Of a DNA stretch of 64,000 nt, positions 1 through 64,000 are shown in pieces. This stretch comes from Paenibacillus durus ATCC 35681 (GTDB taxonomy: Bacteria; Bacillota; Bacilli; Paenibacillales; Paenibacillaceae): positions 2,046,001-2,110,000 of the forward strand of contig NZ_CP011114.1 of assembly GCF_000993825.1 (NCBI RefSeq), in the 5' to 3' direction. The stretch's first letter is position 1, and every line of letters starts with the position of its first letter. The position numbers and the translations under genes were made by a program. Below the pieces are notes generated by a model that saw only the letters and a program-made list of their open reading frames with translations, ran no database searches and was not told where the DNA came from.

Positions 1-846
1 GGAGCAATAGTTAGTATTATTGCTTACATCTTGTTATCCGCTTCAAAATTAATCATTGGTTATGCAGCTAACTCTGAAGCTTTGAAGGCGGATGGTCTGA
101 ATAATGCGACGGATATTGTGGCCTCCATTGCCGTATTAATTGGTTTAAGATTAGCACGGAAACCGGCAGACGAAGATCATCCGTACGGACATTGGAAATC
201 CGAAACCGTAGCCTCTTTAATGGCTTCTTTTATCATGATGGCTGTAGGGTTGCAGGTGCTTTACGGAGCTGTTGTTTCCATGTTTCATGGAAGGGAACAG
301 TCTCCTGATCTCATTTCCGCATGGACAGGGATTTTCTGCGCGATCGTAATGTACTGTGTCTATCGATACAACAAAAAATTGGCGCTCAAAATAAACAGTC
401 AAGCCGTAATGGCTGCGGCCAAAGATAATATATCTGATGCATTTGTGAGTATTGGAGCGGTTGTCGGGATCATTGGTTCCCAATTTAAATTGCCTTGGCT
501 TGATCCGCTGACGGCTGTTGCGGTAGGATTCATTATTTGTAAAACGGCTTGGGAAATTTTTTGTGAAGCATCCCATTATTTAACAGACGGTTTTGATGAA
601 AATATGATTCAATCATTCAAAGAAACCATATTGCAAGTAAACGGGGTGGAGGGAGTTAAAGAAATAAGAGCCAGAAATTACGGAAGCAATGCCGTTGTAG
701 ACGTTGTATTGCTAGTCGGAGCAAAACTGAAGTTTCAAGAAGCTCATGAAGTCGCAACACGGGTTGAAGATGAATTAAAGCGCAACTCTGATGTGTATGA
801 AGTTCATGTTCATTATGAGCCGGCAAAAATAGCGAAGGCAAAATGA
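1..846 (+). CDS. Mn-type cation diffusion facilitator, 5' end outside window
   Basis: The frame is open from base 1, so the N terminus lies upstream; about 281 residues are visible. It is a cation diffusion facilitator: hydrophobic helices, the HPYGH cytoplasmic motif near the second helix, and a C-terminal ferredoxin-like metal-sensing domain (roughly the last 85 residues). The metal-binding residues read N-x-x-x-D (NNATD) in one helix and D-x-x-x-D (DNISD) in the later one. That is the signature of manganese CDF proteins such as B. subtilis MneP/MneS, not the HxxxD of zinc members. It probably exports Mn(II) by proton antiport across the plasma membrane. The family is certain; the metal is inferred from these residues. 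Confidence 0.85.
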   Translation, partial: GAIVSIIAYILLSASKLIIGYAANSEALKADGLNNATDIVASIAVLIGLRLARKPADEDHPYGHWKSETVASLMASFIMMAVGLQVLYGAVVSMFHGREQSPDLISAWTGIFCAIVMYCVYRYNKKLALKINSQAVMAAAKDNISDAFVSIGAVVGIIGSQFKLPWLDPLTAVAVGFIICKTAWEIFCEASHYLTDGFDENMIQSFKETILQVNGVEGVKEIRARNYGSNAVVDVVLLVGAKLKFQEAHEVATRVEDELKRNSDVYEVHVHYEPAKIAKAK

Positions 847-882
847 GCTCTACATAAAAATAGAGAAAGCCAGGGGATCGTC

Positions 883-1701
883 TTGAAAATAATGACGCTG
901 AACGTCCACGCATGGATGGAAACGGACCAGCTTCGGAAAATAGAAGACTTGGCCGAGTTTATCAGGGAGCAGCAGTTTGATGTTATCGCTCTGCAGGAGG
1001 TCAATCAGTCGAAGGGAGAGGAAGCGTTATCCGCTGCGGCTTTGGACCGTTTTGTCCCGGCTGAACCGGAAACGGTAGTTAGGCAGGATAATTACGCTTA
1101 CGTTCTGCTGCAAAAGCTCGGTGTCCCTTATTATTGGACTTGGATACCGGTACATACGGGATTTGTTAAATACGACGAGGGTCTGGCGATCTTATCGCGT
1201 ACACCTATCACCACCGCTTTCAGTGAGTACGTGTCGGTTATAAGAGACTATGAGAATTACCGTACACGGAAGATTGTCGGCGTCAAAGCAGAGATTGGCG
1301 CGGAGGAATCCTGGTTTGTAAGCGGTCATTTCGGCTGGTGGAGTGATGAAGAAGAGCCTTTTCGAGGGCAATGGGACGCCGCGCAGACGAAGCTGGATAC
1401 ACTGAAAGAATTGCCGGTGTTTATCATGGGCGACTTCAACAATGTGGCGGAGATTCGGAACGAAGGCTACGATTATGTTATTGAAAAAGGCTGGCATGAT
1501 CTGTACGCTGCAGCGATCGTGAAAGATGACGGAGCCACAGTAACCAAGGCTATCAAAGGCTGGGACGATAATAAAAGTAAGCTGCGCATTGATTATATTT
1601 TCTCCAGCCGTGCGCTGCAGGCCAAGTTCTGCCATGTTGTTATGAACGGCATCCGGGGAGAGGTCGTCTCGGATCATTTTGGGGTAGCCGTGGAGTTGTA
1701 A
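883..1701 (+). CDS. Endonuclease/exonuclease/phosphatase (EEP) family hydrolase
   Basis: A 272-residue protein starting at TTG behind a weak AGGGGA ribosome site, 36 bases after the CDF gene. The EEP metal-dependent phosphodiesterase fold is clear from ordered motifs: an N-terminal TLNVHAW strand with the catalytic Asn, LQEV with the metal-binding Glu (about residue 38), SGHFGWW (about 148), MGDFNN (about 187) and the C-terminal SDHFGV catalytic His (about 265). Relatives cleave sphingomyelin, phosphoinositides, DNA or sugar phosphates, and nothing here picks one. There is no signal peptide, so it is likely cytoplasmic. It is followed 27 bases later by a perfect terminator hairpin. Confidence 0.85.
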   Translation: MKIMTLNVHAWMETDQLRKIEDLAEFIREQQFDVIALQEVNQSKGEEALSAAALDRFVPAEPETVVRQDNYAYVLLQKLGVPYYWTWIPVHTGFVKYDEGLAILSRTPITTAFSEYVSVIRDYENYRTRKIVGVKAEIGAEESWFVSGHFGWWSDEEEPFRGQWDAAQTKLDTLKELPVFIMGDFNNVAEIRNEGYDYVIEKGWHDLYAAAIVKDDGATVTKAIKGWDDNKSKLRIDYIFSSRALQAKFCHVVMNGIRGEVVSDHFGVAVEL

Positions 1702-1728
1702 AGTATACATACTGCTCATTCCTCTTGT

Positions 1729-1755
1729 CCGGCGAATGTTCGCCGGGTAATTTTT
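1729..1755 (+). terminator. Rho-independent terminator of the EEP gene
   Basis: A perfect 8-bp stem (CCGGCGAA with TTCGCCGG, two-base loop) is followed by GTAATTTTT. It ends the EEP transcript and lies just upstream of the group II intron, a placement typical of group IIC introns, which recognise terminator stem-loops. Confidence 0.85.
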
Positions 1756-2295
1756 GCGTGATCGCGTGCCCAGATAAGCACGCATCTTCTAGCCGGTGAA
1801 AGTCCGGTCACGGGAGGGACCAAGCCCCCGTGTAGCTAGGATACCTGCGTATGGCGAAATCTGTGCGTAGAAGCGTATCGACGAAAGTACTTGTCAGAGA
1901 CAAGGCGAGCAACATACCAGGCCGTAACATAAAGTGAATCCTGCCGCGTCGTCAAAAAGGCCTCGCAAGAGGGACAAGAGGAAGCCGAGTCTCGGATCAT
2001 TGGACGAAGGCCACGGAAGCTGTCTAGAACTTGGAGCGACAGCGAAGAATCCTCCGGCGTATGGGGAGCGGCATGGTCTGAAAGAGGATGCAGTGAACTG
2101 GGGATACCCTCCCCTGCACGGAGTTTTTTTTTTGAAACACCGTAAAGAGACGCTCTATAAGCTCAACAGGTGAAGTGAGTGGTCTGCAGGAAGGGAGTCC
2201 GAGGGGCTCATAGTACCGAAGAATCGCAGGACAACACAACCTGCGGGAGGGAAGGAGCCCTGCTTTGTTCAGGTTTCACAAGGAGGTACGAGTCA

Positions 2296-3588
2296 GTGAA
2301 TGCCAAACGGCTAACAACACCAAAGGAAAACGTTCAACAACTCCAAATGAAACTAGGTCATGCGGCCAAGGAAAACAAGAAACGCAGATTTCACGCGCTG
2401 TATGACAAGGTATACCGGATGGACATCTTGCGGGAAGCATGGCGGAGAGTACGGGTCAACAAGGGAGCGGCAGGCGTGGACGGAGAGACGCTGGCGGACA
2501 TTGAAATGTACGGCGAGCAGCTATTCCTGCACGAATGTGAGCAGCTTTTGAAAGACGGCAAGTATCATCCTCAGCCAGTGCGGCGGCAGTACATCCCGAA
2601 GAAGGATGGCAAAATGAGGCCGCTTGGCATCCCCACTGTCCGGGATCGGGTCATACAAATGGCAGTGAAGCTGGTCATGGAACCCATCTTTGAAGCGGAT
2701 TTCCAAGAATCCTCTTTTGGATTTCGACCGAAGCGGAGCGCCAAGCAGGCGCTGGAACGCATTCGGAAAGCCTGTAACCGGAAAGGTAATTGGGTGGTCG
2801 ACGTCGACATCCAAGGCTACTTTGACAACATCAATCAGGAGAAGCTTATGAAGCTGGTAGAAATGCGAATCAGCGACAGACGTGTACTAAAACTGGTGAG
2901 GAAGTGGCTGAAGGCTGGGGTTCTGGAAGAAGGAAGCGTCCGGCGCTCAGACCTTGGAACACCGCAAGGCGGAGTCATTTCGCCGCTTCTAGCGAATATC
3001 TACCTGAATTACTTCGACAACCTGTGGGAGCGTCACGGCAGCGGGACTGGAGAGCTTACCCGGTATGCGGACGACCTGGTCGTAGTGTGCAAGACGAAGA
3101 AGGAAGCGGACCGTGCGTACGCTCTCATTCAAGCGATCATGGAGCGACTGGACCTGACCTTGCACAGGGCGAAGACACGGGTTGTCGGACTATGGACTGG
3201 CGAGGAAGGATTCGACTTCCTGGGGCTGCACCACCGAAAGACAAAGGCAGAGACCTCGCAAGGGAAGGTGTACTATACGACCCAGCAGTGGCTAACCCGG
3301 AAAGCGGAAGAACGCATACGGGAAGTAGTAAAGGAGCGGTTGGCTCCGCCGGCCATGCGTCATAAGTCGCTTAACGATCATGTGGCATGGCTAAATCCGA
3401 AGATACAGGGGTGGCGCAACTACTACTACACGCCTTACAGCCAGCAGAAGCTTGCGAAACTGGATTGGTACATTCTCCAGCGACTTGCCCGGTGGCATGC
3501 CAAGAAACGCCAGCGCAACAGGTGGATGAGTTTAGTACGAGAAGTGAACATCTTAGCTCAAACGATGGGACTTAAAACGCTCTTGTGA
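2296..3588 (+). CDS. ltrA: Group II intron-encoded reverse transcriptase/maturase
   Basis: I use GTG 2296, which has AAGGAGG nine bases upstream; the longer frame from 2179 has no such site and lies in intron RNA structure. The 430-residue product contains the reverse transcriptase blocks (IPKKDGKMRPLGIPTVRDR, SFGFRPKRSAKQAL, GTPQGGVISPLLANIYL), the YADD catalytic motif encoded near 3064-3075, and a C-terminal maturase (GIIM/domain X) region with GWRNYY. It ends at LAQTMGLKTLL with no zinc-finger HNH endonuclease, so mobility would rely on RNA reverse splicing without second-strand cleavage by this protein. The frame is intact and the protein looks functional. Confidence 0.93.
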   Translation: MNAKRLTTPKENVQQLQMKLGHAAKENKKRRFHALYDKVYRMDILREAWRRVRVNKGAAGVDGETLADIEMYGEQLFLHECEQLLKDGKYHPQPVRRQYIPKKDGKMRPLGIPTVRDRVIQMAVKLVMEPIFEADFQESSFGFRPKRSAKQALERIRKACNRKGNWVVDVDIQGYFDNINQEKLMKLVEMRISDRRVLKLVRKWLKAGVLEEGSVRRSDLGTPQGGVISPLLANIYLNYFDNLWERHGSGTGELTRYADDLVVVCKTKKEADRAYALIQAIMERLDLTLHRAKTRVVGLWTGEEGFDFLGLHHRKTKAETSQGKVYYTTQQWLTRKAEERIREVVKERLAPPAMRHKSLNDHVAWLNPKIQGWRNYYYTPYSQQKLAKLDWYILQRLARWHAKKRQRNRWMSLVREVNILAQTMGLKTLL

Positions 3589-3619
3589 TCTGCATGCCCA
3601 TGAATGACGAACATCGGAA

Positions 3620-3651
3620 AGCCGTATGAGGGAAAACCTCACGTACGGTTT
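3620..3651 (+). ncRNA. Group II intron domain V catalytic hairpin
   Basis: The segment pairs AGCCGTATGAGG with CCTCACGTACGGTTT around a GAAAA loop, the 34-nt class domain V that carries the catalytic triad of the ribozyme. It lies 32 bases after the maturase stop and directly precedes domain VI, so the ribozyme core is complete. Confidence 0.85.
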
Positions 3652-3732
3652 GATGAGGAGGGGCTGAAAATTTCTTCAGCCCTTTACTCTAGAATTATTC
3701 GACTTTTGTCACAACTTAGTTGACATCACATC

Positions 3733-3760
3733 TTTACAACAACCCCCAGGGGGGGATAAT
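3733..3760 (+). promoter_or_regulatory. Promoter with embedded CsoR/RcnR-family operator
   Basis: TTTACA (3733-3738) and GATAAT (3755-3760) are 16 bases apart and could be the -35 and -10 of the ATPase gene. The spacer holds a run of five C, one A and seven G (3743-3755). Such C-tract/G-tract boxes are the operators of tetrameric CsoR/RcnR-family metal sensors. A repressor bound here would block RNA polymerase directly. The CsoR-family gene 2.2 kb downstream is the obvious candidate regulator. No copy of the box is seen before that gene. Confidence 0.55.
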
Positions 3761-3813
3761 ATGGTGAGAACAGTTCTCAATATTGGTTACATTTGGAGGG
3801 GGAAATACTAGGT

Positions 3814-5724
3814 ATGGGACAAGTTATGTTAGCTGAAGAAAAAGAAGACAATAAGCCTTTAAGCACGCTGTGGGAACAGCATGGAGGCTTGATTATCGCG
3901 GCGGTCTGCCTGCTGTTTATCGGGCTCGCCTGGGTCATGGGCAGGAATGATCAGGACATGTTGGAAATTACGTTTTTCATTCTTGCCTATCTTGTCGGGG
4001 GCTACCGGAAGGCATGGGAAGGTCTGGAAACTCTGTTTAAAGAAAAGGATCTGGATGTAGACCTGCTGATGGTTGTTGCGGCGGCGGGCGCTGCGGCGAT
4101 TGGTTACTGGCTGGACGGCGCGATGCTGATCTTTATCTTTTGTCTCAGCGGTGCGCTTGAGGATTACACGATGGAGAAGACGAATCAAGATATCGCCTCT
4201 ATTCTAAAGTACCGTCCGGAAGATGCGGTTCTCCTTAAAGATGGCGGCGAAGTCAAGGTCAGAGCGGCTCAGCTGCAAAAAGGCGACATCGTGCTCGTCA
4301 GACCGGGCGAACGCATTCCCTGCGACGGCCACATTCTCGAAGGGCATTCGGCAGTAGATCAATCCTCCATCACAGGTGAATCCATTCCCGTCGATCTTGC
4401 TGCCGGCGACAAGGTCTTCGCGGGAACGATTAACGGACAGGGGGCGCTGCGGATCTATACGGATAAGGGCGCGGAAGACACGCTGCTGGCCCGGATTATC
4501 CATCTAGTGCAGGAGGCCAAGGATGAGCTGCCTCCGAGTCAACTGTTCGTGGAGCGTTTTGAAGGCATCTACGCCAAAGTTGTGGTCGCGGCTGCCCTGC
4601 TGCTCATGGTTGCCCCGCCATTTCTCTTCGGCTGGTCCTGGGAAGCGACCGTCTATCGGGCGATGATCTTCCTTGTTGTCGCTTCGCCGTGCGCGCTCGT
4701 TTCCTCGATCATGCCCGCGATTCTGTCCGGCATCTCTAACGCCGCTAGAAAAGGCGTGCTGTTCAAAGGCGGAATCCATCTGGAGCAGATGGGTGAAGTA
4801 AGCGTCGTCGCCTTCGACAAGACGGGTACTTTAACCGAAGGCAAGCCGAAGCTGACCGACGTTCTGCCGTCGGGCGGCAGCAGTGAACAGGAGCTGCTTA
4901 CGCTCGCCGCTTCGCTGGAATATTTGTCGGAGCATCCGATCGCCAAAGCCATTGTCAATTTCGCCAAAGCCAGTGGTATTCAAATGGAGCCGGCGGCGGA
5001 CATGCAGGCTGTGCCCGGGATGGGCGTCAGCGGAACCGTAAGCGGCAGGAAATGCCGTATCGGTAAAAAAGAACTGCTGGCGGGCCTGGACATGGAAGAT
5101 GCCAAGCTGCAGGCGGCGGACATGCTAGAGGCGGAAGGGAAAACGGTGATCTTCGTCGAATCGGAAGGCGTTCTGATCGGCATGCTGGCGGTTCAAGACG
5201 TGATGCGCGCCGGCGTGCGGGAAGCCGTAATGAAGCTAAAGAGCATGAATAAAAAGGTTGTCATGCTTACCGGGGACGCTAAACTCACCGCCGAGGCAAT
5301 CGGCCGCGCGGCCGGCGTCGACGAAGTCTATGCCGAGCTGATGCCCGATCAGAAGCTTGCGTTGATCCGGCAGTTGACCGGGCAGTTCGGCAAGGTTGCC
5401 ATGGTCGGCGACGGCGTCAATGATGCGCCCGCGCTGGCGGCTTCCGCTGTCGGGATCGCCATGGGCGCCGCCGGGACGGACGTAGCGCTGGAAACAGCGA
5501 ATGTCGTGCTGATGAACGACGATATTTCCAAAATACCGTTCGCGATCTCACTTGGGCGGCGGACGCGGCGAGTCATCCGGCAGAACATTTCCTTTGCCCT
5601 GGCCGTCATCCTCATCCTGGTCGTATCCAACTTCTGGGGCGGAATCAATCTGCCGTCCGGCGTGGTCAGCCACGAAGGAAGCACGCTGGCCGTTATCTTA
5701 AGCGGGCTCCGGCTGCTCCGCTGA
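3814..5724 (+). CDS. P1B-4-type metal-exporting ATPase
   Basis: ATG 3814 is preferred (GGAGGGGG eleven bases upstream) over TTG 3793. The 636-residue protein has the order of a P1B ATPase: two N-terminal hydrophobic hairpins, the actuator motif ITGES (about residue 190), a membrane motif SPC (VVASPCALVSS, about 290), the phosphorylation site DKTGT (about 335), SEHPIAKAIV and GDGVNDAPAL. SPC instead of CPC, no N-terminal HMA metal-binding domain, and a C-terminal HEGST...GLRLL helix are features of subgroup P1B-4 (Co/Zn/Fe exporters; B. subtilis PfeT and mycobacterial CtpD are examples). It probably expels a divalent transition metal from the cytoplasm. The exact metal is not decided by sequence. 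Confidence 0.88.
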   Translation: MGQVMLAEEKEDNKPLSTLWEQHGGLIIAAVCLLFIGLAWVMGRNDQDMLEITFFILAYLVGGYRKAWEGLETLFKEKDLDVDLLMVVAAAGAAAIGYWLDGAMLIFIFCLSGALEDYTMEKTNQDIASILKYRPEDAVLLKDGGEVKVRAAQLQKGDIVLVRPGERIPCDGHILEGHSAVDQSSITGESIPVDLAAGDKVFAGTINGQGALRIYTDKGAEDTLLARIIHLVQEAKDELPPSQLFVERFEGIYAKVVVAAALLLMVAPPFLFGWSWEATVYRAMIFLVVASPCALVSSIMPAILSGISNAARKGVLFKGGIHLEQMGEVSVVAFDKTGTLTEGKPKLTDVLPSGGSSEQELLTLAASLEYLSEHPIAKAIVNFAKASGIQMEPAADMQAVPGMGVSGTVSGRKCRIGKKELLAGLDMEDAKLQAADMLEAEGKTVIFVESEGVLIGMLAVQDVMRAGVREAVMKLKSMNKKVVMLTGDAKLTAEAIGRAAGVDEVYAELMPDQKLALIRQLTGQFGKVAMVGDGVNDAPALAASAVGIAMGAAGTDVALETANVVLMNDDISKIPFAISLGRRTRRVIRQNISFALAVILILVVSNFWGGINLPSGVVSHEGSTLAVILSGLRLLR

Positions 5725-5828
5725 TCTGCCGCACTCTAATTCGTACCTGAACAGAGCGGGAATGACGTTCTACAAGCAGCAGCTTCCGAAGTCCGTCCTC
5801 ACTGGCAGTCACTCCTGTATTGGCAAAA

Positions 5829-5858
5829 TTGTGCTTGTCCATCATTTCTTGGTATAAT
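5829..5858 (+). promoter_or_regulatory. Promoter of the CsoR-family gene
   Basis: TTGTGC (5829-5834) and a perfect TATAAT (5853-5858) are 18 bases apart, about 58 bases before the regulator start. The regulator therefore has its own promoter and need not depend on the ATPase transcript. Confidence 0.55.
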
Positions 5859-5916
5859 AGCGATATGTCAGTCATACTCGGCATATGAATAAGAGAAGGA
5901 TCAAAAGAGGTGCAAT

Positions 5917-6216
5917 ATGGCACAGGAAGCCAGAGTTCACGAAGATAATCACGAGCACAAGTACCGTAAGCAGATCGTCAACCGGCTGGCCCGGATTGAA
6001 GGCCACGTTCGTGCCGTCAAGGAGATGACCGCCGAGGACCGGGACTGTTCCGAAGTGCTGCTGCAGATCGCTGCCGTGCAAAAGGCTTTGGACAAGGCTG
6101 CCAAGCTTCTGTTAAAAGACCATTTGGAGAACTGCGTGGTCAAAGCCGTCCATCATGGCAACGAGAGCAAAGTTCTTGAAGACCTTAATAAAGCGCTGGA
6201 TAACTATATCCGTTAA
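5917..6216 (+). CDS. CsoR/RcnR-family metal-responsive repressor
   Basis: A 99-residue all-helical regulator (ATG after AAAGAGGTG). The conserved core QIVNRLARIEGHVRAVKEM is followed by a Cys in DRDCSEVL and by H-x3-C in KDHLENC, the Cys-His-Cys arrangement of copper-type CsoR sensors. A His-rich N terminus (VHEDNHEHKY) adds possible ligands. These proteins are tetramers that bind GC-tract operators and release DNA on metal binding. Its partner is most likely the adjacent P1B-4 ATPase, whose promoter carries a matching box. There is a mismatch worth noting: the sensor has Cu(I)-like ligands, but the pump belongs to the non-copper class. Confidence 0.88.
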   Translation: MAQEARVHEDNHEHKYRKQIVNRLARIEGHVRAVKEMTAEDRDCSEVLLQIAAVQKALDKAAKLLLKDHLENCVVKAVHHGNESKVLEDLNKALDNYIR

Positions 6217-6366
6217 GTTAAGAACTGTCGTTAATTAGACGAAGGGACTTTTCATTTTTCTAACTCTGGCACATTATAATTAGAATCAGGGATAGATCAC
6301 TAACGGGTATTTAATAATATATAGCGTATGGTTTAATCGTCCTCTTATGTTTAAGTATTACAGTAA

Positions 6367-6372
6367 TATAAT
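6367..6372 (+). promoter_or_regulatory. Probable -10 element of the glycolipid operon
   Basis: A perfect TATAAT lies 24 bases before the ATG of the glycosyltransferase gene; the -35 region (around TTATGT 6345-6350) is weak. The preceding 180-base gap is otherwise AT-rich with no gene. Confidence 0.3.
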
Positions 6373-6395
6373 AAACTCGTCAAAGGAGACTACCG

Positions 6396-7583
6396 ATGAA
6401 ACCCGATCCTGTGGTGCTTATTGTATCGTCTGCGTTTGGAGACGGTCACGCCAAGGTGGCTCAGGCCATTGAACAGTCCTTCCGAAATAGAGGGATAAAC
6501 CGGGTGCATATTGTGGACCTTTTCGGTGAAGTGCATCCTTTACTGAACGGAATCACGCGGACATTTTATTTAAAAAGCGCCTCATATGCTCCGAATCTCT
6601 ACGGAATCATGTACAATATGACAAGCAAAATGAAGCCGGGCTACCCGCTAGGGCAATTTCTGCACTCCATGGGCAAGCATAAAGTAAGGAAATTCCTGAA
6701 TGACCTGCGCCCGGATCTAATTATTCATACCTATCCATATTTAGCCGCTTCACAGCTGGGAATTGAGTCGGCGGACAATGTTCCGGTCTTTACGGTTCTG
6801 ACCGACTATTGCCTGCACGGAAGATGGCTTCATCCCCGCACCATGAAGTATTTTATCGCCAGCGAAAGCATCAAGCAGGAACTGATGAAGGTTGGCGTAG
6901 CCGAAGAAAGGATCACGGTCAGCGGTATTCCGATCCGTGCGGCATTTTCCGAGTCGGCCGATCGGGCTGAACTCATACGGAAGCATGGGCTGCGGGAAGA
7001 CCGGCGCTATATTCTGCTGTCTGCGGGAGCCTACGGTGTGTCGACCAAGGTACGCAAAATATTAAAAAGCGTGCTGGAGCATACCGATTTCGACTCCATT
7101 GTCCTCTGCGGAAATAATCAGAAGCTGCGCTTGGCGGTAGAAGCCGGCTACCGGAACAATGAACGCGTTCATATTCTCGGATATACCGATGAAATCCATG
7201 AGCTGATGTCCGTGTCCTCCTGTCTGCTAACCAAAGCAGGCGGCGTGACCCTTACCGAAGCTTTTGCGCTATCGCTGCCTGTTATCGTGTATTGTCCTCT
7301 TCCCGGACAGGAAGCAGGAAACGCAAAAGCGCTGTCCCGTCAAAAAGCGCTATATACCGCGAGCACCGAAAAAGAGTTGATCGGCCGTCTCCGTCTCCTG
7401 GAAATGAAGCCTTACCGCGAGGAAATTAAGCGCCAGATGAATGCCATATCCCGGAAGAACGCAGCCGAGCAGATTGTAAGTGAAGTGCTGGAGAGTCTAG
7501 AGCACCGTCCTTCATATCTGGGGCAGCCGGCACATTCACTGCAAGTGGAAGGGAAGGCGAAGACCGCTCATGGATATCGCTAA
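6396..7583 (+). CDS. UgtP/MGDG-synthase-like diacylglycerol glucosyltransferase
   Basis: A 395-residue processive glycosyltransferase of the MGDG synthase type, starting at ATG behind CAAAGGAG. The N-terminal acceptor domain has the GDGHAKVAQAIEQ loop (about residue 15). The C-terminal nucleotide-sugar domain has LLSAGAYGVSTK and the donor-binding segment TKAGGVTLTEAFALSLPVI (about 280-300). Family members such as B. subtilis UgtP and S. aureus YpfP transfer glucose from UDP-glucose to diacylglycerol, making the membrane anchor of lipoteichoic acid. It overlaps by 14 bases the next gene, an MFS protein, as ypfP neighbours ltaA in S. aureus. The exact sugar added is inferred. Confidence 0.82.
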   Translation: MKPDPVVLIVSSAFGDGHAKVAQAIEQSFRNRGINRVHIVDLFGEVHPLLNGITRTFYLKSASYAPNLYGIMYNMTSKMKPGYPLGQFLHSMGKHKVRKFLNDLRPDLIIHTYPYLAASQLGIESADNVPVFTVLTDYCLHGRWLHPRTMKYFIASESIKQELMKVGVAEERITVSGIPIRAAFSESADRAELIRKHGLREDRRYILLSAGAYGVSTKVRKILKSVLEHTDFDSIVLCGNNQKLRLAVEAGYRNNERVHILGYTDEIHELMSVSSCLLTKAGGVTLTEAFALSLPVIVYCPLPGQEAGNAKALSRQKALYTASTEKELIGRLRLLEMKPYREEIKRQMNAISRKNAAEQIVSEVLESLEHRPSYLGQPAHSLQVEGKAKTAHGYR

Positions 7584-8784
7584 TAAGACGGAGGCGCCTG
7601 ATGCTGCGCTTCCTCGTCTGGGCCTGGCGCTCTTTTTCATAGAGTGGGTGAGGGGGGCGTTTCTGGTTGCCTTTTTGCCTGTCTATGCCATCGATCATCT
7701 TGGGTTGTCCGCAGCCGCGGTCGGGATTGCCGTATCGATTCATTATTTGACCGACAGCCTGATCAAAGGCTTCATTGGCTACCTGCTCGACAGACTGCCT
7801 CACCGAACGGTGCTCCATAGCGGATTTGGCATTGCCTTGGCCGGGTTGCTCCTGATGGTGACGACTAACCATGCTGGTCTTCTGATTGCGGCTTCAGCCT
7901 TGCTCGGAGCGGGCTTATCACCGATCTGGATCATTTGCATGAGCCACGTCAGGGAGGAGAACCGCGCCCGGCAGATGGGGAGCTTATACGTGTATTGGAT
8001 GGCGGGTCTGGGCCTTGGAACGGTAATGATTAATGTAATTATGGACTGGGGGTTAACCTTATCTCTCCTTGCAATCGGGCTTTTCTTCGCTGCGGGGTGG
8101 GTTGTAGCGGGTCTGGCCCGGTTATCGGAGGCGCCGGCGCCCCAGGCCCAAATAAAGGTGGGAGAACAGTTTGCCGCTCTATGGCATAAGGTGAAAAAGG
8201 GCGGGTTTCTGATGCCGGGGATGCTGCTGCAGACCGCAGCCGGGGGAATGATCGTGCCGTTATTAACAACCTTTGCTGTGAACCAACTTGGTCTATCCCA
8301 CTCCGGGCTTTCGCTGGCGCTTCTGATCGGCGGGGGAGCTGCCGTACTGCTCATGGTGCCTATGGGCAAATTATTCGATATGATCGGCGGCAAATGGTTT
8401 CTGGTTCTGGGCTTCGCCGTATTTGCAGTATCGCTGTATTTACTGACCTCCGCAGGTTCATTTGTAAGTGTCGTTGTTCTAGCACTCTTGATGGGCTGTG
8501 CCTACGCTACTCTGCTGCCTTCCTGGAACGCGCTGATGGCGCTATATATACCTGAGAGCTCGGTAGGAATGAGTTGGGGCCTGCTGTTCTCGGTTGAAGG
8601 TCTTGGGGCCGTGATCGGTCCCTTCATTGGCGGCTGGCTTGCAAGCGGCGGCAATGAAGTCATCCCATTCAAGGTGAGCGCTTGTATATTCGGAGTAATC
8701 AGTCTCATTTATCTGCTCTCGCCCTCCGAAAAGTTCGCTCATCCGGAGCGCCAGTCCAAGCTGCAGCAGCAGCAAACAAATTAG
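7570..8784 (+). CDS. MFS transporter, probable LtaA-like glycolipid flippase
   Basis: A 404-residue major facilitator with about 12 transmembrane segments and a short inter-domain loop near residues 190-210. It starts inside the end of the UgtP-like gene, so the two are translationally coupled. In S. aureus the partner of the diglucosyl-diacylglycerol synthase is LtaA, an MFS flippase that moves the glycolipid to the outer leaflet for lipoteichoic acid assembly. That role is suggested here by context, not by diagnostic residues; a drug or metabolite exporter is the alternative. A strong terminator follows. Confidence 0.7.
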   Translation: MDIANKTEAPDAALPRLGLALFFIEWVRGAFLVAFLPVYAIDHLGLSAAAVGIAVSIHYLTDSLIKGFIGYLLDRLPHRTVLHSGFGIALAGLLLMVTTNHAGLLIAASALLGAGLSPIWIICMSHVREENRARQMGSLYVYWMAGLGLGTVMINVIMDWGLTLSLLAIGLFFAAGWVVAGLARLSEAPAPQAQIKVGEQFAALWHKVKKGGFLMPGMLLQTAAGGMIVPLLTTFAVNQLGLSHSGLSLALLIGGGAAVLLMVPMGKLFDMIGGKWFLVLGFAVFAVSLYLLTSAGSFVSVVVLALLMGCAYATLLPSWNALMALYIPESSVGMSWGLLFSVEGLGAVIGPFIGGWLASGGNEVIPFKVSACIFGVISLIYLLSPSEKFAHPERQSKLQQQQTN

Positions 8785-8802
8785 CATACGGGCTTGAACG
8801 AT

Positions 8803-8848
8803 AAGCCGGGAGAACTTGGCCTTTGCCGAGATTCTCCCGGCTTTTTTA
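8803..8848 (+). terminator. Terminator of the glycosyltransferase/MFS operon
   Basis: A long stem pairs AAGCCGGGAGAA with TTCTCCCGGCTT around an imperfectly paired 20-base centre, followed by TTTTTT. Confidence 0.88.
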
Positions 8849-8866
8849 ATCAACAACTTCGATTTG

Positions 8867-8895
8867 TTTACGCCTTGTCATTTCCATGTTATGTT
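8867..8895 (+). promoter_or_regulatory. Promoter of the GNAT gene
   Basis: TTTACG (8867-8872) and TATGTT (8890-8895) with a 17-base spacer lie about 37 bases before the ATG. The hexamers are moderate matches to sigma-A consensus. Confidence 0.4.
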
Positions 8896-8931
8896 ATTTC
8901 TATTGATATTTAGACGATTGGCGGGGAGCAT

Positions 8932-9729
8932 ATGATTCGTAAGCTGAATGAACAAGACCGGTCGGAATTGCTTGCTTTTTTGGGAAAAGCTCCGGCGCTG
9001 AACTTATTTTTAATTGCGGATGTGGAGAACTTTGGGTTTGACCAGGATTTCCAGGAGGTATGGGGTGAATTTGAACCGGAGAATGGGCACATAAAAGCGG
9101 TTCTGCTGCGCTACGAGCACAATTACCTGCCCTACGCGGCTGGGCCATTTAATGTACAGGGGTTTGCCGACATCATGAAGCAGGACGAAAAAATGGAAAT
9201 GCTGTCCGGATCAACCTCCATAGCCGGGCTGTTCAGCCCATACATAAGCTTTCGTAAGGAGAAGAGCATGCATTTTGCCGAACTGAAAGAGCTGGAAGGT
9301 GAGCAAAGTGTGCCGGTCTCTGCGGAAATATCCGCTCAGCGGGCGACTCTCCAGCATGTGGAAGCCATTTGTTCGCTTATGGACGGGATTGAGGAGTTCG
9401 AAGTGGGCCCGGAAAGCTCGCGTTCAAATATGCGGCGGACTCTGGAGACCGGAACGGGGCGCACTTATTTTGTGGAACGGGATGGACGTACGGCTGCTGC
9501 GGCATCAACTACAGCGGAGAGTTCGATGTCTGCAATGGTAGTGAGCGTAGCCACGCATCCGGATTACCGGGGGGAGGGACTGGCAACCTTAGTAGTAACA
9601 AAGCTGTGCTCCGATCTGGTGAGTGAAGGGAAGTCGCTGTGCCTGTTCTACGATAATCCGGACGCGGCCTCCATCTACAAACGAATCGGCTTCCGGGACA
9701 TCGGCGATTGGTCGATGATGTACAGATAG
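8932..9729 (+). CDS. GNAT-family N-acetyltransferase
   Basis: A 265-residue protein (ATG after GCGGGGAG) with a C-terminal GNAT domain of about 130 residues. The acetyl-CoA-binding core is visible as VSVATHPDYRGEGLATLVV (about residue 203), followed by LFYDNPDAASIYKRIGF, the usual end of the fold. The N-terminal half (LNLFLIADVENFGFD...) matches the variable domain of two-domain GNAT proteins common in Bacilli. It should acetylate an amine with acetyl-CoA in the cytoplasm; the substrate cannot be read. It stands alone between two promoters. Confidence 0.85.
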   Translation: MIRKLNEQDRSELLAFLGKAPALNLFLIADVENFGFDQDFQEVWGEFEPENGHIKAVLLRYEHNYLPYAAGPFNVQGFADIMKQDEKMEMLSGSTSIAGLFSPYISFRKEKSMHFAELKELEGEQSVPVSAEISAQRATLQHVEAICSLMDGIEEFEVGPESSRSNMRRTLETGTGRTYFVERDGRTAAAASTTAESSMSAMVVSVATHPDYRGEGLATLVVTKLCSDLVSEGKSLCLFYDNPDAASIYKRIGFRDIGDWSMMYR

Positions 9730-9763
9730 ACAGCCTCGAAAGCTGATCTTGGAGAAACTGACT

Positions 9764-9791
9764 TTGTAATCTTTTTCGGCTGCGTTATACT
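9764..9791 (+). promoter_or_regulatory. Promoter of the GntR/RCK_C regulator
   Basis: TTGTAA (9764-9769), a 16-base spacer and TATACT (9786-9791) lie about 50 bases upstream of the TTG start. Confidence 0.45.
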
Positions 9792-9843
9792 AAATTTCTG
9801 AAGACATCATTGCCGAGAATTTACTTGAAGGAGCGCGATACGC

Positions 9844-10497
9844 TTGCAGGAAAAACAAGAGAAAACAGGCTACAAATCGATAGCCCTCGACATCGCAGGA
9901 CGAATCGTAAGCGGCGAATTTCCCGTCAACAGCAAAATCTCGGGGCGTTCGCTTTTGGCCGGTATTTATCATGTGTCCCCGGAGACGATCCGTAAAGCTA
10001 TCGGCCTGCTAAAGGATGAGAATATTGTATCTGTGTCCCAGGGCAAGGAAATTGTCATTTCCTCCGACCAAAAGGCATTGGAATACACAACCCGAAACAA
10101 CTACTTGAAATCCGCTTATTCACTAAAACAGGACCTGACCAAATTGCTGGAGGAAAAGCATCAGATGGACCAAAAGTTCGAGGTGCTGTTGACCCAAATC
10201 ATTGAAGCATCGGACAGGCTCCAGAATTTAAAACCTTATCATCCGGTGGAGATCAAAATAAATGAGAACTCGCATGTGGTCGGGAAAACGATCGGCAATC
10301 TGCAGTTTTGGCAAAATACCGGCGCGACGATTATTGCGCTTCGCAGAGGCACCGAGGTAACTATTTCTCCGGGACCGCATGTCATATTGGGAGCGCATGA
10401 TATGATTATAGCGGTTGGTGACGAGAATATGTATAAAAGAACCGAGCTGTTCATTAACCGGGTGACCGATCAGGATGAACCGGAGTACGAATACTGA
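9844..10497 (+). CDS. BusR-like GntR regulator with C-terminal RCK_C domain
   Basis: A 217-residue regulator using TTG 9844 behind AAGGAG ten bases away. Residues about 8-75 form a GntR winged helix (SIALDIAGRIVSGEFP...VSPETIRKAIGLLKDENIVSV). Residues about 95-130 are a coiled-coil linker, and about 135-215 an RCK_C/TrkA-C domain (VGKTIGNLQFWQNTGATIIALRRG). This architecture is that of BusR, the c-di-AMP-responsive repressor of the BusAB glycine-betaine importer in streptococci and lactococci. Ligand and osmotic role are therefore inferred. No compatible-solute transporter lies beside it, so its targets must be elsewhere. It is monocistronic, with its own promoter and terminator. Confidence 0.8.
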   Translation: MQEKQEKTGYKSIALDIAGRIVSGEFPVNSKISGRSLLAGIYHVSPETIRKAIGLLKDENIVSVSQGKEIVISSDQKALEYTTRNNYLKSAYSLKQDLTKLLEEKHQMDQKFEVLLTQIIEASDRLQNLKPYHPVEIKINENSHVVGKTIGNLQFWQNTGATIIALRRGTEVTISPGPHVILGAHDMIIAVGDENMYKRTELFINRVTDQDEPEYEY

Positions 10498-10506
10498 TTC
10501 GCTGAC

Positions 10507-10532
10507 AGGGGGCATTTGCCCTCTTTTTTTTT
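10507..10532 (+). terminator. Terminator of the BusR-like gene
   Basis: AGGGGGC pairs with GCCCTCT around ATTT (one G-U pair), followed by eight or more T. Confidence 0.8.
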
Positions 10533-10570
10533 GACATTTCCCTCCCCAAAAAACTTCTAATCCGATATCC

Positions 10571-10597
10571 TGATACAAAAAGCAACTGACGGCCGTC
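10571..10597 (+). promoter_or_regulatory. Candidate ECF-type autoregulatory promoter
   Basis: TGATAC (10571-10576), a 17-base spacer and CGTC (10594-10597) resemble ECF promoters with a TGAAAC-like -35 and a CGTC -10, 38 bases before the sigma factor ATG. ECF operons are often self-activated, so this is the likely target of the adjacent sigma factor. Confidence 0.4.
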
Positions 10598-10634
10598 TTA
10601 TATATAGCTGCAGCTAATAAGGAGGCATTACAAA

Positions 10635-11153
10635 ATGGAAATTCCGGAATCCGAACATTTTCGATCGATATTTTATGAACACTACCCTGCTGTCCGGCGC
10701 AAATTGATCGCTCTTGTGCGCGATGAGGCGGCAGCCGATGATCTGGCTCAGGATGTATTCTTGCGGTTATACCGCAATCCCCCGGACGACCCGGCAGCGC
10801 TGGGCGCTTGGCTCCACCGTGTGCTTACCCGGATCGGCTATGATTATTTAGACAAGAAAGCAAGGGAACGGCGGCTGCAGAGCAAGCAGGAGCTGATGTA
10901 CGGCACGGAGGCATCGCCGCCATCAGGCGAAGAATTGATGCTGCGCAAGCTGGATCAGGAGGATGTGCGGGAATGGCTGGATGAGCTGCCCGAGCGTGAC
11001 AGACAGGCGCTTCTCCTCCGATATTCCGGTTACAGTTATGCGGAGATCGCCGGCGAACTTGGGGTCAGGGCTCCGGCTGTAGGCACGCTGCTGCACCGGG
11101 CTACGCAAAGGCTGAAAGCCACTGCATCCAAATCGCTGCCGCAAATGGACTGA
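10635..11153 (+). CDS. ECF RNA polymerase sigma factor (SigY-like operon)
   Basis: A 172-residue group IV sigma factor starting at ATG after AAGGAGGC. Region 2 is visible as ALVRDEAAADDLAQDVFLRLYRNP (about 28-50), and region 4 as LPERDRQALLLRYSGYSYAEIAGELGVRAPAVGTLLHRATQRLK (about 120-160). It heads a run of four genes: membrane anti-sigma-like protein, ABC ATPase and ABC permease. B. subtilis sigY-yxlCDEFG has the same logic, an ECF sigma factor co-transcribed with membrane regulators and an ABC transporter (YxlF/YxlG). The signal sensed is unknown. Confidence 0.88.
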   Translation: MEIPESEHFRSIFYEHYPAVRRKLIALVRDEAAADDLAQDVFLRLYRNPPDDPAALGAWLHRVLTRIGYDYLDKKARERRLQSKQELMYGTEASPPSGEELMLRKLDQEDVREWLDELPERDRQALLLRYSGYSYAEIAGELGVRAPAVGTLLHRATQRLKATASKSLPQMD

Positions 11154-11182
11154 CAGCTTAATCTTAAGGAGGACGTTGATTA

Positions 11183-12310
11183 ATGAATAATCATTCTGCA
11201 AATCACGATAAAGAGAAGCAAAGAACGGATGAGGCATGGACAAGACTTCAGGAGACGCTTGCGGGCGAGCCGATGAATCATAAATGGGCGGAATGGGACC
11301 AGAAGGCGGAAGCGGCAAAGCTTGAAACACTGAAACAAGATGGATATCTTTCCGGTGCAGATTACCATAAGGCTGAGGAGCTGGGTTATGCAGAGCAGCA
11401 AGACCCTGTTACCGGCAGCAGCGGAGATCGAAGCCGTTCACGCCGTCCGAAGATGAACCGCCGCCGGAAATGGGGGATAGCTGCCGCAAGTATTACCATT
11501 GTTGCCGCCATCCTCGCCACCCCTGTAGGCAACACGGCGATGGCCGCCATCCTCAATCAGTTCCGTATACAGTCGGTAACGGTTGTCAATGAGGACGATC
11601 TGCGGAACATGTTCAATTCGGTTAGCGAGAACGGCGACCTGAAAGAGACTATTAACAAGTTTGGTTCCTTTTCAAGCAGTTCAGGCACAATCAGCGGAAA
11701 GATCAAGCCGGAGCAAGTTAAGAACAAGTTAGGGTATGCGCCGTTAAGCACGGCTTTGTCCGATAACGGAACTGAGCTATCAGTATATCCTTCCACTGAA
11801 GTTACACTTAATCTTAATGTAAAAGAAGTCAATAAAGCGATGAAACGTTTGGGCGCCGAGCAGCTGCTGCCGGAATCCATTGACGGAAAACCCATTACGC
11901 TGCACATACCGGAAACCGTGAACTATAATCTGTCCCCTGACAGCGCGCATTGGGCTAACCTGACACAAATGAATACTCCCGTAATAACCGTAGACCCTTC
12001 GATCAAGGTAGAAGAAGCGCTGGAAACCGTTATCAACTTCCCGCTGCTGCCGGATTCTTTGAAATCCAGTCTTAAGCAGAGTAGTATTCTGGCGGGTGAA
12101 GTTCCGATACCGCTTATTACTCAAGAACATACAGAGCAAGTCACGGTAGAGGGTACAAAAGTTTTTGTGAGTCGCTATGAATACGGTCAAGATACAGCTT
12201 ATAATGCTGTCTGGATACACAATGGCCAATTATTTGAGTTATCCAGCGGGAATATTTATACCACCAAAGAGAAGATAACCGCGAAGGTTCAGGAGTTGAT
12301 CCAATCATGA
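11183..12310 (+). CDS. Membrane-anchored anti-sigma-like protein
   Basis: A 375-residue protein 29 bases after the sigma gene (ATG after AAGGAGGACG). An acidic and basic cytoplasmic region of about 95 residues ends in RRPKMNRRRKW. One transmembrane helix follows (GIAAASITIVAAILATPVG, about 98-116), then about 255 extracellular residues with no cysteines. This is the topology of anti-sigma factors of Bacilli whose outer domain is DUF4179/DUF4367-like. It would hold the sigma factor at the membrane until an envelope signal arrives. No zinc-binding anti-sigma motif (HxxxCxxC) is present, so inhibition would use another contact. It overlaps the ABC gene by 4 bases. Confidence 0.65.
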   Translation: MNNHSANHDKEKQRTDEAWTRLQETLAGEPMNHKWAEWDQKAEAAKLETLKQDGYLSGADYHKAEELGYAEQQDPVTGSSGDRSRSRRPKMNRRRKWGIAAASITIVAAILATPVGNTAMAAILNQFRIQSVTVVNEDDLRNMFNSVSENGDLKETINKFGSFSSSSGTISGKIKPEQVKNKLGYAPLSTALSDNGTELSVYPSTEVTLNLNVKEVNKAMKRLGAEQLLPESIDGKPITLHIPETVNYNLSPDSAHWANLTQMNTPVITVDPSIKVEEALETVINFPLLPDSLKSSLKQSSILAGEVPIPLITQEHTEQVTVEGTKVFVSRYEYGQDTAYNAVWIHNGQLFELSSGNIYTTKEKITAKVQELIQS

Positions 12311-13320
12311 GTGTACCGGCAATAGAAACATGGTCCCTGACTAAAGAATATGATAACGGACGCGGTTGCCGGGATGTAAGCATTACCGTAGGGAAAGGGG
12401 AAGCCTTCGGCTTCCTCGGCCCTAACGGTGCAGGCAAAAGCACCTTGGTCAAAATGCTGGTCGGCCTGATTACACCCTCAAGCGGCAGAGCCGCATTGCT
12501 GGGCTACAAGATCGGTTCTCTTGCGGCGAAGTCGCAGATCGGCTATTTACCCGAATTATACCGTTACCAGGAGTGGATGACCGGAGAAGAAGTTGTGGAG
12601 CTTCATGCGCGGCTATGCCGTGTTGAGCGTTCGGTGACAGCCAAGCGGGTTCCGGCGCTTCTTGAGGAAGTAGGACTCGGACAGCGGGGAAGAGACAGGG
12701 TCAAGCATTACTCCAAAGGGATGCAGCAGCGGCTGGGACTTGCCTGCGCGCTGGTCAATGATCCCGAGATTATTTTTCTAGATGAGCCGTCATCGGCGCT
12801 GGACCCCATCGGACGCAGAGAAGTCCGTAATATTCTGGAGAAGCTGAAGGAGCGGGGTAAAACGATCTTTCTCAACTCCCATCTGCTGGAGGAGGTTGAG
12901 CTGCTGTGCGACCGGATGGCGCTGCTGAATAACGGTGTTATCCTGCGGCACGGCAGAGTGTCCGAGGTGCTGCGCAAGCAAACGAAGTGGCTTTTTAAAG
13001 TGGGCGGATTCACGCCTTTTTTGCGTTCCTGGCTGAATGAACAGACGGGTCTGCACATCAGGCTGTCTTCGCGGCAGGAGCAAACTTTCCAAGGGCTTAA
13101 TAGAGGAGACCCGCTTCCGTCCGGGCAATCGCAATCGCAGGATGAAAGTGTAGTATGGCTGGAGGCCGAACTGGACAGCGAGGAGCAAGCGGGCTGGATC
13201 AATGCGCTCATCGTGGAGCAGGGAATGACGCTTTATGAAGTCACGCGTGAACAAGAACGTCTGGAAGAGTGGTTCGTGAATACCGTATCCGGACTTGACC
13301 ACAGAGGTGAACGGGAATGA
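12307..13320 (+). CDS. ABC transporter ATP-binding protein
   Basis: A 337-residue nucleotide-binding subunit with Walker A GPNGAGKST (about residue 40), signature YSKGMQQRLGLA (about 138), Walker B IIFLDEPSSALDP (about 157) and switch His in LNSHLLEEVE. The 100-residue C-terminal extension is variable and probably regulatory. It pairs with the permease that overlaps it by 4 bases. The ECF-sigma operon context matches YxlF-type exporters, probably for self-protection or export of an envelope-active compound. Substrate unknown. Confidence 0.88.
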   Translation: MSVPAIETWSLTKEYDNGRGCRDVSITVGKGEAFGFLGPNGAGKSTLVKMLVGLITPSSGRAALLGYKIGSLAAKSQIGYLPELYRYQEWMTGEEVVELHARLCRVERSVTAKRVPALLEEVGLGQRGRDRVKHYSKGMQQRLGLACALVNDPEIIFLDEPSSALDPIGRREVRNILEKLKERGKTIFLNSHLLEEVELLCDRMALLNNGVILRHGRVSEVLRKQTKWLFKVGGFTPFLRSWLNEQTGLHIRLSSRQEQTFQGLNRGDPLPSGQSQSQDESVVWLEAELDSEEQAGWINALIVEQGMTLYEVTREQERLEEWFVNTVSGLDHRGERE

Positions 13321-14198
13321 GGATCATTTGGGGCATAACCTGGAAAGAAATGCTGCGCAAGAAAGTGCTGCTGCTTACTCTGCTCATGACTGCAGTATTT
13401 CTTATAGGCTTCTGGTTTTTGGCGGGCGCAATCGGAGATCAAGGCGGGCAGCAAGGGCTCGGCGACAGCGGAGAAGCATTGATAAACCGATTTGCAAACG
13501 GTGCGGTCATCATGGCGCTTGGTTTTATGTTCGGGTCATTTGTACTCGCGTTTCTGGCGATATTCACTTCTTTCTCGGCAATCGCGGGGGAAGCTGAAGC
13601 AGGCGTGCTTCAGGCGCTGCTTGCCCGGCCGCTTCCGCGCTGGAAGTGGTACGTCGGGCGTTGGCTGGGGTATGTAACCGTGGGAATCGCATACGCACTC
13701 CTGCTGTTTGTTTCCATTCTGTCCATTACCCGGACGCATGCCGCGATTCCATTAGATCCGGCAGCCTGGATCAAGTCCTTCCTGCTGTTTTCCCTGGCCG
13801 TCCCTCTGCTCGTGACCGTGTCCATGCTCGGCTCCGGATTATTCTCTGCCATTGGCAACGGGGTGTTTATGACGATGTTATACGGAGCAAGCTGGCTGGG
13901 AGGCATGATTGAACGGATCGGCTCTGGTATCAGCAGGGACCCTGCTGTGACGGATTCACTGAATCGCCTGACCGGAATCATATCGCTCATCATGCCTGCG
14001 GACGGTCTGCAGCGCAAAGTGATTGCCGAGTTGTTCAGCTTTGAGGAATTGAGCGGAATGGTTCCTATCGATATGTCTTCACCCGGATTCAACAATTTAT
14101 CCTCGGTTCCTTCAAATTCCTTTGTTGTATATGCCATCGTGTACATGGCTGCAGCTTTTATTATCGGGATGCTGCGTTTTAAATCCAAGGATCTATAA
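13317..14198 (+). CDS. ABC-2-type permease
   Basis: A 293-residue membrane protein with six hydrophobic segments: an N-terminal helix (about 18-40), a large outer loop, then helices near 60-80, 110-135, 155-180, 185-205 and 270-290. The conserved cytoplasmic sequence EAGVLQALLARPLPRWKWYVG is typical of ABC-2 permeases. It is the partner of the overlapping ATPase gene and ends the sigma operon. Confidence 0.85.
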   Translation: MRIIWGITWKEMLRKKVLLLTLLMTAVFLIGFWFLAGAIGDQGGQQGLGDSGEALINRFANGAVIMALGFMFGSFVLAFLAIFTSFSAIAGEAEAGVLQALLARPLPRWKWYVGRWLGYVTVGIAYALLLFVSILSITRTHAAIPLDPAAWIKSFLLFSLAVPLLVTVSMLGSGLFSAIGNGVFMTMLYGASWLGGMIERIGSGISRDPAVTDSLNRLTGIISLIMPADGLQRKVIAELFSFEELSGMVPIDMSSPGFNNLSSVPSNSFVVYAIVYMAAAFIIGMLRFKSKDL

Positions 14199-14262
14199 TA
14201 GGTTGGGATTCAATGTAACCCCGAATTCTTTGCAACGTATTGTTTCAAAGGAGGCGATGTTA

Positions 14263-14760
14263 ATGAATTTATATTTTCGGGATAATTTTTTTAATGCGGG
14301 TGTTACAGAGATTCTGAATGAACAGGAAGAGAACGTGGGTCATATAGATTTGAAAAGTGCTTTTGGTTCTGCAATCGACGTGTATGGGCAGAATGGTCAG
14401 CTGCTGTGCAAAGGACATTTTCCATTCTTCTCTAACAAATGGGAGGTTACCGGTCAAGGCGGGGAACTCTTAGGTGCGCTTAGAAGCAGGTTTGCACTGT
14501 TCACAAAGAAATTCTCGTATGAAACCGAGGGACGAGGGAGCTACGAGATTACTTCCCCGGCATTTTCAAGAGAATACGAGATATCCGATGAATCCGAAAT
14601 CATTGCCAGTTTCAGACAAGTTAACGGCTGGTTTTCTTCAGGGGCTTATCTTCTGAACAATCAATGTGATCATTTGGATACTTACGAGCTTGTAGCGGTG
14701 ATCATGGGAATGCATGCCATTCAGAAAAGACATCGTGACGCGGCAAACAGCACAACCTAA
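14263..14760 (+). CDS. LURP-one/YxjI-like beta-barrel protein
   Basis: ATG 14263 is chosen because AAGGAGG ends eight bases upstream. The 165-residue product begins MNLYFRDNFFNAG and runs as short beta strands with a recurrent pattern (GQNGQLLCKGHFPF, TKKFSYET, YEITSPAFSREYEI), ending in a single hydrophobic helix (TYELVAVIMGMHAI). This fits the tubby-like LURP-one-related family represented by B. subtilis YxjI. Function in bacteria is unknown; lipid binding is a guess from the fold. It has its own ribosome site 64 bases after the permease and ends at a terminator. Confidence 0.65.
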   Translation: MNLYFRDNFFNAGVTEILNEQEENVGHIDLKSAFGSAIDVYGQNGQLLCKGHFPFFSNKWEVTGQGGELLGALRSRFALFTKKFSYETEGRGSYEITSPAFSREYEISDESEIIASFRQVNGWFSSGAYLLNNQCDHLDTYELVAVIMGMHAIQKRHRDAANSTT

Positions 14761-14799
14761 TCCATGTTTCTTTAGCAAGAACGTGTTAGTACAAGAAAA

Positions 14800-14856
14800 A
14801 GCAGCGACGATCTAAGACTTTATTTTTGAGTCCTAGACCGCCGCTGTTTCTTTTTT
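14800..14856 (+). terminator. Terminator after the LURP-one-like gene
   Basis: AGCAGCG..GATCTAAGACT pairs with AGTCCTAGACCGCCGCTG, with small mismatches, followed by TTTCTTTTTT. Confidence 0.75.
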
Positions 14857-14865
14857 GGGTTGGTG

Positions 14866-14906
14866 CCGAAGAAAGCACGGAACATGCCAAATTTAAGGAT
14901 TTGAAC
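14866..14906 (+). pseudogene. Left-flank scrap of the IolT-like transporter
   Basis: Read in frame this short stretch gives EESTEHAKFKDLN, which matches the cytoplasmic loop of IolT-like sugar transporters just before the PWIRRI segment (B. subtilis relatives have FKDLSVPWVRRI). It lines up with the C-terminal half that resumes at about 16463 after the TnpB element. Everything 5' of it is missing, replaced by the terminator of the previous gene. Confidence 0.5.
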
Positions 14907-15031
14907 AGATTTAGTGTCGCAGTCCCCCACCTCAAAGCCAACAGCGAAGGTGGGGGTTAGACACGTTCGCTTAACAAACATATGTTCTTGTGTTATGCTA
15001 GATCCATCAAACTTCGATGGAGGCGCATCTC

Positions 15032-16383
15032 ATGAAGGTGGTCAAAACACTTAAACATCCGATTACGTCTCACCACCGCATGCTGGATGCGACTCTCCAT
15101 GTGTATCAAGAGGCCTCTCGTTCTTGATTACGGTCATTCAAGAGCAGTTGATCGCCTTGGCATCGCTATCCACCCAAGCGGTGGTGACGGCGGTAGAACG
15201 GCTGACTCATTGTACCCGGCACAATCCGAATCCGCTCTACGCCGAGTTTGATCAACGCTTTTATAAGTTTCCTTCGTACTTCCGCAGAAGTGCCATTGCA
15301 GAAGCATTTGGTATTGTGAAAAGTCATCATTCCCGTTTTCAGCTTTGGCAAGCCGAGCGGCAACACGCCCAGCAAGAAGGGAAACGCTTTTCGAAGAAAC
15401 CGCCGACACTCCAAGCTCAGCATCAGGCGTTCCCTTGCTTCTACAAAGGCAATATGTTCATTCGAACCTCCGAAAGGGCAGCCAACATCAAAGTATTTCA
15501 TCAAGGCGATTGGGTCTGGCTCCCCATCACCTTTAAAGGGCAAGACCTATTTAAACGCAACGTATGGAGCATGAAAGAATGCAACCCCACATTAGTCCGA
15601 AAAGGAAAACGCTATGCCCTTCATATCGCCTATGAAGGGGATGTGAAGTTGACTCCGACGGAACGTTCCAAGCAGCGGGTGTGCGCCGTTGATTTAGGAT
15701 TAACGAATTCCGCAGTTTGTTCCGTGATGGACGCTAACGGCACTGTCTTGGCGAGGAGTTTTATCAACCAAGCCAAAGAAAAAGACCGGATGCGCCAAAT
15801 CACAGGCAAACTAAAACAAGCTCAGCGACAATCCGGTATAGGGATAAAACCGAATTTCTGGCGGCAGATAAACGGCTTACAGACGCATATCGTCCACGAT
15901 ACCGCACATCAAATCCTCGCCTTTGCCCAAAAGTATAGCGCAGATTTCATTGTCATGGAGTATTTAGGCAAGATGCGTCTCCCTAAAGGAACGTGGGGGG
16001 CCAGGCGGCTTCGTGCCAAACTCCAGTTTTGGGCGAAACGGCGCATCCAAACGAAAGTGACCGAAATGGCGCATTTTCTGGGGATACGGGTTTCCATGGT
16101 TAACCCTGCGAATACAAGTGCGCTTGCTTTTGATGGCAGTGGATTTGTACAACGCAACAGGAAGCGCGATGTTGCTGTATTCGCAACGGGCAAAACGTAT
16201 CACGCGGACCTTAATGCCTCGTATAACATCGGCGCACGATACGTGTTACGCAGTATACACAAAGCCACCTCTGAAAAGATGTGGTTGCCCTTGGAGGCAA
16301 AAGACCCTTCATTGGCAAAACGAACATATTGGACGTTGGCTTCCCTCATTCGGGTGCAACAGGCATTGAGCCTTCAAACATGA
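15032..16383 (+). pseudogene. tnpB: TnpB, frameshifted near its N terminus and lacking the zinc finger
   Basis: Translation from ATG 15032 gives MKVVKTLKHPITSHHRMLD... and stops at TGA 15125. The rest continues in another frame from 15124 to 16383 (ITVIQEQL...). A missing T in CGTTCTTG (about 15119-15126) would explain this, since CGTTTCTTG would read R-F-L-I-T. The RuvC-like residues remain: DLGLTNSAV, VMEYLG and HADLNASYN. The four cysteines of the usual zinc finger are all replaced (TSALAFDGSG and FATGKTY where C-x2-C pairs normally stand). Active TnpB proteins are RNA-guided nucleases. This one is at least interrupted, unless the TTG at 15124 is used. Confidence 0.8.
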
Positions 16384-16462
16384 AGCTCGCAGCGTGTGCA
16401 ACCCTGTATCGATGCCAACAGAAGCCCCCACTTCATGCGTAAGCTAAGTGGGGGAGAGTTCA
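16240..16462 (+). ncRNA. Possible omega (right-end) guide RNA of TnpB
   Basis: In IS200/IS605 elements the TnpB guide RNA derives from the tnpB 3' end and the right-end hairpin, with the guide taken from flanking DNA. The hairpin at 16424-16455 is present, and the flank just beyond it is transporter sequence. This placement is by analogy only. Confidence 0.3.
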
Positions 16463-17166
16463 CTGAGCCTTGGATTCGCCGCATTCTCTTAATCGGGATC
16501 GGGATCGCAATCGTTCAGCAAATTACCGGGATTAACTCGATTATGTATTACGGTACGGAAATTCTGCGAGATGCCGGATTCAGCACGAAGGCGGCGCTCA
16601 TCGGCAATATTGTAAACGGGGTGATATCCGTTGCGGCAACGTTTTACGGGATCTGGCTTCTGGGCCGGGTCGGCCGGCGCACGATGATGATTAGAGGCTT
16701 GATGGGAACGACATTATCGCTGCTGCTGATCGGCGCTAGTTCTTACCTGCTTGAAGGAACGGCTGTGCTGCCATATGCAGTTCTCAGTCTGACCGTCATC
16801 TTTCTTGCCTTCCAGCAGGCTGCCATATCGCCGGTATCCTGGTTGATGCTTTCCGAGATCTTCCCGCAAAAAGTCAGAGGGATGGGGATGGGGGCAACCA
16901 CCTTTTGCCTCTGGATCGCGAACTTTACAACCGGCTTGGTCTTTCCGACGCTGCTTAGAGGAATCGGCTTATCGATGACATTCTTCTTGTTCTTCGCCTT
17001 GGGGCTGGTGGCCATAGTATTCGTAAAGAAATACCTGCCGGAGACCAAAGGAAAATCGCTGGAAGAAGTCGAGCAATATTTCCGCAGCCTGGATAACACA
17101 CACAAGCCCACGCTGCAAAAAAGCAAAAAGCCAAGCATCAGCTTGAAACAGACGGCATCCCGTTAA
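16463..17166 (+). pseudogene. C-terminal half of an IolT-like sugar/H+ symporter
   Basis: Open sequence continuing to a stop at 17166 encodes about 234 residues of a sugar porter: PWIRRILLIGIGIAIVQQ, then ITGINSIMYYGTE, the GRVGRR motif between helices, and the C-terminal PETKGKSLEEVE signature. This equals transmembrane segments 7-12 of B. subtilis IolT/CsbC-like proteins. The N-terminal six helices are absent from the window; only a 41-base scrap survives left of the TnpB element. The gene is therefore dead, through a deletion in addition to the element insertion. The ATG at 16396 lies in element sequence and is not a natural start. Confidence 0.85.
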
Positions 17167-17227
17167 ATAGAACAGCGAGGGAGGTTCATTTTCACCGATT
17201 GCCGGTCAACTATAAACTGAAACACAG

Positions 17228-17267
17228 GAGACGTCTTTCATGAATCTATGGAATACGTCTCTTTTTT
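17228..17267 (+). terminator. Terminator after the transporter remnant
   Basis: GAGACGT pairs with ACGTCTC across a 20-base loop that is itself partly paired, followed by TTTTTT. Confidence 0.75.
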
Positions 17268-17317
17268 GAGATAAAGTATACAAGAGAAGCCAGGAGAGAC
17301 AAGGAGAGTGAAAAACA

Positions 17318-18577
17318 ATGGGCTGCAGTATCGCAACACTGGAACATCGGCATGTAGGCGTGATGTGGAAGACGGTTTCGGAGGACTGCAACCTGGCCTG
17401 CGATTACTGCTATTACAGCACATGCGGCGGCAAGCCGGGACCGAAGATCAACCGGATTGATTCCGCCATTCTGGAGAAATTCATTAAAGAATATATGGCC
17501 CGGTCGCGGGGAGCGGCTTCTTTTGCCTGGCAGGGAGGAGAGCCGCTGCTGGCGGGACTGGAGTTCTTCGAGGAGGCCGTGTCGCTTCAGGCCCGCTATG
17601 CTCCGAAGGGGACGAGCATCGGCAATTCCATTCAGACGAACGGGACGTTGATTAACGACCGCTGGGCGGCTTTTTTTAAAAAATACAATTTTCTGGTCGG
17701 CGTGAGCCTGGACGGACCAGAGGATATTCATGATGCGCGGCGGGTTGACTCACGCGGGCAGGGCAGCTTTCACCGGGTAATGAAGGGGATCGAGCATCTA
17801 CGGCGGCATAACGTGGATTTCAACATTTTGTCCGTCATTCACAAAGGCAACGTAGGACAAGCGGCAGAGATTATGGCTTTCTTTGAGGAAGAAGGCTTCA
17901 GCTACGTTCAGTTCATTCCGTGCATGGATTTTCGGTCCCAGGAGCCGGACAAGCCGGGCGTTTACGATATTACGCCTGCGGAGTACGGCCAATTTCTACG
18001 CGAAGCCTTTGATTATTGGTATAATGGAGGGAGCCCGCGGGTTTCCGTACGTTTTTTTGACAACATGCTGGCCGGTTATACGAACCGGGAGGCAGAGCTG
18101 TGCATTCATAGGGCCGAGTGTCCAACAACGATTATTCTCGAGCAAAATGGAGACGCCTATCCATGCGACTTTTTTATTTCTCCGGAATGGAAAATCGGCA
18201 ACGTGGCGACACATTCCATTGAAGATCTGCTGAAGCATCCGTTGTACACTCGTTTTCTCGGAATGAAGCCTGCGCTGCCGGAGGGATGCCGGAGCTGCGA
18301 ATGGAAACGTCTCTGTCATGGCGGTTGCCCGCGCAACCGGGAATGGGTAGCGGAGCTTGAGGCCAGAGGCCGAGATTATTTTTGCGCTAGCTATAAGGAG
18401 ATTTATGGGTATGCGGACGAGCGAATGAAGCAGCTTGGAGACAGCGTCAGAAGCAACCTGTTCCGCCAGAACGTGCAGTACCACCTGAAAGGTAAACTGC
18501 CGGGACGCAACGACCCTTGCGCCTGCGGCAGCGGCAAGAAATATAAGCAGTGCTGCTTGGGACTGGTCACAACCTGA
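17318..18577 (+). CDS. anSME-like radical SAM/SPASM maturase with SEC-C tail
   Basis: A 419-residue protein (ATG after AAGGAGAG). The radical SAM cluster motif [10 protein letters not shown] is at about residue 25. The SPASM region shows [19 protein letters not shown] and [18 protein letters not shown] (about 265-345), followed by a final conserved Cys. This matches anaerobic sulfatase-maturating enzymes, which oxidise an active-site Cys or Ser to formylglycine. A SEC-C zinc motif ([18 protein letters not shown]) closes the protein at 392-413, a common add-on in this group. No sulfatase gene is in the window, so the substrate must be encoded elsewhere. Monocistronic. Confidence 0.87.
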
Positions 18578-18596
18578 ACAAAATCTATTGATAATA

Positions 18597-18776
18597 TATT
18601 GCAACCAGGTGCCCTTGCGAGATCAAGGGGTAACAGGGAATCGGGTGTAAATCCCGAGCGGTCCCGCCGCTGTAACCGGGGAGCCTCCTTCTATTTATGT
18701 CACTCAGCAGCAAGTCTGGGGAAGACTGAAAGCAGGCGATGATACGGAAGCCAGAAGACCTACCTGGATTGCACAC
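18597..18776 (+). ncRNA. AdoCbl (B12) riboswitch
   Basis: The conserved cobalamin-aptamer core is present: AGGTGCCC near the 5' side, GGGAATCGGGTGTAAATCCC, GAGCGGTCCCGCCGCTGTAA, and the B12 box AGCCAGAAGACCTACCT at 18749-18765. Downstream are a strong ribosome site, a nine-codon frame and a terminator, not a long coding sequence. See the separate finding on its missing target. Confidence 0.93.
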
Positions 18777-18813
18777 CAAAGATGCCTTCGGAGAAAAGGA
18801 GTGGTGACGGCGC

Positions 18814-18840
18814 ATGAACTCGCAATTTAGCTCTGCTTAA
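18814..18840 (+). CDS. Eight-residue leader-like ORF behind the B12 riboswitch
   Basis: ATG 18814 opens MNSQFSSA and stops at TAA. AAGGAG (18796-18801) lies 12 bases upstream; an alternative GTG 18804 frame also stops after eight codons. It is either a leader peptide tied to the riboswitch or the start of a lost cobalamin-regulated gene. The sequence is too short for homology. Confidence 0.35.
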   Translation: MNSQFSSA

Positions 18841-18869
18841 GTTGACGTTTATTAACGTTTCCATTGGCA

Positions 18870-18907
18870 AGTCCCGCATCTATAAAGGTTGCCTGGGGCT
18901 TTTTTTG
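18870..18907 (+). terminator. Terminator downstream of the riboswitch
   Basis: AAGTCCC pairs with GGGGCTT (one G-U pair), with an inner GCA/TGC pairing, followed by seven T. It may be the expression platform's terminator or the end of a short RNA; either way it separates the riboswitch from fetA by about 140 bases. Confidence 0.6.
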
Positions 18908-18954
18908 CGTGTTAACACAGTTCGTTGATGAATCCCCTTATCTATTTGCAAGGT

Positions 18955-18983
18955 TTGACGCTTCGCGGCTATTTGAGTACCAT
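18955..18983 (+). promoter_or_regulatory. Possible fetAB promoter
   Basis: TTGACG (18955-18960), a 17-base spacer and TACCAT (18978-18983) lie after the terminator. A nearby GATACCGATAATCGATAA stretch is loosely Fur-box-like, but I do not claim a Fur site. Confidence 0.3.
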
Positions 18984-19048
18984 CAATATTGAATTTCGAT
19001 ACCGATAATCGATAAAGAATGAGCATAAGGCGAAGGGAGTGCGTAACG

Positions 19049-19693
19049 ATGTTCCGGTTAAAGGGAGTAAAAGCCAAAGGCGTTTTGTCCATCACAGACT
19101 TAACAATACCTGCAAAGAGAATAACCTGCATTGTAGGGGAGAGCGGCAGCGGAAAGACAACCCTGCTTCGATTGTTAAATCAGTTGGACAGCCCCGATGA
19201 AGGCGAGATTTGGTTCGATCAGCAGCTTTCAAGTGAGATTGATCCTATTGAGTGGAGGCGGGGTACGGTGATGGTGCCGCAAGCCACGGTCACGTTCAAA
19301 GGGACGATAAGAGATAACCTGCAGATCGGATTGTCTTTTGCCGGTAAGCCTGAAGCATCTGATGAACGATTGAAGGAGGCGCTTCATCTCGCCTGTCTGG
19401 AGAAAGATCTGGAACAAAATGCGGAGGATCTCTCAGGTGGGGAAAAGCAGCGTTTAGCCCTTGCAAGGGCTATTGTGATGAATCCGCTGGCGCTGCTTCT
19501 GGATGAACCGACTTCTGCGCTGGATGAAGACACTGCAGATACAGTAATGCAGAGATTGACAGCATTCATGCGTGAAAACGGAAAAACACTCGTCATGATT
19601 ACGCATTCCCGTCACATTGCCGATACATATGCCGATTTAGTTATTGAAATGAAAGATGGGGCGCCGCGGGAGAACGGGAGGGGTACACAGTGA
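19049..19693 (+). CDS. fetA: FetA-like ABC ATPase of a putative iron exporter
   Basis: ATG 19049, with GAAGGGAG upstream, is preferred over ATG 19019. The 214-residue ATPase has Walker A GESGSGKTT, signature LSGGEKQRLALARA, Walker B LLLDEPTSALD and the switch His in ITHSRH. It overlaps by 4 bases a gene for a UPF0014/FetB membrane protein. The pair matches E. coli FetA/FetB (YbbL/YbbM), proposed to export iron and ease peroxide stress. Cytoplasmic, membrane-attached. Confidence 0.8.
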   Translation: MFRLKGVKAKGVLSITDLTIPAKRITCIVGESGSGKTTLLRLLNQLDSPDEGEIWFDQQLSSEIDPIEWRRGTVMVPQATVTFKGTIRDNLQIGLSFAGKPEASDERLKEALHLACLEKDLEQNAEDLSGGEKQRLALARAIVMNPLALLLDEPTSALDEDTADTVMQRLTAFMRENGKTLVMITHSRHIADTYADLVIEMKDGAPRENGRGTQ

Positions 19694-20469
19694 ATGGAAC
19701 GATTGATTTATTATTTTGGCAGCTGGCCGCAGCCTATTTGTTCGTGATTCTGCTGATTGTAATCGTTAGAATTAAAGGCATCCCGCGTGAAAAGGAAATA
19801 TTGATCGGGGCGGTTCGTATGACCTTGCAGCTCATTCTCGTCGGGTACTTGCTGGTGTACGTATTTGGGAACGCTCATCCGGCGTATACCTTACTGCTTG
19901 TGGCAATTATGCTTGCTTTCTCCATTCGGACGGTTATTAACCGGACAAAAGGAAAACTGTCCAAAGCCATGAAGCGGAGTATTGCCTTGTCGATGACTTT
20001 CGGTATTTTGGTCAGCCTTGTCTATTTTATCTTCATTGTCTTGCAGCTCGCTCCTTGGTACGAACCGAGATATGTTATCCCGATAGCGGGGATGATCGTC
20101 GGCAATTCGATGACAGGGGTCGCGTTAGGCGTGAATTCCCTGATCGAAGGCATGCACGGTCAAAAAGATAAAGTGGAAGCAGCGCTCATGCTCGGAGCTA
20201 CACCAAGAATGGCAGCGCGGGAGATTGTCAATCAGTCCTTCGATTCCGCTATGCTGCCCACCATAAATTCGATGGTCGGCATGGGCATCGTGTTCTTGCC
20301 TGGAATGATGACAGGACAAATCTTGGCCGGGACATCGCCAATCGTGGCCGTCGAATACCAGATTGCGATTATGCTGGGTATTGTCGGAAGCGTATCGTTA
20401 TCCGTCATCCTGTTTGTACAGCTCGGGTACCGGACATTTTTTAATCGCCGCAGCCAGCTTGAATTATAA
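19690..20469 (+). CDS. fetB: FetB/UPF0014 membrane protein
   Basis: A 259-residue protein with six to seven transmembrane helices and the conserved UPF0014 stretches GAVRMTLQLILVGYLL (about residue 38) and IAGMIVGNSMTGVALGVN (about 133), then LGATPRMAAREIVNQSFDSA (about 168) and GMGIVFLPGMMTGQILAG (about 197). Family length and motifs are complete. It forms the membrane half of the FetAB transporter. A GC-rich inverted pair (ACCTGCC...GGCAGGT, 20496-20544) downstream could stop or stabilise the transcript. Confidence 0.87.
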   Translation: MNGTIDLLFWQLAAAYLFVILLIVIVRIKGIPREKEILIGAVRMTLQLILVGYLLVYVFGNAHPAYTLLLVAIMLAFSIRTVINRTKGKLSKAMKRSIALSMTFGILVSLVYFIFIVLQLAPWYEPRYVIPIAGMIVGNSMTGVALGVNSLIEGMHGQKDKVEAALMLGATPRMAAREIVNQSFDSAMLPTINSMVGMGIVFLPGMMTGQILAGTSPIVAVEYQIAIMLGIVGSVSLSVILFVQLGYRTFFNRRSQLEL

Positions 20470-20674
20470 ACGTTTAAATATTAAACCTCACTTCACCTGC
20501 CCGGTTATTCACCGAAAACGATCGGGTATAAATAGCCGGCAGGTCCCCTATTTTACCGTTTCTTCACATTCCATTTCTCGTAATGATGTTTCCATATAAC
20601 CCACCCCTTGATGAATTTCTTCTGGTAAAAACACTATAAAAGATGTATATTATACCCAAATCACTGGTTTTATA

Positions 20675-20683
20675 TGGTATAGT
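20675..20683 (+). promoter_or_regulatory. Extended -10 promoter of the biosynthetic locus
   Basis: TGGTATAGT is an extended -10 (TG-N-TATAGT), 63 bases before the first gene. ACTGGT (20663-20668) and ACCAGT (20715-20720) flank it as an inverted pair and could be an operator. The rest of the 276-base gap holds the downstream hairpin of fetB and a doubtful 15-codon frame on the other strand (20548-20595). Confidence 0.4.
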
Positions 20684-20745
20684 AGAACTTGATTACCAGT
20701 AATTACAGTTCAACCGTCAACTGAAGAAACTAAAAGGAGGATCGC

Positions 20746-21759
20746 ATGAGCAGTTCAAGAATTTTACCGATGCAATATCCGATCATTACTTCATGGCAAT
20801 GGGTGGCAAATTCTTTTGCGGTGCTAGGCAATTATCCGGAAACGGAACCCTGGATTATGAATCACTTTATTCAGCTTCAGCTTACCACGAATCCGGGTTG
20901 GATCAGCGCGTATGTGGATTTTTTCCGGACCCCCGTATTCGAATACTGCCCATGGCTGTTTCATCAGCATTTGAAGCGGGAAACGGTGCGTTTTATCAAT
21001 GAGGACATTTGCGCCTTTATTGTGGACTGCATCAATCTGAATAATTACATATACGGCGTGTTCGATCAGGCCTTCTTTATACAGGGACATGACCGGCTGC
21101 CGCATGATTTGTTTATTTACGGATATGATCTGGAGCGCCGAGTGTTCCATGCGGCCGATTTCACGTTTACCGGCAAGTATTCTTTCGCAGAGGTTCCGTT
21201 CGAGCAATTGGAGAAGGGGTACCACGCCATAGAAGGGGACGAGGATTGGCTCTTTTCCGGCAAAGGCGGCTTGTCGTTAATCAGCTTCGATGACTCCCTG
21301 GGCTATGAGTTCAATATCTCGAATGTGGCGGCGCAGCTTGAGGGCTTTTTAACGGGACATAACTGCTTTGAGAAGAGCAGGGAAATGACCCACAAGACAA
21401 ATCCTTGCGTATACGGACTGGGAGTCTATGACCAATTTATTGAGAATCTCATCAAGATTCAAAATAAAGAGCAGGGAGCTGATTACCGGCCGTTTCATGT
21501 GCTCTGTGATCATAAAGCGCTCATGCTGCGCCGGATTCCCTTCCTGGAGCAGCACGGCTATTTGAAGCCGGGTACTAACCTTTTGGAGCGTTACCAAAGC
21601 ATAGAAAATGATGCCTTCCTATGCCGAAATCTGCTTATTAAGTACATGAAGACGAATCAATCGTCAATTATCGACAAAATTATTACAAATATAAGAAAAA
21701 TTAGAAAAGAGGAAGAAGAGCAAATTGAAAGCTTGTTATCGAAATTAGTGATAGTCTAA
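20746..21759 (+). CDS. BtrH N-terminal-domain-like protein, first gene of the biosynthetic locus
   Basis: A 337-residue protein (ATG after AAAGGAGG). Residues about 80-160 (NNYIYGVFDQAFFIQG..., PHDLFIYGYD...RVFHAADFT) match a pattern I recognise from BtrH N-terminal-like proteins in Bacillales secondary-metabolite clusters. These have a cysteine-peptidase-like fold; in butirosin synthesis BtrH moves an acyl chain from a carrier protein to the aminoglycoside. The C-terminal 40 residues are a charged coiled coil. The next gene is an acyl carrier protein, which suits an acyl-transfer or carrier-bound role. Assignment is from motif memory and remains moderate. Confidence 0.5.
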   Translation: MSSSRILPMQYPIITSWQWVANSFAVLGNYPETEPWIMNHFIQLQLTTNPGWISAYVDFFRTPVFEYCPWLFHQHLKRETVRFINEDICAFIVDCINLNNYIYGVFDQAFFIQGHDRLPHDLFIYGYDLERRVFHAADFTFTGKYSFAEVPFEQLEKGYHAIEGDEDWLFSGKGGLSLISFDDSLGYEFNISNVAAQLEGFLTGHNCFEKSREMTHKTNPCVYGLGVYDQFIENLIKIQNKEQGADYRPFHVLCDHKALMLRRIPFLEQHGYLKPGTNLLERYQSIENDAFLCRNLLIKYMKTNQSSIIDKIITNIRKIRKEEEEQIESLLSKLVIV

Positions 21760-21790
21760 CTGCTATATTATGAGGGAAGGAGTGAGAGGC

Positions 21791-22066
21791 ATGAGCAAGC
21801 AAGATATTGCCGGGCGAATTATTCAACTGATTGAGCAAAAAGTATCGGCCTCCCCGGGGTCTTCGCCTGAAGATGCGGTCATTACGGCAGACACGCTGCT
21901 GCGCGATGTGTGGCTATTACTAGAGTCGATACAAGTCGTTGATTTGATTGTGGAATTGGAAACCTCTTATGAGGCCGAGCTGCCGGATGAGCTCCTGGGC
22001 CAGATCGACAGAAGCCCGCTAAAGGTATCTGATCTGGCCGCAATAGTTGCTGGTGAAGCGGTCTAG
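21791..22066 (+). CDS. Acyl carrier protein 1
   Basis: ATG 21791, with AAGGAG eight bases upstream, is preferred over ATG 21770. The 91-residue protein has the carrier helix pattern LLESIQVVDLIVELETSYEAELPDELL. The Ser of ESI stands where DSL carries phosphopantetheine. It presumably holds an acyl or aminoacyl intermediate as a thioester. It ends 4 bases from the stop of the convergent PIG-L gene, so there is no room for a terminator between them. Confidence 0.75.
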   Translation: MSKQDIAGRIIQLIEQKVSASPGSSPEDAVITADTLLRDVWLLLESIQVVDLIVELETSYEAELPDELLGQIDRSPLKVSDLAAIVAGEAV

Positions 22067-22070
22067 CGCC

Positions 22071-22916
22071 TTATGGTCCGCTCTCGCCAAGAGGTATGGA
22101 AGCTTGCGCATCCGCCGCGTAAACTCTGAAGAAATAATCGCAGCTTTCAGAGCCTTGCCGCTTTGCTTGGCGAGCCGCTCCTCTTGCATGCTGCGCCATT
22201 TGCCTCAGCATACTGAATCTCGTTGTCCAAAGCAGGCTGATTTGCGAACTATATTTCAAAGAAGCATTTAATTTGGCTTTCAGGTTGCTTCGCCGCAGCT
22301 TGACGGGTCTTTCGCTTAATCCCGCAGCGAGCTCGGCTTTCCAGGTCAAGTCATTGTTAAAGCATAAGTAAGGCAGGTCTTCGTAATACATCAATTGGGC
22401 AGGCCAGCCTGTGCCGTTGCCGGCTTGACACCAGTACCGCTCGGCGGACTTCCGGACGAGGCAGTGATCGATATGCCTTCCGATACCAAGCGGTACGTAG
22501 ACACCCGCGTAATTTTCAAATTGAATTTGCGAAGACAATACGGAGACGATCTCTTCCATCACCTGATGCTCAGACCCCCATTCCGTATCGAACAGCTCAT
22601 GCAGCTTGCTGTAGACAGGACTGCCGTCTTTATTTTTACGATAAATGCACTCCAGCAGGTTGAGATGCAGGACGCTTGCTCCGAGCGCCATCGCAGCACG
22701 AATATCCTCTTGCCGCCGGACGTCCATCGTATCCAGCCCCAGCCCGAATTTTTTGTGAAGAATTCTGGCGAGCATGGATAAATCTGTTCCCATACCCGTA
22801 AAGACGGTGGCAATCGTAACCCGGTAATGGTTATGTATCAACGCATCGATGTAATCGCCGCAGGACAGGATCGCATCGTCCAAATGGGCGGAAATAAACA
22901 AAACATGTTGTGACAT
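22071..22916 (-). CDS. PIG-L/LmbE-family deacetylase
   Basis: The start at 22916 has AAGGAGGGACCTT directly before ATG; the longer frame to 22934 reads through this site. The 281-residue enzyme begins HVLFISAHLDDAILSCG, the zinc motif (AHxDD) of PIG-L de-N-acetylases, with a later GIGRHIDH (about residue 150) supplying the other ligands. Such enzymes remove N-acetyl groups from GlcNAc derivatives; BtrD does so in butirosin synthesis. It lies antisense within an otherwise co-directional locus. A glycosyltransferase nearby suggests that an N-acetyl sugar is attached and then deacetylated; this is inference. Confidence 0.82.
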   Translation of the reverse strand: MSQHVLFISAHLDDAILSCGDYIDALIHNHYRVTIATVFTGMGTDLSMLARILHKKFGLGLDTMDVRRQEDIRAAMALGASVLHLNLLECIYRKNKDGSPVYSKLHELFDTEWGSEHQVMEEIVSVLSSQIQFENYAGVYVPLGIGRHIDHCLVRKSAERYWCQAGNGTGWPAQLMYYEDLPYLCFNNDLTWKAELAAGLSERPVKLRRSNLKAKLNASLKYSSQISLLWTTRFSMLRQMAQHARGAARQAKRQGSESCDYFFRVYAADAQASIPLGESGP

Positions 22917-23008
22917 AAGGTCCCTCCTTTGCATTCTAATTACAATTATATACTAATCTAGTGTTATATGTTATTCCTATATCTTAATTTTAGAAAGGAT
23001 GAGGAGAA

Positions 23009-23257
23009 ATGTTTGAGAGCATTAAAGAAATTATTATCAAAGTTAAAGAGGATGAAAGCTTACGAAATACTCTTACACCCGAAAGCGATTTGATTAATGA
23101 TGTCGGCCTGGATTCGCTGCAAATGATTAACTTTATCCTGGAGGTCGAGGACCGGTTTGGGGTGGAGATCGTTTACGAGGATCTCGATTACAACAGTCTG
23201 CTGTCTATTGAGCGCTTCATCGATTTCCTGAACGGCATGGAGAAGAAGATTGGCTAG
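23009..23257 (+). CDS. Acyl carrier protein 2
   Basis: An 82-residue carrier protein (ATG after AAAGGATGAGG) with the canonical site DVGLDSLQMINFILEVEDRFGVEI; Ser of DSL, about residue 36, is the phosphopantetheine site. It overlaps the ATP-grasp gene by 8 bases, so the two products are likely made in equal amounts and act together, as BtrI and BtrJ do in butirosin side-chain synthesis. Confidence 0.88.
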   Translation: MFESIKEIIIKVKEDESLRNTLTPESDLINDVGLDSLQMINFILEVEDRFGVEIVYEDLDYNSLLSIERFIDFLNGMEKKIG

Positions 23258-24575
23258 AGAGCTCGTTGCCGGAATCTTTGACGCGGAGTCCCACTGGAGA
23301 GATGAGAATCTGGCGCGCTTGCCCGCTATTCGCGATAAAGAAAGAGAACGGATCGTTCTGGCGATGGATGAGCTTATGTTTCCGTTCTGCGGCAGCGGCG
23401 ATACGCTGTTAACCCGATTTGCCATGGAGGATGCGCATAAGGCATATCTGGCAAGCATCGGTTTCTCCTTCAGGCATTTAGTCTGGAAAGGAGAGGAAGC
23501 TTCGGCTAATCTCTTTCAATCCTTGGCAGCTGAACCGGAACATGATGAGCGGTACAGGGCATTTGACACATTATCCCCTTTCGCCGTCGTGCCGTATACC
23601 CATGAGGTTATCGCCAAATACGGATACGCCTCCGAGGTGCCGGGGCTCGAAACGGTGAAACGGGTCAATTCCAAAATATACTCTACCTGGTTGACCGGGA
23701 ATCTGCTTGGCGAGAGCTTCGGTAAGCCGGTGTACTCGGCGGAAGAACTGTCGGTGCTAGGAAATAGCCTGCTGGCGGAGCATGGATCGGTTCTTATTAA
23801 AGATCCGTACGGCGTTTCCGGAAAAGGCAATATGCTGCTTCAATCGAAGGCGAGCCTGGAGCGGGTGGCGTCTTATATCCGCAAACAGGAAGGAGAGGGC
23901 AAAACTACCGCTTTCGTAATCGAGCCTTTCCTGGATGTGGAATGCGATTTCTCCTGCCAGTTCGATATTATGAGGGACGGTTCGTTCCATCTGATCGGCT
24001 TGCAGAAAACACTCAACAGGCAGTTTGCCTATTTGGGCTCCGAATCCATGGATGCCGAAGGACGGGAGACGCTCGAAAGAGCGGGCTACTTCGATGTGCT
24101 GATGCAAGCGGCCGATCGCCTGTATAATTCCGGTTACTTTGGACCGGTGTGCATCGACTCTATGATGCTGAAAGACGGAACGCTGGTGCCGATTGTCGAG
24201 ATTAACGCCCGGAAGTCGATGGGATTCATTAATCACCGTTTGGATCAAGTGCTTGAGACTTACGGAAAAAAAGGCTTCTTCACCTTCCGGTCGGTCGGCT
24301 TCAAGGAACGGTTCGATTATGAATGGTGGCTTGACGAGCTGAAGCGGCATGACATTCTGTATCCGAACCGGCAAGGTAACGGCATTCTGCCGCTGTCTTC
24401 CGCCACATTGTTCGCTGGCGCAGGCGAAGCCGGAACGGTGCGCCCTGAAGGAGGCGGCTTAGGTAAAGGCAGGCTCTACATGACCGTTATCGCCGATCAT
24501 TTGCCGGAGCGGGAACGATATTTGGAGCGAATGAGGCTCAGCTTCGAGTCGAAAGGAGGGAAATGGTATAGCTAG
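23250..24575 (+). CDS. ATP-grasp ligase, probable aminoacyl-ACP ligase
   Basis: A 441-residue protein starting at TTG 23250 inside the ACP gene. The ATP-grasp parts are VLIKDPYGVSGKGNMLL (nucleotide-binding loop, about 190-206), VIEPFLDVECDFSCQFD and the metal-binding end PIVEINARKSMGFINH (about 315-330). ATP-grasp enzymes join a carboxylate to an amine or thiol through an acyl phosphate. Tight coupling to a carrier protein points to loading of an amino acid onto the ACP or onto an ACP-bound chain, as BtrJ does with glutamate. The amino acid is unknown. The stop overlaps the ribosome site region of the next gene. Confidence 0.78.
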   Translation: MARELVAGIFDAESHWRDENLARLPAIRDKERERIVLAMDELMFPFCGSGDTLLTRFAMEDAHKAYLASIGFSFRHLVWKGEEASANLFQSLAAEPEHDERYRAFDTLSPFAVVPYTHEVIAKYGYASEVPGLETVKRVNSKIYSTWLTGNLLGESFGKPVYSAEELSVLGNSLLAEHGSVLIKDPYGVSGKGNMLLQSKASLERVASYIRKQEGEGKTTAFVIEPFLDVECDFSCQFDIMRDGSFHLIGLQKTLNRQFAYLGSESMDAEGRETLERAGYFDVLMQAADRLYNSGYFGPVCIDSMMLKDGTLVPIVEINARKSMGFINHRLDQVLETYGKKGFFTFRSVGFKERFDYEWWLDELKRHDILYPNRQGNGILPLSSATLFAGAGEAGTVRPEGGGLGKGRLYMTVIADHLPERERYLERMRLSFESKGGKWYS

Positions 24576-25680
24576 CGGGAGAAGACCAATCACCCTGCTT
24601 GGGTCCGGCAACTCGTTGGGCGTTTATGTGCCGATCATGCAGCTCGGCCGCCAATTAAGCGGCAGAGGCATCCCGGCGGAAGTGTACGTGCTGGAGGATC
24701 TCTACCTGGATCACATTAAGCAGAAAGTGCCGGTGTACAAAAAAGCCTTTCATCAAAGCTTCGCCGTAGCCAAAAAAGGGGCCGAGCTGGCCCGCGATAT
24801 TTCCAGCTGCCTTGATTCCGTCAAGCTGCGGCAGCTCTTTGAAGTTTGGAGCCGGGAGGGCAGAACCCGATTGATCACCGCAACCGGCTTCTGGCTCCCG
24901 ATTATAGAGCAGTATCAACGTTATATCGGGAGTACGCGGCTGGAGGTGGATTGTCTCCATCTGGATGCCGTTCACTCCCCTTCTTATCTGGTATATGAGA
25001 ACATAGGCGTTTCATACAATCATATTTGGTTTTATGACCCAATTGGCAAAAGCATGTCCTACCGGATCGCTATTTCCGATGAGGCTCCCATACCGCTGCG
25101 GATGAGGGAAGAACGTTATATTGCGCACGGAGGAGGCTGGGGAATCGGAACTTACCCGTCAGCCGTTCAGGAACTGCTTGAGGCGGGGAAACGCCTTAAT
25201 GTGCTGGCCTATTACGAAGAAGATATTAAGCCTCATGAGCAAATTCAATATTACATGAATGATCCTGAGTGGAGCCCCTGGATAAAGGACGAATACGGCC
25301 GGATGCAGTTTCCGCCGCTTGCGCGGATCGAGCTGGGCCAGGCGCCGGTTTACCGGAATGAGCAGCCATATCCTCCGCTGTTCGAGGTCATCCGGAACTC
25401 CGCCGCGATCATCAGCAAGCCGGGCGGTTATTCCTTGATGGAGTCCTTGGCCGCGGCGACGCCTTTCGTTTTTCTGGAGCCGTTCGGCAGGCATGAGGCG
25501 GCTAATGCCGCCTACTGGATTAAGCAGGGCTTCGGAATCTGGTATGAGGATTGGAAGGCCCAGCGTTATTCCATGGATACGCTCATTTCCATGCATGAGA
25601 ATCTGATACGAGCACGAAATCAATCAATGGATTATGGAGGGATTCTTGATGCAGCCCAAAACAACGCGGAAATTCGATGA
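24568..25680 (+). CDS. MurG/UGT-like glycosyltransferase with apparent ATA start
   Basis: The fold begins at RRPITLLGSGNSLGVYVPIMQLG, the usual N-terminal strand and glycine loop. No ATG, GTG or TTG precedes it in this frame. AAAGGAGGG (24552-24560) sits eight bases before ATA 24568, which I take as the start; TTG 24616 would delete the first strand. The C-terminal donor domain shows AAIISKPGGYSLMESLAAATPFVFLEPFGRHEAANA (about 285-320), typical of MurG/UDP-glycosyltransferases. It likely transfers a sugar to the locus's product. About 370 residues. The end overlaps the radical SAM gene by 32 bases. Confidence 0.7.
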   Translation: MASGRRPITLLGSGNSLGVYVPIMQLGRQLSGRGIPAEVYVLEDLYLDHIKQKVPVYKKAFHQSFAVAKKGAELARDISSCLDSVKLRQLFEVWSREGRTRLITATGFWLPIIEQYQRYIGSTRLEVDCLHLDAVHSPSYLVYENIGVSYNHIWFYDPIGKSMSYRIAISDEAPIPLRMREERYIAHGGGWGIGTYPSAVQELLEAGKRLNVLAYYEEDIKPHEQIQYYMNDPEWSPWIKDEYGRMQFPPLARIELGQAPVYRNEQPYPPLFEVIRNSAAIISKPGGYSLMESLAAATPFVFLEPFGRHEAANAAYWIKQGFGIWYEDWKAQRYSMDTLISMHENLIRARNQSMDYGGILDAAQNNAEIR

Positions 25681-26818
25681 GCAGGTGTTCAACGATCTGA
25701 AACGAACGATTATGAACATGTCGCGGGCAAGCCGCTTGCGAAGAGCGGACAGCCGATATGCGATGGACGTCCCGGAGGATATCGGGATCAAGCTGAATAA
25801 TGGCTGTAATTTGCGCTGCAAGCATTGCTATGAATGGAATGAAGACGGCTTCCACCGGGAGATGACCAAGGAGGATCAGAAGAAGGAAATTGATATCGCG
25901 CTTGTAGAGAAGGTGCTGGCATTTACCCGGGAAAAGAAATCGAAGGTGTACCTGTGGGGCGGCGAGCCGCTCTATTACAGCCAATTTTCGCAGCTGGCCG
26001 AGCTGCTCGAACAGGATCAGCGGACTGTTACGGTTTGTACGAACGCGGTCTTGCTGGAGCAGCATCTGGAATCGCTGCTCAAGATGGGCGAAGGGCTGGT
26101 CGTTCTGGCCAGCCTGGAAGGCTTCGAAGCGGAGAACGATGCGATCAGGGGCAAAGGGACCTATCAAAAGGTTATCCAGGCGGTAGAGCTGCTACTGGAG
26201 CTTCAAAGAAAGGGCATTTTCAAAGGCAAGGTCTCGATCAGCCTGACGGTGAACGATGCCATGATTCCGAAGCTGTTTTCTTTTATGCAGCATTTTCAGG
26301 AGATCGGCGTCGACTCCGTCTATTTCGTCTATCCCTGGTATATTTCCGCTGAGTCCGCGGCAGACATGGATGATTTGTACAGAAAGGAGCTCAGCTGGCT
26401 GAACCCGGCCGAGCCCGGAAGCTGCAGCTGGCATTCCTTCACCTACCGCATCTCACCGGAGAACGTAGAGCAGCTGAAGGAGGAGGTTCGCCGGATCTCG
26501 GAGCATACGTGGAGCAGCCGCATCCGGTTCATGCCTGCGCTGGAGCTTGACGAAATCGGTGATTTCGTGAGCGGGGTCCAGATGACGGGGATGAAGCGGA
26601 AAGAGTGCCTGGCCATCTCCACCCGGATGGATGTGCTGCCCAGCGGGAACGTAACGCCGTGCAAATTCTTTCCGGAGCTTGCCGTCGGCAACATCAGCGA
26701 AGCATCCGCCGAAGAGGTGTGGCACGGGGAGAATTACGGCAAGCACCGTGAGCTGCTGTCCTGCGGGTTGATGCCGGTCTGTTCCCGCTGCGGCCTGCTG
26801 TATCATTACGGACGGTAA
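25649..26818 (+). CDS. Radical SAM/SPASM enzyme
   Basis: ATG 25649 is chosen (GGAGGG eight bases upstream, inside the previous gene). The 389-residue protein has CNLRCKHCYEW (about residue 53) for the SAM [4Fe-4S] cluster and YLWGGEPLYY. A C-terminal SPASM Cys set follows: KECLAIST, GNVTPCKFFPE and CGLMPVCSRCG. SPASM enzymes modify peptides or carrier-bound and sugar substrates; BtrN of butirosin is a small SPASM-type dehydrogenase. There is no precursor peptide gene nearby, so the substrate is more likely the ACP-tethered or glycosylated intermediate. Confidence 0.85.
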   Translation: MQPKTTRKFDEQVFNDLKRTIMNMSRASRLRRADSRYAMDVPEDIGIKLNNGCNLRCKHCYEWNEDGFHREMTKEDQKKEIDIALVEKVLAFTREKKSKVYLWGGEPLYYSQFSQLAELLEQDQRTVTVCTNAVLLEQHLESLLKMGEGLVVLASLEGFEAENDAIRGKGTYQKVIQAVELLLELQRKGIFKGKVSISLTVNDAMIPKLFSFMQHFQEIGVDSVYFVYPWYISAESAADMDDLYRKELSWLNPAEPGSCSWHSFTYRISPENVEQLKEEVRRISEHTWSSRIRFMPALELDEIGDFVSGVQMTGMKRKECLAISTRMDVLPSGNVTPCKFFPELAVGNISEASAEEVWHGENYGKHRELLSCGLMPVCSRCGLLYHYGR

Positions 26819-26851
26819 TTCCAACATATAAGAGCAGGGTGTTGATGCTAC

Positions 26852-27838
26852 TTGGAAGAAGCGATCAAGGTTGAGCAATTAGCCAAGAGCTTTACCTATT
26901 ATACGAAGGAAGTCGGAGTGATAAACTCCCTCAAAAATCTGATCCACCGCAAAACCTTAACCAAGCAAGCGGTAAAGGACATCACCTTCTCCATCGGCAA
27001 GGGCGAAATGGTCGCCTTTCTCGGACCGAACGGTGCGGGCAAAACAACGACGTTAAAGATGCTCTCCGGCATCCTGCATCCGACTGGCGGCAGCCTTTCC
27101 GTGCTGGGGTTCAAGCCTTATGAGCGGAAAAAAGAGTTCAAGAAGCGTTTCGCGATCGTCATGGGCCAGAAAAGCCAGCTGTGGCCGGACCTGCCCGCGG
27201 CGGAATCGATTCTGCTGAACCGGTACATCTATCAGGTCGAGGAGCAGACCTACAAGCGGACGCTGGATGAGCTGGTCGAACTTCTGGATGTGAAGCATGT
27301 GCTGAATGTCCAGGTCCGGCGGCTGTCGCTGGGCGAGCGCATGAAGATGGAGCTGATCGCCGCGCTTATCCATAAGCCCGAGCTGCTATTTCTGGATGAG
27401 CCTACCATCGGGCTAGATGTCGTCACACAGAAGAGAGTCAGGGAGTTCTTGGCGCACTACAACGAACATTACAAGACAACGATTATTTTGACGAGCCACT
27501 ATATGAAGGATGTTGAGGACTTGTGCAAAAGAACGCTGATTATCAACGACGGCCGGCTCGTCTTCGACGGCAGCTTGAATCAGGTGCACAGTACAGTGAA
27601 TGAAATCAAGATTGTCAAGCTGAAATTCAGCCAATCCGTGGAAGCGTTCAGGCTTGAGCCGTTCGGGGCCGTTCGTCAGACGGACGAATTTGCGGCAACG
27701 CTGGAAATCGCCAAGGAACTGATTAACCCGATTTCAAGAGAGCTGCTGAGCCTGTTCCCGATCGAGGATATTACGATTGAAGAGAGGCCCATCGAGGAAG
27801 TGATCGTCTCTCTTTATAACAGGACGCAGCCCGTATGA
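26852..27838 (+). CDS. ABC exporter ATPase (COG4586-like)
   Basis: A 328-residue ATPase starting at TTG 26852. It carries the long N-terminal extension typical of this group (SFTYYTKEVGVINSLKNLIHRK), Walker A GPNGAGKTT (about residue 62), signature RRLSLGERMKMEL, Walker B LLFLDEPTIGLD and switch His in LTSHYMKDVE. It is followed without a gap by two six-helix permeases. Such three-gene sets (COG4586, COG4587, COG3694) are exporters found in many secondary-metabolite loci. Probable role: export of the product made here. Confidence 0.87.
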   Translation: MEEAIKVEQLAKSFTYYTKEVGVINSLKNLIHRKTLTKQAVKDITFSIGKGEMVAFLGPNGAGKTTTLKMLSGILHPTGGSLSVLGFKPYERKKEFKKRFAIVMGQKSQLWPDLPAAESILLNRYIYQVEEQTYKRTLDELVELLDVKHVLNVQVRRLSLGERMKMELIAALIHKPELLFLDEPTIGLDVVTQKRVREFLAHYNEHYKTTIILTSHYMKDVEDLCKRTLIINDGRLVFDGSLNQVHSTVNEIKIVKLKFSQSVEAFRLEPFGAVRQTDEFAATLEIAKELINPISRELLSLFPIEDITIEERPIEEVIVSLYNRTQPV

Positions 27839-28644
27839 GCATTTATCCGAAGTATATACGCGTCTTTAAGCTGGGCGTTCAGGCTTCGATGGAATATCGT
27901 CTTGACTTTGCCCTTTCCCTGATCAGCGCGTTCTTCCCGATCATGATCCAGTACTATATTTGGACGGCCGTCTACGGGCGGTCCGGCTCAGGGCAATTTT
28001 TCGGCTATACGTACGGAGAAATGATTCTGTATACCATTGTGGCGGCAATTGTAACCAAAATCGTGACAACCAATATGGATCATGTCATCGCATCGGACAT
28101 CAAGGACGGGGCCCTGAATAAATATCTGGTGCAGCCGGCCAGCTACTTCGGGCTGAAGCTATTTACTTTGCTTGGGCAAAAGCTGTTCTTTTTCACGGTT
28201 ATGCTGGCTGTTTTGTTTGTGGTCATCTTTTATTTTGGCGGGCGGTACGGCATCCATATCCCGCTTGTGAACATAGCGTGCTTTGTGGCGGCGATGGCCT
28301 TGTCGCTGATTTTGAACTTTCTCATTTCATACACGATTGCGGCAATCGCCTTCTGGCTGTCCGAAATCTCTTATTTCTTCGAAATGACCGGACTGCTTGT
28401 CATCATTTTGAGCGGTGGCGTGTTTCCGATTGAGGTGTTCGGCCAGGCGGTGAGTCATCTTCTGAACTATCTTCCGTTTAAGTACACGATTTATTTTCCG
28501 TCCAATGTGATCAATGGGAAGCTGATACTGAGTGAGATCACGGAAGGACTGCTGATGCAATTTTTTTGGATCGGCGTCATGTTCCTCGTTTCGAAGCTGG
28601 TGTGGCGGATCGGCTTTAAAAAGTATCTCGGTTTAGGGGGCTAA
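27835..28644 (+). CDS. ABC-2 permease subunit 1
   Basis: A 269-residue protein with six hydrophobic segments, overlapping the ATPase by 4 bases. VFKLGVQASMEYRLDFALSLI at the N terminus and AFWLSEISYFFEMTGLLVIILSGGVFPIEVF near residue 170-200 match the ABC2_membrane_6/COG4587 type. It forms a heterodimeric channel with the next gene product. Confidence 0.83.
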   Translation: MSIYPKYIRVFKLGVQASMEYRLDFALSLISAFFPIMIQYYIWTAVYGRSGSGQFFGYTYGEMILYTIVAAIVTKIVTTNMDHVIASDIKDGALNKYLVQPASYFGLKLFTLLGQKLFFFTVMLAVLFVVIFYFGGRYGIHIPLVNIACFVAAMALSLILNFLISYTIAAIAFWLSEISYFFEMTGLLVIILSGGVFPIEVFGQAVSHLLNYLPFKYTIYFPSNVINGKLILSEITEGLLMQFFWIGVMFLVSKLVWRIGFKKYLGLGG

Positions 28645-28647
28645 CGC

Positions 28648-29460
28648 TTGAAAACGCGGCTCGGCACGCTCAAAACCTATGGCATCATTTATTTACAGTT
28701 CATTAAAAACTGCTTCATCGCGCAAATGGAATACCGCACGAATTTTATACTCGGCATTGCGGTTGAAATCGCCTATCTGCTGTCCAAGCTGCTGTATGTC
28801 GTCGTCGTATATAAGAGCGATTTGCATATCGGCGATATACCGCCAGACGGGATTTTGATGTTCGTGGGTACGTATACGATGATGACGGGTCTTTATTCCG
28901 GCCTGTTCTTCACCAACTTCGTCCGTATTTCGGATTATGTGAGAACGGGGGAGCTGGATCTGCTCATGGTGAAGCCAATCTCCCTGCAGTTTATGGTCTC
29001 GCTCCGTTATATCGATTTGGGCATGCCGATTCCCAATCTCGCCGCAGGCATCACGATGGTTTCCATAGGCTGGAGCGCGCTCGGCATTCCCGTTACCGCG
29101 TACCATCTGTTCTTGTTTGCCCTGTATCTTCTGTCCGCTTTGGTCATTACTTACTGCCTGATGATCATTCCGGCCATTCTGTCCTTTTGGTTCGTTAACA
29201 CCGGGGGGCTTGCGGGCATATTTTATGCGATTTGGGACGCCAACAACATGCCTATGCCGATATACCCGCGGCTGATTCAGAGAATCGGCGTTTACGTGCT
29301 GCCTTTTCTGGTGATTACAAATTTTGCTCCGCTTAGCGTCATGGAGAGGCTGGACGGCGGTCTTATGCTGTGGGGCGCGATCGTCCCGATCCTTCTGTTG
29401 GTGTGCGTCCGTTTGATTTGGAGAAAGGCGATCAAAAATTATAGCAGCGCAAGCGGCTAA
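28648..29460 (+). CDS. ABC-2 permease subunit 2
   Basis: A 270-residue membrane protein starting at TTG 28648, three bases after the previous stop. It has six hydrophobic segments, an N-terminal FIKNCFIAQMEYRTNFILGI and a VRTGELDLLMVKPISLQFMV cytoplasmic stretch typical of COG3694-type permeases. It is the partner of subunit 1 in the exporter. Confidence 0.83.
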   Translation: MKTRLGTLKTYGIIYLQFIKNCFIAQMEYRTNFILGIAVEIAYLLSKLLYVVVVYKSDLHIGDIPPDGILMFVGTYTMMTGLYSGLFFTNFVRISDYVRTGELDLLMVKPISLQFMVSLRYIDLGMPIPNLAAGITMVSIGWSALGIPVTAYHLFLFALYLLSALVITYCLMIIPAILSFWFVNTGGLAGIFYAIWDANNMPMPIYPRLIQRIGVYVLPFLVITNFAPLSVMERLDGGLMLWGAIVPILLLVCVRLIWRKAIKNYSSASG

Positions 29461-29480
29461 AACGACGAGGAGATGTAAAT

Positions 29481-30455
29481 ATGAACACAACTTGGCCATT
29501 GTCAGGCATCACCCTGGTATGCACCGAGTGCAAGAATGCTCTGCATGAAGCGGAAGGACGATTGATCTGCAGGACTTGCGGCCTCGAATACGCACAGGAA
29601 AATGGAGTAGCGAGCATGTTAATCGACCGCCCCGCTGCGGAAGAGCTTGCGGAGGGCGTGGCGCGGAAGGAAGAGATCATCGGCATGTTCGATTCGATTA
29701 ACCGGTCGCTTGATGAGAAACGGCTGTCCAGATTTTCCACCTTTATCAACTGGGGGTATGCCGCTGACGAGAACGGACCATCGGGCGGGCCTCTGGGTAT
29801 TAATCAAAGCAGTATCCGTCTGCTCCGCGAAATCATTGGCGGGCTGGATGTTTCAGGAAGGGATCTTCTCGAAATCGGCTGCGGACGGGGAGGCAATGTG
29901 AACGAGCTGTGCAAAAGCTATGGGGCCGGCAGCGTAGTCGGCATTGATCTGACCCCGTCCAATATTTATTTTTGCCAGGGAAACAACCGGTATAAACAAG
30001 CCTACTATTGTATCGGCGACGCAGAGCAGCTGCCTGTTCGTACAGAAAGCTGCGACTATGTGCTGAACGTCGAGTCCTCGCATTTGTACCCGCATATCGA
30101 GCTGTTTTTTGAAGAGACCTATCGTGTATTAAAGCCCGGCGGGACGTTCATGTATGCGGATATTATGAGCGCTTCCGACCTGCCGCGCTATGAAGCGCAG
30201 TGGCAAAGACTTGGCTTCCGCACCGCATTTATCCGGGACATTACCGGCAATGTATTGCAATCGGGAGACGAGTCGCTGGGCAGCCGCCGGCAGGCGCTTG
30301 AAGGCTCCTTTGAAGGCGATGAACGGGTTATGGAATGGCTGGAGGCGCCCGGCACGCAAAATCACAAGGATATGGTCACAGGCAGCAGGGTGTTTAAAAT
30401 CATCCATCTCGTGAAAGATGCTTCCGGCATCGAAGGTGCGGCAAGCCATGCCTAA
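29481..30455 (+). CDS. Zinc-ribbon class I SAM methyltransferase A
   Basis: A 324-residue protein (ATG after GAGGAGAT). A Cys4 zinc ribbon (CTEC...CRTC, residues about 14-34) is followed by a helical linker, LSRFSTFINWGYA, and a class I methyltransferase domain with motif I LEIGCGRGGNVNELC (about 133), acidic loop GIDLTPSN and motif IV-like LNVESSHLY. A Trm112-like ribbon before a methyltransferase occurs in several natural-product and RNA methylases. Here the locus suggests O- or N-methylation of the product. It is a tandem duplicate of the next gene. Confidence 0.8.
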   Translation: MNTTWPLSGITLVCTECKNALHEAEGRLICRTCGLEYAQENGVASMLIDRPAAEELAEGVARKEEIIGMFDSINRSLDEKRLSRFSTFINWGYAADENGPSGGPLGINQSSIRLLREIIGGLDVSGRDLLEIGCGRGGNVNELCKSYGAGSVVGIDLTPSNIYFCQGNNRYKQAYYCIGDAEQLPVRTESCDYVLNVESSHLYPHIELFFEETYRVLKPGGTFMYADIMSASDLPRYEAQWQRLGFRTAFIRDITGNVLQSGDESLGSRRQALEGSFEGDERVMEWLEAPGTQNHKDMVTGSRVFKIIHLVKDASGIEGAASHA

Positions 30456-30468
30456 GGAGGGGGAAGCG

Positions 30469-31419
30469 GTGAGCAGTGCTCGGCCAATCACTGGCATGAA
30501 CTGGGCATGTCCGAGGTGCAAGCAAACACTGAAGAAAAGGGAGTCCTCATTCGACTGTACGTCATGCGGGGCAAGCTACCCCGTGCAGGGCGGTTCCATT
30601 CCACACCTGCTGCCTGAGAGCAGCGCTCAGGAAACGATGGAGCAAAAGGAGCAGAAGGCGGCGGTTAAGGAGATGTTTACGTCGTTTAACCGGGCCTTGG
30701 AGGATAACGGGGTGTCGCGCTTCTCCACATTTATCAATTGGGGGTATGCCGAGCCTGGCGATGAGAACGGCGGGGCAAGCCTGCCGAGAGGAGTCAATCA
30801 TCAATCGCTGCGGCTTCTGCAGGAGATCCTGAACGGAGTCGATGTGCAGGGGAAGGACGTGCTGGAGATCGCCTGCGGCAGAGGCGGCAACGTACGGGCA
30901 CTCTGCAAAAGCTATGGGCCGCGCACCGTTGCGGGACTTGATTTAACGGAAGCGAATATCGCTTTCTGTCTGGCAAGCAACCGGTATGAACAGGCTTCGT
31001 TCTGCGTCGGCGACGCGGAGGAGCTGCCCATCCCTGATGCGAGCTGCGATATAGTGCTGAATATCGAATCCTCGGATCTTTATCCCCGGATCAACCGTTT
31101 CTATGATGAGGTATTCCGCGTGCTGAAGGCGGGAGGCGTATTCGTATATGCGGATGATCTGGATGCGCTAAAGTTCGAGGAAGGCGAACGGTATTTGCTT
31201 GAGCTGGGCTTTGAAGTGTCGCTATCCCGCGATATCTCCGAGCAGGTTCTGCTGGCAAGCGATTTGGCCAGAGGCAGCCGTCTCGCGGCGCTAGGCGATA
31301 CTCTCGGCAAGGAGAACGCCGTATGGGAAACGATGGGCGTTCCCGGAACGCCGATTTACGATGATATGCGTACGGGAAAGCGCAGGTACAAAATTCTGCA
31401 CCTGGCGAAGAAGGCGTGA
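30469..31419 (+). CDS. Zinc-ribbon class I SAM methyltransferase B
   Basis: GTG 30469 is chosen because AAGGAGGGGG lies six bases upstream; the frame from 30418 overlaps the previous gene. The 316-residue protein repeats the layout of methyltransferase A: Cys4 ribbon (CPRC...CTSC), VSRFSTFINWGYA, motif I LEIACGRGGNVRALC, GLDLTEAN and LNIESSDLY. The two share long identical blocks around the cofactor site but differ in the C-terminal substrate region. That suggests two methyl groups at different positions or sequential steps. Confidence 0.8.
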   Translation: MSSARPITGMNWACPRCKQTLKKRESSFDCTSCGASYPVQGGSIPHLLPESSAQETMEQKEQKAAVKEMFTSFNRALEDNGVSRFSTFINWGYAEPGDENGGASLPRGVNHQSLRLLQEILNGVDVQGKDVLEIACGRGGNVRALCKSYGPRTVAGLDLTEANIAFCLASNRYEQASFCVGDAEELPIPDASCDIVLNIESSDLYPRINRFYDEVFRVLKAGGVFVYADDLDALKFEEGERYLLELGFEVSLSRDISEQVLLASDLARGSRLAALGDTLGKENAVWETMGVPGTPIYDDMRTGKRRYKILHLAKKA

Positions 31420-31423
31420 AGCG

Positions 31424-32371
31424 ATGACGGCTCCCTATTTGACCATTACGGATACCAGTGTATATATTCCTTCATTCCGGGCTTCTGTCGATCAGGTCAT
31501 CCAGGAAATAAACGAAGACGGCGTTTCGTTCCGTTTAAGCGCAGCGGAATACAGAGACAGCGGCTTTGAGTATGTCCCCATCGAGCGGAATGAAAGTCTG
31601 GAGCAAATGATTTATGAAGCATGCGCTCCGGTTTTAAGCCGGGCAAGGCGGGATGGAATACGGCTTTCGGCTATTTTCTTAGCGTGTGTCACGAGCGCCG
31701 GAGTAGAGGCGCAGAGCTTGTTCTCCAGGCTGCTGCGCGAGTTTGACTATGATACAACGCCGGTCATTCAGCTGGAGGAATACGGCTGCTCTACCATTCA
31801 TTTGTCGCTTTATTTAACGAAGGCTTATTTCGCCGGTGAAGGCCGCAGCGGCGACGCTGTATTGTTTGTTGCGGCGGATAAAGCGAACATTTCGCAGCAC
31901 CGCAGCGATACCTATATGCTCTATGGGGATGCGGCCAGTGCTGCTCTATACCAAAGGTCTGCGGCCGAAGGCCAGCAGACTCTATCTACCGAGCTCAAAG
32001 TAGACGGTTTGGTATATGATGATTGTCCCGAACGAGTTAAAATGTACTTTTCAACCTTTTACTTGGCCGTTCGTCAGGTTGTGAAGCAGGTGCTGCGGGA
32101 AGCGGGAATGAGTATGAATGAGATCCGCCTTATTTTTTGCTCGAACCTGGGACTACGCACCTGGAGTACTCTTGCCCGGGCGATCGGCTGTCCATTGGAT
32201 AAATTTTACGCCTCAACGCTTAAAGATGCGGGGCATCTTCATAATACGGACATTCTGCTCAACGTGAATGATGCGATCAGGAACGGTGCGTTGAACAAAG
32301 GCGACTTCTATTTGACGGTGACCGTAGGCTTCGGAGGTTATTACGGCTGTTCCTTGCACAAATATGAGTAA
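31424..32371 (+). CDS. KAS III-like (thiolase fold) enzyme
   Basis: ATG 31424 begins MTAPYLTITDTSVYIPS, the usual first strand, and is preferred over the upstream ATG inside the methyltransferase gene. The 315-residue protein shows the nucleophile in LEEYGCSTIHLSL (about residue 122), DAASAALYQ and a late KDAGHLHNTDILL where KAS III has its Asn. The His of the Cys-His-Asn triad is not obvious, so it may be an acyltransferase, not a condensing enzyme. Some KAS III-like enzymes in secondary metabolism form esters or amides from carrier-bound acyl groups. It overlaps the next gene by 8 bases. Confidence 0.7.
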   Translation: MTAPYLTITDTSVYIPSFRASVDQVIQEINEDGVSFRLSAAEYRDSGFEYVPIERNESLEQMIYEACAPVLSRARRDGIRLSAIFLACVTSAGVEAQSLFSRLLREFDYDTTPVIQLEEYGCSTIHLSLYLTKAYFAGEGRSGDAVLFVAADKANISQHRSDTYMLYGDAASAALYQRSAAEGQQTLSTELKVDGLVYDDCPERVKMYFSTFYLAVRQVVKQVLREAGMSMNEIRLIFCSNLGLRTWSTLARAIGCPLDKFYASTLKDAGHLHNTDILLNVNDAIRNGALNKGDFYLTVTVGFGGYYGCSLHKYE

Positions 32372-32801
32372 CAGAATGAGGGTGGCAATAATTACGGTGA
32401 AGACGGAATTAACGTTTAATGTTCTCTATTCAGGCACAAGAGCGGACGGTGAAAATCAGTCATTGATAGACATAGCCATAGCTCAAATGGAAGCGAATCG
32501 GCAATGGCTGACGGACATGGATATACTGGTGCTTTGCCATCACGCGAATACCCCCCACGCAGAGCATGTTTGTGCCAAAATAAGAAGAGAGCTTAATCTG
32601 CTTGACGTGCTGCCCCTGGCGCTCGGTCATTCCGGAAGCCAGGCCTTCTCCCAAGCGTTGTCGCTGCTGGAATGGCTGATGTCCGGCGGGGAATATCGAA
32701 AGGCGGTATGCGTTCTGGCGGATGAACACTTCGACCAGAGCGGCCTATCGCTGCTGGCCCAAGAGAACCCGCTATCCATTATCGAGATTATGCCCCTGTA
32801 A
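32364..32801 (+). CDS. Half-size thiolase-fold-like protein without the active Cys
   Basis: A 145-residue product starting inside the end of the KAS III-like gene. LNLLDVLPLALGHSGSQAFSQALSLLEWLM followed by RKAVCVLADEH has the helix-strand rhythm of the N-terminal half of a ketosynthase. The usual Cys position reads Ser-Gly-Ser (GHSGSQAF). No C-terminal half follows before the stop. It may pair with the complete enzyme as a non-catalytic subunit, or be a decayed duplicate. Tight overlap and an intact frame favour a real product. It ends the locus; no clear terminator follows. Confidence 0.55.
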   Translation: MSNRMRVAIITVKTELTFNVLYSGTRADGENQSLIDIAIAQMEANRQWLTDMDILVLCHHANTPHAEHVCAKIRRELNLLDVLPLALGHSGSQAFSQALSLLEWLMSGGEYRKAVCVLADEHFDQSGLSLLAQENPLSIIEIMPL

Positions 32802-32850
32802 AGGGGCGTAATCCGCTAGGACAAAGCTCCATCGATTAGTGAGAATAGAC

Positions 32851-33444
32851 CTAATCATTTAATCCCTTTCCACCCAGAATTTGCTGCATATATTTTTCAA
32901 CCCTTGACTCTCGAGTTTTGGATTGTTTGGGTTCGGAAAAATAAAGAAGGTATGCTCTTTGCCGTCCGGGCGTCAAGGCTTCAAAAGCAGTTTTCAATGC
33001 AGGGATTTCATCGAGTTTATTTTGAAATTCTTCAGGAATTGTGTATTCTGTATTCTTTTTAAAATTTACTTCCAAACCGGCTTTTTCAACTTCAATGGCT
33101 TCATCAATATAGGCTTTCAAGATGGGTTCCATTGCAACGATTTCTTGAACACTGGTGAACCGAATCTGCCGCGCCGCCTGTACATTCTCCGTTTGTTGGA
33201 TAAGAATACCATGGGCATCCTTTAACAAGGCCCCTTTCATAAACAGCAGCGCACAGTATTCTTTAAATCCATGTATCAAAACGATGTTTTTGTTCTGAAA
33301 CGTGTAACAGGGAACACCCCACTTCAACTCTTCGGTCAGCTGACAGTCAAGAATGATCATTCTCAATTTCTCAAATTCTTCCTGCCACTTTTCGGCTTTA
33401 CTTAAAAATTCATCAACCTTAGGATTCATTCTGCTATTTGTCAT
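32851..33444 (-). CDS. YdeI-like/DUF1801 protein
   Basis: ATG at 33444 (AGGGGTG upstream) gives 197 residues. The DUF1801 core shows ELKWGVPCYTFQNKNIVLIHGFKEYCALLFMKGALLKD (about 38-75), and the C-terminal YdeI/OmpD-associated part ALTPGRQRAYLLYFSEPKQSKTRESRVEKY contains Arg residues conserved in the family. B. subtilis YdeI has the same length and order. No biochemical role is established. It lies 16 bases upstream of the YjiC-like gene's stop on the same strand and is probably co-transcribed with it. Confidence 0.85.
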   Translation of the reverse strand: MTNSRMNPKVDEFLSKAEKWQEEFEKLRMIILDCQLTEELKWGVPCYTFQNKNIVLIHGFKEYCALLFMKGALLKDAHGILIQQTENVQAARQIRFTSVQEIVAMEPILKAYIDEAIEVEKAGLEVNFKKNTEYTIPEEFQNKLDEIPALKTAFEALTPGRQRAYLLYFSEPKQSKTRESRVEKYMQQILGGKGLND

Positions 33445-33460
33445 CAAGGAACACCCCTCT

Positions 33461-34630
33461 TCAGGCTTTTTTCAAAAAAGAATCAATCACGCCAATGGCT
33501 TTTTCCGGTCCGCCGGACATATGGAAACTATCATTGATTTGTGATATCGCCTCTTTATACTCGCTATTCGTAAGGACCTCGTTTACGGCTTTTCTTAAAG
33601 AGTGCGCGTCAATATTATCTTTTGATAACCTGTAACCCGCTCCAAGCTCAGTCAATCGCTGCGCCACCATGGGTTGGTCCTTGTCATGGGGGATCACAAC
33701 TAAAGGTACATTGTAATGAATAGCTTCATTAACACTGTTCATTCCACCGTGCGTAACAATAACGTCAGATACGTTTAACACTTCTAATTGAGGCACATAT
33801 GGAGAAATAATAAAGTTTTCAGGTGCTTGCTTGATTTTAGTAAAATCAGCTTTCTCTCCGGCTGCGATCACAACTTTCCCCTCAAAATCAGAAAAAGCAT
33901 CAATACAAGTATTGAAGAATTGTTCCACATGATCCAAAACGGTTCCCATAGAAATATAAAGCACTTTTTTATCTTTTAATAAATCAAGAGGGAAGTGATT
34001 GATTGTCTTCCTTTGCGGAAAGCTCGGACCAATAAAAATATAATTTTCCCCAAAAAGCTCATTGTCAGGCTGGAAATATCGGCTTGTGTAAACAATATTT
34101 AAATCACCCGTGTTATTCATGAATTGAAGCATGTTCTTGGGTAAAACAGCGAATTTTTCCTTCATTTGACCAAGTAATCTTTCCGCATTCTCGTCAGGCT
34201 GGAATGAATCAGGGCCGAGAATATTTATGAATTCTTTCTCAGGCATTAAGAATGATGCGGATGAAGAGACACTTGGAATATTTAAAAAATCCCTCACTAA
34301 CTCCCCTGCACAAAATTTATCATAAAAAACAAAGTCAAAGTTAATGGTTTCCGATAACCGCTTAGTAATTTCAAGTATATCCAATGCTGTTTGAATATGG
34401 ATATTTATAAATGCGTTCATTCCCGATGAAGTAAAAGGATTTATGGATGCTTTTCTAAGTAGATCAGTATGAAGATGTACGATCGCGCCAACTCCTTCAA
34501 GCCGTTCCTTAAATTTTTCAGTGGTAATATAGTGGACGTGATCCCCCCGATCCGCAAATGCTTTTACAATACCCAGAGTAGGGTTTACATGTCCCTCGGC
34601 AGGAAAATTAACCATTAAAATGTTCATCAT
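33461..34630 (-). CDS. YjiC-like macrolide-family UDP-glycosyltransferase
   Basis: A 389-residue GT1 enzyme, ATG after AAGGAG nine bases upstream. The N terminus NILMVNFPAEGHVNPTLGIVKAF carries the catalytic His (GHVNP). The donor-site signature ISPYVPQLEVLNVSDVIVTHGGMNSVNEAIHYNVPLVVIPHDKDQP is at about 282-325. B. subtilis YjiC and YdhE are close in design and glucosylate flavonoids, macrolides and other small molecules. It is likely cytoplasmic and used for detoxification. It is on the strand opposite the biosynthetic locus and its terminal position suggests it is not part of it, though resistance by glucosylation cannot be excluded. Confidence 0.88.
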   Translation of the reverse strand: MMNILMVNFPAEGHVNPTLGIVKAFADRGDHVHYITTEKFKERLEGVGAIVHLHTDLLRKASINPFTSSGMNAFINIHIQTALDILEITKRLSETINFDFVFYDKFCAGELVRDFLNIPSVSSSASFLMPEKEFINILGPDSFQPDENAERLLGQMKEKFAVLPKNMLQFMNNTGDLNIVYTSRYFQPDNELFGENYIFIGPSFPQRKTINHFPLDLLKDKKVLYISMGTVLDHVEQFFNTCIDAFSDFEGKVVIAAGEKADFTKIKQAPENFIISPYVPQLEVLNVSDVIVTHGGMNSVNEAIHYNVPLVVIPHDKDQPMVAQRLTELGAGYRLSKDNIDAHSLRKAVNEVLTNSEYKEAISQINDSFHMSGGPEKAIGVIDSFLKKA

Positions 34631-34826
34631 CGGTATTCGCTCCTTAATAATAGAATGATTTCATGATTATTTCAGCATGTTAATTAAATCCAAATTATGG
34701 GTTACTTTATTTACCTTACTATATCTCATCATCTTAATAAAGGATTGGGAAAGGATTCCATTAATAACTTAAGCTCTGCCGGAGATATTAAGCAAGGGAA
34801 AAACATTTATTGAGGAGGAGTATGAC

Positions 34827-35117
34827 ATGAAAAAGGCAGCTGTAATTGCTTTATCCACTTGCTTGTTCCTTACAGCTTCGGCAGCAACGGCATTTGCATC
34901 GACCGAACCGGTGGGAACGAAGAAAATTGAGCACAAAATTCATGTAAAAGAACACAAGCTTCATGCTAAAGAACACAAATTGCATGCAAAAGAACACCAC
35001 AAAATGAAGGCACATAAACTGCACGCAAAAGAGAAAGGCAAAGCACACAAGCTGCACGCTAAAAGCATTAAGCCTAAAGCCTTGCCAAAATCAGGTTATG
35101 GCGGAGTAAGCGAGTAA
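34827..35117 (+). CDS. Secreted His/Lys-repeat protein with C-terminal LPKSG motif
   Basis: A 96-residue protein (ATG after GAGGAGG). A signal peptide (MKKAAVIALSTCLFLTAS..., cleavage after TAFA) is followed by repeats of the type EHKLHAK (about six, residues 34-78), giving about 14 His and 25 Lys. The tail is LPKSGYGGVSE: a sortase-like LPxSG at residues 86-90 with only six residues after it, and no membrane helix. The next gene is a class F sortase. The protein may be a sortase substrate of a short-tail type, and the His repeats could bind metal ions. I know no experimentally defined homologue. Confidence 0.8.
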   Translation: MKKAAVIALSTCLFLTASAATAFASTEPVGTKKIEHKIHVKEHKLHAKEHKLHAKEHHKMKAHKLHAKEKGKAHKLHAKSIKPKALPKSGYGGVSE

Positions 35118-35130
35118 GCATCAAGCTAAC

Positions 35131-35161
35131 GGAAAGAGGAAACCCTGTATTTCCTCTTTCC
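35131..35161 (+). terminator. Strong intercistronic hairpin
   Basis: GGAAAGAGGAAA pairs perfectly with TTTCCTCTTTCC (12 bp, 7-base loop). No T-run follows on the plus strand, so it is more likely an attenuator or mRNA-stabilising stem that keeps the repeat protein transcript above that of the sortase. Confidence 0.6.
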
Positions 35162-35183
35162 GATCTAAAAAAGGAAGATGGCT

Positions 35184-35792
35184 ATGAAAAGAATAAAAAC
35201 CTCTACGCTCTTGCTTCTTGTTCTTGTCTTATTATTGACGTCAGGATGTCAAAGGACAGAAACAATCGAAACGAAGAGTGATCGGCCAGCACCTTCTTCA
35301 AAAATAATTTCTTCGAAAACGGAAACGAAACTGGAAAAAAAGCCAATTGCCATCATTCCGAACCGCTTATGGATTCCATCTATTGGGCTAATGGCCCCGG
35401 TCAAACCTGTCGGGCTGCTAAAGAATGGGCAGTTGGAAGTTCCTAAGTCCAGTGAAGTGGCAGGGGTATTTATAGAAGGTGTACTGCCTGGACAACCGGG
35501 AAACGCGATTATAGCTGGGCATGTGGACAATTATAAAGGGCCGGCTATTTTTTACCCGCTTAAAAAGCTAAAACCCGAAGACCCTGTGCTTCTTTCAGAT
35601 GAGGTAGGAAATTATCTTGTATTCAGAGTTGTAGCAGTGGAATCCTATCCGACAGCTAAGGCCCCTTTGGAGAAAATCTTCGGGGATACGAATCAAAGCC
35701 AATTAAATTTAATTACTTGCACAGGTAAGTACAACCGGAAAAAGAAAGAGCATGAAAAAAGATTAGTCGTTTACACGCGATTGATAAAATAA
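35184..35792 (+). CDS. Class F sortase with lipoprotein signal
   Basis: ATG 35184 is preferred because AAGGAAG abuts the earlier ATG 35178. In the 202-residue product a hydrophobic leader ends in LLTSGC (Cys22), a lipobox, so it may be lipid-anchored. The sortase core follows: RLWIPSIGLMAPV, catalytic His113 in AGHVDNYKG, Cys179 in LITCTG and an Arg in the final strand (KRLVVYTR, Arg193). Length and motifs fit class F sortases of Bacilli and Actinobacteria. It is a transpeptidase that would cut a sorting motif and link the protein to a cell-surface amine. The neighbouring LPKSG protein is the likely substrate. Confidence 0.85.
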   Translation: MKRIKTSTLLLLVLVLLLTSGCQRTETIETKSDRPAPSSKIISSKTETKLEKKPIAIIPNRLWIPSIGLMAPVKPVGLLKNGQLEVPKSSEVAGVFIEGVLPGQPGNAIIAGHVDNYKGPAIFYPLKKLKPEDPVLLSDEVGNYLVFRVVAVESYPTAKAPLEKIFGDTNQSQLNLITCTGKYNRKKKEHEKRLVVYTRLIK

Positions 35793-35814
35793 TTGTTACG
35801 GTGGGGGGAGACAT

Positions 35815-36921
35815 ATGCAAAGAACGCTGCACATGTGCTTAGTTATAGCGATTTTTCTGCTGTTGTTTGGAGCTGAACCTGTATCGGGTGCTGAGAATTC
35901 GGAGACAGAGGTAAGGGAATTTCTAACTCAGTTATTTGCTGCCCGATCTGAATTTGTAACGAACATGCCATCCGGGCTTGAGAAGTATTATGATCAGAAA
36001 TACGGTTCAAGCCGTCATGCTTACCGGGTTGAAGCTAACAGAAATACATATCTTCATGCATGGGGAGAGCATAGAGGCATTCACTTTGTGGATTCCCAAA
36101 GCCGAATCCGGATTACACGAATCCGAATCGAAGGGGATACTGCCCAAGTTACGCTCACCCATTCCCAAAAACTAAGTTATATGTACGCAAATAAAATTTT
36201 GCCAACGCAATGGTTCGGTCTGGGAACATGGCATACCCTTACTTTGAAAAAAAATAAAGGGGAATGGATCGTTTTAAAAGAGTGGTACTTAGATCCGCTG
36301 AACGAAAATCCAAAGCATATACCGGGAACCCCAGAAGAAACGGAGGCTTTTCCTGCCAAGAAAGAGGAAATCCAGGACGGAAAAAAATATAAGCGGCAGA
36401 AAGCAGTGGCTTATGCGAATAAATATGCGGGCTCAGCCTGGGGGGCCGGAAATAAAGGGCGTTACAATCCAAAATATTTAAATTATAACGGCAAGGGTGG
36501 GGACTGTACGAATTTTGCTTCTCAAGTCGTTGGCGATCAGGAGGAAGGCGGGGCGCTTAAGATGTCAGGCCCTTGGCGGTATTATTATTCATCAGGAGGC
36601 AACAGCACTTGGGTACAGACAGATTCATTCAAGAACTTTATTGTTCACTCCGGATACGGCAGGGTTATTGCGCAAGGGGGATTTTCAGATCTTGTAAAGT
36701 TTACCCGCCAAAATCCGGATGGTGCTTTTGCCAAACTGTTCCCAGGGGATCTAATTGCCCACGTTATTAATAATGACGTCGATCACTTTTCGATTGTAAC
36801 GGGGTTTGACGACAATGGCTATCCGCTTGTGAACTCTCATACTGCAGACCGCTTTAGGGCGCCGTTTGATTTGGGTTGGGATAAAAAAACAAAATACATT
36901 CTGATCCATATCAACGATTAA
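35815..36921 (+). CDS. Secreted Amidase_6-domain protein
   Basis: A 368-residue protein (ATG after GTGGGGGGAG) with a signal peptide ending near VSGAE. The first 170 residues are an N-terminal mixed domain. The C-terminal part, about 200-368, is the putative amidase domain: YANKYAG, then GGDCTNFASQVV with the nucleophile Cys (about 232), a DHFSIVTGF His (about 321) and LVNSHTADR. This NlpC/P60-like fold is expected to cut peptide bonds in the cell wall. It lies 22 bases after the sortase stop, so the two may be co-expressed as surface proteins. Confidence 0.85.
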   Translation: MQRTLHMCLVIAIFLLLFGAEPVSGAENSETEVREFLTQLFAARSEFVTNMPSGLEKYYDQKYGSSRHAYRVEANRNTYLHAWGEHRGIHFVDSQSRIRITRIRIEGDTAQVTLTHSQKLSYMYANKILPTQWFGLGTWHTLTLKKNKGEWIVLKEWYLDPLNENPKHIPGTPEETEAFPAKKEEIQDGKKYKRQKAVAYANKYAGSAWGAGNKGRYNPKYLNYNGKGGDCTNFASQVVGDQEEGGALKMSGPWRYYYSSGGNSTWVQTDSFKNFIVHSGYGRVIAQGGFSDLVKFTRQNPDGAFAKLFPGDLIAHVINNDVDHFSIVTGFDDNGYPLVNSHTADRFRAPFDLGWDKKTKYILIHIND

Positions 36922-37013
36922 AATCTCGGACGCATAAGCCTTGATCATAACATACCGCATCGTCTGCCGTCATAAGATGGTAAGGACGAGTCGTACATGA
37001 TTGAGGTGAATGA

Positions 37014-38516
37014 ATGAGGTCCTCCCTGTTCATAAAGCAAACGACATTTCGGGTAAGTACTATAGTGATGGTAAAAGCCATCGGTCTAATTGGAAGGATT
37101 TCCCTAACAAGGCTCATCGGCGCAGAGGGAATTGGTCTGTATCAGATCGCCTATTCCTATTATGGTTTAGCTTTAATGGTGATTACTGGGGGCTTGCCGA
37201 CTGCACTGGCCTTATATACGGCGAGGCATCCCCAACATAGCTGGGTTTGGTTTAAAAATATTTCTATTTATTTAGTCCTTATGGGGGGGAGTATTAGCAT
37301 GCTCTCCTTTTATTTTTCCGGTGGCATATCGCAGCTTTTGGGCAATCCGGAGCTGTATTATTTCATCCGTTGTTTGGCGCCGGCGCTCTTCGCAGTTCCT
37401 TTGTTAAGTTTACTCAGGGGCTATTTGCAAGGCATGGAACGCTACAATGTCATCGCCGTCTCTGAACTTATTGAACAGGCGGTTCGAGTTCTGTTCATGC
37501 TGGCGCTTGTTTTTCTTCTTTTACCTAATGGCCCGGCTTTTGCGGCGGGAAAAAGTATGTTAGGTACGCTATTCGGCGCATTATCTGCTTTTTTCGTATT
37601 GATTCTATATTTTTTTTATTATAGCAATCAGCAGAGTAGTATCTCGAGCACTCAAAAATATACCCTTTTTAGAACAGACCTCAAGTGGTTTTTTCACAGT
37701 TCTTTTATTATATCCCTTACACGGCTGCTCACTCCGCTATCGGATGTTCTGGATGCTATTATTATCCCCGGCAGATTGCAGGTTGCGGGATATTCCACTG
37801 CGCAGGCGACATCTATGTTTGGCGTCCTAACAGGTATGGCGGTACTTATTGTCTATATGCCAACCATTGCTACTGCGGCCCTGTCTCACACATTAACCAT
37901 GAAGCTGGTAACAGACTGGCGGGAGCGAAAATATGACCTGTTTAATCGGCGAACCAGACTGGCTTTGGAAGCGGGTTGGGTCTGGGGCTGCTCATCCAGC
38001 TTGTTCCTTTTCGTATATAATACGGAAGTTTCTTGCATCCTTTTTGGATCAGCCGAAGCGGCCGAGCCGATTAAATATCTGTCTATCATTCCTCTGCTTG
38101 TAGGTTTGCGGGAAATCAGTACGAGCATACTTTGGGCACAGGACCGTAAGACGGCACCGCTCTTTGGCCTTGTTAGCGGGATAGGTATTGCGGTTACACT
38201 TCACTATTTTCTCGTAGCGATCCCCGGATTCAATTACTTGGGAGCTTCGGTTGGCATCCTCGTATTAGAGATTATAGCCGTAGGTTGGAATTTAAAGTCG
38301 TTATTGCCTGTTCTGAAAAAGATAAACTATTCTAAACTGCTCGCAGATTCAGTTATCGTGATAGGAGCAATGATGATTGTCCTACTGGTCTCAAGCATAC
38401 ATGTACTTCACGGTTTCTCTGAAAATATCCGGGCCCTTATAGGGATGGCTTTATATGGCGGTATGATCATCTCTTATATTTACTTGCGATTTATAGCAAA
38501 AGGGGGGGACTCATAA
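37014..38516 (+). CDS. SpoVB-like MOP-superfamily flippase
   Basis: A 500-residue membrane protein with about 13-14 helices. The N terminus FRVSTIVMVKAIGLIGRISLTRLIGAEGIGLYQIAYS matches the polysaccharide-flippase (MVF/SpoVB) signature, and LRGYLQGMERYNVIAVSELIEQ occurs at about 137. B. subtilis SpoVB is a lipid II-type flippase needed for spore cortex formation. Several paralogues exist in spore formers, so the precise lipid cargo is open. The start at 37014 has GAGGTG nine bases upstream. Confidence 0.83.
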   Translation: MRSSLFIKQTTFRVSTIVMVKAIGLIGRISLTRLIGAEGIGLYQIAYSYYGLALMVITGGLPTALALYTARHPQHSWVWFKNISIYLVLMGGSISMLSFYFSGGISQLLGNPELYYFIRCLAPALFAVPLLSLLRGYLQGMERYNVIAVSELIEQAVRVLFMLALVFLLLPNGPAFAAGKSMLGTLFGALSAFFVLILYFFYYSNQQSSISSTQKYTLFRTDLKWFFHSSFIISLTRLLTPLSDVLDAIIIPGRLQVAGYSTAQATSMFGVLTGMAVLIVYMPTIATAALSHTLTMKLVTDWRERKYDLFNRRTRLALEAGWVWGCSSSLFLFVYNTEVSCILFGSAEAAEPIKYLSIIPLLVGLREISTSILWAQDRKTAPLFGLVSGIGIAVTLHYFLVAIPGFNYLGASVGILVLEIIAVGWNLKSLLPVLKKINYSKLLADSVIVIGAMMIVLLVSSIHVLHGFSENIRALIGMALYGGMIISYIYLRFIAKGGDS

Positions 38517-38548
38517 GTCATAGAAATGACCGCTGTGACCAAATAGAA

Positions 38549-38609
38549 TCGACAGCCACACTATCCGGTGATACAATTCCAATAGATTAGGATGCTATTA
38601 TTTGGAATT
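38549..38609 (+). promoter_or_regulatory. CODH promoter with downstream palindrome
   Basis: TCGACA (38549-38554) and TACAAT (38572-38577) are 17 bases apart. AATTCCAA (38575-38582) and TTGGAATT (38602-38609), with inner TAG/CTA, form an inverted repeat that begins in the -10 and covers the transcription start. This is the position of a repressor operator. It is 18 bases before the cooS start. Confidence 0.5.
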
Positions 38610-38626
38610 CGTTCAAAAGAGAGAGG

Positions 38627-40564
38627 ATGGATAAGGTGGCTAAGTTAAGAGAACCGGAAGAGGTCTCCAAGGATACGCAGGTTCAGCAAATGCTGGCGGT
38701 TGCAAGAAGCAGAGGGATCGAAACGGCTTTTGATCGTGCCGATCAGATGGCGGCGAGGTGTCCGTTCGGGTCGGCCGGCCTCTGCTGCCGTTCCTGCTTG
38801 GAAGGTCCCTGCCGGATTGTCCCGAACGGAAGCGGGCCGAGGCGCGGAGTTTGCGGTGCGGATGCGGATACATTAGTCGCGCGAAGTCTCCTGAACACGA
38901 TGATTCAGGGAGCGGCGGGCCATGCCGAGCATGGACGGGAAGTCGCGGAGGCTTTGCTGAAGACGGCGGAAGGGAAGGCTCCATATGTGATTCGGGATGT
39001 CGGCAAATTGATGCGGGTCGCGAAAGGCTTGAACCTGGAGACGGAAGGGAAATCCATTAACGAAGTCGCAAAAGCTGTGGCGCTTGCGGCGCTTGAGGAT
39101 TTTCAAAAGCATGAGGGTGTAATGAACTGGATTACGTATCGGGGTCATCAAAAATCACGCGAAATCTGGGATAAGCTTGGCATCACCCCCGTGAATGCCC
39201 ACCTTGAAATCGCAAAAGCGGTTACGAGAAACGCCATGGGCGGCGACGCCGATCCGCTCAACCTGCTGTTGGGCTCGGTTACAATGGGGCTGGTCGACGG
39301 CTACAGCGGACTGCATTTGTCCTCCGATCTGCAGGATATTCTGTTCGGGACGCCGAAAGCGGTCAAATTCAATTACTCGCTTGCGGTGCTCGATGAGAAG
39401 CAGATCAATATCGCGGTGCATGGCCATATTCCGCTGCTGTCGGAGAAAATCGTGGAGTGGGCGCGAATACTTGAGCGTAACGCCCTGACCGTCGGTGCGG
39501 AAGGGATCAATATTGTCGGTGTCTGCTGCACGGGCAATGAGCTGTTAATGCGCCAGGGGGTGCATGCCGCTTCCAGTTTCTCTTCTCAGGAGCTGGTTAT
39601 CGTAACTGGCGCACTCGAGGCGATGGTTGTCGATATCCAGTGTATTATGCCGGGAATCCAGCAGGTGGCGGAATGTTATCATACCGAAATCATCACAACG
39701 ATTCCGCATGTCAAAATTCCCGGTGCGACGCATGTGAACTTTGAACCGGAATACGCGGATGAGGCGGCCAGGGAGATCGTGGAGCGAGCAATCCGTAATT
39801 TTGCAAAACGGGACCGGGCCAAAGTCGTTATCCCGACCGGTGCGGTGGAGGCCCATGCCGGATTTTCCGTTGAACAAATTTGTGAAGTGACCGCAAAAAT
39901 CAATGCGGACAAGCCTTTACAGCCGCTGATCGACGCGATCAAAGACGGGACTATCCGCGGCGTTGCGGCAGTAATCGGGTGTACCAACCCGCGGGAGCCG
40001 CAAGATATAGGCAACGTCACCGTGGCAAGAGAGCTGCTCAAAAACAATGTGCTCGTTGTGACCACTGGCTGCGCCGCGCATTCGCTGGCAAAATACGGGC
40101 TGATGAATGAAAGCGGGCTTGAAGCGTGCGGCGACAGCTTGAAGGCTTTACTACGGCAGCTCGGACAGCATGCGGGCTTGACCGCACTGCCGCCGGCTCT
40201 TCACATGGGCAGCTGCGTGGATAATTCCAGACCGCTGGATTTGTTGTCGGCGATTGCGGATGAACTGGATGTTCCGGTCTCCAGCCTTCCAGCGGTTGGC
40301 AGTTGTCCGGAAACGCATAGCCCAAAGGCGCTTACGATCGGTACTTATTTTATTGCACATGGTGTAGACGTTCATGTCGGCGTAGACCCGCAGGTGTCTG
40401 GTTCGAATCTGGTCACCCGGACGCTCACCGGAAGCCGCGAGGATCAAGGCATTACGATGGATGGGCTGTTCGGAGGGAAACTAATCGTCGAAAGTGACCC
40501 TGTGAAAGCGGCCGCCATCTTACTTGAACGGATTGATATGAAACGCAAAGCGTTAGGGATTTGA
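38627..40564 (+). CDS. cooS: Ni-Fe carbon monoxide dehydrogenase catalytic subunit
   Basis: A 645-residue enzyme of full family length. The N terminus has the D-cluster Cys45 and Cys53 and the B-cluster Cys54, Cys57, Cys62 and Cys76 (CPFGSAGLCCRSCLEGPCRI...GVCG). C-cluster ligand regions are visible as VHGHIPLLSEK, VGVCCTGNE, VDIQCIMPG, IGCTNPRE, TTGCAAHSL and VGSCPETHSPKA. It oxidises CO with water to CO2, releasing two electrons, in the cytoplasm under low oxygen. CooC follows 22 bases later. No CooF ferredoxin, hydrogenase or acetyl-CoA synthase subunit is in the window, so the electron acceptor is unknown and energy conservation cannot be judged. Confidence 0.93.
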   Translation: MDKVAKLREPEEVSKDTQVQQMLAVARSRGIETAFDRADQMAARCPFGSAGLCCRSCLEGPCRIVPNGSGPRRGVCGADADTLVARSLLNTMIQGAAGHAEHGREVAEALLKTAEGKAPYVIRDVGKLMRVAKGLNLETEGKSINEVAKAVALAALEDFQKHEGVMNWITYRGHQKSREIWDKLGITPVNAHLEIAKAVTRNAMGGDADPLNLLLGSVTMGLVDGYSGLHLSSDLQDILFGTPKAVKFNYSLAVLDEKQINIAVHGHIPLLSEKIVEWARILERNALTVGAEGINIVGVCCTGNELLMRQGVHAASSFSSQELVIVTGALEAMVVDIQCIMPGIQQVAECYHTEIITTIPHVKIPGATHVNFEPEYADEAAREIVERAIRNFAKRDRAKVVIPTGAVEAHAGFSVEQICEVTAKINADKPLQPLIDAIKDGTIRGVAAVIGCTNPREPQDIGNVTVARELLKNNVLVVTTGCAAHSLAKYGLMNESGLEACGDSLKALLRQLGQHAGLTALPPALHMGSCVDNSRPLDLLSAIADELDVPVSSLPAVGSCPETHSPKALTIGTYFIAHGVDVHVGVDPQVSGSNLVTRTLTGSREDQGITMDGLFGGKLIVESDPVKAAAILLERIDMKRKALGI

Positions 40565-40586
40565 AAGATAAGGGAGGGGAAGGAGA

Positions 40587-41408
40587 ATGACACAGGCCTT
40601 AAAAATCGCAATTTCGGGCAAAGGCGGCGTGGGAAAAACTACGGTGGCCGCGATGTTCTCTCATTTGCTTAGGAAAAAAGGGCACCGTGTGCTGGCCATT
40701 GACGCGGATCAGGATGCCAATTTGGGGATGGCGTTAGGCTTCAACAGGGAGGAATTATCGGAAATCCGCACCATCGCTGATGACCGGGATTTAATCAAGA
40801 AGAAGACCGGAGGCGAGCCGGGCGTTAGCGGCAGCTGGTTCTCGCTGAACCCGAAGGTCGACGATATTCCAGAGGATTATGTAGTGAGCAAAGACGGCAT
40901 CAGGCTGCTGCAAATGGGCGGAGCATCCAAGGGCGGCGCCGGCTGCGCCTGTCCGCAGAGCACACTGCTGAAAACCCTGCTCAATTACCTGGTGACCGAG
41001 GAAAACGATGCGGTAATTATCGATTTTGAAGCGGGACTGGAGCATCTTGGGCGTTCGACCGCCAAAAACGTGGATGCGCTGATCCTCGTAATCGAGCCGG
41101 GAAGCCGAAGTCTGGAGACGGCAAAATCCGTCATTCGCTTGGCGAAGGATATTGGCATCGAACAATTTTATTTGATTCAAAATAAATGGATGGAGGGACT
41201 AAGCAGCACCGACGTGTCTTTTTCCGAGGATGAACGAGTGACTTTACTTGGCAGCATTCCATATCATCCGGACTTTGTATCCGCTGATCGGGAAGGTACG
41301 GCGGTATATAGCGCTTTGGATGATGGGCTTATTTCTTGTTTCGAGCAAATGCTGGACCGGCTGTTGGAAGAGATGAGCGGTTCTCAAAAAAGCGTTCAGA
41401 TCCGTTAA
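40587..41408 (+). CDS. cooC: CooC nickel-insertion ATPase
   Basis: A 273-residue MinD/NifH-type ATPase (ATG after GGGAGGGGAAGGAG). The deviant Walker A GKGGVGKTT is at about residue 12, followed by IDADQDANLGMALG. A CAC pair (GAGCACPQS, about 115) binds nickel or zinc at the dimer interface in characterised CooC. IIDFEAGLEHLGR is the switch region. It loads nickel into the C-cluster of CooS. Co-transcribed with cooS. Confidence 0.9.
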   Translation: MTQALKIAISGKGGVGKTTVAAMFSHLLRKKGHRVLAIDADQDANLGMALGFNREELSEIRTIADDRDLIKKKTGGEPGVSGSWFSLNPKVDDIPEDYVVSKDGIRLLQMGGASKGGAGCACPQSTLLKTLLNYLVTEENDAVIIDFEAGLEHLGRSTAKNVDALILVIEPGSRSLETAKSVIRLAKDIGIEQFYLIQNKWMEGLSSTDVSFSEDERVTLLGSIPYHPDFVSADREGTAVYSALDDGLISCFEQMLDRLLEEMSGSQKSVQIR

Positions 41409-41433
41409 GTATTTTTCGGGCTGGAATCATGGG

Positions 41434-41460
41434 GCCGCCTTGTAAGCGTCTGCGGCGGCT
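41434..41460 (+). terminator. GC-rich hairpin after cooC
   Basis: GCCGCC pairs with GGCGGC around a 14-base loop, with no T-run. It may stabilise the cooSC message or weakly terminate it. Confidence 0.3.
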
Positions 41461-41497
41461 ACATGATAAGCATAGATTTGATCAAGGAGAATCGTTT

Positions 41498-42991
41498 ATG
41501 AAATCATCTGTAAAAATTGGCATGCTATTGATGATTGTTGTTATGATGGCAGTTAGCGGTTTTTCACCGATAATAGCTAGCGCTGTGTCAAATGAAAAAA
41601 TACAGAAGATCGAACAGTTTGTTGAAGAACAAAGAAGCATGAGTAAAACTCCAGGGATTTCGGTAGTTATTGTAGAGAAAGGGAAAACGGTATACCAGAA
41701 AGGTTTTGGTTACGCCGATGTAAAGCTGAAAAAACCGGTGACTGGCAATACTTTATTTGAATTAGGTTCAACAACCAAAGCTTTCACCGCTTTAGCCATT
41801 TTGCAATTGGAACAAGAGGGTTTGTTAAAACGTAGCGATGATGTCCAGAAGTATATACCATGGTTGAAATTAACTTATAATGGGGCGCCACAAACGATTA
41901 CTTTAAATCAGTTGCTTCATCATACTAGCGGAATAGCTTTCAATTCAATAGCGCTTATTCCTGAGAGTAATGCGGATAATGCCCTTGAGCTAACCGTAAA
42001 AAGATTACAGAGCCAGCAGCTCAATCGTAAGCCGGGCAGCTCTTTCGAATACGCGACAATCAATTACGACGTATTAGGACTTGTAATCGAGATTGTAACA
42101 AAGAAGCCTTATGATGTTTATATGAAGCAGCATATTCTGGAACCGATCGGAATGAAAGGCTCGTTTGTTGGGCTGCATCAAGTACAATCCGTTGAGATGG
42201 CTGCCGGATATAAAATAGGATTTATGAAAGCGCAAATGTACACTCCGCCGGTTTATCGGGGGAATATTCCAGCAGGATATATTATCAGCAATACGAATGA
42301 TATAGCGAAATGGATGAACCTTCAGTTAGGAATCGACCCGAGCCATTCTATTGACAAACAGCTAATATACGAATCACATATCCCTGACGAGACCGTAGAG
42401 CCTTTCGATGAAAATACCCGCTACGCGTACGGATGGGAAATCCTTAAAGAAAACGATAAAAAATATATACTTCATGACGGAGAGAACCCGACATTTTCGT
42501 CTTATTTCATTATGCAGCCCGATGAACAATTGGGGGTAGTCATTTTGGCCAATATGAAAACGAGCTTTACGACCTCCATAGGCCAAGGAGTGATGGATCT
42601 GTGGGAGGGAAAGAACGTATCCAATAACCATATTGATAGCTACCAAAAGTTAGATCAAATCTTGACGATCATATGTATATTCATCGGCTGTGTCGGCGTG
42701 TCATTCACGTTGTTATCGCTAAGAGTCATGAGGAAGCTGGCACAAAAACAACGGAATTGGACTTCGTTAAATGGAAAGAGGCTATGGCTGTTCGTATTAC
42801 ATACATTGATCGTTGCAGCAAGTATGACATTTATGATTTTGGCTCCGAAAATTTTTCTTGGTGGATTGCCTTGGGCATTTATAAAAGTATGGGCCCCAGC
42901 TACGATCCCATTGACTCTTTATAGTGTCTTTGCCGTAGGTGCCATCTATTTTATTTTTGGATCATTGCTCGTTTTTACCAAGAGACAATAG
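41498..42991 (+). CDS. Membrane-anchored serine hydrolase (class C beta-lactamase family)
   Basis: ATG 41498 with CAAGGAG upstream is preferred over an ATG inside cooC. The 497-residue protein has a signal peptide (ending near IASAVS), a beta-lactamase/esterase domain with the SxxK nucleophile in GSTTKAFTALA (about residue 91), and a Tyr-containing second motif EYATINYDVLG (about 186) in which the usual YxN reads Y-A-T. KYILHDGENPTFSS supplies the third motif. Four hydrophobic segments form the C-terminal 120 residues. Relatives such as PbpE/YbbE-type proteins hydrolyse peptidoglycan or small esters. Substrate unknown. Confidence 0.83.
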   Translation: MKSSVKIGMLLMIVVMMAVSGFSPIIASAVSNEKIQKIEQFVEEQRSMSKTPGISVVIVEKGKTVYQKGFGYADVKLKKPVTGNTLFELGSTTKAFTALAILQLEQEGLLKRSDDVQKYIPWLKLTYNGAPQTITLNQLLHHTSGIAFNSIALIPESNADNALELTVKRLQSQQLNRKPGSSFEYATINYDVLGLVIEIVTKKPYDVYMKQHILEPIGMKGSFVGLHQVQSVEMAAGYKIGFMKAQMYTPPVYRGNIPAGYIISNTNDIAKWMNLQLGIDPSHSIDKQLIYESHIPDETVEPFDENTRYAYGWEILKENDKKYILHDGENPTFSSYFIMQPDEQLGVVILANMKTSFTTSIGQGVMDLWEGKNVSNNHIDSYQKLDQILTIICIFIGCVGVSFTLLSLRVMRKLAQKQRNWTSLNGKRLWLFVLHTLIVAASMTFMILAPKIFLGGLPWAFIKVWAPATIPLTLYSVFAVGAIYFIFGSLLVFTKRQ

Positions 42992-43016
42992 AATAGGAAC
43001 TCTGGAATTCCAAAGG

Positions 43017-43051
43017 AGAGCCATCACTCAAAAAGTGCTGGCTCTTTTTTT
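43017..43051 (+). terminator. Terminator of the serine hydrolase gene
   Basis: AGAGCCA-T-CACT pairs with AGTG-C-TGGCTCT, followed by seven T. It also lies just beyond the 3' end of the opposing CGNR gene. Confidence 0.85.
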
Positions 43052-43064
43052 CGCTTCTCTGTTG

Positions 43065-43640
43065 TTAAGAGCGATCCTTGTGGCGTGCTGCTTTCATACG
43101 GTTTCCACATATTTTCATAGAGCACCACTTACGTTTTCCTGTAGCATCCATAAACATCCATAAACATTTAGGATTGGAGCATCGATGAAGAGTGGCAAGC
43201 TTGCCATTTGCCAGCAGCTCCAGTGCGTCATAAGCGATAAGGGAGAGAAGCGCATTTGCATACGGTCCACAGGGAATGGGTATGAGCTTATTTCCCTTGA
43301 TCGCAAAGGTAAAAGGAGCGTGATTGATATATCTCTCCAATGAATGAATCCAATGCTCGTCTACTTGCTGCCCATCTACGATGTCCTGAAATCCCTTTCG
43401 CAAAAGACCTCTAAGCTCTTTAAGAGCAAATACGGATTCTTGTGAAAAATGGACATGATCGTTTGGTGAGAATTGTTCGGCATGGATGACCTGCTCGGAG
43501 AACATGTGTTCAAACCAAGAATAAACTTGCTGGTCGGTCTCAAGCAGATCATGTCTTTTTCCTCTACGATTTTCTTCTGTATTAACCAAATTCAAAGCTA
43601 AAGAGTCTGAAAGAAACTGAAATTTTTCTTGAACAGCCAT
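43065..43640 (-). CDS. CGNR zinc-finger regulator (ABATE domain)
   Basis: A 191-residue protein. The N-terminal ABATE-like domain (LSDSLALNLVNTEENRRGKRHDLL) is followed by a C-terminal CGNR zinc finger: HRCSNPKCLWMFMD...RKWCSMKICGNRMKAARH, with four Cys. Proteins of this class are stress-responsive transcriptional regulators. It is divergent from the D-cysteine desulfhydrase-like gene; the shared 180-base region contains repeated GGTTARTT half-sites, so it probably regulates that gene and itself. Confidence 0.87.
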   Translation of the reverse strand: MAVQEKFQFLSDSLALNLVNTEENRRGKRHDLLETDQQVYSWFEHMFSEQVIHAEQFSPNDHVHFSQESVFALKELRGLLRKGFQDIVDGQQVDEHWIHSLERYINHAPFTFAIKGNKLIPIPCGPYANALLSLIAYDALELLANGKLATLHRCSNPKCLWMFMDATGKRKWCSMKICGNRMKAARHKDRS

Positions 43641-43691
43641 TGAATCGGATCACCTTTCGCTGTGTTTTCTAACTCCATTATACATGCATAA

Positions 43692-43770
43692 AGGGTTAAT
43701 TAAAAAGAGGAAAGCTATTAACTAACCCTTTAATATTATATTGACAGGTTAGTTTATTGGAAATTATAAT
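43692..43770 (+). promoter_or_regulatory. Consensus promoter and operator between CGNR and desulfhydrase genes
   Basis: TTGACA (43741-43746) and TATAAT (43765-43770), 18 apart, are perfect sigma-A hexamers. Upstream, AGGGTTAATTAA (43692-43703) and TTAACTAACCCT (43718-43729) form an inverted repeat with one mismatch. A third half-site, GGTTAGTT (43747-43754), lies in the promoter spacer. A repressor on these sites would cover the promoter. Confidence 0.7.
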
Positions 43771-43817
43771 GGGTTACGTTGAACAGGAAAAGCTCAGAAA
43801 GTAAGGGGGAATATGGA

Positions 43818-44822
43818 ATGAATAATATCTCAGCTCTGCCTCGTGTCATGTTAGGATCGTGGCCTACTCCCTTACAGCCTGCCGACCAGCTATCTAGGCA
43901 ATTAGGCTGCCGGTTATTTTTCAAAAGGGAAGACATGACTGGCCTGGGAGGAGGGGGGAATAAAGCAAGAAAGCTTGAATTTCAATTAGGTCAAGCCATC
44001 GTGAATGGAGCAACCCACATTATTACGACCGGAGCCGTCCAATCCAATCATGCCCAGCTAACCGCTGCTGCTGCCAGAAAGCTCGGGCTAGAACCTCATT
44101 TGGTATTAAGCGGCCAGCCTGACGATCAACGCCGCGGTAATTTGTACTTGGATCACCTGATGGATTCGGAACTTACCTTCGTAAGCCCGCCAGCCGGCCG
44201 ACCGTCTTTGGAAGTAATTAATGAAACGATGGTGCAAATTGCCAAGACCATAACTAACGAGGGCGGAACCCCGTACCTAATTCCGGAAGGAGGGACGGAT
44301 GCGCTCGGGACAGTTGGGTATATCTTGGCTGTCAAGGAGTTGGTTCAGCAGATCAGCACTATGCAGATGGATGCCAAACGTATTCTTATTGCAGTCGCGA
44401 CGGGAACTTGCGGGACACATGCCGGATTAATCGCGGGTTCAAGCATTATTCCGAATAACTTTGAGATTTTGGGTGTAAGTGTAAGCGGGAATACGGATAT
44501 CAAAAAAGCAAAAACGGCCAGAATTGCTACGGAAACATTGAAACTGGCCGGGTATGAGCAGACGATAGACGAGGGACAAGTGTGGATCGAAGATCGCTTT
44601 ATCGGATCGAGGTACGCAGATATTACCGAGGCCTGCCGCAGCGCAATCCATCTAACCGCGCGATCAGAAGGGATTTTCCTGGATCCGGTATACACAGGCA
44701 AAGCCATGGCGGCTTTGGTTCATATGGGGCAGAACGGACAATTGTCCAGGTATGATGCGGTTATTTTTATTCACACCGGCGGGTTACCTTTACTTTTTAA
44801 CTATGACTACGCCGTTCAGTAA
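43818..44822 (+). CDS. D-cysteine desulfhydrase/ACC deaminase-family PLP enzyme
   Basis: ATG 43818 (AAGGGGG eight bases upstream) gives 334 residues. Fold type II PLP features are present: RLFFKREDMTGLGGGGNKARKLEFQL with the Schiff-base Lys (about residue 44-47), TGAVQSNHAQLTAAAARKLG, and TGTCGTHAGLIAGSS for phosphate binding. Family members break down D-cysteine to pyruvate, H2S and ammonia, or open 1-aminocyclopropane-1-carboxylate; these cannot be told apart safely here. Control by the divergent CGNR protein suggests induction by its substrate. Confidence 0.83.
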   Translation: MNNISALPRVMLGSWPTPLQPADQLSRQLGCRLFFKREDMTGLGGGGNKARKLEFQLGQAIVNGATHIITTGAVQSNHAQLTAAAARKLGLEPHLVLSGQPDDQRRGNLYLDHLMDSELTFVSPPAGRPSLEVINETMVQIAKTITNEGGTPYLIPEGGTDALGTVGYILAVKELVQQISTMQMDAKRILIAVATGTCGTHAGLIAGSSIIPNNFEILGVSVSGNTDIKKAKTARIATETLKLAGYEQTIDEGQVWIEDRFIGSRYADITEACRSAIHLTARSEGIFLDPVYTGKAMAALVHMGQNGQLSRYDAVIFIHTGGLPLLFNYDYAVQ

Positions 44823-44855
44823 TTCATAATTCATCAATCGAGGAGTGACACGCAT

Positions 44856-45371
44856 ATGCCAAATGAAAATGTACAAACAAATATGAGCATTGAAGTGGGG
44901 AAAGATTTAAAAGTAATTGCAGAAGGGCTCTTGGATGACGTATTTAAAATTGTTCGAAATCTTCCTCCTGAAGCTCTTAATTGGACACCCCAACAAATGA
45001 AAAATAGTCCCTTTGTCTTGACATACCACTTGCTGGGATCGGCCGCTTATTGGATCGGAGATGTCGTAGGGGGAATTCCCACAGATAGAGTTCGCGCTAA
45101 TGAATTCGGTGTTCAGGGAGATCATAAAGAACTGGAAAAACTGTTGGAAGATACAAAAAACCGCTTGGCAAAAACGTTTGATAGCTTAACTGAAACGAAT
45201 TTATTGCCTGCACCTATTGATTTAAGCCGGGGTGTCTTATGCTGGGGAGAGGTTCCTCCGGAAGGACGCACTTCCGTCTGGGTATTAGTTCATGACCTTT
45301 GCCATATTGCTTACACACTGGGGCAGCTGGAGAGAATTAATCGGATTTGGGAATCTCGTTTAGAGAATTGA
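44856..45371 (+). CDS. DinB-family protein
   Basis: A 171-residue four-helix-bundle protein (ATG after GAGGAGTG). The first helix with LNWTPQQMKNSPFVLTYHLLGSAAYWIGD carries one metal-site His, and VLVHDLCHIAYTLGQLERINR near the C terminus two more, the usual DinB three-His site. Relatives include bacillithiol-dependent transferases (BstA) and DUF664 proteins. The substrate is unknown. It follows the PLP gene by 33 bases and shares its transcript, ending at a terminator. Confidence 0.75.
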   Translation: MPNENVQTNMSIEVGKDLKVIAEGLLDDVFKIVRNLPPEALNWTPQQMKNSPFVLTYHLLGSAAYWIGDVVGGIPTDRVRANEFGVQGDHKELEKLLEDTKNRLAKTFDSLTETNLLPAPIDLSRGVLCWGEVPPEGRTSVWVLVHDLCHIAYTLGQLERINRIWESRLEN

Positions 45372-45413
45372 TATACATATAACGAAAATTTGTCAGAGCA
45401 AATCAGTTATGAA

Positions 45414-45454
45414 AAACGGAATCCAGAGAAATGACAACTGGAATCCGTTTTTTT
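45414..45454 (+). terminator. Terminator of the desulfhydrase/DinB operon
   Basis: AAAACGGAATCCAG and CTGGAATCCGTTTT pair except for one A/A mismatch, followed by T's. Confidence 0.8.
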
Positions 45455-45606
45455 GTAGATCGGTAATCGGTAACTTGTGGTTTAATTAGGACTTCTTCAC
45501 AAAACCCGTATTTTGTACATATATCATTAAATCGATTTAATCCCTGGGCTGCCGATCGTCCGCGGCAGCCCTTTGGTGTAGAATGTTAGCGGAACACCTT
45601 GTACGG

Positions 45607-46176
45607 CTATTTCTCCAACTCATAGCGGGCCGCGATAATGCCCGACTTGAACGTTCGGCTGGACAGCAGCTTGAGCCTGATTTTCTCGCCGCCGCCGTCG
45701 AATACCGATTTTCCGCCGCCCAGGACGACCGGACAAATTGTAAGCAGGAATTCGTCGATCAGGCCGAGCTTAAGCAGCGTCTTCGCCGCTCCCGGGCTGC
45801 CGAAGATAACGAGATTTTTGCCGGGCTGCTCCTTGAGTACTTTGATTTCCTCTGCGATATTGTTCTTGATCAGCATCGTATTGTTCCATTCCACCTTGTC
45901 CATCGTGCCGGAAATGACGATCTTCTTAACATCCTGCAGCCATTTGGCATGCTCCATACCATGCCTCGACGCATTCGGATTGTCCAGCACCGTGGGCCAG
46001 TAGCTCTCCATCAAGCGATACGTCGTGCGTCCGTAAACGGGAGCTCCGACTTCGGCTACGATCTCCTCGGCGTATTTCTCTAATTCCTCGTTGTACGGAA
46101 TCCAATCGAGTCCTCCGTTCGAATCCGACGCATACCCGTCCAGCGACACATGCATGAACAATACGAGTTTTCTCAT
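45607..46176 (-). CDS. RibD C-terminal/DHFR-fold protein
   Basis: The start at 46176 (GGAGGAGAAACGGAC before ATG) gives 189 residues beginning MRKLVLFMHVSLDGYASD, the signature of the RibD-C/dihydrofolate-reductase-like family. VYGRTTYRLMESYWPTV (about 54) and LVIFGSPGAAKTLLKLGLIDEFLLTICPVVLGGGKSVF (about 117-155) complete the NADPH-binding fold. These small proteins are common in Bacilli, with no defined substrate. It lies 92 bases downstream of the truncated recombinase on the same strand. Confidence 0.87.
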   Translation of the reverse strand: MRKLVLFMHVSLDGYASDSNGGLDWIPYNEELEKYAEEIVAEVGAPVYGRTTYRLMESYWPTVLDNPNASRHGMEHAKWLQDVKKIVISGTMDKVEWNNTMLIKNNIAEEIKVLKEQPGKNLVIFGSPGAAKTLLKLGLIDEFLLTICPVVLGGGKSVFDGGGEKIRLKLLSSRTFKSGIIAARYELEK

Positions 46177-46268
46177 GTCCGTTTCTCCTCCGATTTCGAA
46201 TTTATTTTGTTCGATTTTTTTGGCCGTCGGCCTGCATTTCATCCTACTGTTACGTTCATTATAAATCA

Positions 46269-47276
46269 TTACGTTACGTAAGGCTCAAGTGGAAATCTGA
46301 ATTTTTTTGAAGACAACAATGTTGCGCAAAACTGCCATCTGCTATCCACGTCATACTGTACTTCTGGGATAGTGTTTGATTTACAGGATTCCTTAAGCAT
46401 CTTCAGAATTTCCGCCATAAACTTGAAAGCTTCTTCCGGCATATAATAATTGTCCGGCTCTTCTCTTCCTTTAGGAATTAGTCGGAAAATGTAATTTTTC
46501 CTCGGCGGACTAACGCTTTTATCAACCGTCACTACACAGCAGTCCTTATCGCAACTTATCTGCATCAGTTCATTTATCCTGGCACCAGAGGATGTTATAA
46601 TGTCTAGTGCGAATCTAGTGAACATACATGCCACATAAATTGGTTCGATGTTAATCAGAAGTTTGTTCGTTAGCCTGGCAGTTCGTGTGGTTTCAAACCC
46701 CTGAATTAACAGCCCGGGATTTCGAGGCAAAAATGGAGCAGTTGTCTTCCCACCATCTTCTATCTCGTATCCCCAATGATTGAGGTAATTCACTACTTTT
46801 TCTTTATGCTCGTCTTCAGACCCGTCCTCTAGCTTTTCTGCTTTGACGAACTTGAGAACACAGTCTTCATCTTTGAACTCTCTGTAACCCTTCTTCTCTC
46901 CATGGAACTGCCCAAAACCTTTCAGGTCTCTAAGAATGAAGTGCCAGCGTTCCCCAACATATTCAGATTCATCATATTGAAACTCCATTGGGAGCGGCAA
47001 TCGATGCTCTCTAACGTCCGCAATCGCCTTACGGAAAGCTTCTCGCAGCCGGCTCACCTGATTCCATCTTAGATGTCCCTCTGCTCTTATTTCAGGTAAT
47101 ATAGGCGTTATAGCTGAAGTGTCTTCCTTCCGCTTGGTTTTCGCATTTGTGATCGCCTTCGTGCGTGCGCTAAAATCTCGATTGTCGTAAGGGAGATTAG
47201 GAAGCATATACACGGAAAGTTCAGCTTGCTTTTCATCGCTGAATTTCGTGCCCAACCATTTTTTCAGGTTAAACAT
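46269..47276 (-). pseudogene. Truncated tyrosine recombinase-like protein
   Basis: A 335-residue frame with a charged N-terminal half. MFTRFALDIITSSGARINELMQISCDKD (about 218-245) resembles the start of a tyrosine recombinase catalytic domain with its first Arg (GARINELM). The frame stops about 75 residues later, before any H-x-x-R or catalytic Tyr. It is therefore probably a 3'-truncated integrase of the large Tn554-like type. The start codon overlaps the end of the OLD-like fragment, so the two remnants were joined by a rearrangement or are translationally linked. If not an integrase fragment, it is an unknown protein. Confidence 0.5.
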
Positions 47277-47364
47277 AATCTAGCTCAATTGTAACTGGAC
47301 GTTTTCCTATTCCCCGAAAATTCTGAATGATCAATTGCTTCAGTCTAGGTCGCCCTTGATTCAC
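47269..47364 (-). pseudogene. N-terminal fragment of an OLD-family ATPase
   Basis: GTG 47364, with GGAGG five bases upstream, opens a 31-residue frame whose centre, RLKQLIIQNFRGIGKRPVTIEL, is the standard first strand of OLD/RecF-type ABC ATPases. The stop comes just before the Walker A motif should appear. The stop region overlaps the ATG of the recombinase-like frame. It looks like the surviving head of an OLD nuclease gene cut by an insertion or deletion. Confidence 0.5.
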
Positions 47365-47423
47365 TGGTTCCTCCAAAAGTTATTGCACAGATTCAAAACC
47401 TTGTAATATCAACAATTTATTCA

Positions 47424-48017
47424 TTAATTAAATGAACGAGTGGTTGGAGTCAAAGTCACCATGTAGTTTGAGACGAGCGAATCATAATAACCTATCTCAC
47501 CTGAAGTCCTAGACATTAATTGGGCACCTTGTACAAAAGCAATTAGTGTCTTCGCTTGCTCTAAGGCACCGTTGGAAAATGTGAGTTCACCTTCTAATTT
47601 TCCTTGGTTGAGTACATACTCAATCCAAGTCGTATTGGCATCAAAAAAATTATTTAATTCGTCACGAATTTCGGCTGGAAAAGAATTCAACTCAGCAGCC
47701 ATCATTGAACATAAACAAAGCTTAGTGTTCTTTTCCAGTGTTTCACGGTAAAGTCCAAAAAAAGATTGTAATTTCTGTCGCCAACTAATAGGCTGTTCAT
47801 GGATTTGTTGAAGTTTATCCATGAACTCTCTACGGTATCGAATCAGAACAGCCTGCACCAGAGCTTGTTTAGATGGAAAGTGATAATGGATGCTCGCTTT
47901 TCGAATTCCTATTGCTTCAGCAATGTCAGCATAACTAAACCCGTTATAACCCCGCTCTTGAACTAGGGTGAGACCTGAATCCATAATTTCTTGTAATGTA
48001 TTTTTCTTATTTTTCAT
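47424..48017 (-). CDS. TetR-family transcriptional repressor
   Basis: A 197-residue regulator. The N-terminal helix-turn-helix is typical: LTLVQERGYNGFSYADIAEAIGIRKASIHYHFPSKQALVQAV (about 16-58). The ligand domain contains CLCSMMAAE, the pattern of the TetR_C subgroup controlling reductases and efflux pumps. Its former neighbour may be the membrane-protein remnant just upstream; no intact target gene is adjacent. Confidence 0.87.
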   Translation of the reverse strand: MKNKKNTLQEIMDSGLTLVQERGYNGFSYADIAEAIGIRKASIHYHFPSKQALVQAVLIRYRREFMDKLQQIHEQPISWRQKLQSFFGLYRETLEKNTKLCLCSMMAAELNSFPAEIRDELNNFFDANTTWIEYVLNQGKLEGELTFSNGALEQAKTLIAFVQGAQLMSRTSGEIGYYDSLVSNYMVTLTPTTRSFN

Positions 48018-48083
48018 ATTTGAAATCTACCATCCAGCAAGTTTACTATAAAGGTTTCCTCCTTTCCGTCAAATTACAGAAAA

Positions 48084-48230
48084 GGCTAACCACACAACGT
48101 GATTAGCCCCCAAAAGAATTTTTTTTAATTTGAAACCACATAATAACTGGGATAAGCAGTAACGATAAGATTCCACCTGCGTATCCTTTGACCTTTCTGC
48201 TTCAGCTATAGCCTTAGATACAAGAAAAGG
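48084..48230 (-). pseudogene. C-terminal scrap of a membrane protein with terminator
   Basis: On the minus strand a short frame reads KGYAGGILSLLLIPVIMWFQIKK, one hydrophobic helix with a basic end, then stops. A hairpin follows (GGCTAACCAC with GTGATTAGCC, 48084-48108). A second open frame lies just upstream (WDVEGQYPFLVSKAIAEAERSKD). Together they look like the frameshifted end of a lost gene. The family is not recognised. Confidence 0.3.
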
Positions 48231-48266
48231 ATATTGTCCCTCGACATCCCAGCCTTTTTTTATAAC

Positions 48267-48300
48267 AAAAAAACCGTTAATCCGGTACTCAGATTAACGG
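48267..48300 (-). terminator. Terminator of hydrolase 1 (minus strand)
   Basis: CCGTTAATC and GATTAACGG form a perfect 9-bp stem with a T-run on the minus strand, 16 bases after the hydrolase stop. Confidence 0.85.
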
Positions 48301-48316
48301 TCTAAAATTCAATTGT

Positions 48317-49300
48317 TTATTTTATTCCGCCTATAAAATCCCTTATTTTCCCAGAGATTTCTTTTGGATGGGAACGATATAAATAATGTCCCGCGTCCAA
48401 TAAGACCATTTCTCCATGTACAGACTCCTCTATTTGCTTCTCATGTTCGGGGATCCATCGGTCCGTCACAGGGTGATTCGCTTGGACAAAGAAAAGGACA
48501 GGTAAATTGGAAGGAAAAGTCAGCTGTTCTGCTGCTTTAAAGTTGGAATACATGCTCACTGCCTCATTTAATTGAGTATTATTATACATGTTTTTGTGTA
48601 TCAAAATGTTCAATTGTTCTTTAGTTTGTTCATCATAGGGCAGTCCATCATAAGGGTCAGCACTCAGTTTCAATTGTAAACGGGCGAAGCCCAAGTTGCG
48701 GAACCATTTAATCGGTTCTGTCACTGACGAATCAATCTTCTGTTCTCTCAACGAGGGAACACTGCTATCCAGCCCGATAAACGCTCTCACTTCGTTCGGA
48801 TATTGGTTCACATAATCCAGACTATAGATCCCCGAAATGGAATGAGCCATGAGAATATAACGATCTATATGGAGACTTTGTAACGCTTCATGAATTTCAC
48901 TTACGATATTTGCTGTACTGCGCTCCTTCTGGGTTTGGTCGCTCAAACCGTAACCAAATGGTTCAATCACGACGACTTTATAATAAGGGATTAACTCTGA
49001 TATGAGTGGCTTAAAATCAAGTGCAGGTGCCGCTGTTCCATAACCAGGAAGAAGCACTACGGTTTCTTCGCCTTGACCTTGAATGAAAACATTCATCTGT
49101 TTTCCATCTACAGACACATGCTGACCGTACTGTTCCATTCTTTTTTGTTCTGAATGACTGCTGATTTTGTTTACGGTATACACGATGGCGATAAAAAGTA
49201 GGATGGCTATAACTACTGCGACGATTACTTTTAGTAAAATATGTAGCACTCTCTTTGTTTTTGTACTATTCCTTACTTCCTTTCCCACTGGTTGTGTCAA
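48317..49300 (-). CDS. Membrane-anchored alpha/beta hydrolase 1
   Basis: A 327-residue protein. An N-terminal transmembrane anchor (VLHILLKVIVAVVIAILLFIAIVYTV, about 18-43) is followed by an alpha/beta hydrolase: VVLLPGYGTAAPALDF with the oxyanion loop (about 85), catalytic Ser in LMAHSISGIYSLDYV (about 148) and late His in LLDAGHYLYRSHP (about 302). The domain faces outward. Substrate unknown; esterase or peptidase of the prolyl-iminopeptidase group. It is a paralogue of the split gene at 49906-50888 and has the same promoter design. Confidence 0.85.
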   Translation of the reverse strand: MTQPVGKEVRNSTKTKRVLHILLKVIVAVVIAILLFIAIVYTVNKISSHSEQKRMEQYGQHVSVDGKQMNVFIQGQGEETVVLLPGYGTAAPALDFKPLISELIPYYKVVVIEPFGYGLSDQTQKERSTANIVSEIHEALQSLHIDRYILMAHSISGIYSLDYVNQYPNEVRAFIGLDSSVPSLREQKIDSSVTEPIKWFRNLGFARLQLKLSADPYDGLPYDEQTKEQLNILIHKNMYNNTQLNEAVSMYSNFKAAEQLTFPSNLPVLFFVQANHPVTDRWIPEHEKQIEESVHGEMVLLDAGHYLYRSHPKEISGKIRDFIGGIK

Positions 49301-49355
49301 ACTCTTCAGCTCCTCTTGTTATTTGTACAGTGGCCTTGCGGTCCACTAATATGCA

Positions 49356-49410
49356 AGTATAGCCAACCAAGATGTCCTCTCAATGAATATAATATGAACG
49401 GAGCATGAAC
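49356..49410 (-). promoter_or_regulatory. Hydrolase 1 promoter with 11-bp direct repeat
   Basis: On the minus strand GTTCAT-N5-GTTCAT (49410-49394) precedes a TATACT -10 (49361-49356) by exactly 32 bases. The 11-bp period suits a dimeric response regulator. Hydrolase 2 has the same arrangement. Confidence 0.6.
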
Positions 49411-49905
49411 AAAGTTTTAATGGTTACTCCATTAATAACATGTTCAGAAAACGAGTGTCTGTATATAAACTTAAAATGAGAGTAACTTAGGGCCAAACTG
49501 AAGCTCCTGCAAATGCAACCTTGGTACCGAGCGACAGAATCGTTGCCTTCATGCCCTTCCCGCTTACTTGAGAACCAAGCACGGTACCAATGCTTGTTTC
49601 CCGAAAATAAGTAAATCATTGGAAATAGTCTAAACAATAAGTCCGGATAATAGTCGCTTCTCGTTGCAACGCATGTTAAGACAACTTCGCCTGATGTATT
49701 CGGATAATGAAAAGGCATGCGATGGTACGCAGTTGCATCGCTCATGAGCATATTCAGACAGCACAATTTCACGATGAATTCGGGACTCCCGAGATTCGCC
49801 GCCCCGGCTTCCGATGCTTGGGCTGAGGGAATCCGTTACGGTCGAATCGCAAAACAAAGAAACCACGGCACCGAGTTCAGCATCGCAGTTTAATTATCAA
49901 CCATA
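49411..49905 (-). other. Gene-poor stretch with a coding remnant
   Basis: No intact gene is supported. On the minus strand a short segment (about 49600-49487) reads SIGTVLGSQVSGKGMKATIL and ends ...GASVWP, which looks like the C terminus of a lost protein. Frames upstream are broken. A 130-codon frame (49380-49772) crosses the hydrolase 1 promoter repeats and overlaps this remnant in another frame, so I do not call it. Confidence 0.3.
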
Positions 49906-50888
49906 CTATTGGATTTGCTTCATGTACTCTTTGAATTCCTCGGCGATTTCTTTGAATTTCGTATGATGCAGGTAATGTGAACCTTCCATGGGGATCATTT
50001 TGCCCTGTGCGGATTGATTGACTTGCTCCTCATGCAGCGGAACCCACTGCTCATTGTTCTCGTTATTCGATTGAACGAAGAGAAGCAACGGCAAATCATG
50101 AGGGTAGGTGAGTTGTTCTCCATTTTTGAAATTGGAACCGAGGTGTCTCAACTCATCCATCATCGTTGGATTGCTCGTGACTTGATTCGAAATCAAACGC
50201 ATCTGTTCTTTGGTATGCTCATCGAATGCAAGCGACTCATATGGATCTCCGCTCACTTTTTTGAGCAATCTCATCAGACCTGATTCTTGAAGAAACTGCA
50301 TGGATTTCAAAGGCAATTTGACATCCATGCCGGGTTGATTAGGAACGCTGCTATCGATGCCGACAAAAGCAAGAACTTCATCCGGATAGGTGTTCACATA
50401 GGACACTCCGTAAAGTCCCGCGATGGAATGTCCCATCAGAACGTAACGGTCAATACCCAGCTGCTGCACAGCTTTGTGAACTTCGCTGACGATATTCTCT
50501 GTTGTTCTTTCTTTCTCGGTTTCGTCGCTCAACCCATAACCGAAAGGCTCGATCGCTACTACTTTGTAATTTGGAGACAATTCATCGATCAACAATTTGA
50601 AATCAAGCGCAGGCGACGGGGTTCCTTGTCCCGGAAGGAGGACGACAGTCTGTTCGCCACTGCCTTGAATGAGCACATTCATTTTTTTCCATCCACATTG
50701 ACATACTGGCCATACGATTCGATTTTCTTTTTCTCGATCCCGTTACTGATTGCATTAAAGACAAATGCGATGCCCATGAACAGCACAAGCGCCCCGAGAA
50801 TACCTCCAAGTATTTTTAACCATAAGTTCCGTTTCTTGCGGTTTTTGGTCCCAGCTTTTTTTATTTCCACCATTATTGTCACGTTCAT
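49906..50888 (-). pseudogene. Alpha/beta hydrolase 2, split at an A7 run
   Basis: The first frame (about 50888-50679) supplies a transmembrane anchor and ends NVDGKK-stop. The second (50682-49906) opens MNVLIQGSGEQTVVLLPGQG and contains Ser in LMGHSIAGLYGVSYV and His in MEGSHYLHHT. The paralogue reads VDGKQMNVFIQG without a break, so one protein was split. The junction is GG followed by seven A (50682-50688 on the plus strand, as T); eight A would restore GKKMNV. An ATGA stop-start overlap could allow coupled translation, and A7 could allow slippage. Otherwise it is a recent pseudogene or a sequencing slip. Confidence 0.8.
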
Positions 50889-50935
50889 CTTCTCCTGTCC
50901 TTGTATCTGTAGAGCCACCTTGGCGACATATTTAA

Positions 50936-50990
50936 AGTGTAATCAAGCAAGATGTTCCCTTCGTGACGGCAATATGAACGGAATATGAAC
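50936..50990 (-). promoter_or_regulatory. Hydrolase 2 promoter with 11-bp direct repeat
   Basis: GTTCAT-N5-GTTCAT (50990-50974 on the minus strand) is again followed by exactly 32 bases and a TACACT -10 (50941-50936). ACATCTTG precedes the -10 at the same place in both promoters. Confidence 0.6.
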
Positions 50991-51084
50991 TAGCACAAAA
51001 AAGGAGGCGACGGGGTTGGCGCGATCGGTACGCCGGGCGCGTCGGTGGCCAGCTGCGCAACGTAGCTGCAGCTGGCTTGCCAGT

Positions 51085-51786
51085 CTATCCTGAAAAACTT
51101 TTTCAATTCGTCTTCCAAGCGGGTCATACGTGAACATTACTTCCTTGCCATCGGGCCGCACGACCTTGCTCATCATGCCGTTACCGTAGTATTTGTAGCG
51201 CCAATGCGTGCCGTCCGGCTCGATTTTCTCAACCAGATTGCCTTCTTCGTCATAGCTGTAGCTGGTTCCTTCGAACTCCAGAAGACGCCCGCCGGGACTG
51301 TATGTCCGGTCTTTTTTGTGGCCGCTGCTGTACAAGTTGCCCACATCATCGGCCATGCGGAATATCTTGTCGAAGGGATTCGTTTCCCCGATCAGATTGC
51401 CGAAATCATCATAGTTATACTGGGTTTTGTGCCCGGTCAGTTCGTTCACCATCGACTTCAGACGATAGTTGACGTTCCATTCGTACCTTCTCTTTCGGCT
51501 TTCTCGTCCGCCTGTCTTGACGCTGTGCTGTTCAGGGCGCCCGGCATCATCATAGTGCCACTCGCTGACCACATCGCCAGGTAGCAGCCGCTCGATTTCC
51601 TGTCCCGGCGCATTGTAGGTCATCTGCGCGGCCCATGGTGTGCTATTCGCCGTGGATGCGTCGCTACCTCCGTCCCGCTGGGCCTGCATTCGGCTTACTT
51701 GCCCCAATAGATCACGCTCCATGGTGATATGAGCGCCCAGGCTGCTGGTTATTTCCGTCCGGTTGCCAACTTCATCGTATTGGCTG
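51085..51786 (-). pseudogene. Orphan RHS-core fragment
   Basis: About 230 residues (QYDEVGNRTEITSSLGAH... to DPLGRRIEKV) closely repeat the segment of the large RHS protein encoded at about 53345-54035. Homology starts and ends abruptly: before it lies unrelated sequence, and after RIEKV the frame runs into about 50 unrelated residues and stops near 50943. There is no start codon of its own and no toxin domain. It is the sort of displaced RHS segment found downstream of RHS toxin genes. Confidence 0.8.
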
Positions 51787-51909
51787 TTTACATAAAGGTC
51801 TAAATTAGCATACCGAAGTCGAACATTATAGGGCATCACTAAGTTGTAGAAAAAAAGAACCCCCAAACGCATAGTACTCGTAGGGGGAGCTTTAACGATT
51901 TATATCGTT

Positions 51910-52494
51910 TTATTTCTTTCTTAACGGATCAACTATAAAATTGTATTCATCAATACTCTTCGTAAAAATAAATGTTGGCAACTCCGAACCTCTTTGAAAG
52001 TTCAAAATATATCCATAGTCAGCTTCTGCGCCCTTATTAGGCTCACAATAACCTGTAATGCTTACTCCATAATTTCCCATTGGGATTTTTGTATAATCGT
52101 TTGAGGTAGATCGTTCGTCAAGATAGTTTTCATAATTCACATAAAATTCCTCTTCCCAATCCATTATAGCTTCAATATCAGATATAATTACTACCTCACT
52201 AGATACCCTTAAGGGAAATGTTTGTGTTTCAAACAATTTCCATTCCATTGGGATGGGAACATCACTTTTGTTTTCAAGATTTATAAAAATGTTATAATCC
52301 AATTCAGGAATAGGGTACATAGGAATAATAGCTCCTCGTTTAATGACCTCTTCCCCAACTTCTTCATTTTCATTAAAGAATGTTATCAAATCTGAAGTAG
52401 CTATTTTTTTTTCATTTAGATAATCAGTCAATGTTACTGGATCAAAAATCACAATTCCCGGAAAATCTAATGTTATTCTAAGCTTACTTCCCAT
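51910..52494 (-). CDS. Candidate immunity protein of the RHS toxin
   Basis: A 194-residue protein starting 11 bases before the RHS gene's stop, so translation is coupled. It is acidic (many Asp and Glu) with no signal peptide or membrane helix, and is AT-rich compared with the RHS gene. Position directly after a polymorphic-toxin C-terminal domain is the usual place for the cognate immunity gene. I do not recognise a named immunity family. Expected role: bind and block the GHH nuclease in the cytoplasm. Confidence 0.6.
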   Translation of the reverse strand: MGSKLRITLDFPGIVIFDPVTLTDYLNEKKIATSDLITFFNENEEVGEEVIKRGAIIPMYPIPELDYNIFINLENKSDVPIPMEWKLFETQTFPLRVSSEVVIISDIEAIMDWEEEFYVNYENYLDERSTSNDYTKIPMGNYGVSITGYCEPNKGAEADYGYILNFQRGSELPTFIFTKSIDEYNFIVDPLRKK

Positions 52495-55400
52495 TACATA
52501 ACTCCCCTAATTTTAGTTTTTGTTTTCTATCCCATTCTATCGATTTGTTTAAAGCTCCTTGAATGGTAACATTTTTGGCTAATATCTCTCCTGTATTTGG
52601 AATTTTCATATAGCCTCTTTGTTTAAATGGTGAGTAAGCCTTGTTTAATTTTTCAATAAGTTCTGTTGCAGTTCCTTTGAATGATCCTTTAAATGGAACG
52701 CCTTCCTTTCTTACTGCTTCATGAAGTTCTTTATGCAACATATCGGAACCCTCTAATTCATAAGGGTACCATGAAGGGGAATCATGCGTTGTGCCTAAGA
52801 GTGGGAAACCGTGTTTATTAGCATGAACCCTCGGCATTGCGTGATGCCCCATTCCTGAAGACTTAAGCAACTTCCAAAAAGGCATCAAACCAAATGGATC
52901 AAACAACTTTAACGGATCATGCACATACCCATACAACGTTGGGTTATTCCCGGCTAACCCTATCGGGTCCTGCTGGATATACATCCCTTCATGCGGCGAA
53001 TAGTACCGGAAACGGTTATAGTACAGCCCTGTTTCTTCATCCTCGTACTGACCCGGATACCGGAACGGACATGCGCCTCGCGTTCCTTGAAGGTCAAAAT
53101 TCTGAACCTTCCCATAGATGTCCAACTCGCACGCCCACACTCGTTCGCCTGTCTCGTTATACATCTCCACAGGCGTACCGATATGATCCGTAACGATGCT
53201 ATACTGACCTTCGGCTGTCAGTTTCGCTGCCGGGCTAAACGTTCCGTCTTCAAACACCCATGTAGTGAGTGATTGCGGATCTTCATTCCACTCATGCAGG
53301 ATCGTATTCCCATCCCACACAAAGCTTGTCTTGACCCCATCATACACTTTTTCGATCCGCCTTCCAAGCGGGTCATAGGTGAACGTCACTTCCTTGTCCT
53401 CCGGGCGTACCACTTTGCTCATCATGCCGTTGCCGTAATATTCGTAGCGCCAATGCGTGCCGTCCGGTTCTATTTTCTCAATCAGATTGCCTTCTTCGTC
53501 ATAGCTGTAATGTGTTCCTTCGAATTCCAGCAGACGCCCGCCGGGACCGTATGTCCGGTCTGTTTTGTGGCCGCTGCTGTACAAGTTGCCCACATCATCG
53601 GCCATGCGGAATATCTTGTCGAAGGGATTCGTTGCCCCGATCAGATTGCCGAAATCATCATAGTTGTACTGGATTTTGTGCCCGGTCAGTTCATTCACCA
53701 TCGACTTCAGACGGTAGTTGGCGTTCCATCCGTACCTTCTCTTTCGGCTTTCCCGTACACCTGTCTTCACGCTATGCTGTTCAGGCCGTCCGGCTTCATC
53801 ATACCGCCATTCACTGATCACACCGCCAGGCAGCAGCCGTTCGATTTCCTGTCCCAACGTATTGTATGTCATCTGCGCGGCCCAAGGCGCAGCAGTCGCT
53901 GGGGATGCGTCGCTGCCGCCGTCCCGCTGGGCCTGCATCCGGCTTACTTGCCCCAATAGATCACGCTCCATGGTGATATGAGCACCCAGGCTGCTGCTTA
54001 CTACCGTCCGGTTACCCAGCTCATCATACTGGCTGGCTATCCAATACTGATCGCGCCATTCCTTGGTCACACGCCCTACTCGGTCACGCTCGAATTTGAG
54101 GGTGGCGTAAGGGTTGGCGGTCTCCATTAGTTCCCCGATGCGGTTATACCCAAACGTCTCCACCAGGCCGTCACTGTATTCCGCTTTGGTCACGCGACCC
54201 ATGAGGTCATGGCTGAAGTCCGTCCATCTGCCGCCCGGTCGTTCCACCTTCTGCAATAGGCCGCCTGGACTTCGTACATATTGTCTTTGGATTCCGTCGA
54301 ATCCCGTTTCTCGAACAATGTTTCCATTCGCATCATGCTCCAGCACATAGCGCTCGCCTCGTTCATTGATCACTTCGGTCAGTTCTTCTTCCTTGTTATA
54401 GGCAAGCTCGATGCGTTTGCCCTTTTCTTCGCGCCACGTCAATTTCCCAAGCGGAGTATAGCCAAATGCCACGCGGTGCTGGTTGTCTTCCGCCAGAACC
54501 ACTTCCTCATAGGCATTGTATTGCAGCCGAAGCACATTGCCGTCCGGCAGTTCGGCGTGCACGACCCGCCCCAGTGAATCGTACACAAACGTCTGCTTCG
54601 CTCCGAGCGGATTCATCTCCTGCACACATTCCCCCCGGTGGTTGTACGTCCACTTCCCGCTTGTATCATCCGGCAAGGTCACTTGAACCAGGTTGTCTTG
54701 CTCGTCGTAGGCGAGCTTCGTTATCGCGCCCTGCGGGCTTTTCACTTCGCTGATCCGATGACGCTCGTCATAGGCTAGGAGGGTCGCCGTTTGGTCGGCC
54801 TCCGTTATTTCCCTAACCCGGCCCTGTTCGTCATATTGCCAGGTTCGGATGCCGCCCTCGGGATCGGTCACTTGCGCCAGCCGGCCGGCTGTGTCATAGG
54901 TAAAGCTCCATACGCCTCCATCCGGCTGTATGTCCTCAACCAGCCGTCCGAACTCGTCATGCCCATACCGGGATACCCGGCCTTCCGCATCCGTTTCGCT
55001 CACCAGTTCTCCCAGTTCGCTGTACGCATATTCCACGACACCACCCAGCGGATCGACGATCCGGGTACAATAATACTCGGGATTATAATCATAACGCGTC
55101 GCATGCCCTTGGCTGTTCGTCGTTTCATTCCATCCGTCATGGTAGGCGATTCGTCCTTCCAAGAGTCCGTCATCCCCATACGTATGAACGCAGCGCGCTC
55201 CTGTTGTCGGGCTGTCATAGCGCCAGTGGAAGCTGTACCCGTTGCGGTCTTTCTTCCTTAACATCAGGTGCTGGTCGTAATACATCTCGGTTGTCTGTCC
55301 CAGCGCATCCGTCACCGCAACAAGATCGCCGACTTCGTTGTACCGGTACTGCACCAATACCTCGCGCTGTTCACTGGAGGCGTTGTTTGAATGGGGGTGG

Positions 55401-58141
55401 TACACATAGATGACTTTCGTGATCCGTCCGGCTTCATCGGTCTTGATGTCCAGCACCCGGCCTACGCTGTCGGTCACCTGCTGCAAGTAGCCGCGCGCAT
55501 CATAGGTCAAGACGATCCGACGGCAAAACTCATCCTCGATGCGAGTCAGACGATACGGCTTGGCTGCTTCCTCCTCCGGTGAAGCCTGATCGGTATTGCC
55601 TTCCTGCTGAAGCGGTTTGCTTATGCGATACCCAAGGCCGCGTATCTCCTGCGACTCCTCTGCTGTCCTGCGCTGGACCTCTGCCGTCTTCACCGCTCCC
55701 GACGGGCGATTCGCTGTGATCGCAGACTCGAAGACATACGTCAGGCGGCTTTCTTCCTCCACCATCGCATACCCGGTGCCTTCGCGGCGCAAGACGAGCC
55801 GTTCTTTCGGGTTCCGCGTTTCCATCAGGCCCCGGTGCAAGCGTTCAAATCCCACTGGTCGCCCATCCGCTAACAGCACGCCGATGCAGTCGTCCAGTAC
55901 TTCCAGCCGCATATCGAAGCTGTGATGCACGCCATGTCCAAGCCATCCTTGATGGCGGCTGTCACTAATCCAGCGGCGCTCCCAACGGAGCGGCAAGGGA
56001 CTCGGGAACTCGAAGTCGGTCGCTTCGCTCATCATCCGCCCGGTAATCAGGTCTACCGGCTCGAAGCCCCACTTGCAGAACTTGTCCTTCAGCCCTTTGG
56101 TGCATTGGAATTTACTTAATACTTTGTGGTTAAAAGCCGTCAGCGCTTTCTTCGCGCCGGATTTCTCCAATGCCTTGTCGAGTAGCGCCTTGCTCTTCTC
56201 CGCGAGCTTCTGCTCCATCGCCGCCAGCTTCTTGGCCAGCAGGTCCTTCAAGGCATCGGCCTGGCCCTTCAGCTTCCGCGCTCCGGTCAGCACTTTGTTC
56301 AGTGAGCTTCTGCCGAACTGGACAGCCCTTTTTGCTGCGGCCCGGCCGATTTTCCCGGCCATTTTCCCCGCAAGCTTGCCGCCTGCTTTCACCGCCGCCT
56401 TAGCCGCTACCTTCGCCACGCCCTTCGCCGCCAGCTTCGCTGCGCCAAATGCCGCGCCCCCGAAAGGCAGCATCGTGCCGATGGATAACGCCGCGCCGAA
56501 AAAGTCGCCCCGGCAGAGGCTCACGACCGCACTTGCGGCTCCCGCGATGACGCCAAGTCCTGGCACCATGCTTAGCACATCCAGCGCGGTGCCCAGCTTC
56601 TCCAGGAAGCCGTCCCGCTCCTTGTCGCTTTTGGCTTGCTCCGCCTCCGGATTGCTTAAGGGCTCGAAGGATTGCCGTTCACTTCCGATCATCGTGACCT
56701 CCGGCCCGGTCACATCGGTCGTATCGTTGAGGATCAGGCTGCTTTGCCCGCCGGCGATCCACAGCTCTTCTTCCGCTTCCGCCCGAAACCTTTTCAGCTC
56801 ACTAAAGGCCATCTCCTGTTCCGCCGTCAGCACGATGTCTTTGTCGCTTTGCAGCGTGATGCCGCCTTCTTCCCCGATGGTGACGAATAGTGCACCTTCC
56901 TTCGCCGTAAACGAAATATCTGTCGTTCCAAGCTCAAATTCCTTCCCCCCGCCGGTAGCAAACGATTTGACAGTGGAGTCAGCCATTTTCTTGTTTGCTT
57001 TCTCCGCCGCCTCCCCTTGCGGGGAGAATGGGGTCCGCACCGACTGGATCAGCATCGCGTCCGCTTCCTCATGGCTCGGGAAATACAGCTTGATCCTGGA
57101 GCCAATCGGCGGCATGGCGTGAAAGATGTGGCTCGCTGGGGAGGAATACGGGAACCAGACCGCTTCCTGCTCCGGCTGGGCTTCGTCGATATCCAGATGC
57201 ACCTTCGCTTTCTTGACTCCGATGGCGAGAATGCGCCCTTCCATGGCCAATCCTGCCAAGTTTTCGTTGTAGCGCTTATTCTGACGAAGTCCTGCGGGCG
57301 TCGTACACAAATACGTAAACTCCAACATCCCTTTGTTCAGCTGGCCCAAGGTCCCTGCGACCACAAACCGGCGTCCGGCCGCTTCCACTTCGGACCCAAG
57401 CCCGAGCCACTCATCCATTCGCACCATAAAGCGGGTAAAGTCCTGCTCCTGGAAGCCCTCGGCCCCCGTTTGCACAGCGGTCAGGAATGACTCTACGTCA
57501 TGCTCAATTTGGTACAATCCTTCTTCCAGCTTCACATGCTGCTTTACCGTCGGTGTGCCGATCCATACCCGCGGCTCATGGGTGCTGACATCCGACGTCA
57601 CCACGGCCCCCGCATGGGAAGCAACCCGCTGAATAAAGTCCCAGTCGGTCTCTTCGTACTGGAGCAGCAGATCGCCAATCGAAGCTCCGTGCCCAAAGGC
57701 ATCCGTTTCCAGAAAATCACCGCCCGGATACGCATGGATCACTTCTTTCAGCACGTCGGTATACGCCATATCCGCATGCTGGAAGGAACGGCTTATCCGC
57801 TTGACATCCATCTGATAGGAATGCGAGATGATGTCCACCCGGACAGTCCATACATCGTGGATGCGATCCGCCTGAATGTCGTGCAGCTGGCCTAAAAACA
57901 ACGGGTAGTCAGCCTGCCCTTCCCGAACCGCATACAGCCCGGCCTGGTCGCGGCTGCTGCCTTGCCGCACCAGCTCATGGCTGTCCTCCTCGCTCATGAC
58001 GCCCTGAAGCTGCAAGACTGCATGCATGCCGGGGAATCGCTTCATCTTCACTTCCTCAAGCCGCAGCTTTCCATACGGCCATTTGAGCGCGATGTCCTGC
58101 ACGGTCAAGCCTGACAGGCGCTCCCATTCATTTCCTAACAT
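52484..58141 (-). CDS. VgrG-like/RHS fusion toxin with GHH C-terminal domain
   Basis: An 1885-residue protein (ATG after GAGGGGG). Residues 1 to about 480 resemble the VgrG/Pvc8 spike (LLLQYEETDWDFIQRVASH; ILAIGVKKAKVHLDID; WFPYSSP). About 520-660 is Ala/Gly/Lys-rich and hydrophobic (GLGVIAGAASAVVSL, GAAFGAAKLAAKG), a candidate translocation or anchor segment. From about 690 (GFEPVDLITGRMMSEATDF) run many YD/RHS repeats that form a toxin-enclosing shell, ending with the RHS core DPIGLAGN...DPFGL near 1750. The last 130 residues are the toxin: GMGHHAMPRVHANKHG and later LHKELHEAV, matching the GHH class of HNH/Endo VII-like nucleases. Spike and toxin are thus in one chain. Confidence 0.87.
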   Translation of the reverse strand: MLGNEWERLSGLTVQDIALKWPYGKLRLEEVKMKRFPGMHAVLQLQGVMSEEDSHELVRQGSSRDQAGLYAVREGQADYPLFLGQLHDIQADRIHDVWTVRVDIISHSYQMDVKRISRSFQHADMAYTDVLKEVIHAYPGGDFLETDAFGHGASIGDLLLQYEETDWDFIQRVASHAGAVVTSDVSTHEPRVWIGTPTVKQHVKLEEGLYQIEHDVESFLTAVQTGAEGFQEQDFTRFMVRMDEWLGLGSEVEAAGRRFVVAGTLGQLNKGMLEFTYLCTTPAGLRQNKRYNENLAGLAMEGRILAIGVKKAKVHLDIDEAQPEQEAVWFPYSSPASHIFHAMPPIGSRIKLYFPSHEEADAMLIQSVRTPFSPQGEAAEKANKKMADSTVKSFATGGGKEFELGTTDISFTAKEGALFVTIGEEGGITLQSDKDIVLTAEQEMAFSELKRFRAEAEEELWIAGGQSSLILNDTTDVTGPEVTMIGSERQSFEPLSNPEAEQAKSDKERDGFLEKLGTALDVLSMVPGLGVIAGAASAVVSLCRGDFFGAALSIGTMLPFGGAAFGAAKLAAKGVAKVAAKAAVKAGGKLAGKMAGKIGRAAAKRAVQFGRSSLNKVLTGARKLKGQADALKDLLAKKLAAMEQKLAEKSKALLDKALEKSGAKKALTAFNHKVLSKFQCTKGLKDKFCKWGFEPVDLITGRMMSEATDFEFPSPLPLRWERRWISDSRHQGWLGHGVHHSFDMRLEVLDDCIGVLLADGRPVGFERLHRGLMETRNPKERLVLRREGTGYAMVEEESRLTYVFESAITANRPSGAVKTAEVQRRTAEESQEIRGLGYRISKPLQQEGNTDQASPEEEAAKPYRLTRIEDEFCRRIVLTYDARGYLQQVTDSVGRVLDIKTDEAGRITKVIYVYHPHSNNASSEQREVLVQYRYNEVGDLVAVTDALGQTTEMYYDQHLMLRKKDRNGYSFHWRYDSPTTGARCVHTYGDDGLLEGRIAYHDGWNETTNSQGHATRYDYNPEYYCTRIVDPLGGVVEYAYSELGELVSETDAEGRVSRYGHDEFGRLVEDIQPDGGVWSFTYDTAGRLAQVTDPEGGIRTWQYDEQGRVREITEADQTATLLAYDERHRISEVKSPQGAITKLAYDEQDNLVQVTLPDDTSGKWTYNHRGECVQEMNPLGAKQTFVYDSLGRVVHAELPDGNVLRLQYNAYEEVVLAEDNQHRVAFGYTPLGKLTWREEKGKRIELAYNKEEELTEVINERGERYVLEHDANGNIVRETGFDGIQRQYVRSPGGLLQKVERPGGRWTDFSHDLMGRVTKAEYSDGLVETFGYNRIGELMETANPYATLKFERDRVGRVTKEWRDQYWIASQYDELGNRTVVSSSLGAHITMERDLLGQVSRMQAQRDGGSDASPATAAPWAAQMTYNTLGQEIERLLPGGVISEWRYDEAGRPEQHSVKTGVRESRKRRYGWNANYRLKSMVNELTGHKIQYNYDDFGNLIGATNPFDKIFRMADDVGNLYSSGHKTDRTYGPGGRLLEFEGTHYSYDEEGNLIEKIEPDGTHWRYEYYGNGMMSKVVRPEDKEVTFTYDPLGRRIEKVYDGVKTSFVWDGNTILHEWNEDPQSLTTWVFEDGTFSPAAKLTAEGQYSIVTDHIGTPVEMYNETGERVWACELDIYGKVQNFDLQGTRGACPFRYPGQYEDEETGLYYNRFRYYSPHEGMYIQQDPIGLAGNNPTLYGYVHDPLKLFDPFGLMPFWKLLKSSGMGHHAMPRVHANKHGFPLLGTTHDSPSWYPYELEGSDMLHKELHEAVRKEGVPFKGSFKGTATELIEKLNKAYSPFKQRGYMKIPNTGEILAKNVTIQGALNKSIEWDRKQKLKLGELCNGK

Positions 58142-58170
58142 GTCTTTTCCCCCTCGGTCGCCGGATGATG

Positions 58171-58572
58171 CTACGCTTTTTTCTGCCCGTCATCGGCGAT
58201 GTAGATGACTCCCTCCGCATGCTTCGTGCACATGATATACGAATCGCTGGTTAACACGGCTTTTCCGTCAATGAGCACATCCGCTTTCCCGTTCATCCAC
58301 TCCATGTTCACTTGCGGCTCGCACGGCTTATCCAGCGCTTCGCACACGCCGAAGGTGTTCGGGATGTTGACGACGGCTTTGCTGTCCGCCACGTTCATCA
58401 GCGGCTGCCCCTGAATATAGGCCCCATGACAGGTCGGCAAATTGAGCAGATTGGGATTGCTGCCACACTGGCACTCCAATATCGCTCCCCTCACCACATA
58501 GCTGGCTTCCGCTCCCGCCGCCCCCTCCACGCTGGGAGGGCTAGGTTTTCTGAACGCTATAAAGCTTGCCAT
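58171..58572 (-). CDS. DUF4280 PAAR-like tip protein
   Basis: A 133-residue protein (AAGGAGGG before ATG). SYVVRGAILECQCGSNPNLLNL opens the PAAR-like DUF4280 domain; further Cys occur in TCHGAY, FGVCEALDKPCEP and IMCTKHAEG, which may bind a metal at the tip. In contractile injection systems PAAR proteins sharpen the VgrG spike and carry effectors. It lies 29 bases before the fusion toxin gene, so it probably caps that spike. Confidence 0.82.
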   Translation of the reverse strand: MASFIAFRKPSPPSVEGAAGAEASYVVRGAILECQCGSNPNLLNLPTCHGAYIQGQPLMNVADSKAVVNIPNTFGVCEALDKPCEPQVNMEWMNGKADVLIDGKAVLTSDSYIMCTKHAEGVIYIADDGQKKA

Positions 58573-58641
58573 TTGTTATCCCTCCTTCATGCTTTCTTCG
58601 CAAGCGTTGCCGGTTTTTCGTCTTTTGCTTCGCGCTTTGCT

Positions 58642-59133
58642 CTAGGCAAGCTCTACCGGGGTGAAGTGAAGCCCTGTAAATCCCCGTCTTTGCAAACTTT
58701 CCGCTACATCCAGACGGATGATCAGGATGTCTTCCTTCACTCCCGCCACGCGAAAGATGCGCTCCCGCCTCACTTTTGTTTCCGCCAGCACCAGCGGTCT
58801 CAAGGCTCCGCTTGCTTCCACTTGCGTTCGTTCGGATAAGCAGTCCGTTTCGTCCGGCTCCATGAACCAGTAGATGTCCTGACGCTGGGTGCTGCGTTCT
58901 GTTAGGACGGCGGAATAAAATCGCAGGAAACGATCGTACTTCTCCAGCAAGCCTTTCATCCGATCCGATACGAGCCAACGGGGATGGTCGATGAAGTCGA
59001 GATAGACCGGTTGTTCCCCGTCTTCCTTCACAAATACAATATTTCGCTCGTCAATCTCCATGTCCCGGCTGACTTGTTCCAAACGCAAACCATCTAAAAA
59101 CCGCTTGTCCTGCTGCAATCGAAAGTAATACAC
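58642..59133 (-). CDS. Imm11-like/DUF1629-type protein
   Basis: GTG 59133 with AAGGAG upstream is chosen over the frame start at 59196, which lies in the previous gene. The 163-residue protein begins MYYFRLQQDKRFLDGL and contains LVSDRMKGLLEKYD and a late RVAGVKEDILIIRLDVAESLQRRGFTGLHF. The pattern fits the Imm11 (DUF1629) group found beside polymorphic toxins and VgrG spikes. It could be an extra immunity factor or an adaptor for loading. An overlapping frame on the same strand (58541-58978) is a shadow. Confidence 0.55.
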   Translation of the reverse strand: MYYFRLQQDKRFLDGLRLEQVSRDMEIDERNIVFVKEDGEQPVYLDFIDHPRWLVSDRMKGLLEKYDRFLRFYSAVLTERSTQRQDIYWFMEPDETDCLSERTQVEASGALRPLVLAETKVRRERIFRVAGVKEDILIIRLDVAESLQRRGFTGLHFTPVELA

Positions 59134-59161
59134 CTGCCTGCTCCTTCCCCCTGTACGTGGT

Positions 59162-60292
59162 CTATGGGCGAACTTCCGCCAATTGCCCCGTCTCATCCTC
59201 TTCCATCCAGATGACCTGCCGTTTCTGTTCTTCGCTTAATGCAAATTGCGCGGCATCCTGTAAGATGATCTTGGCTCCCTGCAGATTAGCGCCCTGAAAA
59301 TCGGCGCCTTCCAGATCCGCAAACAGCAAGTTCGCCCCTTGCAAATTCGCATGCGTAAAATTCACGCCGAAAGTCCCCAGGATTTGCCCTTCCAGGATCA
59401 GCGGCTGTCCGCCTGCCGTATGCCAGAAATTCGCTCCTTGCAGGTCGCAATGGCTGAAATTGGCATCATAGAGCACGCTTTGGCTGAGATCGACGCCCTG
59501 CATGTTGCTGCGGGAAAAATCGACCCCTGCGCATATGCTTTTGTTGAGGCGGCTTCTCGAAAGATTAGCGTCTGTTACGTGACTATAGCCCAAGTCGGCG
59601 CTTTCGTAGTTGCCGCCGCTCAAATCCAGGTCTCGCCAGTCCTGGTAGCGATTTAGCGAACCGTCCCGCTGCTCCAGCCGGGCACGGATGGCCGCAGCGT
59701 CTTTGTCTCTCCGTTCTTCAACCCAGACGTCCTCGCTTAGATCCATATATTCGCCTGCGCGAATGCGGAAAATGTCAGCGCGCCGAAGCTGTTGAAACTC
59801 CGGAAGTTCCACGATACGCGGAGCCGCCGCACGAACGAGGCTGATCACATAGTGTCCGGCTATGGCCATGTCTTCCCGCCAGACACGATCGGTTTCCAGC
59901 GGCAAGATCTCGCTTCCATAGCTTTTGCGCGACGCCTCGATAGCGTTTCGGTAGGTTTCCAGGTGGGCGTACAGCCATGGCGCCTCGTGCAGTTCGATGC
60001 AGGCCTCCCGGTCCAGATACCAGCTGTCGTCATACGCTTCCAGGCTGCACATGAGTTTTCCCTGCCCTAGCCAGGAACGCAAATACGACACGTGCATGTA
60101 GGCGATGGGCCGCTTATGTCCGGCTTCTTGCATCGCGTGAATGCGAAGACACAACTTCCGAAAGGGTTCGATCCACTCCTTGGTATACGCATGAGCCTGC
60201 GCGTGAACCTCTGCGCCGATTTGCCGGATCATCGTTTCCCTCTGCTGCGAGACATCTTGCGTAAGCCATAGTTTCAACGCGTCCTGCTGCAA
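59162..60292 (-). CDS. Pentapeptide-repeat protein of the injection locus
   Basis: A 376-residue protein starting at TTG 60292 behind AAGGAGAG. The first 215 residues are helical and unrecognised. From about 220 onward come A(D/N)LxX repeats: DLSGGNYESADLGYSHV, ANLSRSRLNKS, GVDFSRSNMQGVDLSQS, ANFSHCDLQGANF, ANLQGANLLFADLEGADF. They would form a right-handed beta helix. Pentapeptide domains are found in type VI-related effectors and adaptors. Its place between spike and tip genes suggests a role in assembly or cargo binding. Confidence 0.8.
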   Translation of the reverse strand: MQQDALKLWLTQDVSQQRETMIRQIGAEVHAQAHAYTKEWIEPFRKLCLRIHAMQEAGHKRPIAYMHVSYLRSWLGQGKLMCSLEAYDDSWYLDREACIELHEAPWLYAHLETYRNAIEASRKSYGSEILPLETDRVWREDMAIAGHYVISLVRAAAPRIVELPEFQQLRRADIFRIRAGEYMDLSEDVWVEERRDKDAAAIRARLEQRDGSLNRYQDWRDLDLSGGNYESADLGYSHVTDANLSRSRLNKSICAGVDFSRSNMQGVDLSQSVLYDANFSHCDLQGANFWHTAGGQPLILEGQILGTFGVNFTHANLQGANLLFADLEGADFQGANLQGAKIILQDAAQFALSEEQKRQVIWMEEDETGQLAEVRP

Positions 60293-60305
60293 TGGTTTTC
60301 TCTCC

Positions 60306-61796
60306 TTAATTGTTATGGACTTGCGTTCCCTTCACATCGACGCGGTCTTCGAGCACCACGGAGCTGCCCTTGCAAGTCATCTCTAATTTTTCCTGGGCGG
60401 TGATCGTGATTTTTTTCGAGGCTAACATCACTTCTTCCGTCGCTTTCACCGTCACGTTTTTGCTGCTGACAATGGAAATGCCGTCTGCATCGCTGAGCAT
60501 AATGGATACGCCATCGCCCGTGATGAGGATATGATCGGGAGCGAGCACGATCATCTTGCCGTTCTTGGTCTTGATGGTTTTGATGCTCGGATCTTCCATC
60601 GGATCGCTTCCGCCGCCGCTTGCTGATGCCGTGCCGCCGCTCGATGCTCCTGCCATGCCGACGCTTTGCCCTCCGCTTGCCGATGGCGGTTCCGCTTTCG
60701 GTTTCGGCACGGAGCTGATTGCAATGACATCCTCTTCTTTATGCGTTGGAAAATAGACGCGCACATCGTCGCCGATCTCCGGCATGCAATACCAGCCCGC
60801 ATTGTCTTCCGAAGCGTAGATGGTCGAGTACGGAAACCAGAACGCTGTGCCCGCGTCTTGCTCGGGATCGATGTTCAGATGCGCTTGAATCCGGTCTTTG
60901 GCTACCGCAATCACTTTGCCCTGCAGCGAGACCCCGACGATGGCCATGTTATATTGCTTTCGCCGGCTCAAGCCCAGCCGCGTGCCTAAGAAGTACGTAT
61001 GCTTTAACAGCCCGTCCTTCATATCCGTTCTGACTTCGCTTACGACAAGCTGCTGGTTGTCGAACGCAACCTCCATGCCGATGTCGAATACTTGATCGGT
61101 TTCCACTTCATAGAAGATGCAATCGCTCTCGCTCAATTCCGGCACTTGTCCCTGCACCGACAGCTGATACAGCTCCATCCGTTTATGTATCCGGTAATGG
61201 TATGCGTTAACTTCCCCCTTAAAACCAGGCTCCGGAATGCCAAAGTGCACCTTCGGGGAATCAAAGCCGATCGCCGGCACAAGTCCGGTGTTAAAGTGGG
61301 ATGCCAACCGTTTCAATAGTTCCCAGTCGGTCTCCCGGTACTGTAAAATCATGCGGCCAATAGCCGCGCCATTCGAAGCTTCATCCATAACGTCCGCGCC
61401 GTCGTAATCCTGTACGATCTGATCCACCAACTGCGCATACGCAAGTCCCGTATCTTGAAATGTACGTTCCTTTCGCGTCACATCGAACTGATACGATAGC
61501 GATACCGCCTCCATTTCGATATGGTATACGTCCCGAACGTGATAGATTTGTATATTCGTGACCATGCCTTGAAACAGGGTTCTCTTCCCGCCTTGTTCCA
61601 GCCTTTGCACAACGGCCACATTCATTCGGGCATAATCCATACCGGCATAACCGGCCTTCTGTTCTTCCGGCACGATGCCCTTCAGACGAAGCGTAGCGTG
61701 CTCGTTGATTTGCTGTACAATCGTTAGCTCCCGGATCGATTCTAACGCAAACGGCGTGACTTCAATGTCCTGATAAGTCGCATAAGATCGTTCCAT
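60306..61796 (-). CDS. VgrG-like spike protein
   Basis: The start at 61796 (GAGGGGG upstream) gives 496 residues. It shares layout with the first 480 residues of the RHS fusion: RMILQYRETDWELLKRLASHFNTG (about 150), GKVIAVAKDRIQAHLNIDPEQDAGTAFWFPYSTIYAS (about 310-345) and VYFPTHKEEDVIAISSV. It ends in a repetitive beta segment (VTVKATEEVMLASKKITITAQEKLEM) expected to form the triple-stranded needle. A Gly/Ser-rich linker lies at about 400-425. It likely forms a trimeric spike without its own toxin. It overlaps the upstream gene by one to three bases. Confidence 0.82.
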   Translation of the reverse strand: MERSYATYQDIEVTPFALESIRELTIVQQINEHATLRLKGIVPEEQKAGYAGMDYARMNVAVVQRLEQGGKRTLFQGMVTNIQIYHVRDVYHIEMEAVSLSYQFDVTRKERTFQDTGLAYAQLVDQIVQDYDGADVMDEASNGAAIGRMILQYRETDWELLKRLASHFNTGLVPAIGFDSPKVHFGIPEPGFKGEVNAYHYRIHKRMELYQLSVQGQVPELSESDCIFYEVETDQVFDIGMEVAFDNQQLVVSEVRTDMKDGLLKHTYFLGTRLGLSRRKQYNMAIVGVSLQGKVIAVAKDRIQAHLNIDPEQDAGTAFWFPYSTIYASEDNAGWYCMPEIGDDVRVYFPTHKEEDVIAISSVPKPKAEPPSASGGQSVGMAGASSGGTASASGGGSDPMEDPSIKTIKTKNGKMIVLAPDHILITGDGVSIMLSDADGISIVSSKNVTVKATEEVMLASKKITITAQEKLEMTCKGSSVVLEDRVDVKGTQVHNN

Positions 61797-62434
61797 TATG
61801 CATCCCCCTCTTCCCGTTCCATCGGGTTGATTTGCAGGGAATCCATGATGCCAAGCGCAATCGGACGCCACTGCTCCTGATATCGCTCCATGCAATTGAG
61901 ACCGAAGAAGAGCCCTTTCCCCTCCAGTTCTATGAAAAATATGCCATTATACATCACACCGTCCAGCACAGGCACGGTAAATTCATAAAAGCCCATCTTG
62001 CGGCCTCCGACCTCGCGCACCCCTTCTCCCAACCACTTCGCATTCGGCTGCATCCGTTTGATCAGGAAGCTGAGGTCTTGCACAAACTGCTCCATTTCAT
62101 TGTTAACCATTCTGTTGTTTGTGGGATTTACGGTTAGATTAATCTCCAGCGTTTCATCGGTGTAGATGATTTTGGGACGCCGTTCGGCGGGATATTTGAT
62201 CCTGGCATACTCCTCCGGCATAGGCTCGAAGAAATCCGGCACAAACATGAAAACCTGATTCGGCACTACCTCCGTCCTTTGAAACGAAATGATCTCATCG
62301 CCCAGTGCAAGTTCCCCTGCTTGAATCGCTTGGCTGACGTTTTCGGGGGATAATGCGGCTTTCAGCACCTCTTGCTTCTCCATCTGTTCCTGCTTGCCAA
62401 TCAGCTCAAGCCATTGTTCGTCCATATGTTCCAT
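61796..62434 (-). CDS. DUF1795/EagR-like chaperone candidate
   Basis: ATG 62434 is preferred because AGAGGG lies six bases upstream; ATG 62440 is too close to it. The 212-residue protein has a C-terminal domain with QVFMFVPDFFEPMPEEYARIKYPAERRPKIIYT and NLTVNPTNNRM, then GRKMGFYEFTVPVLDGVMYNGIFFIELEGKGLFF. The layout resembles DcrB/DUF1795 proteins, which in Gram-negative type VI systems (Eag chaperones) shield the hydrophobic N-terminal segments of RHS effectors. Being first in an operon that encodes such an effector supports that role; sequence evidence alone is moderate. Confidence 0.5.
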   Translation of the reverse strand: MEHMDEQWLELIGKQEQMEKQEVLKAALSPENVSQAIQAGELALGDEIISFQRTEVVPNQVFMFVPDFFEPMPEEYARIKYPAERRPKIIYTDETLEINLTVNPTNNRMVNNEMEQFVQDLSFLIKRMQPNAKWLGEGVREVGGRKMGFYEFTVPVLDGVMYNGIFFIELEGKGLFFGLNCMERYQEQWRPIALGIMDSLQINPMEREEGDA

Positions 62435-62440
62435 AGGCAT

Positions 62441-62758
62441 CCCTCTTTCGCTTCAGATTGCATTTGTGCAGCTTTTCTTATGTTCATATATGCTTTCGTG
62501 ATGCATCCGTCATGACGAATGCAGATCCGTCGGGTAGACTCCCGGCCAACAATAACTGCAAAAAAAAAGAGCAATGTCCGGTCTTCGTTGAGGTGGTCTA
62601 TCTGATTTCTCATAAAAGATAGGAACTTAGAATCAGCTCCAATCAATCGGCAATACCTATATCGACGGAATGTCTTGAGACTTTTAGATATATTTAGAAT
62701 TTGTTATCATAAATTGTTATATAGTCCTATTTTATGGGTCTTTCTTCCTATTCAACAG
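62441..62758 (-). other. Upstream region of the injection locus
   Basis: No gene is supported. A frame of 81 codons (62401-62646) overlaps the chaperone start and has no family features. The region must contain the promoter of the seven-gene locus. A plausible but weak -10 (CATATATGAA, near 62490) is present without a good -35. The far part is AT-rich. Confidence 0.4.
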
Positions 62759-62759
62759 A

Positions 62760-62798
62760 AAAAAGCCCCGGAAACCGGCTTCGGCTTCTGGGGCTCTC
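62760..62798 (-). terminator. Terminator of the minus-strand remnants
   Basis: On the minus strand AGCCCCAGAAGCCG pairs with CGGTTTCCGGGGCT, followed by TTTTTT. It ends transcription coming from the right-hand remnants before the injection locus. Confidence 0.8.
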
Positions 62799-62810
62799 CA
62801 ATATTTCTCT

Positions 62811-63179
62811 TCATGTGCACACAATCTTCTGCCAATTTGTTAATAAACCTCTCACGGAAGCATTACAGCCCCTTCTGTCAAAAGAAAATAAAGTATTAGA
62901 CGCGTCGATGAGGTCGTTAATGGGACCGTCAACCGGCTCGAAGGTAACCTCCTTGGTTATACCGGCGGCAGTAATCCGCCCGGCCTTCTGCTGTACCGCG
63001 GCTTGGTACCATCGAGAGTTACGCCCATTATATGCTCGCACATAAAGACCATCGCCGATCATCACGGACCAAATCCAGGTCGGGGTCCCGTAGGTCACCC
63101 CGTCCTCACGGAACGGTGAGATATGAAGGTCATCGGCCTCGGCGATCTGTCGCAGTTCATCTTTAGACCAATTGCTCAT
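62811..63179 (-). pseudogene. DUF2255 protein, C-terminally truncated
   Basis: The frame starts MSNWSKDELRQIAEADDLHISPFREDG and continues WIWSVMIGDGLYVRAYNGRNSRWYQAAVQ, the DUF2255 core. After about residue 92 (NDLIDASN) the sequence leaves the family pattern and ends in about 30 unrelated residues. The final quarter of the usual 125-residue domain is replaced, so it is probably non-functional. Confidence 0.7.
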
Positions 63180-63191
63180 TATCCAGTCCTC

Positions 63192-63329
63192 CTACAATTT
63201 CGAATGTCCTGAATTATTGCCAATCGTTTCAGCTTCGTCAGGATTAGAGCCTCCACTGTTATTTCCACCACAAGCTGCAGAAGTGAAGCCCAATACCAGA
63301 GCGAGAACCACAGATAATATTTTTCGCAT
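63192..63329 (-). pseudogene. Lipoprotein head fragment
   Basis: ATG 63329, with GGAGG nine bases upstream, opens MRKILSVVLALVLGFTSAACGGNN, a clear lipoprotein signal with lipobox SAAC. The frame stops after 45 residues (...ETIGNNSGHSKL). Only the export head of a substrate-binding or similar lipoprotein remains. It could be a tiny lipopeptide in its own right, but the flanking truncations make decay more likely. Confidence 0.6.
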
Positions 63330-63631
63330 ACCGTTTGTTCCTCCAGCGTTGTCATTTTCTCCCGCAATTTGTGGAGTGAATTTCGTTGAGATCAGCACAT
63401 CATTACGACTTTTGGTAAAGCTCCCCAGAATCGTTTCTGAAGCGCCCCTCCCATATGCAGCCGCTGTATCCCATAAATTGAATCCGGCATCCATCGCCGC
63501 GTCAAATACCGGCTTTAAGTCGGTTTCTGTAAGATAATTCCCGAAAACGGCATCCCCGCCAGCTTCGCCGGTGCCCCATGACCATGTGCCCAGAGTAATC
63601 GAAGGGATGTTTTCATTCGTCTTTTTAACAA
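63330..63631 (-). pseudogene. Aldo/keto reductase N-terminal fragment
   Basis: From TTG 63631 the frame reads NIPSITLGTWSWGTGEAGG...PVFDAAMDAGFNLWDTAAAYGRGASETILGSFTK, the first two beta-alpha units of an aldo/keto reductase, including the Asp and Tyr of the active site (WDTAAAYG). After FTPQIAGEN it runs in frame into the lipoprotein head. More than two thirds of the barrel is missing. No good ribosome site is visible. Confidence 0.7.
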
Positions 63632-63639
63632 TCTACTTG

Positions 63640-64000
63640 TTACCGCACGGCAAGTAGCGCAAGTTCAGGGTTCAATGCATAAGTCACGTAATCCTTGGCA
63701 CTTTGCTCAAGCTCCTCGTCTGACAGGTGTTGCATTACCCCGTTCAATATATATGGTGTCAAATAGCGCGTGCCAATCAAGTTACTGGTTGCCTGAAGAG
63801 GTCGCAGTAGCTCTTGGACGGTGTATTTAAAATTGCCGTCTGGCGAATAGTTTTCTTCAGCAGCTCCGGTAGAAACGGCAATCAACAGTTCTTTTCCGTG
63901 CAGCTTATCCCCTTTGCTTCCAAAAGCCCAACCATAGGTAAGGACTACATCCTCCCATTTTTTCAACAATGAAGGCGTACTGTACCAGTAGAAAGGGAAT
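63640..64000 (-). CDS. NAD(P)H-dependent oxidoreductase (flavodoxin fold), N terminus outside window
   Basis: The frame enters from the right edge: FYWYSTPSLLKKWEDVVLTYGWAFG is the FMN-binding loop of KefF/MdaB/YwrO-type quinone reductases, followed by LHGKELLIAVSTGA. About 119 residues are visible, ending ALLAVR. The enzyme reduces quinones or nitro compounds with NAD(P)H. It lies 8 bases upstream of the aldo/keto reductase fragment and may once have shared an operon with it. Confidence 0.8.
   Translation of the reverse strand, partial: FPFYWYSTPSLLKKWEDVVLTYGWAFGSKGDKLHGKELLIAVSTGAAEENYSPDGNFKYTVQELLRPLQATSNLIGTRYLTPYILNGVMQHLSDEELEQSAKDYVTYALNPELALLAVR

Follow-up and report, generated by a model that had tools for sequence, protein, structure and literature searches.

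The window, the whole stretch of 64,000 nucleotides analysed here, contains in its ORF listing seven open reading frames that all lie on the minus strand, in the gene order that an earlier note on this DNA had described. The first gene (61796..62440) encodes a DUF1795/DcrB-like chaperone candidate of 214 aa and is conserved as the first gene in many related modules. It is followed by a stand-alone VgrG spike, VgrG1 (60306..61796), with an open frame of 529 aa that reaches 61895; translation probably starts at an internal ATG, position 61796, which overlaps the stop codon of the preceding 214-aa gene by one base. Next come the genes for a pentapeptide-repeat protein with a conserved N-terminal part (59162..60292; PF00805, 2e-24), an Imm11-like module component (58642..59196; PF07791, 2.7e-7), and a DUF4280 PAAR-like tip (58171..58572; PF14107, 4.3e-25). 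The sixth gene (52484..58141) encodes an 1885-aa fusion protein, in which domain searches and homology to the spike delineate VgrG2, a hydrophobic segment, an RHS region, and a toxin candidate. The last gene (51910..52494), overlapping the fusion gene where that gene ends, encodes a 194-aa protein that is an immunity candidate by its position. The note's pentapeptide, Imm11-like, PAAR-like tip, and RHS assignments were all confirmed by Pfam matches over the respective cut-offs. PHROGs returned only unnamed families.

Within the fusion, the VgrG part comprises about residues 1-480 (56702..58141) and precedes the hydrophobic segment at residues 522-540 (56522..56578; Kyte-Doolittle window mean of 1.99). 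The RHS shell covers about residues 694-1752 (52886..56062) and ends with the RHS core domain, as indicated by RHS_repeat PF05593 (2.5e-72) and PF20148 (2e-21) in Pfam and TIGR03696 (2.7e-19) in NCBIfam. The protein has the layout of RHS polymorphic toxins, with RHS/YD repeats and the core domain followed by a distinct C-terminus. This C-terminal toxin candidate (52487..52852) had been labelled a GHH toxin, and the motif is indeed present at residues 1765-1767, but no Pfam family was found in the last 138 residues.

Neither the immunity candidate nor the chaperone candidate had a match in Pfam or NCBIfam. When a profile of 14 chaperone sequences was compared with the PDB, it gave near end-to-end, sub-significant matches to DcrB (13cz, E 0.018) and to a DUF1795 protein (6e8a, E 0.034); two further matches, one of them nominally better (7.9e-6), span only 23 and 44 positions. 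Beyond the immunity candidate, an orphan RHS fragment lies on the same strand (50943..51872; RHS_repeat, 3.1e-23), with 89.3% DNA identity to the main RHS gene over 692 bp.

Pfam and NCBIfam matches to VgrG-type families stayed below the cut-offs, which applies to Phage_GPD (7.3e-6 in the fusion and 1.6e-6 in the stand-alone spike), to Phage_base_V and DUF2345, and to the NCBIfam VgrG models. A profile built from 12 stand-alone VgrG copies matched 14 PDB sequences at E<=0.01, including the T6SS VgrG 8gra (E 1.7e-15), and Afp8, Pvc8, and All3320 were among the matches to eCIS spikes. As the profile matches solved spikes of both kinds, and as the N-terminal part of the fusion is homologous to the stand-alone spike (phmmer, 1.3e-61), the VgrG label given to both proteins from the sequence alone was upheld. 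A VgrG spike and a PAAR-type tip, which are features of contractile injection systems, are both present, in support of the view that this is a spike, tip, and RHS toxin delivery locus in a monoderm-type genome.

Modules of the same make-up

This genome has ten DUF4280-tip modules, and the locus in the window is one of them. It is composed of a DUF1795-like chaperone candidate, a stand-alone VgrG, a pentapeptide protein, an Imm11-like protein, the DUF4280 tip, a toxin-fused VgrG, and an immunity candidate. For a comparison with relatives, 30 DUF4280 ORFs were listed, of which three (L053, L058, L068) were set aside because module genes were missing, leaving 27 modules, ten in the window genome and 17 in 16 other genomes. 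The relatives' loci were picked non-randomly from listed DUF4280 and sheath matches, the ORF picker misses some overlapping genes, and module copies in which the picker returned no DUF4280 ORF, such as those in L037, L063, L070, and L078, were left out.

Pentapeptide and Imm11-like genes occur in every one of these 27 modules, and the arrangement therefore exceeds chance. The Imm11-like gene directly precedes the tip gene in 24 modules and lies one gene further away in two (L032, L060); in the remaining one (L071), Imm11-like and pentapeptide parts share a single ORF. As this gene is fixed in the modules whatever the toxin, it is probably an adaptor or structural part and not a toxin-specific immunity gene. 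In a distant genome (G468), it adjoins the sheath gene described below.

A VgrG-type gene lies directly 3' of the tip gene in 26 of the 27 modules, and a VgrG-RHS fusion is found in three. The fusion of spike and RHS toxin had been considered striking; RHS as the cargo of VgrG2 is uncommon, though not unique, while the second VgrG of these modules is ordinarily built as a fusion of spike and toxin. The sets look like interchangeable spike-toxin units for a contractile syringe. One module of the window genome, located beside the core cluster, has a VgrG1 divided between two reading frames that overlap, and its VgrG2 is short; single-frame VgrG1 is present in other module copies.

A predicted sheath and tube at about 3.65 Mb

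The earlier note saw no sheath, tube, or baseplate genes, which is true of the window, but the genome-wide check found candidates for sheath and tube in a conserved cluster at about 3.65 Mb, unlinked to the window, so that the idea of a sheath-less spike was rejected. The cluster is predicted to encode a contractile one-chain sheath (722 aa) and an Hcp-fold inner tube (141 aa), together with probable baseplate proteins (266, 231, and 435 aa), an Hsp70-like ATPase (883 aa), and J-domain, FHA, PP2C, and Ser/Thr kinase proteins.

The sheath and tube assignments come from the predicted folds. With Foldseek, the sheath model gave one match at E<=1e-3 with a low TM-score (0.32 by query length), and pLDDT was below 50 at residues 203-249, 280-287, and 392-412. 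Many chains in one of the fold comparisons belong to tail, neck, or baseplate entries, and the entry titles leave open which protein a given chain represents. At the sequence level, the sheath profile found no sheath in the PDB and one spurious match (E 0.012), the tube profile found nothing there, and the single sequences of both gave only weak unrelated matches. The sheath has no family in the Pfam scan, and TssD matches of the tube were below the cut-off. Profiles of the 266-, 231-, and 435-aa proteins gave no credible PDB match that would identify a baseplate protein, and the 435- and 266-aa families had no credible Pfam family; their probable role is inferred. In a neighbourhood survey of 80 of 324 matching stretches, with 10 kb flanks and some cut by contig ends, the 266-aa gene, which sits at the flank edge, was visible in 24, and module genes were reached in none of the 80.

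The 883-aa protein family shows conserved Hsp70/actin-type ATPase motifs in 84 sequences. Of 31 PDB matches at E<=1 (best E 0.0053), 30 are named Hsp70/DnaK and the other 'hydrolase'. A distant member exceeds the SrfB cut-off (PF07520; 28.8 versus 27.1 bits), but unlike SrfB-type proteins, the 883-aa protein sits within a sheath-tube-kinase cluster. No Clp family, including ClpV, and no recognised membrane anchor complex were found in the cluster proteins scanned.

Probable delivery of the modules and relation to known systems

Across the family, the module and the new sheath occur together, as scored in 245 genomes (sheath at E<=1e-3, VgrG1 at E<=1e-30; the Fisher p ignores shared ancestry). 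Initially, DUF4280 had seemed to be paired with PF04984 sheaths, which are present in 88 of 90 DUF4280-positive genomes (odds ratio of 19), a reading revised after the re-test with VgrG1 and the new sheath. That association arises partly because a second class of DUF4280 occurs near Afp-like loci in other genera. VgrG1 is absent in 35 of the 90 genomes, 34 of which have a PF04984 sheath, and the Afp-like loci are a separate class. In our view, it is very probable that a contractile injection system not recognised before, with its core at about 3.65 Mb, is armed by ten spike-tip-effector modules, among them the locus in the window.

If no contractile delivery were involved, the VgrG-RHS protein would exit via a T7SS or lysis, its VgrG part being a leftover. 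Spike-free RHS toxins do occur in Gram-positive bacteria, but spike, tip, and co-module genes are kept together in distant families, a predicted sheath is present in module-bearing genomes, and core and module share one locus in several genera, which makes such an exit highly improbable. Even less credible is that the modules borrow a resident phage-like tail, either that of the PBSX-like tail locus (4.19 Mb) or that of the prophage (3.73 Mb). The sheaths of both are found by PF04984, which matches at only two loci in this genome, neither of them the core, and a PF04984 sheath of some kind is present in 54 of the 55 genomes with VgrG1. However, VgrG1 is absent from 142 of the 196 genomes with such a sheath, one genome (G151) has VgrG1 and the new sheath without it, the 4.19 Mb locus carries its own Baseplate_J gene, and no module gene turned up in the stretches surrounding the two (4.175-4.214 and 3.712-3.748 Mb). 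Tail or prophage delivery was rejected, as the association of VgrG1 with PF04984 (54/1/142/48 for both, VgrG1 only, sheath only, and neither; p 3e-5, ignoring shared ancestry) is weaker than that with the new sheath.

We give the least credence to a core that is a known eCIS of the Afp/PVC type releasing free particles. As in Afp, PVC, and Streptomyces CIS, there are a predicted one-chain sheath fold, a tube, and a spike, and a DUF4280-type tip is also found near Afp-like loci of relatives. In contrast, the core gene set, the regulators, and the sheath sequence family, which has no Pfam entry, differ, and the effectors are fused to a second VgrG. No PF04984 sheath, gp19 tube, Baseplate_J, or AAA ATPase was found in the core proteins scanned, while Afp-like loci of a relative (L064, L054, L058) served as controls and did give these families; filing the system as an Afp-type eCIS was therefore rejected, though its particles may still be released freely.

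The resemblance to T6SS includes the predicted Hcp-fold tube, VgrG, the PAAR-type tip, the DUF1795-like chaperone candidate, toxin-fused VgrG, RHS cargo, kinase/PP2C/FHA regulators, and several effector islands unlinked to a single structural cluster. Orphan vgrG and effector islands are known from T6SS. An orphan-vgrG module is described in a published account (PMC10671463). However, the predicted sheath is one chain instead of the two proteins TssB/TssC, an Hsp70-like ATPase and a J-domain protein occur with no ClpV family in the cluster proteins scanned, and the host is of monoderm type. As the defining families VipB/TssC (PF05943) and IcmF-related/TssM (PF06761) gave no match in the window genome with positive E. 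coli controls, filing as T6SS was rejected.

Computation showed the anatomy of module and cluster, the VgrG identity, the predicted folds of sheath and tube, and the co-occurrence. For the unrecognised contractile system, we infer from these that module and core assemble together and that the machine is anchored and fires. The chaperone would shield the hydrophobic stretch of the fusion protein, and VgrG1 and VgrG2, perhaps as a mixed trimer carrying one RHS cage, would form the spike with the tip, pentapeptide, and Imm11-like proteins and cap the tube within the sheath. Phosphorylation, involving the kinase, FHA, and PP2C proteins, may gate assembly or firing. Contraction of the sheath would then push the tube into a neighbouring cell together with the spike and the RHS cage. 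The C-terminal toxin would be released there, while the product of the last gene would protect kin. The complete picture, a T6SS-like, cell-anchored, contact-dependent weapon native to Gram-positives that is fired through its own wall under kinase/FHA/phosphatase control, with mixed spikes bearing one toxin cage and an Hsp70-like/J-domain pair recycling the sheath in place of ClpV, is put forward tentatively, with somewhat less than even confidence. If the machine works as proposed, Paenibacillus, Brevibacillus, Lysinibacillus, and relatives are to be added to the bacteria that wield contact weapons of the RHS type.

A 2021 mSystems survey reported PAAR_H2 (DUF4280) genes beside Phage_GPD VgrG genes in Firmicutes, the identical gene pair, and in the part available to us only speculated on a machine for these toxin genes, for which none is known, without naming one (PMC8651086). 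The present analysis names a candidate machine, complete with sheath and tube, and ties it to the modules by co-occurrence. In a literature search with preprints and most subscription journals outside its scope, no description of the machine was found. Now that candidate genes for sheath and tube and a core cluster have been named, the machine question becomes directly testable. Several sources label the sheath and tube 'transcriptional regulator' and 'membrane-associated protease 1'; given these names and the lack of a Pfam family for the sheath, label-based surveys would miss it.

The spike, tip and RHS genes of the window

The gene order that the earlier note had described was borne out by the ORF listing, with seven minus-strand ORFs at 51910-62440. 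The pentapeptide, Imm11, DUF4280, and RHS parts all exceeded their Pfam cut-offs, and the VgrG parts remained below those of Phage_GPD and Phage_base_V as well as below the NCBIfam VgrG cut-offs. Built from 12 copies of the stand-alone VgrG, profile A2 matched the solved T6SS VgrG 8gra in the PDB (1.7e-15), and also the Afp8, Pvc8, and Anabaena spikes. The 1885-aa fusion (52484-58141, minus strand) is homologous to the stand-alone spike of the window (1.3e-61). As A2 matches a solved VgrG and the fusion is homologous to the stand-alone spike, the N-terminal part of the fusion is VgrG-type, and this claim of the earlier note thus withstood the refutation test, a failed placement in the VgrG family, that had been attached to it. 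After the VgrG part come a hydrophobic segment at residues 522-540, an RHS shell that includes the RHS core domain (NCBIfam TIGR03696), and a C-terminal toxin candidate carrying a GHH motif at residues 1765-1767. No Pfam model recognises this C-terminus. An orphan RHS fragment at 50943-51872 (minus strand), with 89.3% DNA identity to the main RHS gene over 692 bp, is likely a displaced older RHS end.

The first gene of the module belongs to no Pfam family, and its profile aligned in the PDB with DcrB (E 0.018) and a DUF1795 protein (E 0.034). In Gram-negative T6SS, hydrophobic segments of RHS/PAAR effectors are bound by DUF1795 chaperones. DUF1795 adaptors are mentioned in PMC8651086.

Candidate sheaths and the core cluster

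The genome-wide sheath search that the earlier note had proposed gave two PF04984 matches, one at 4.19 Mb in a PBSX-like tail locus that includes Baseplate_J and one at 3.73 Mb in a prophage that has terminase and portal genes; no module genes were found in the stretches fetched around either. The 4.185-4.196 Mb stretch (L023, L024), with a PBSX-like contractile tail, the Baseplate_J gene, and lysis-type ORFs, and with no capsid genes noticed by eye, is possibly a phage-tail-like bacteriocin judging from its genes.

A further candidate sheath, a 722-aa protein that belongs to no Pfam family, is part of a core gene set. This set lies upstream of the 3.645 Mb module and recurs, in other genera, upstream of further modules. 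It encodes a Ser/Thr kinase (PF00069, 1.2e-37), a VWA protein (1.4e-20) with a hydrophobic stretch at its N-terminus, the 722-aa candidate sheath, a 141-aa candidate tube protein in an open frame of 181 aa (TssD/Hcp match 1e-3, under the cut-off), a J-domain protein (3.2e-26), an FHA protein (1.6e-6), a PP2C protein (3.6e-17), and a 601-aa protein with TPR under the cut-off that cross-matches the PP2C protein, followed by 435-, 231-, 883-, and 266-aa proteins. In the 883-aa family, Hsp70/actin-type ATPase motifs are conserved (84 sequences); 30 of the 31 PDB matches of its profile at E<=1 were named Hsp70 or DnaK (best 0.0053), and a distant member exceeds the SrfB cut-off. Because the J-domain gene sits in the same cluster, the 883-aa protein and the J-domain protein plausibly act together as chaperones that handle the sheath or the effectors, a pair that may substitute for ClpV. 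The 266-, 231-, and 435-aa proteins, which had no credible match with PDB profiles (all three) or in Pfam (266 and 435), are baseplate candidates by position.

Association of module and core cluster, and the class of machine

Among 245 Paenibacillaceae genomes of at least 95% completeness, 53 carried the new sheath and 55 the stand-alone VgrG (E<=1e-30). The two occurred together in 53, VgrG alone in two, the sheath alone in none, and neither in 190 (Fisher 6.5e-52, uncorrected for shared ancestry). PF04984 sheaths were less specific in the same genomes (54, 1, 142, and 48 in the corresponding order: both, VgrG only, sheath only, neither). The two VgrG-only genomes look like decayed cases. G125 retains the kinase, VWA, 601-aa, 435-aa, and 883-aa genes, and sheath, tube, J-domain, FHA, and PP2C genes were not found between them; in its locus L183, the sheath-to-PP2C stretch was not found, yet modules and other core genes are kept. 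In G228, VgrG pieces lie close to a DUF4280 gene, and an 883-aa match is absent. We consider it very probable that the module of the window loads onto the core-cluster machine.

DUF4280 was found in 90 genomes, 35 of them without VgrG1. In some of these, the inspected loci carry Afp-like genes: L064 has a PF04984 sheath and a gp19 tube, and L054 and L058 each have Baseplate_J. DUF4280 on its own therefore mixes two systems. DUF4280 genes lie near the Afp-like genes in all three loci, and in L058 a MORN-repeat ORF sits beside the tip gene.

The T6SS families PF05943 and PF06761 were absent from the host genome, with positive E. coli controls, and the eCIS sheath, tube, baseplate, and ATPase families were unseen in the scanned core proteins. 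The system would work like a T6SS or an eCIS, yet is filed here as neither, and because of these absences we propose for it a new class of contractile injection system. The machine was not named in the open-access literature searched.

Module repetition, cargo and spread

The 5.58-Mb, single-contig host genome gave 33 spike matches, and 10 of its genes account for 11 DUF4280 matches. Each of these ten genes comes after pentapeptide and Imm11-like genes and before a second VgrG-type gene; where a stand-alone VgrG or a DUF1795-like gene is present, it stands at the start of the module. Together with 17 modules from 16 other genomes, 27 modules were compared. Pentapeptide and Imm11-like genes occurred in all of them, a VgrG-type gene directly 3' of the tip gene in 26, and RHS cargo in three (the window, the distant genome G525, and G006 of another genus). 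Other cargo in the host includes EndoU, NlpC/P60, HNH, and ADP-ribosyltransferase domains, found in four of seven scanned VgrG2-type proteins. As the Imm11-like protein is constant whatever the toxin, and its gene adjoins the sheath gene in G468, we read it as a putative component of the machine or of its loading. At 3.645 Mb, the module next to the core cluster (L035, 7311-11063) looks nearly the same as those at 5.47-5.50 Mb (L037/L038), the first residues compared being in agreement; its VgrG1 is split over two overlapping frames and its VgrG2 is short (245 aa), and the 5.47-5.50 Mb copies include a 469-aa VgrG1 and a 909-aa VgrG2.

The sheath was present in 7 of 299 evenly sampled Bacillota genomes, from five families. 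A GTDB contig scan gave 324 sheath-encoding stretches; in the 80 kept, from Paenibacillus, Brevibacillus, Cohnella, Aneurinibacillus, Lysinibacillus, Sporosarcina, and Solibacillus, core genes surround the sheath. A divergent sheath branch takes in Selenomonadaceae and Peptostreptococcaceae metagenome genomes. The gene order in G468 is Imm11-like, sheath, tube, VgrG, 435, 231, 883, and 266. Just upstream of this cluster, L091 12592-14379 encodes a 595-aa protein in which a DUF4280 tip precedes an AHH nuclease-type stretch that scores 22.2 bits with PF14412, just below the cut-off of 22.3. The G525 cluster contains two tube-type ORFs (L094, 2923-3225 and 4976-5407), one of them short (100 aa).
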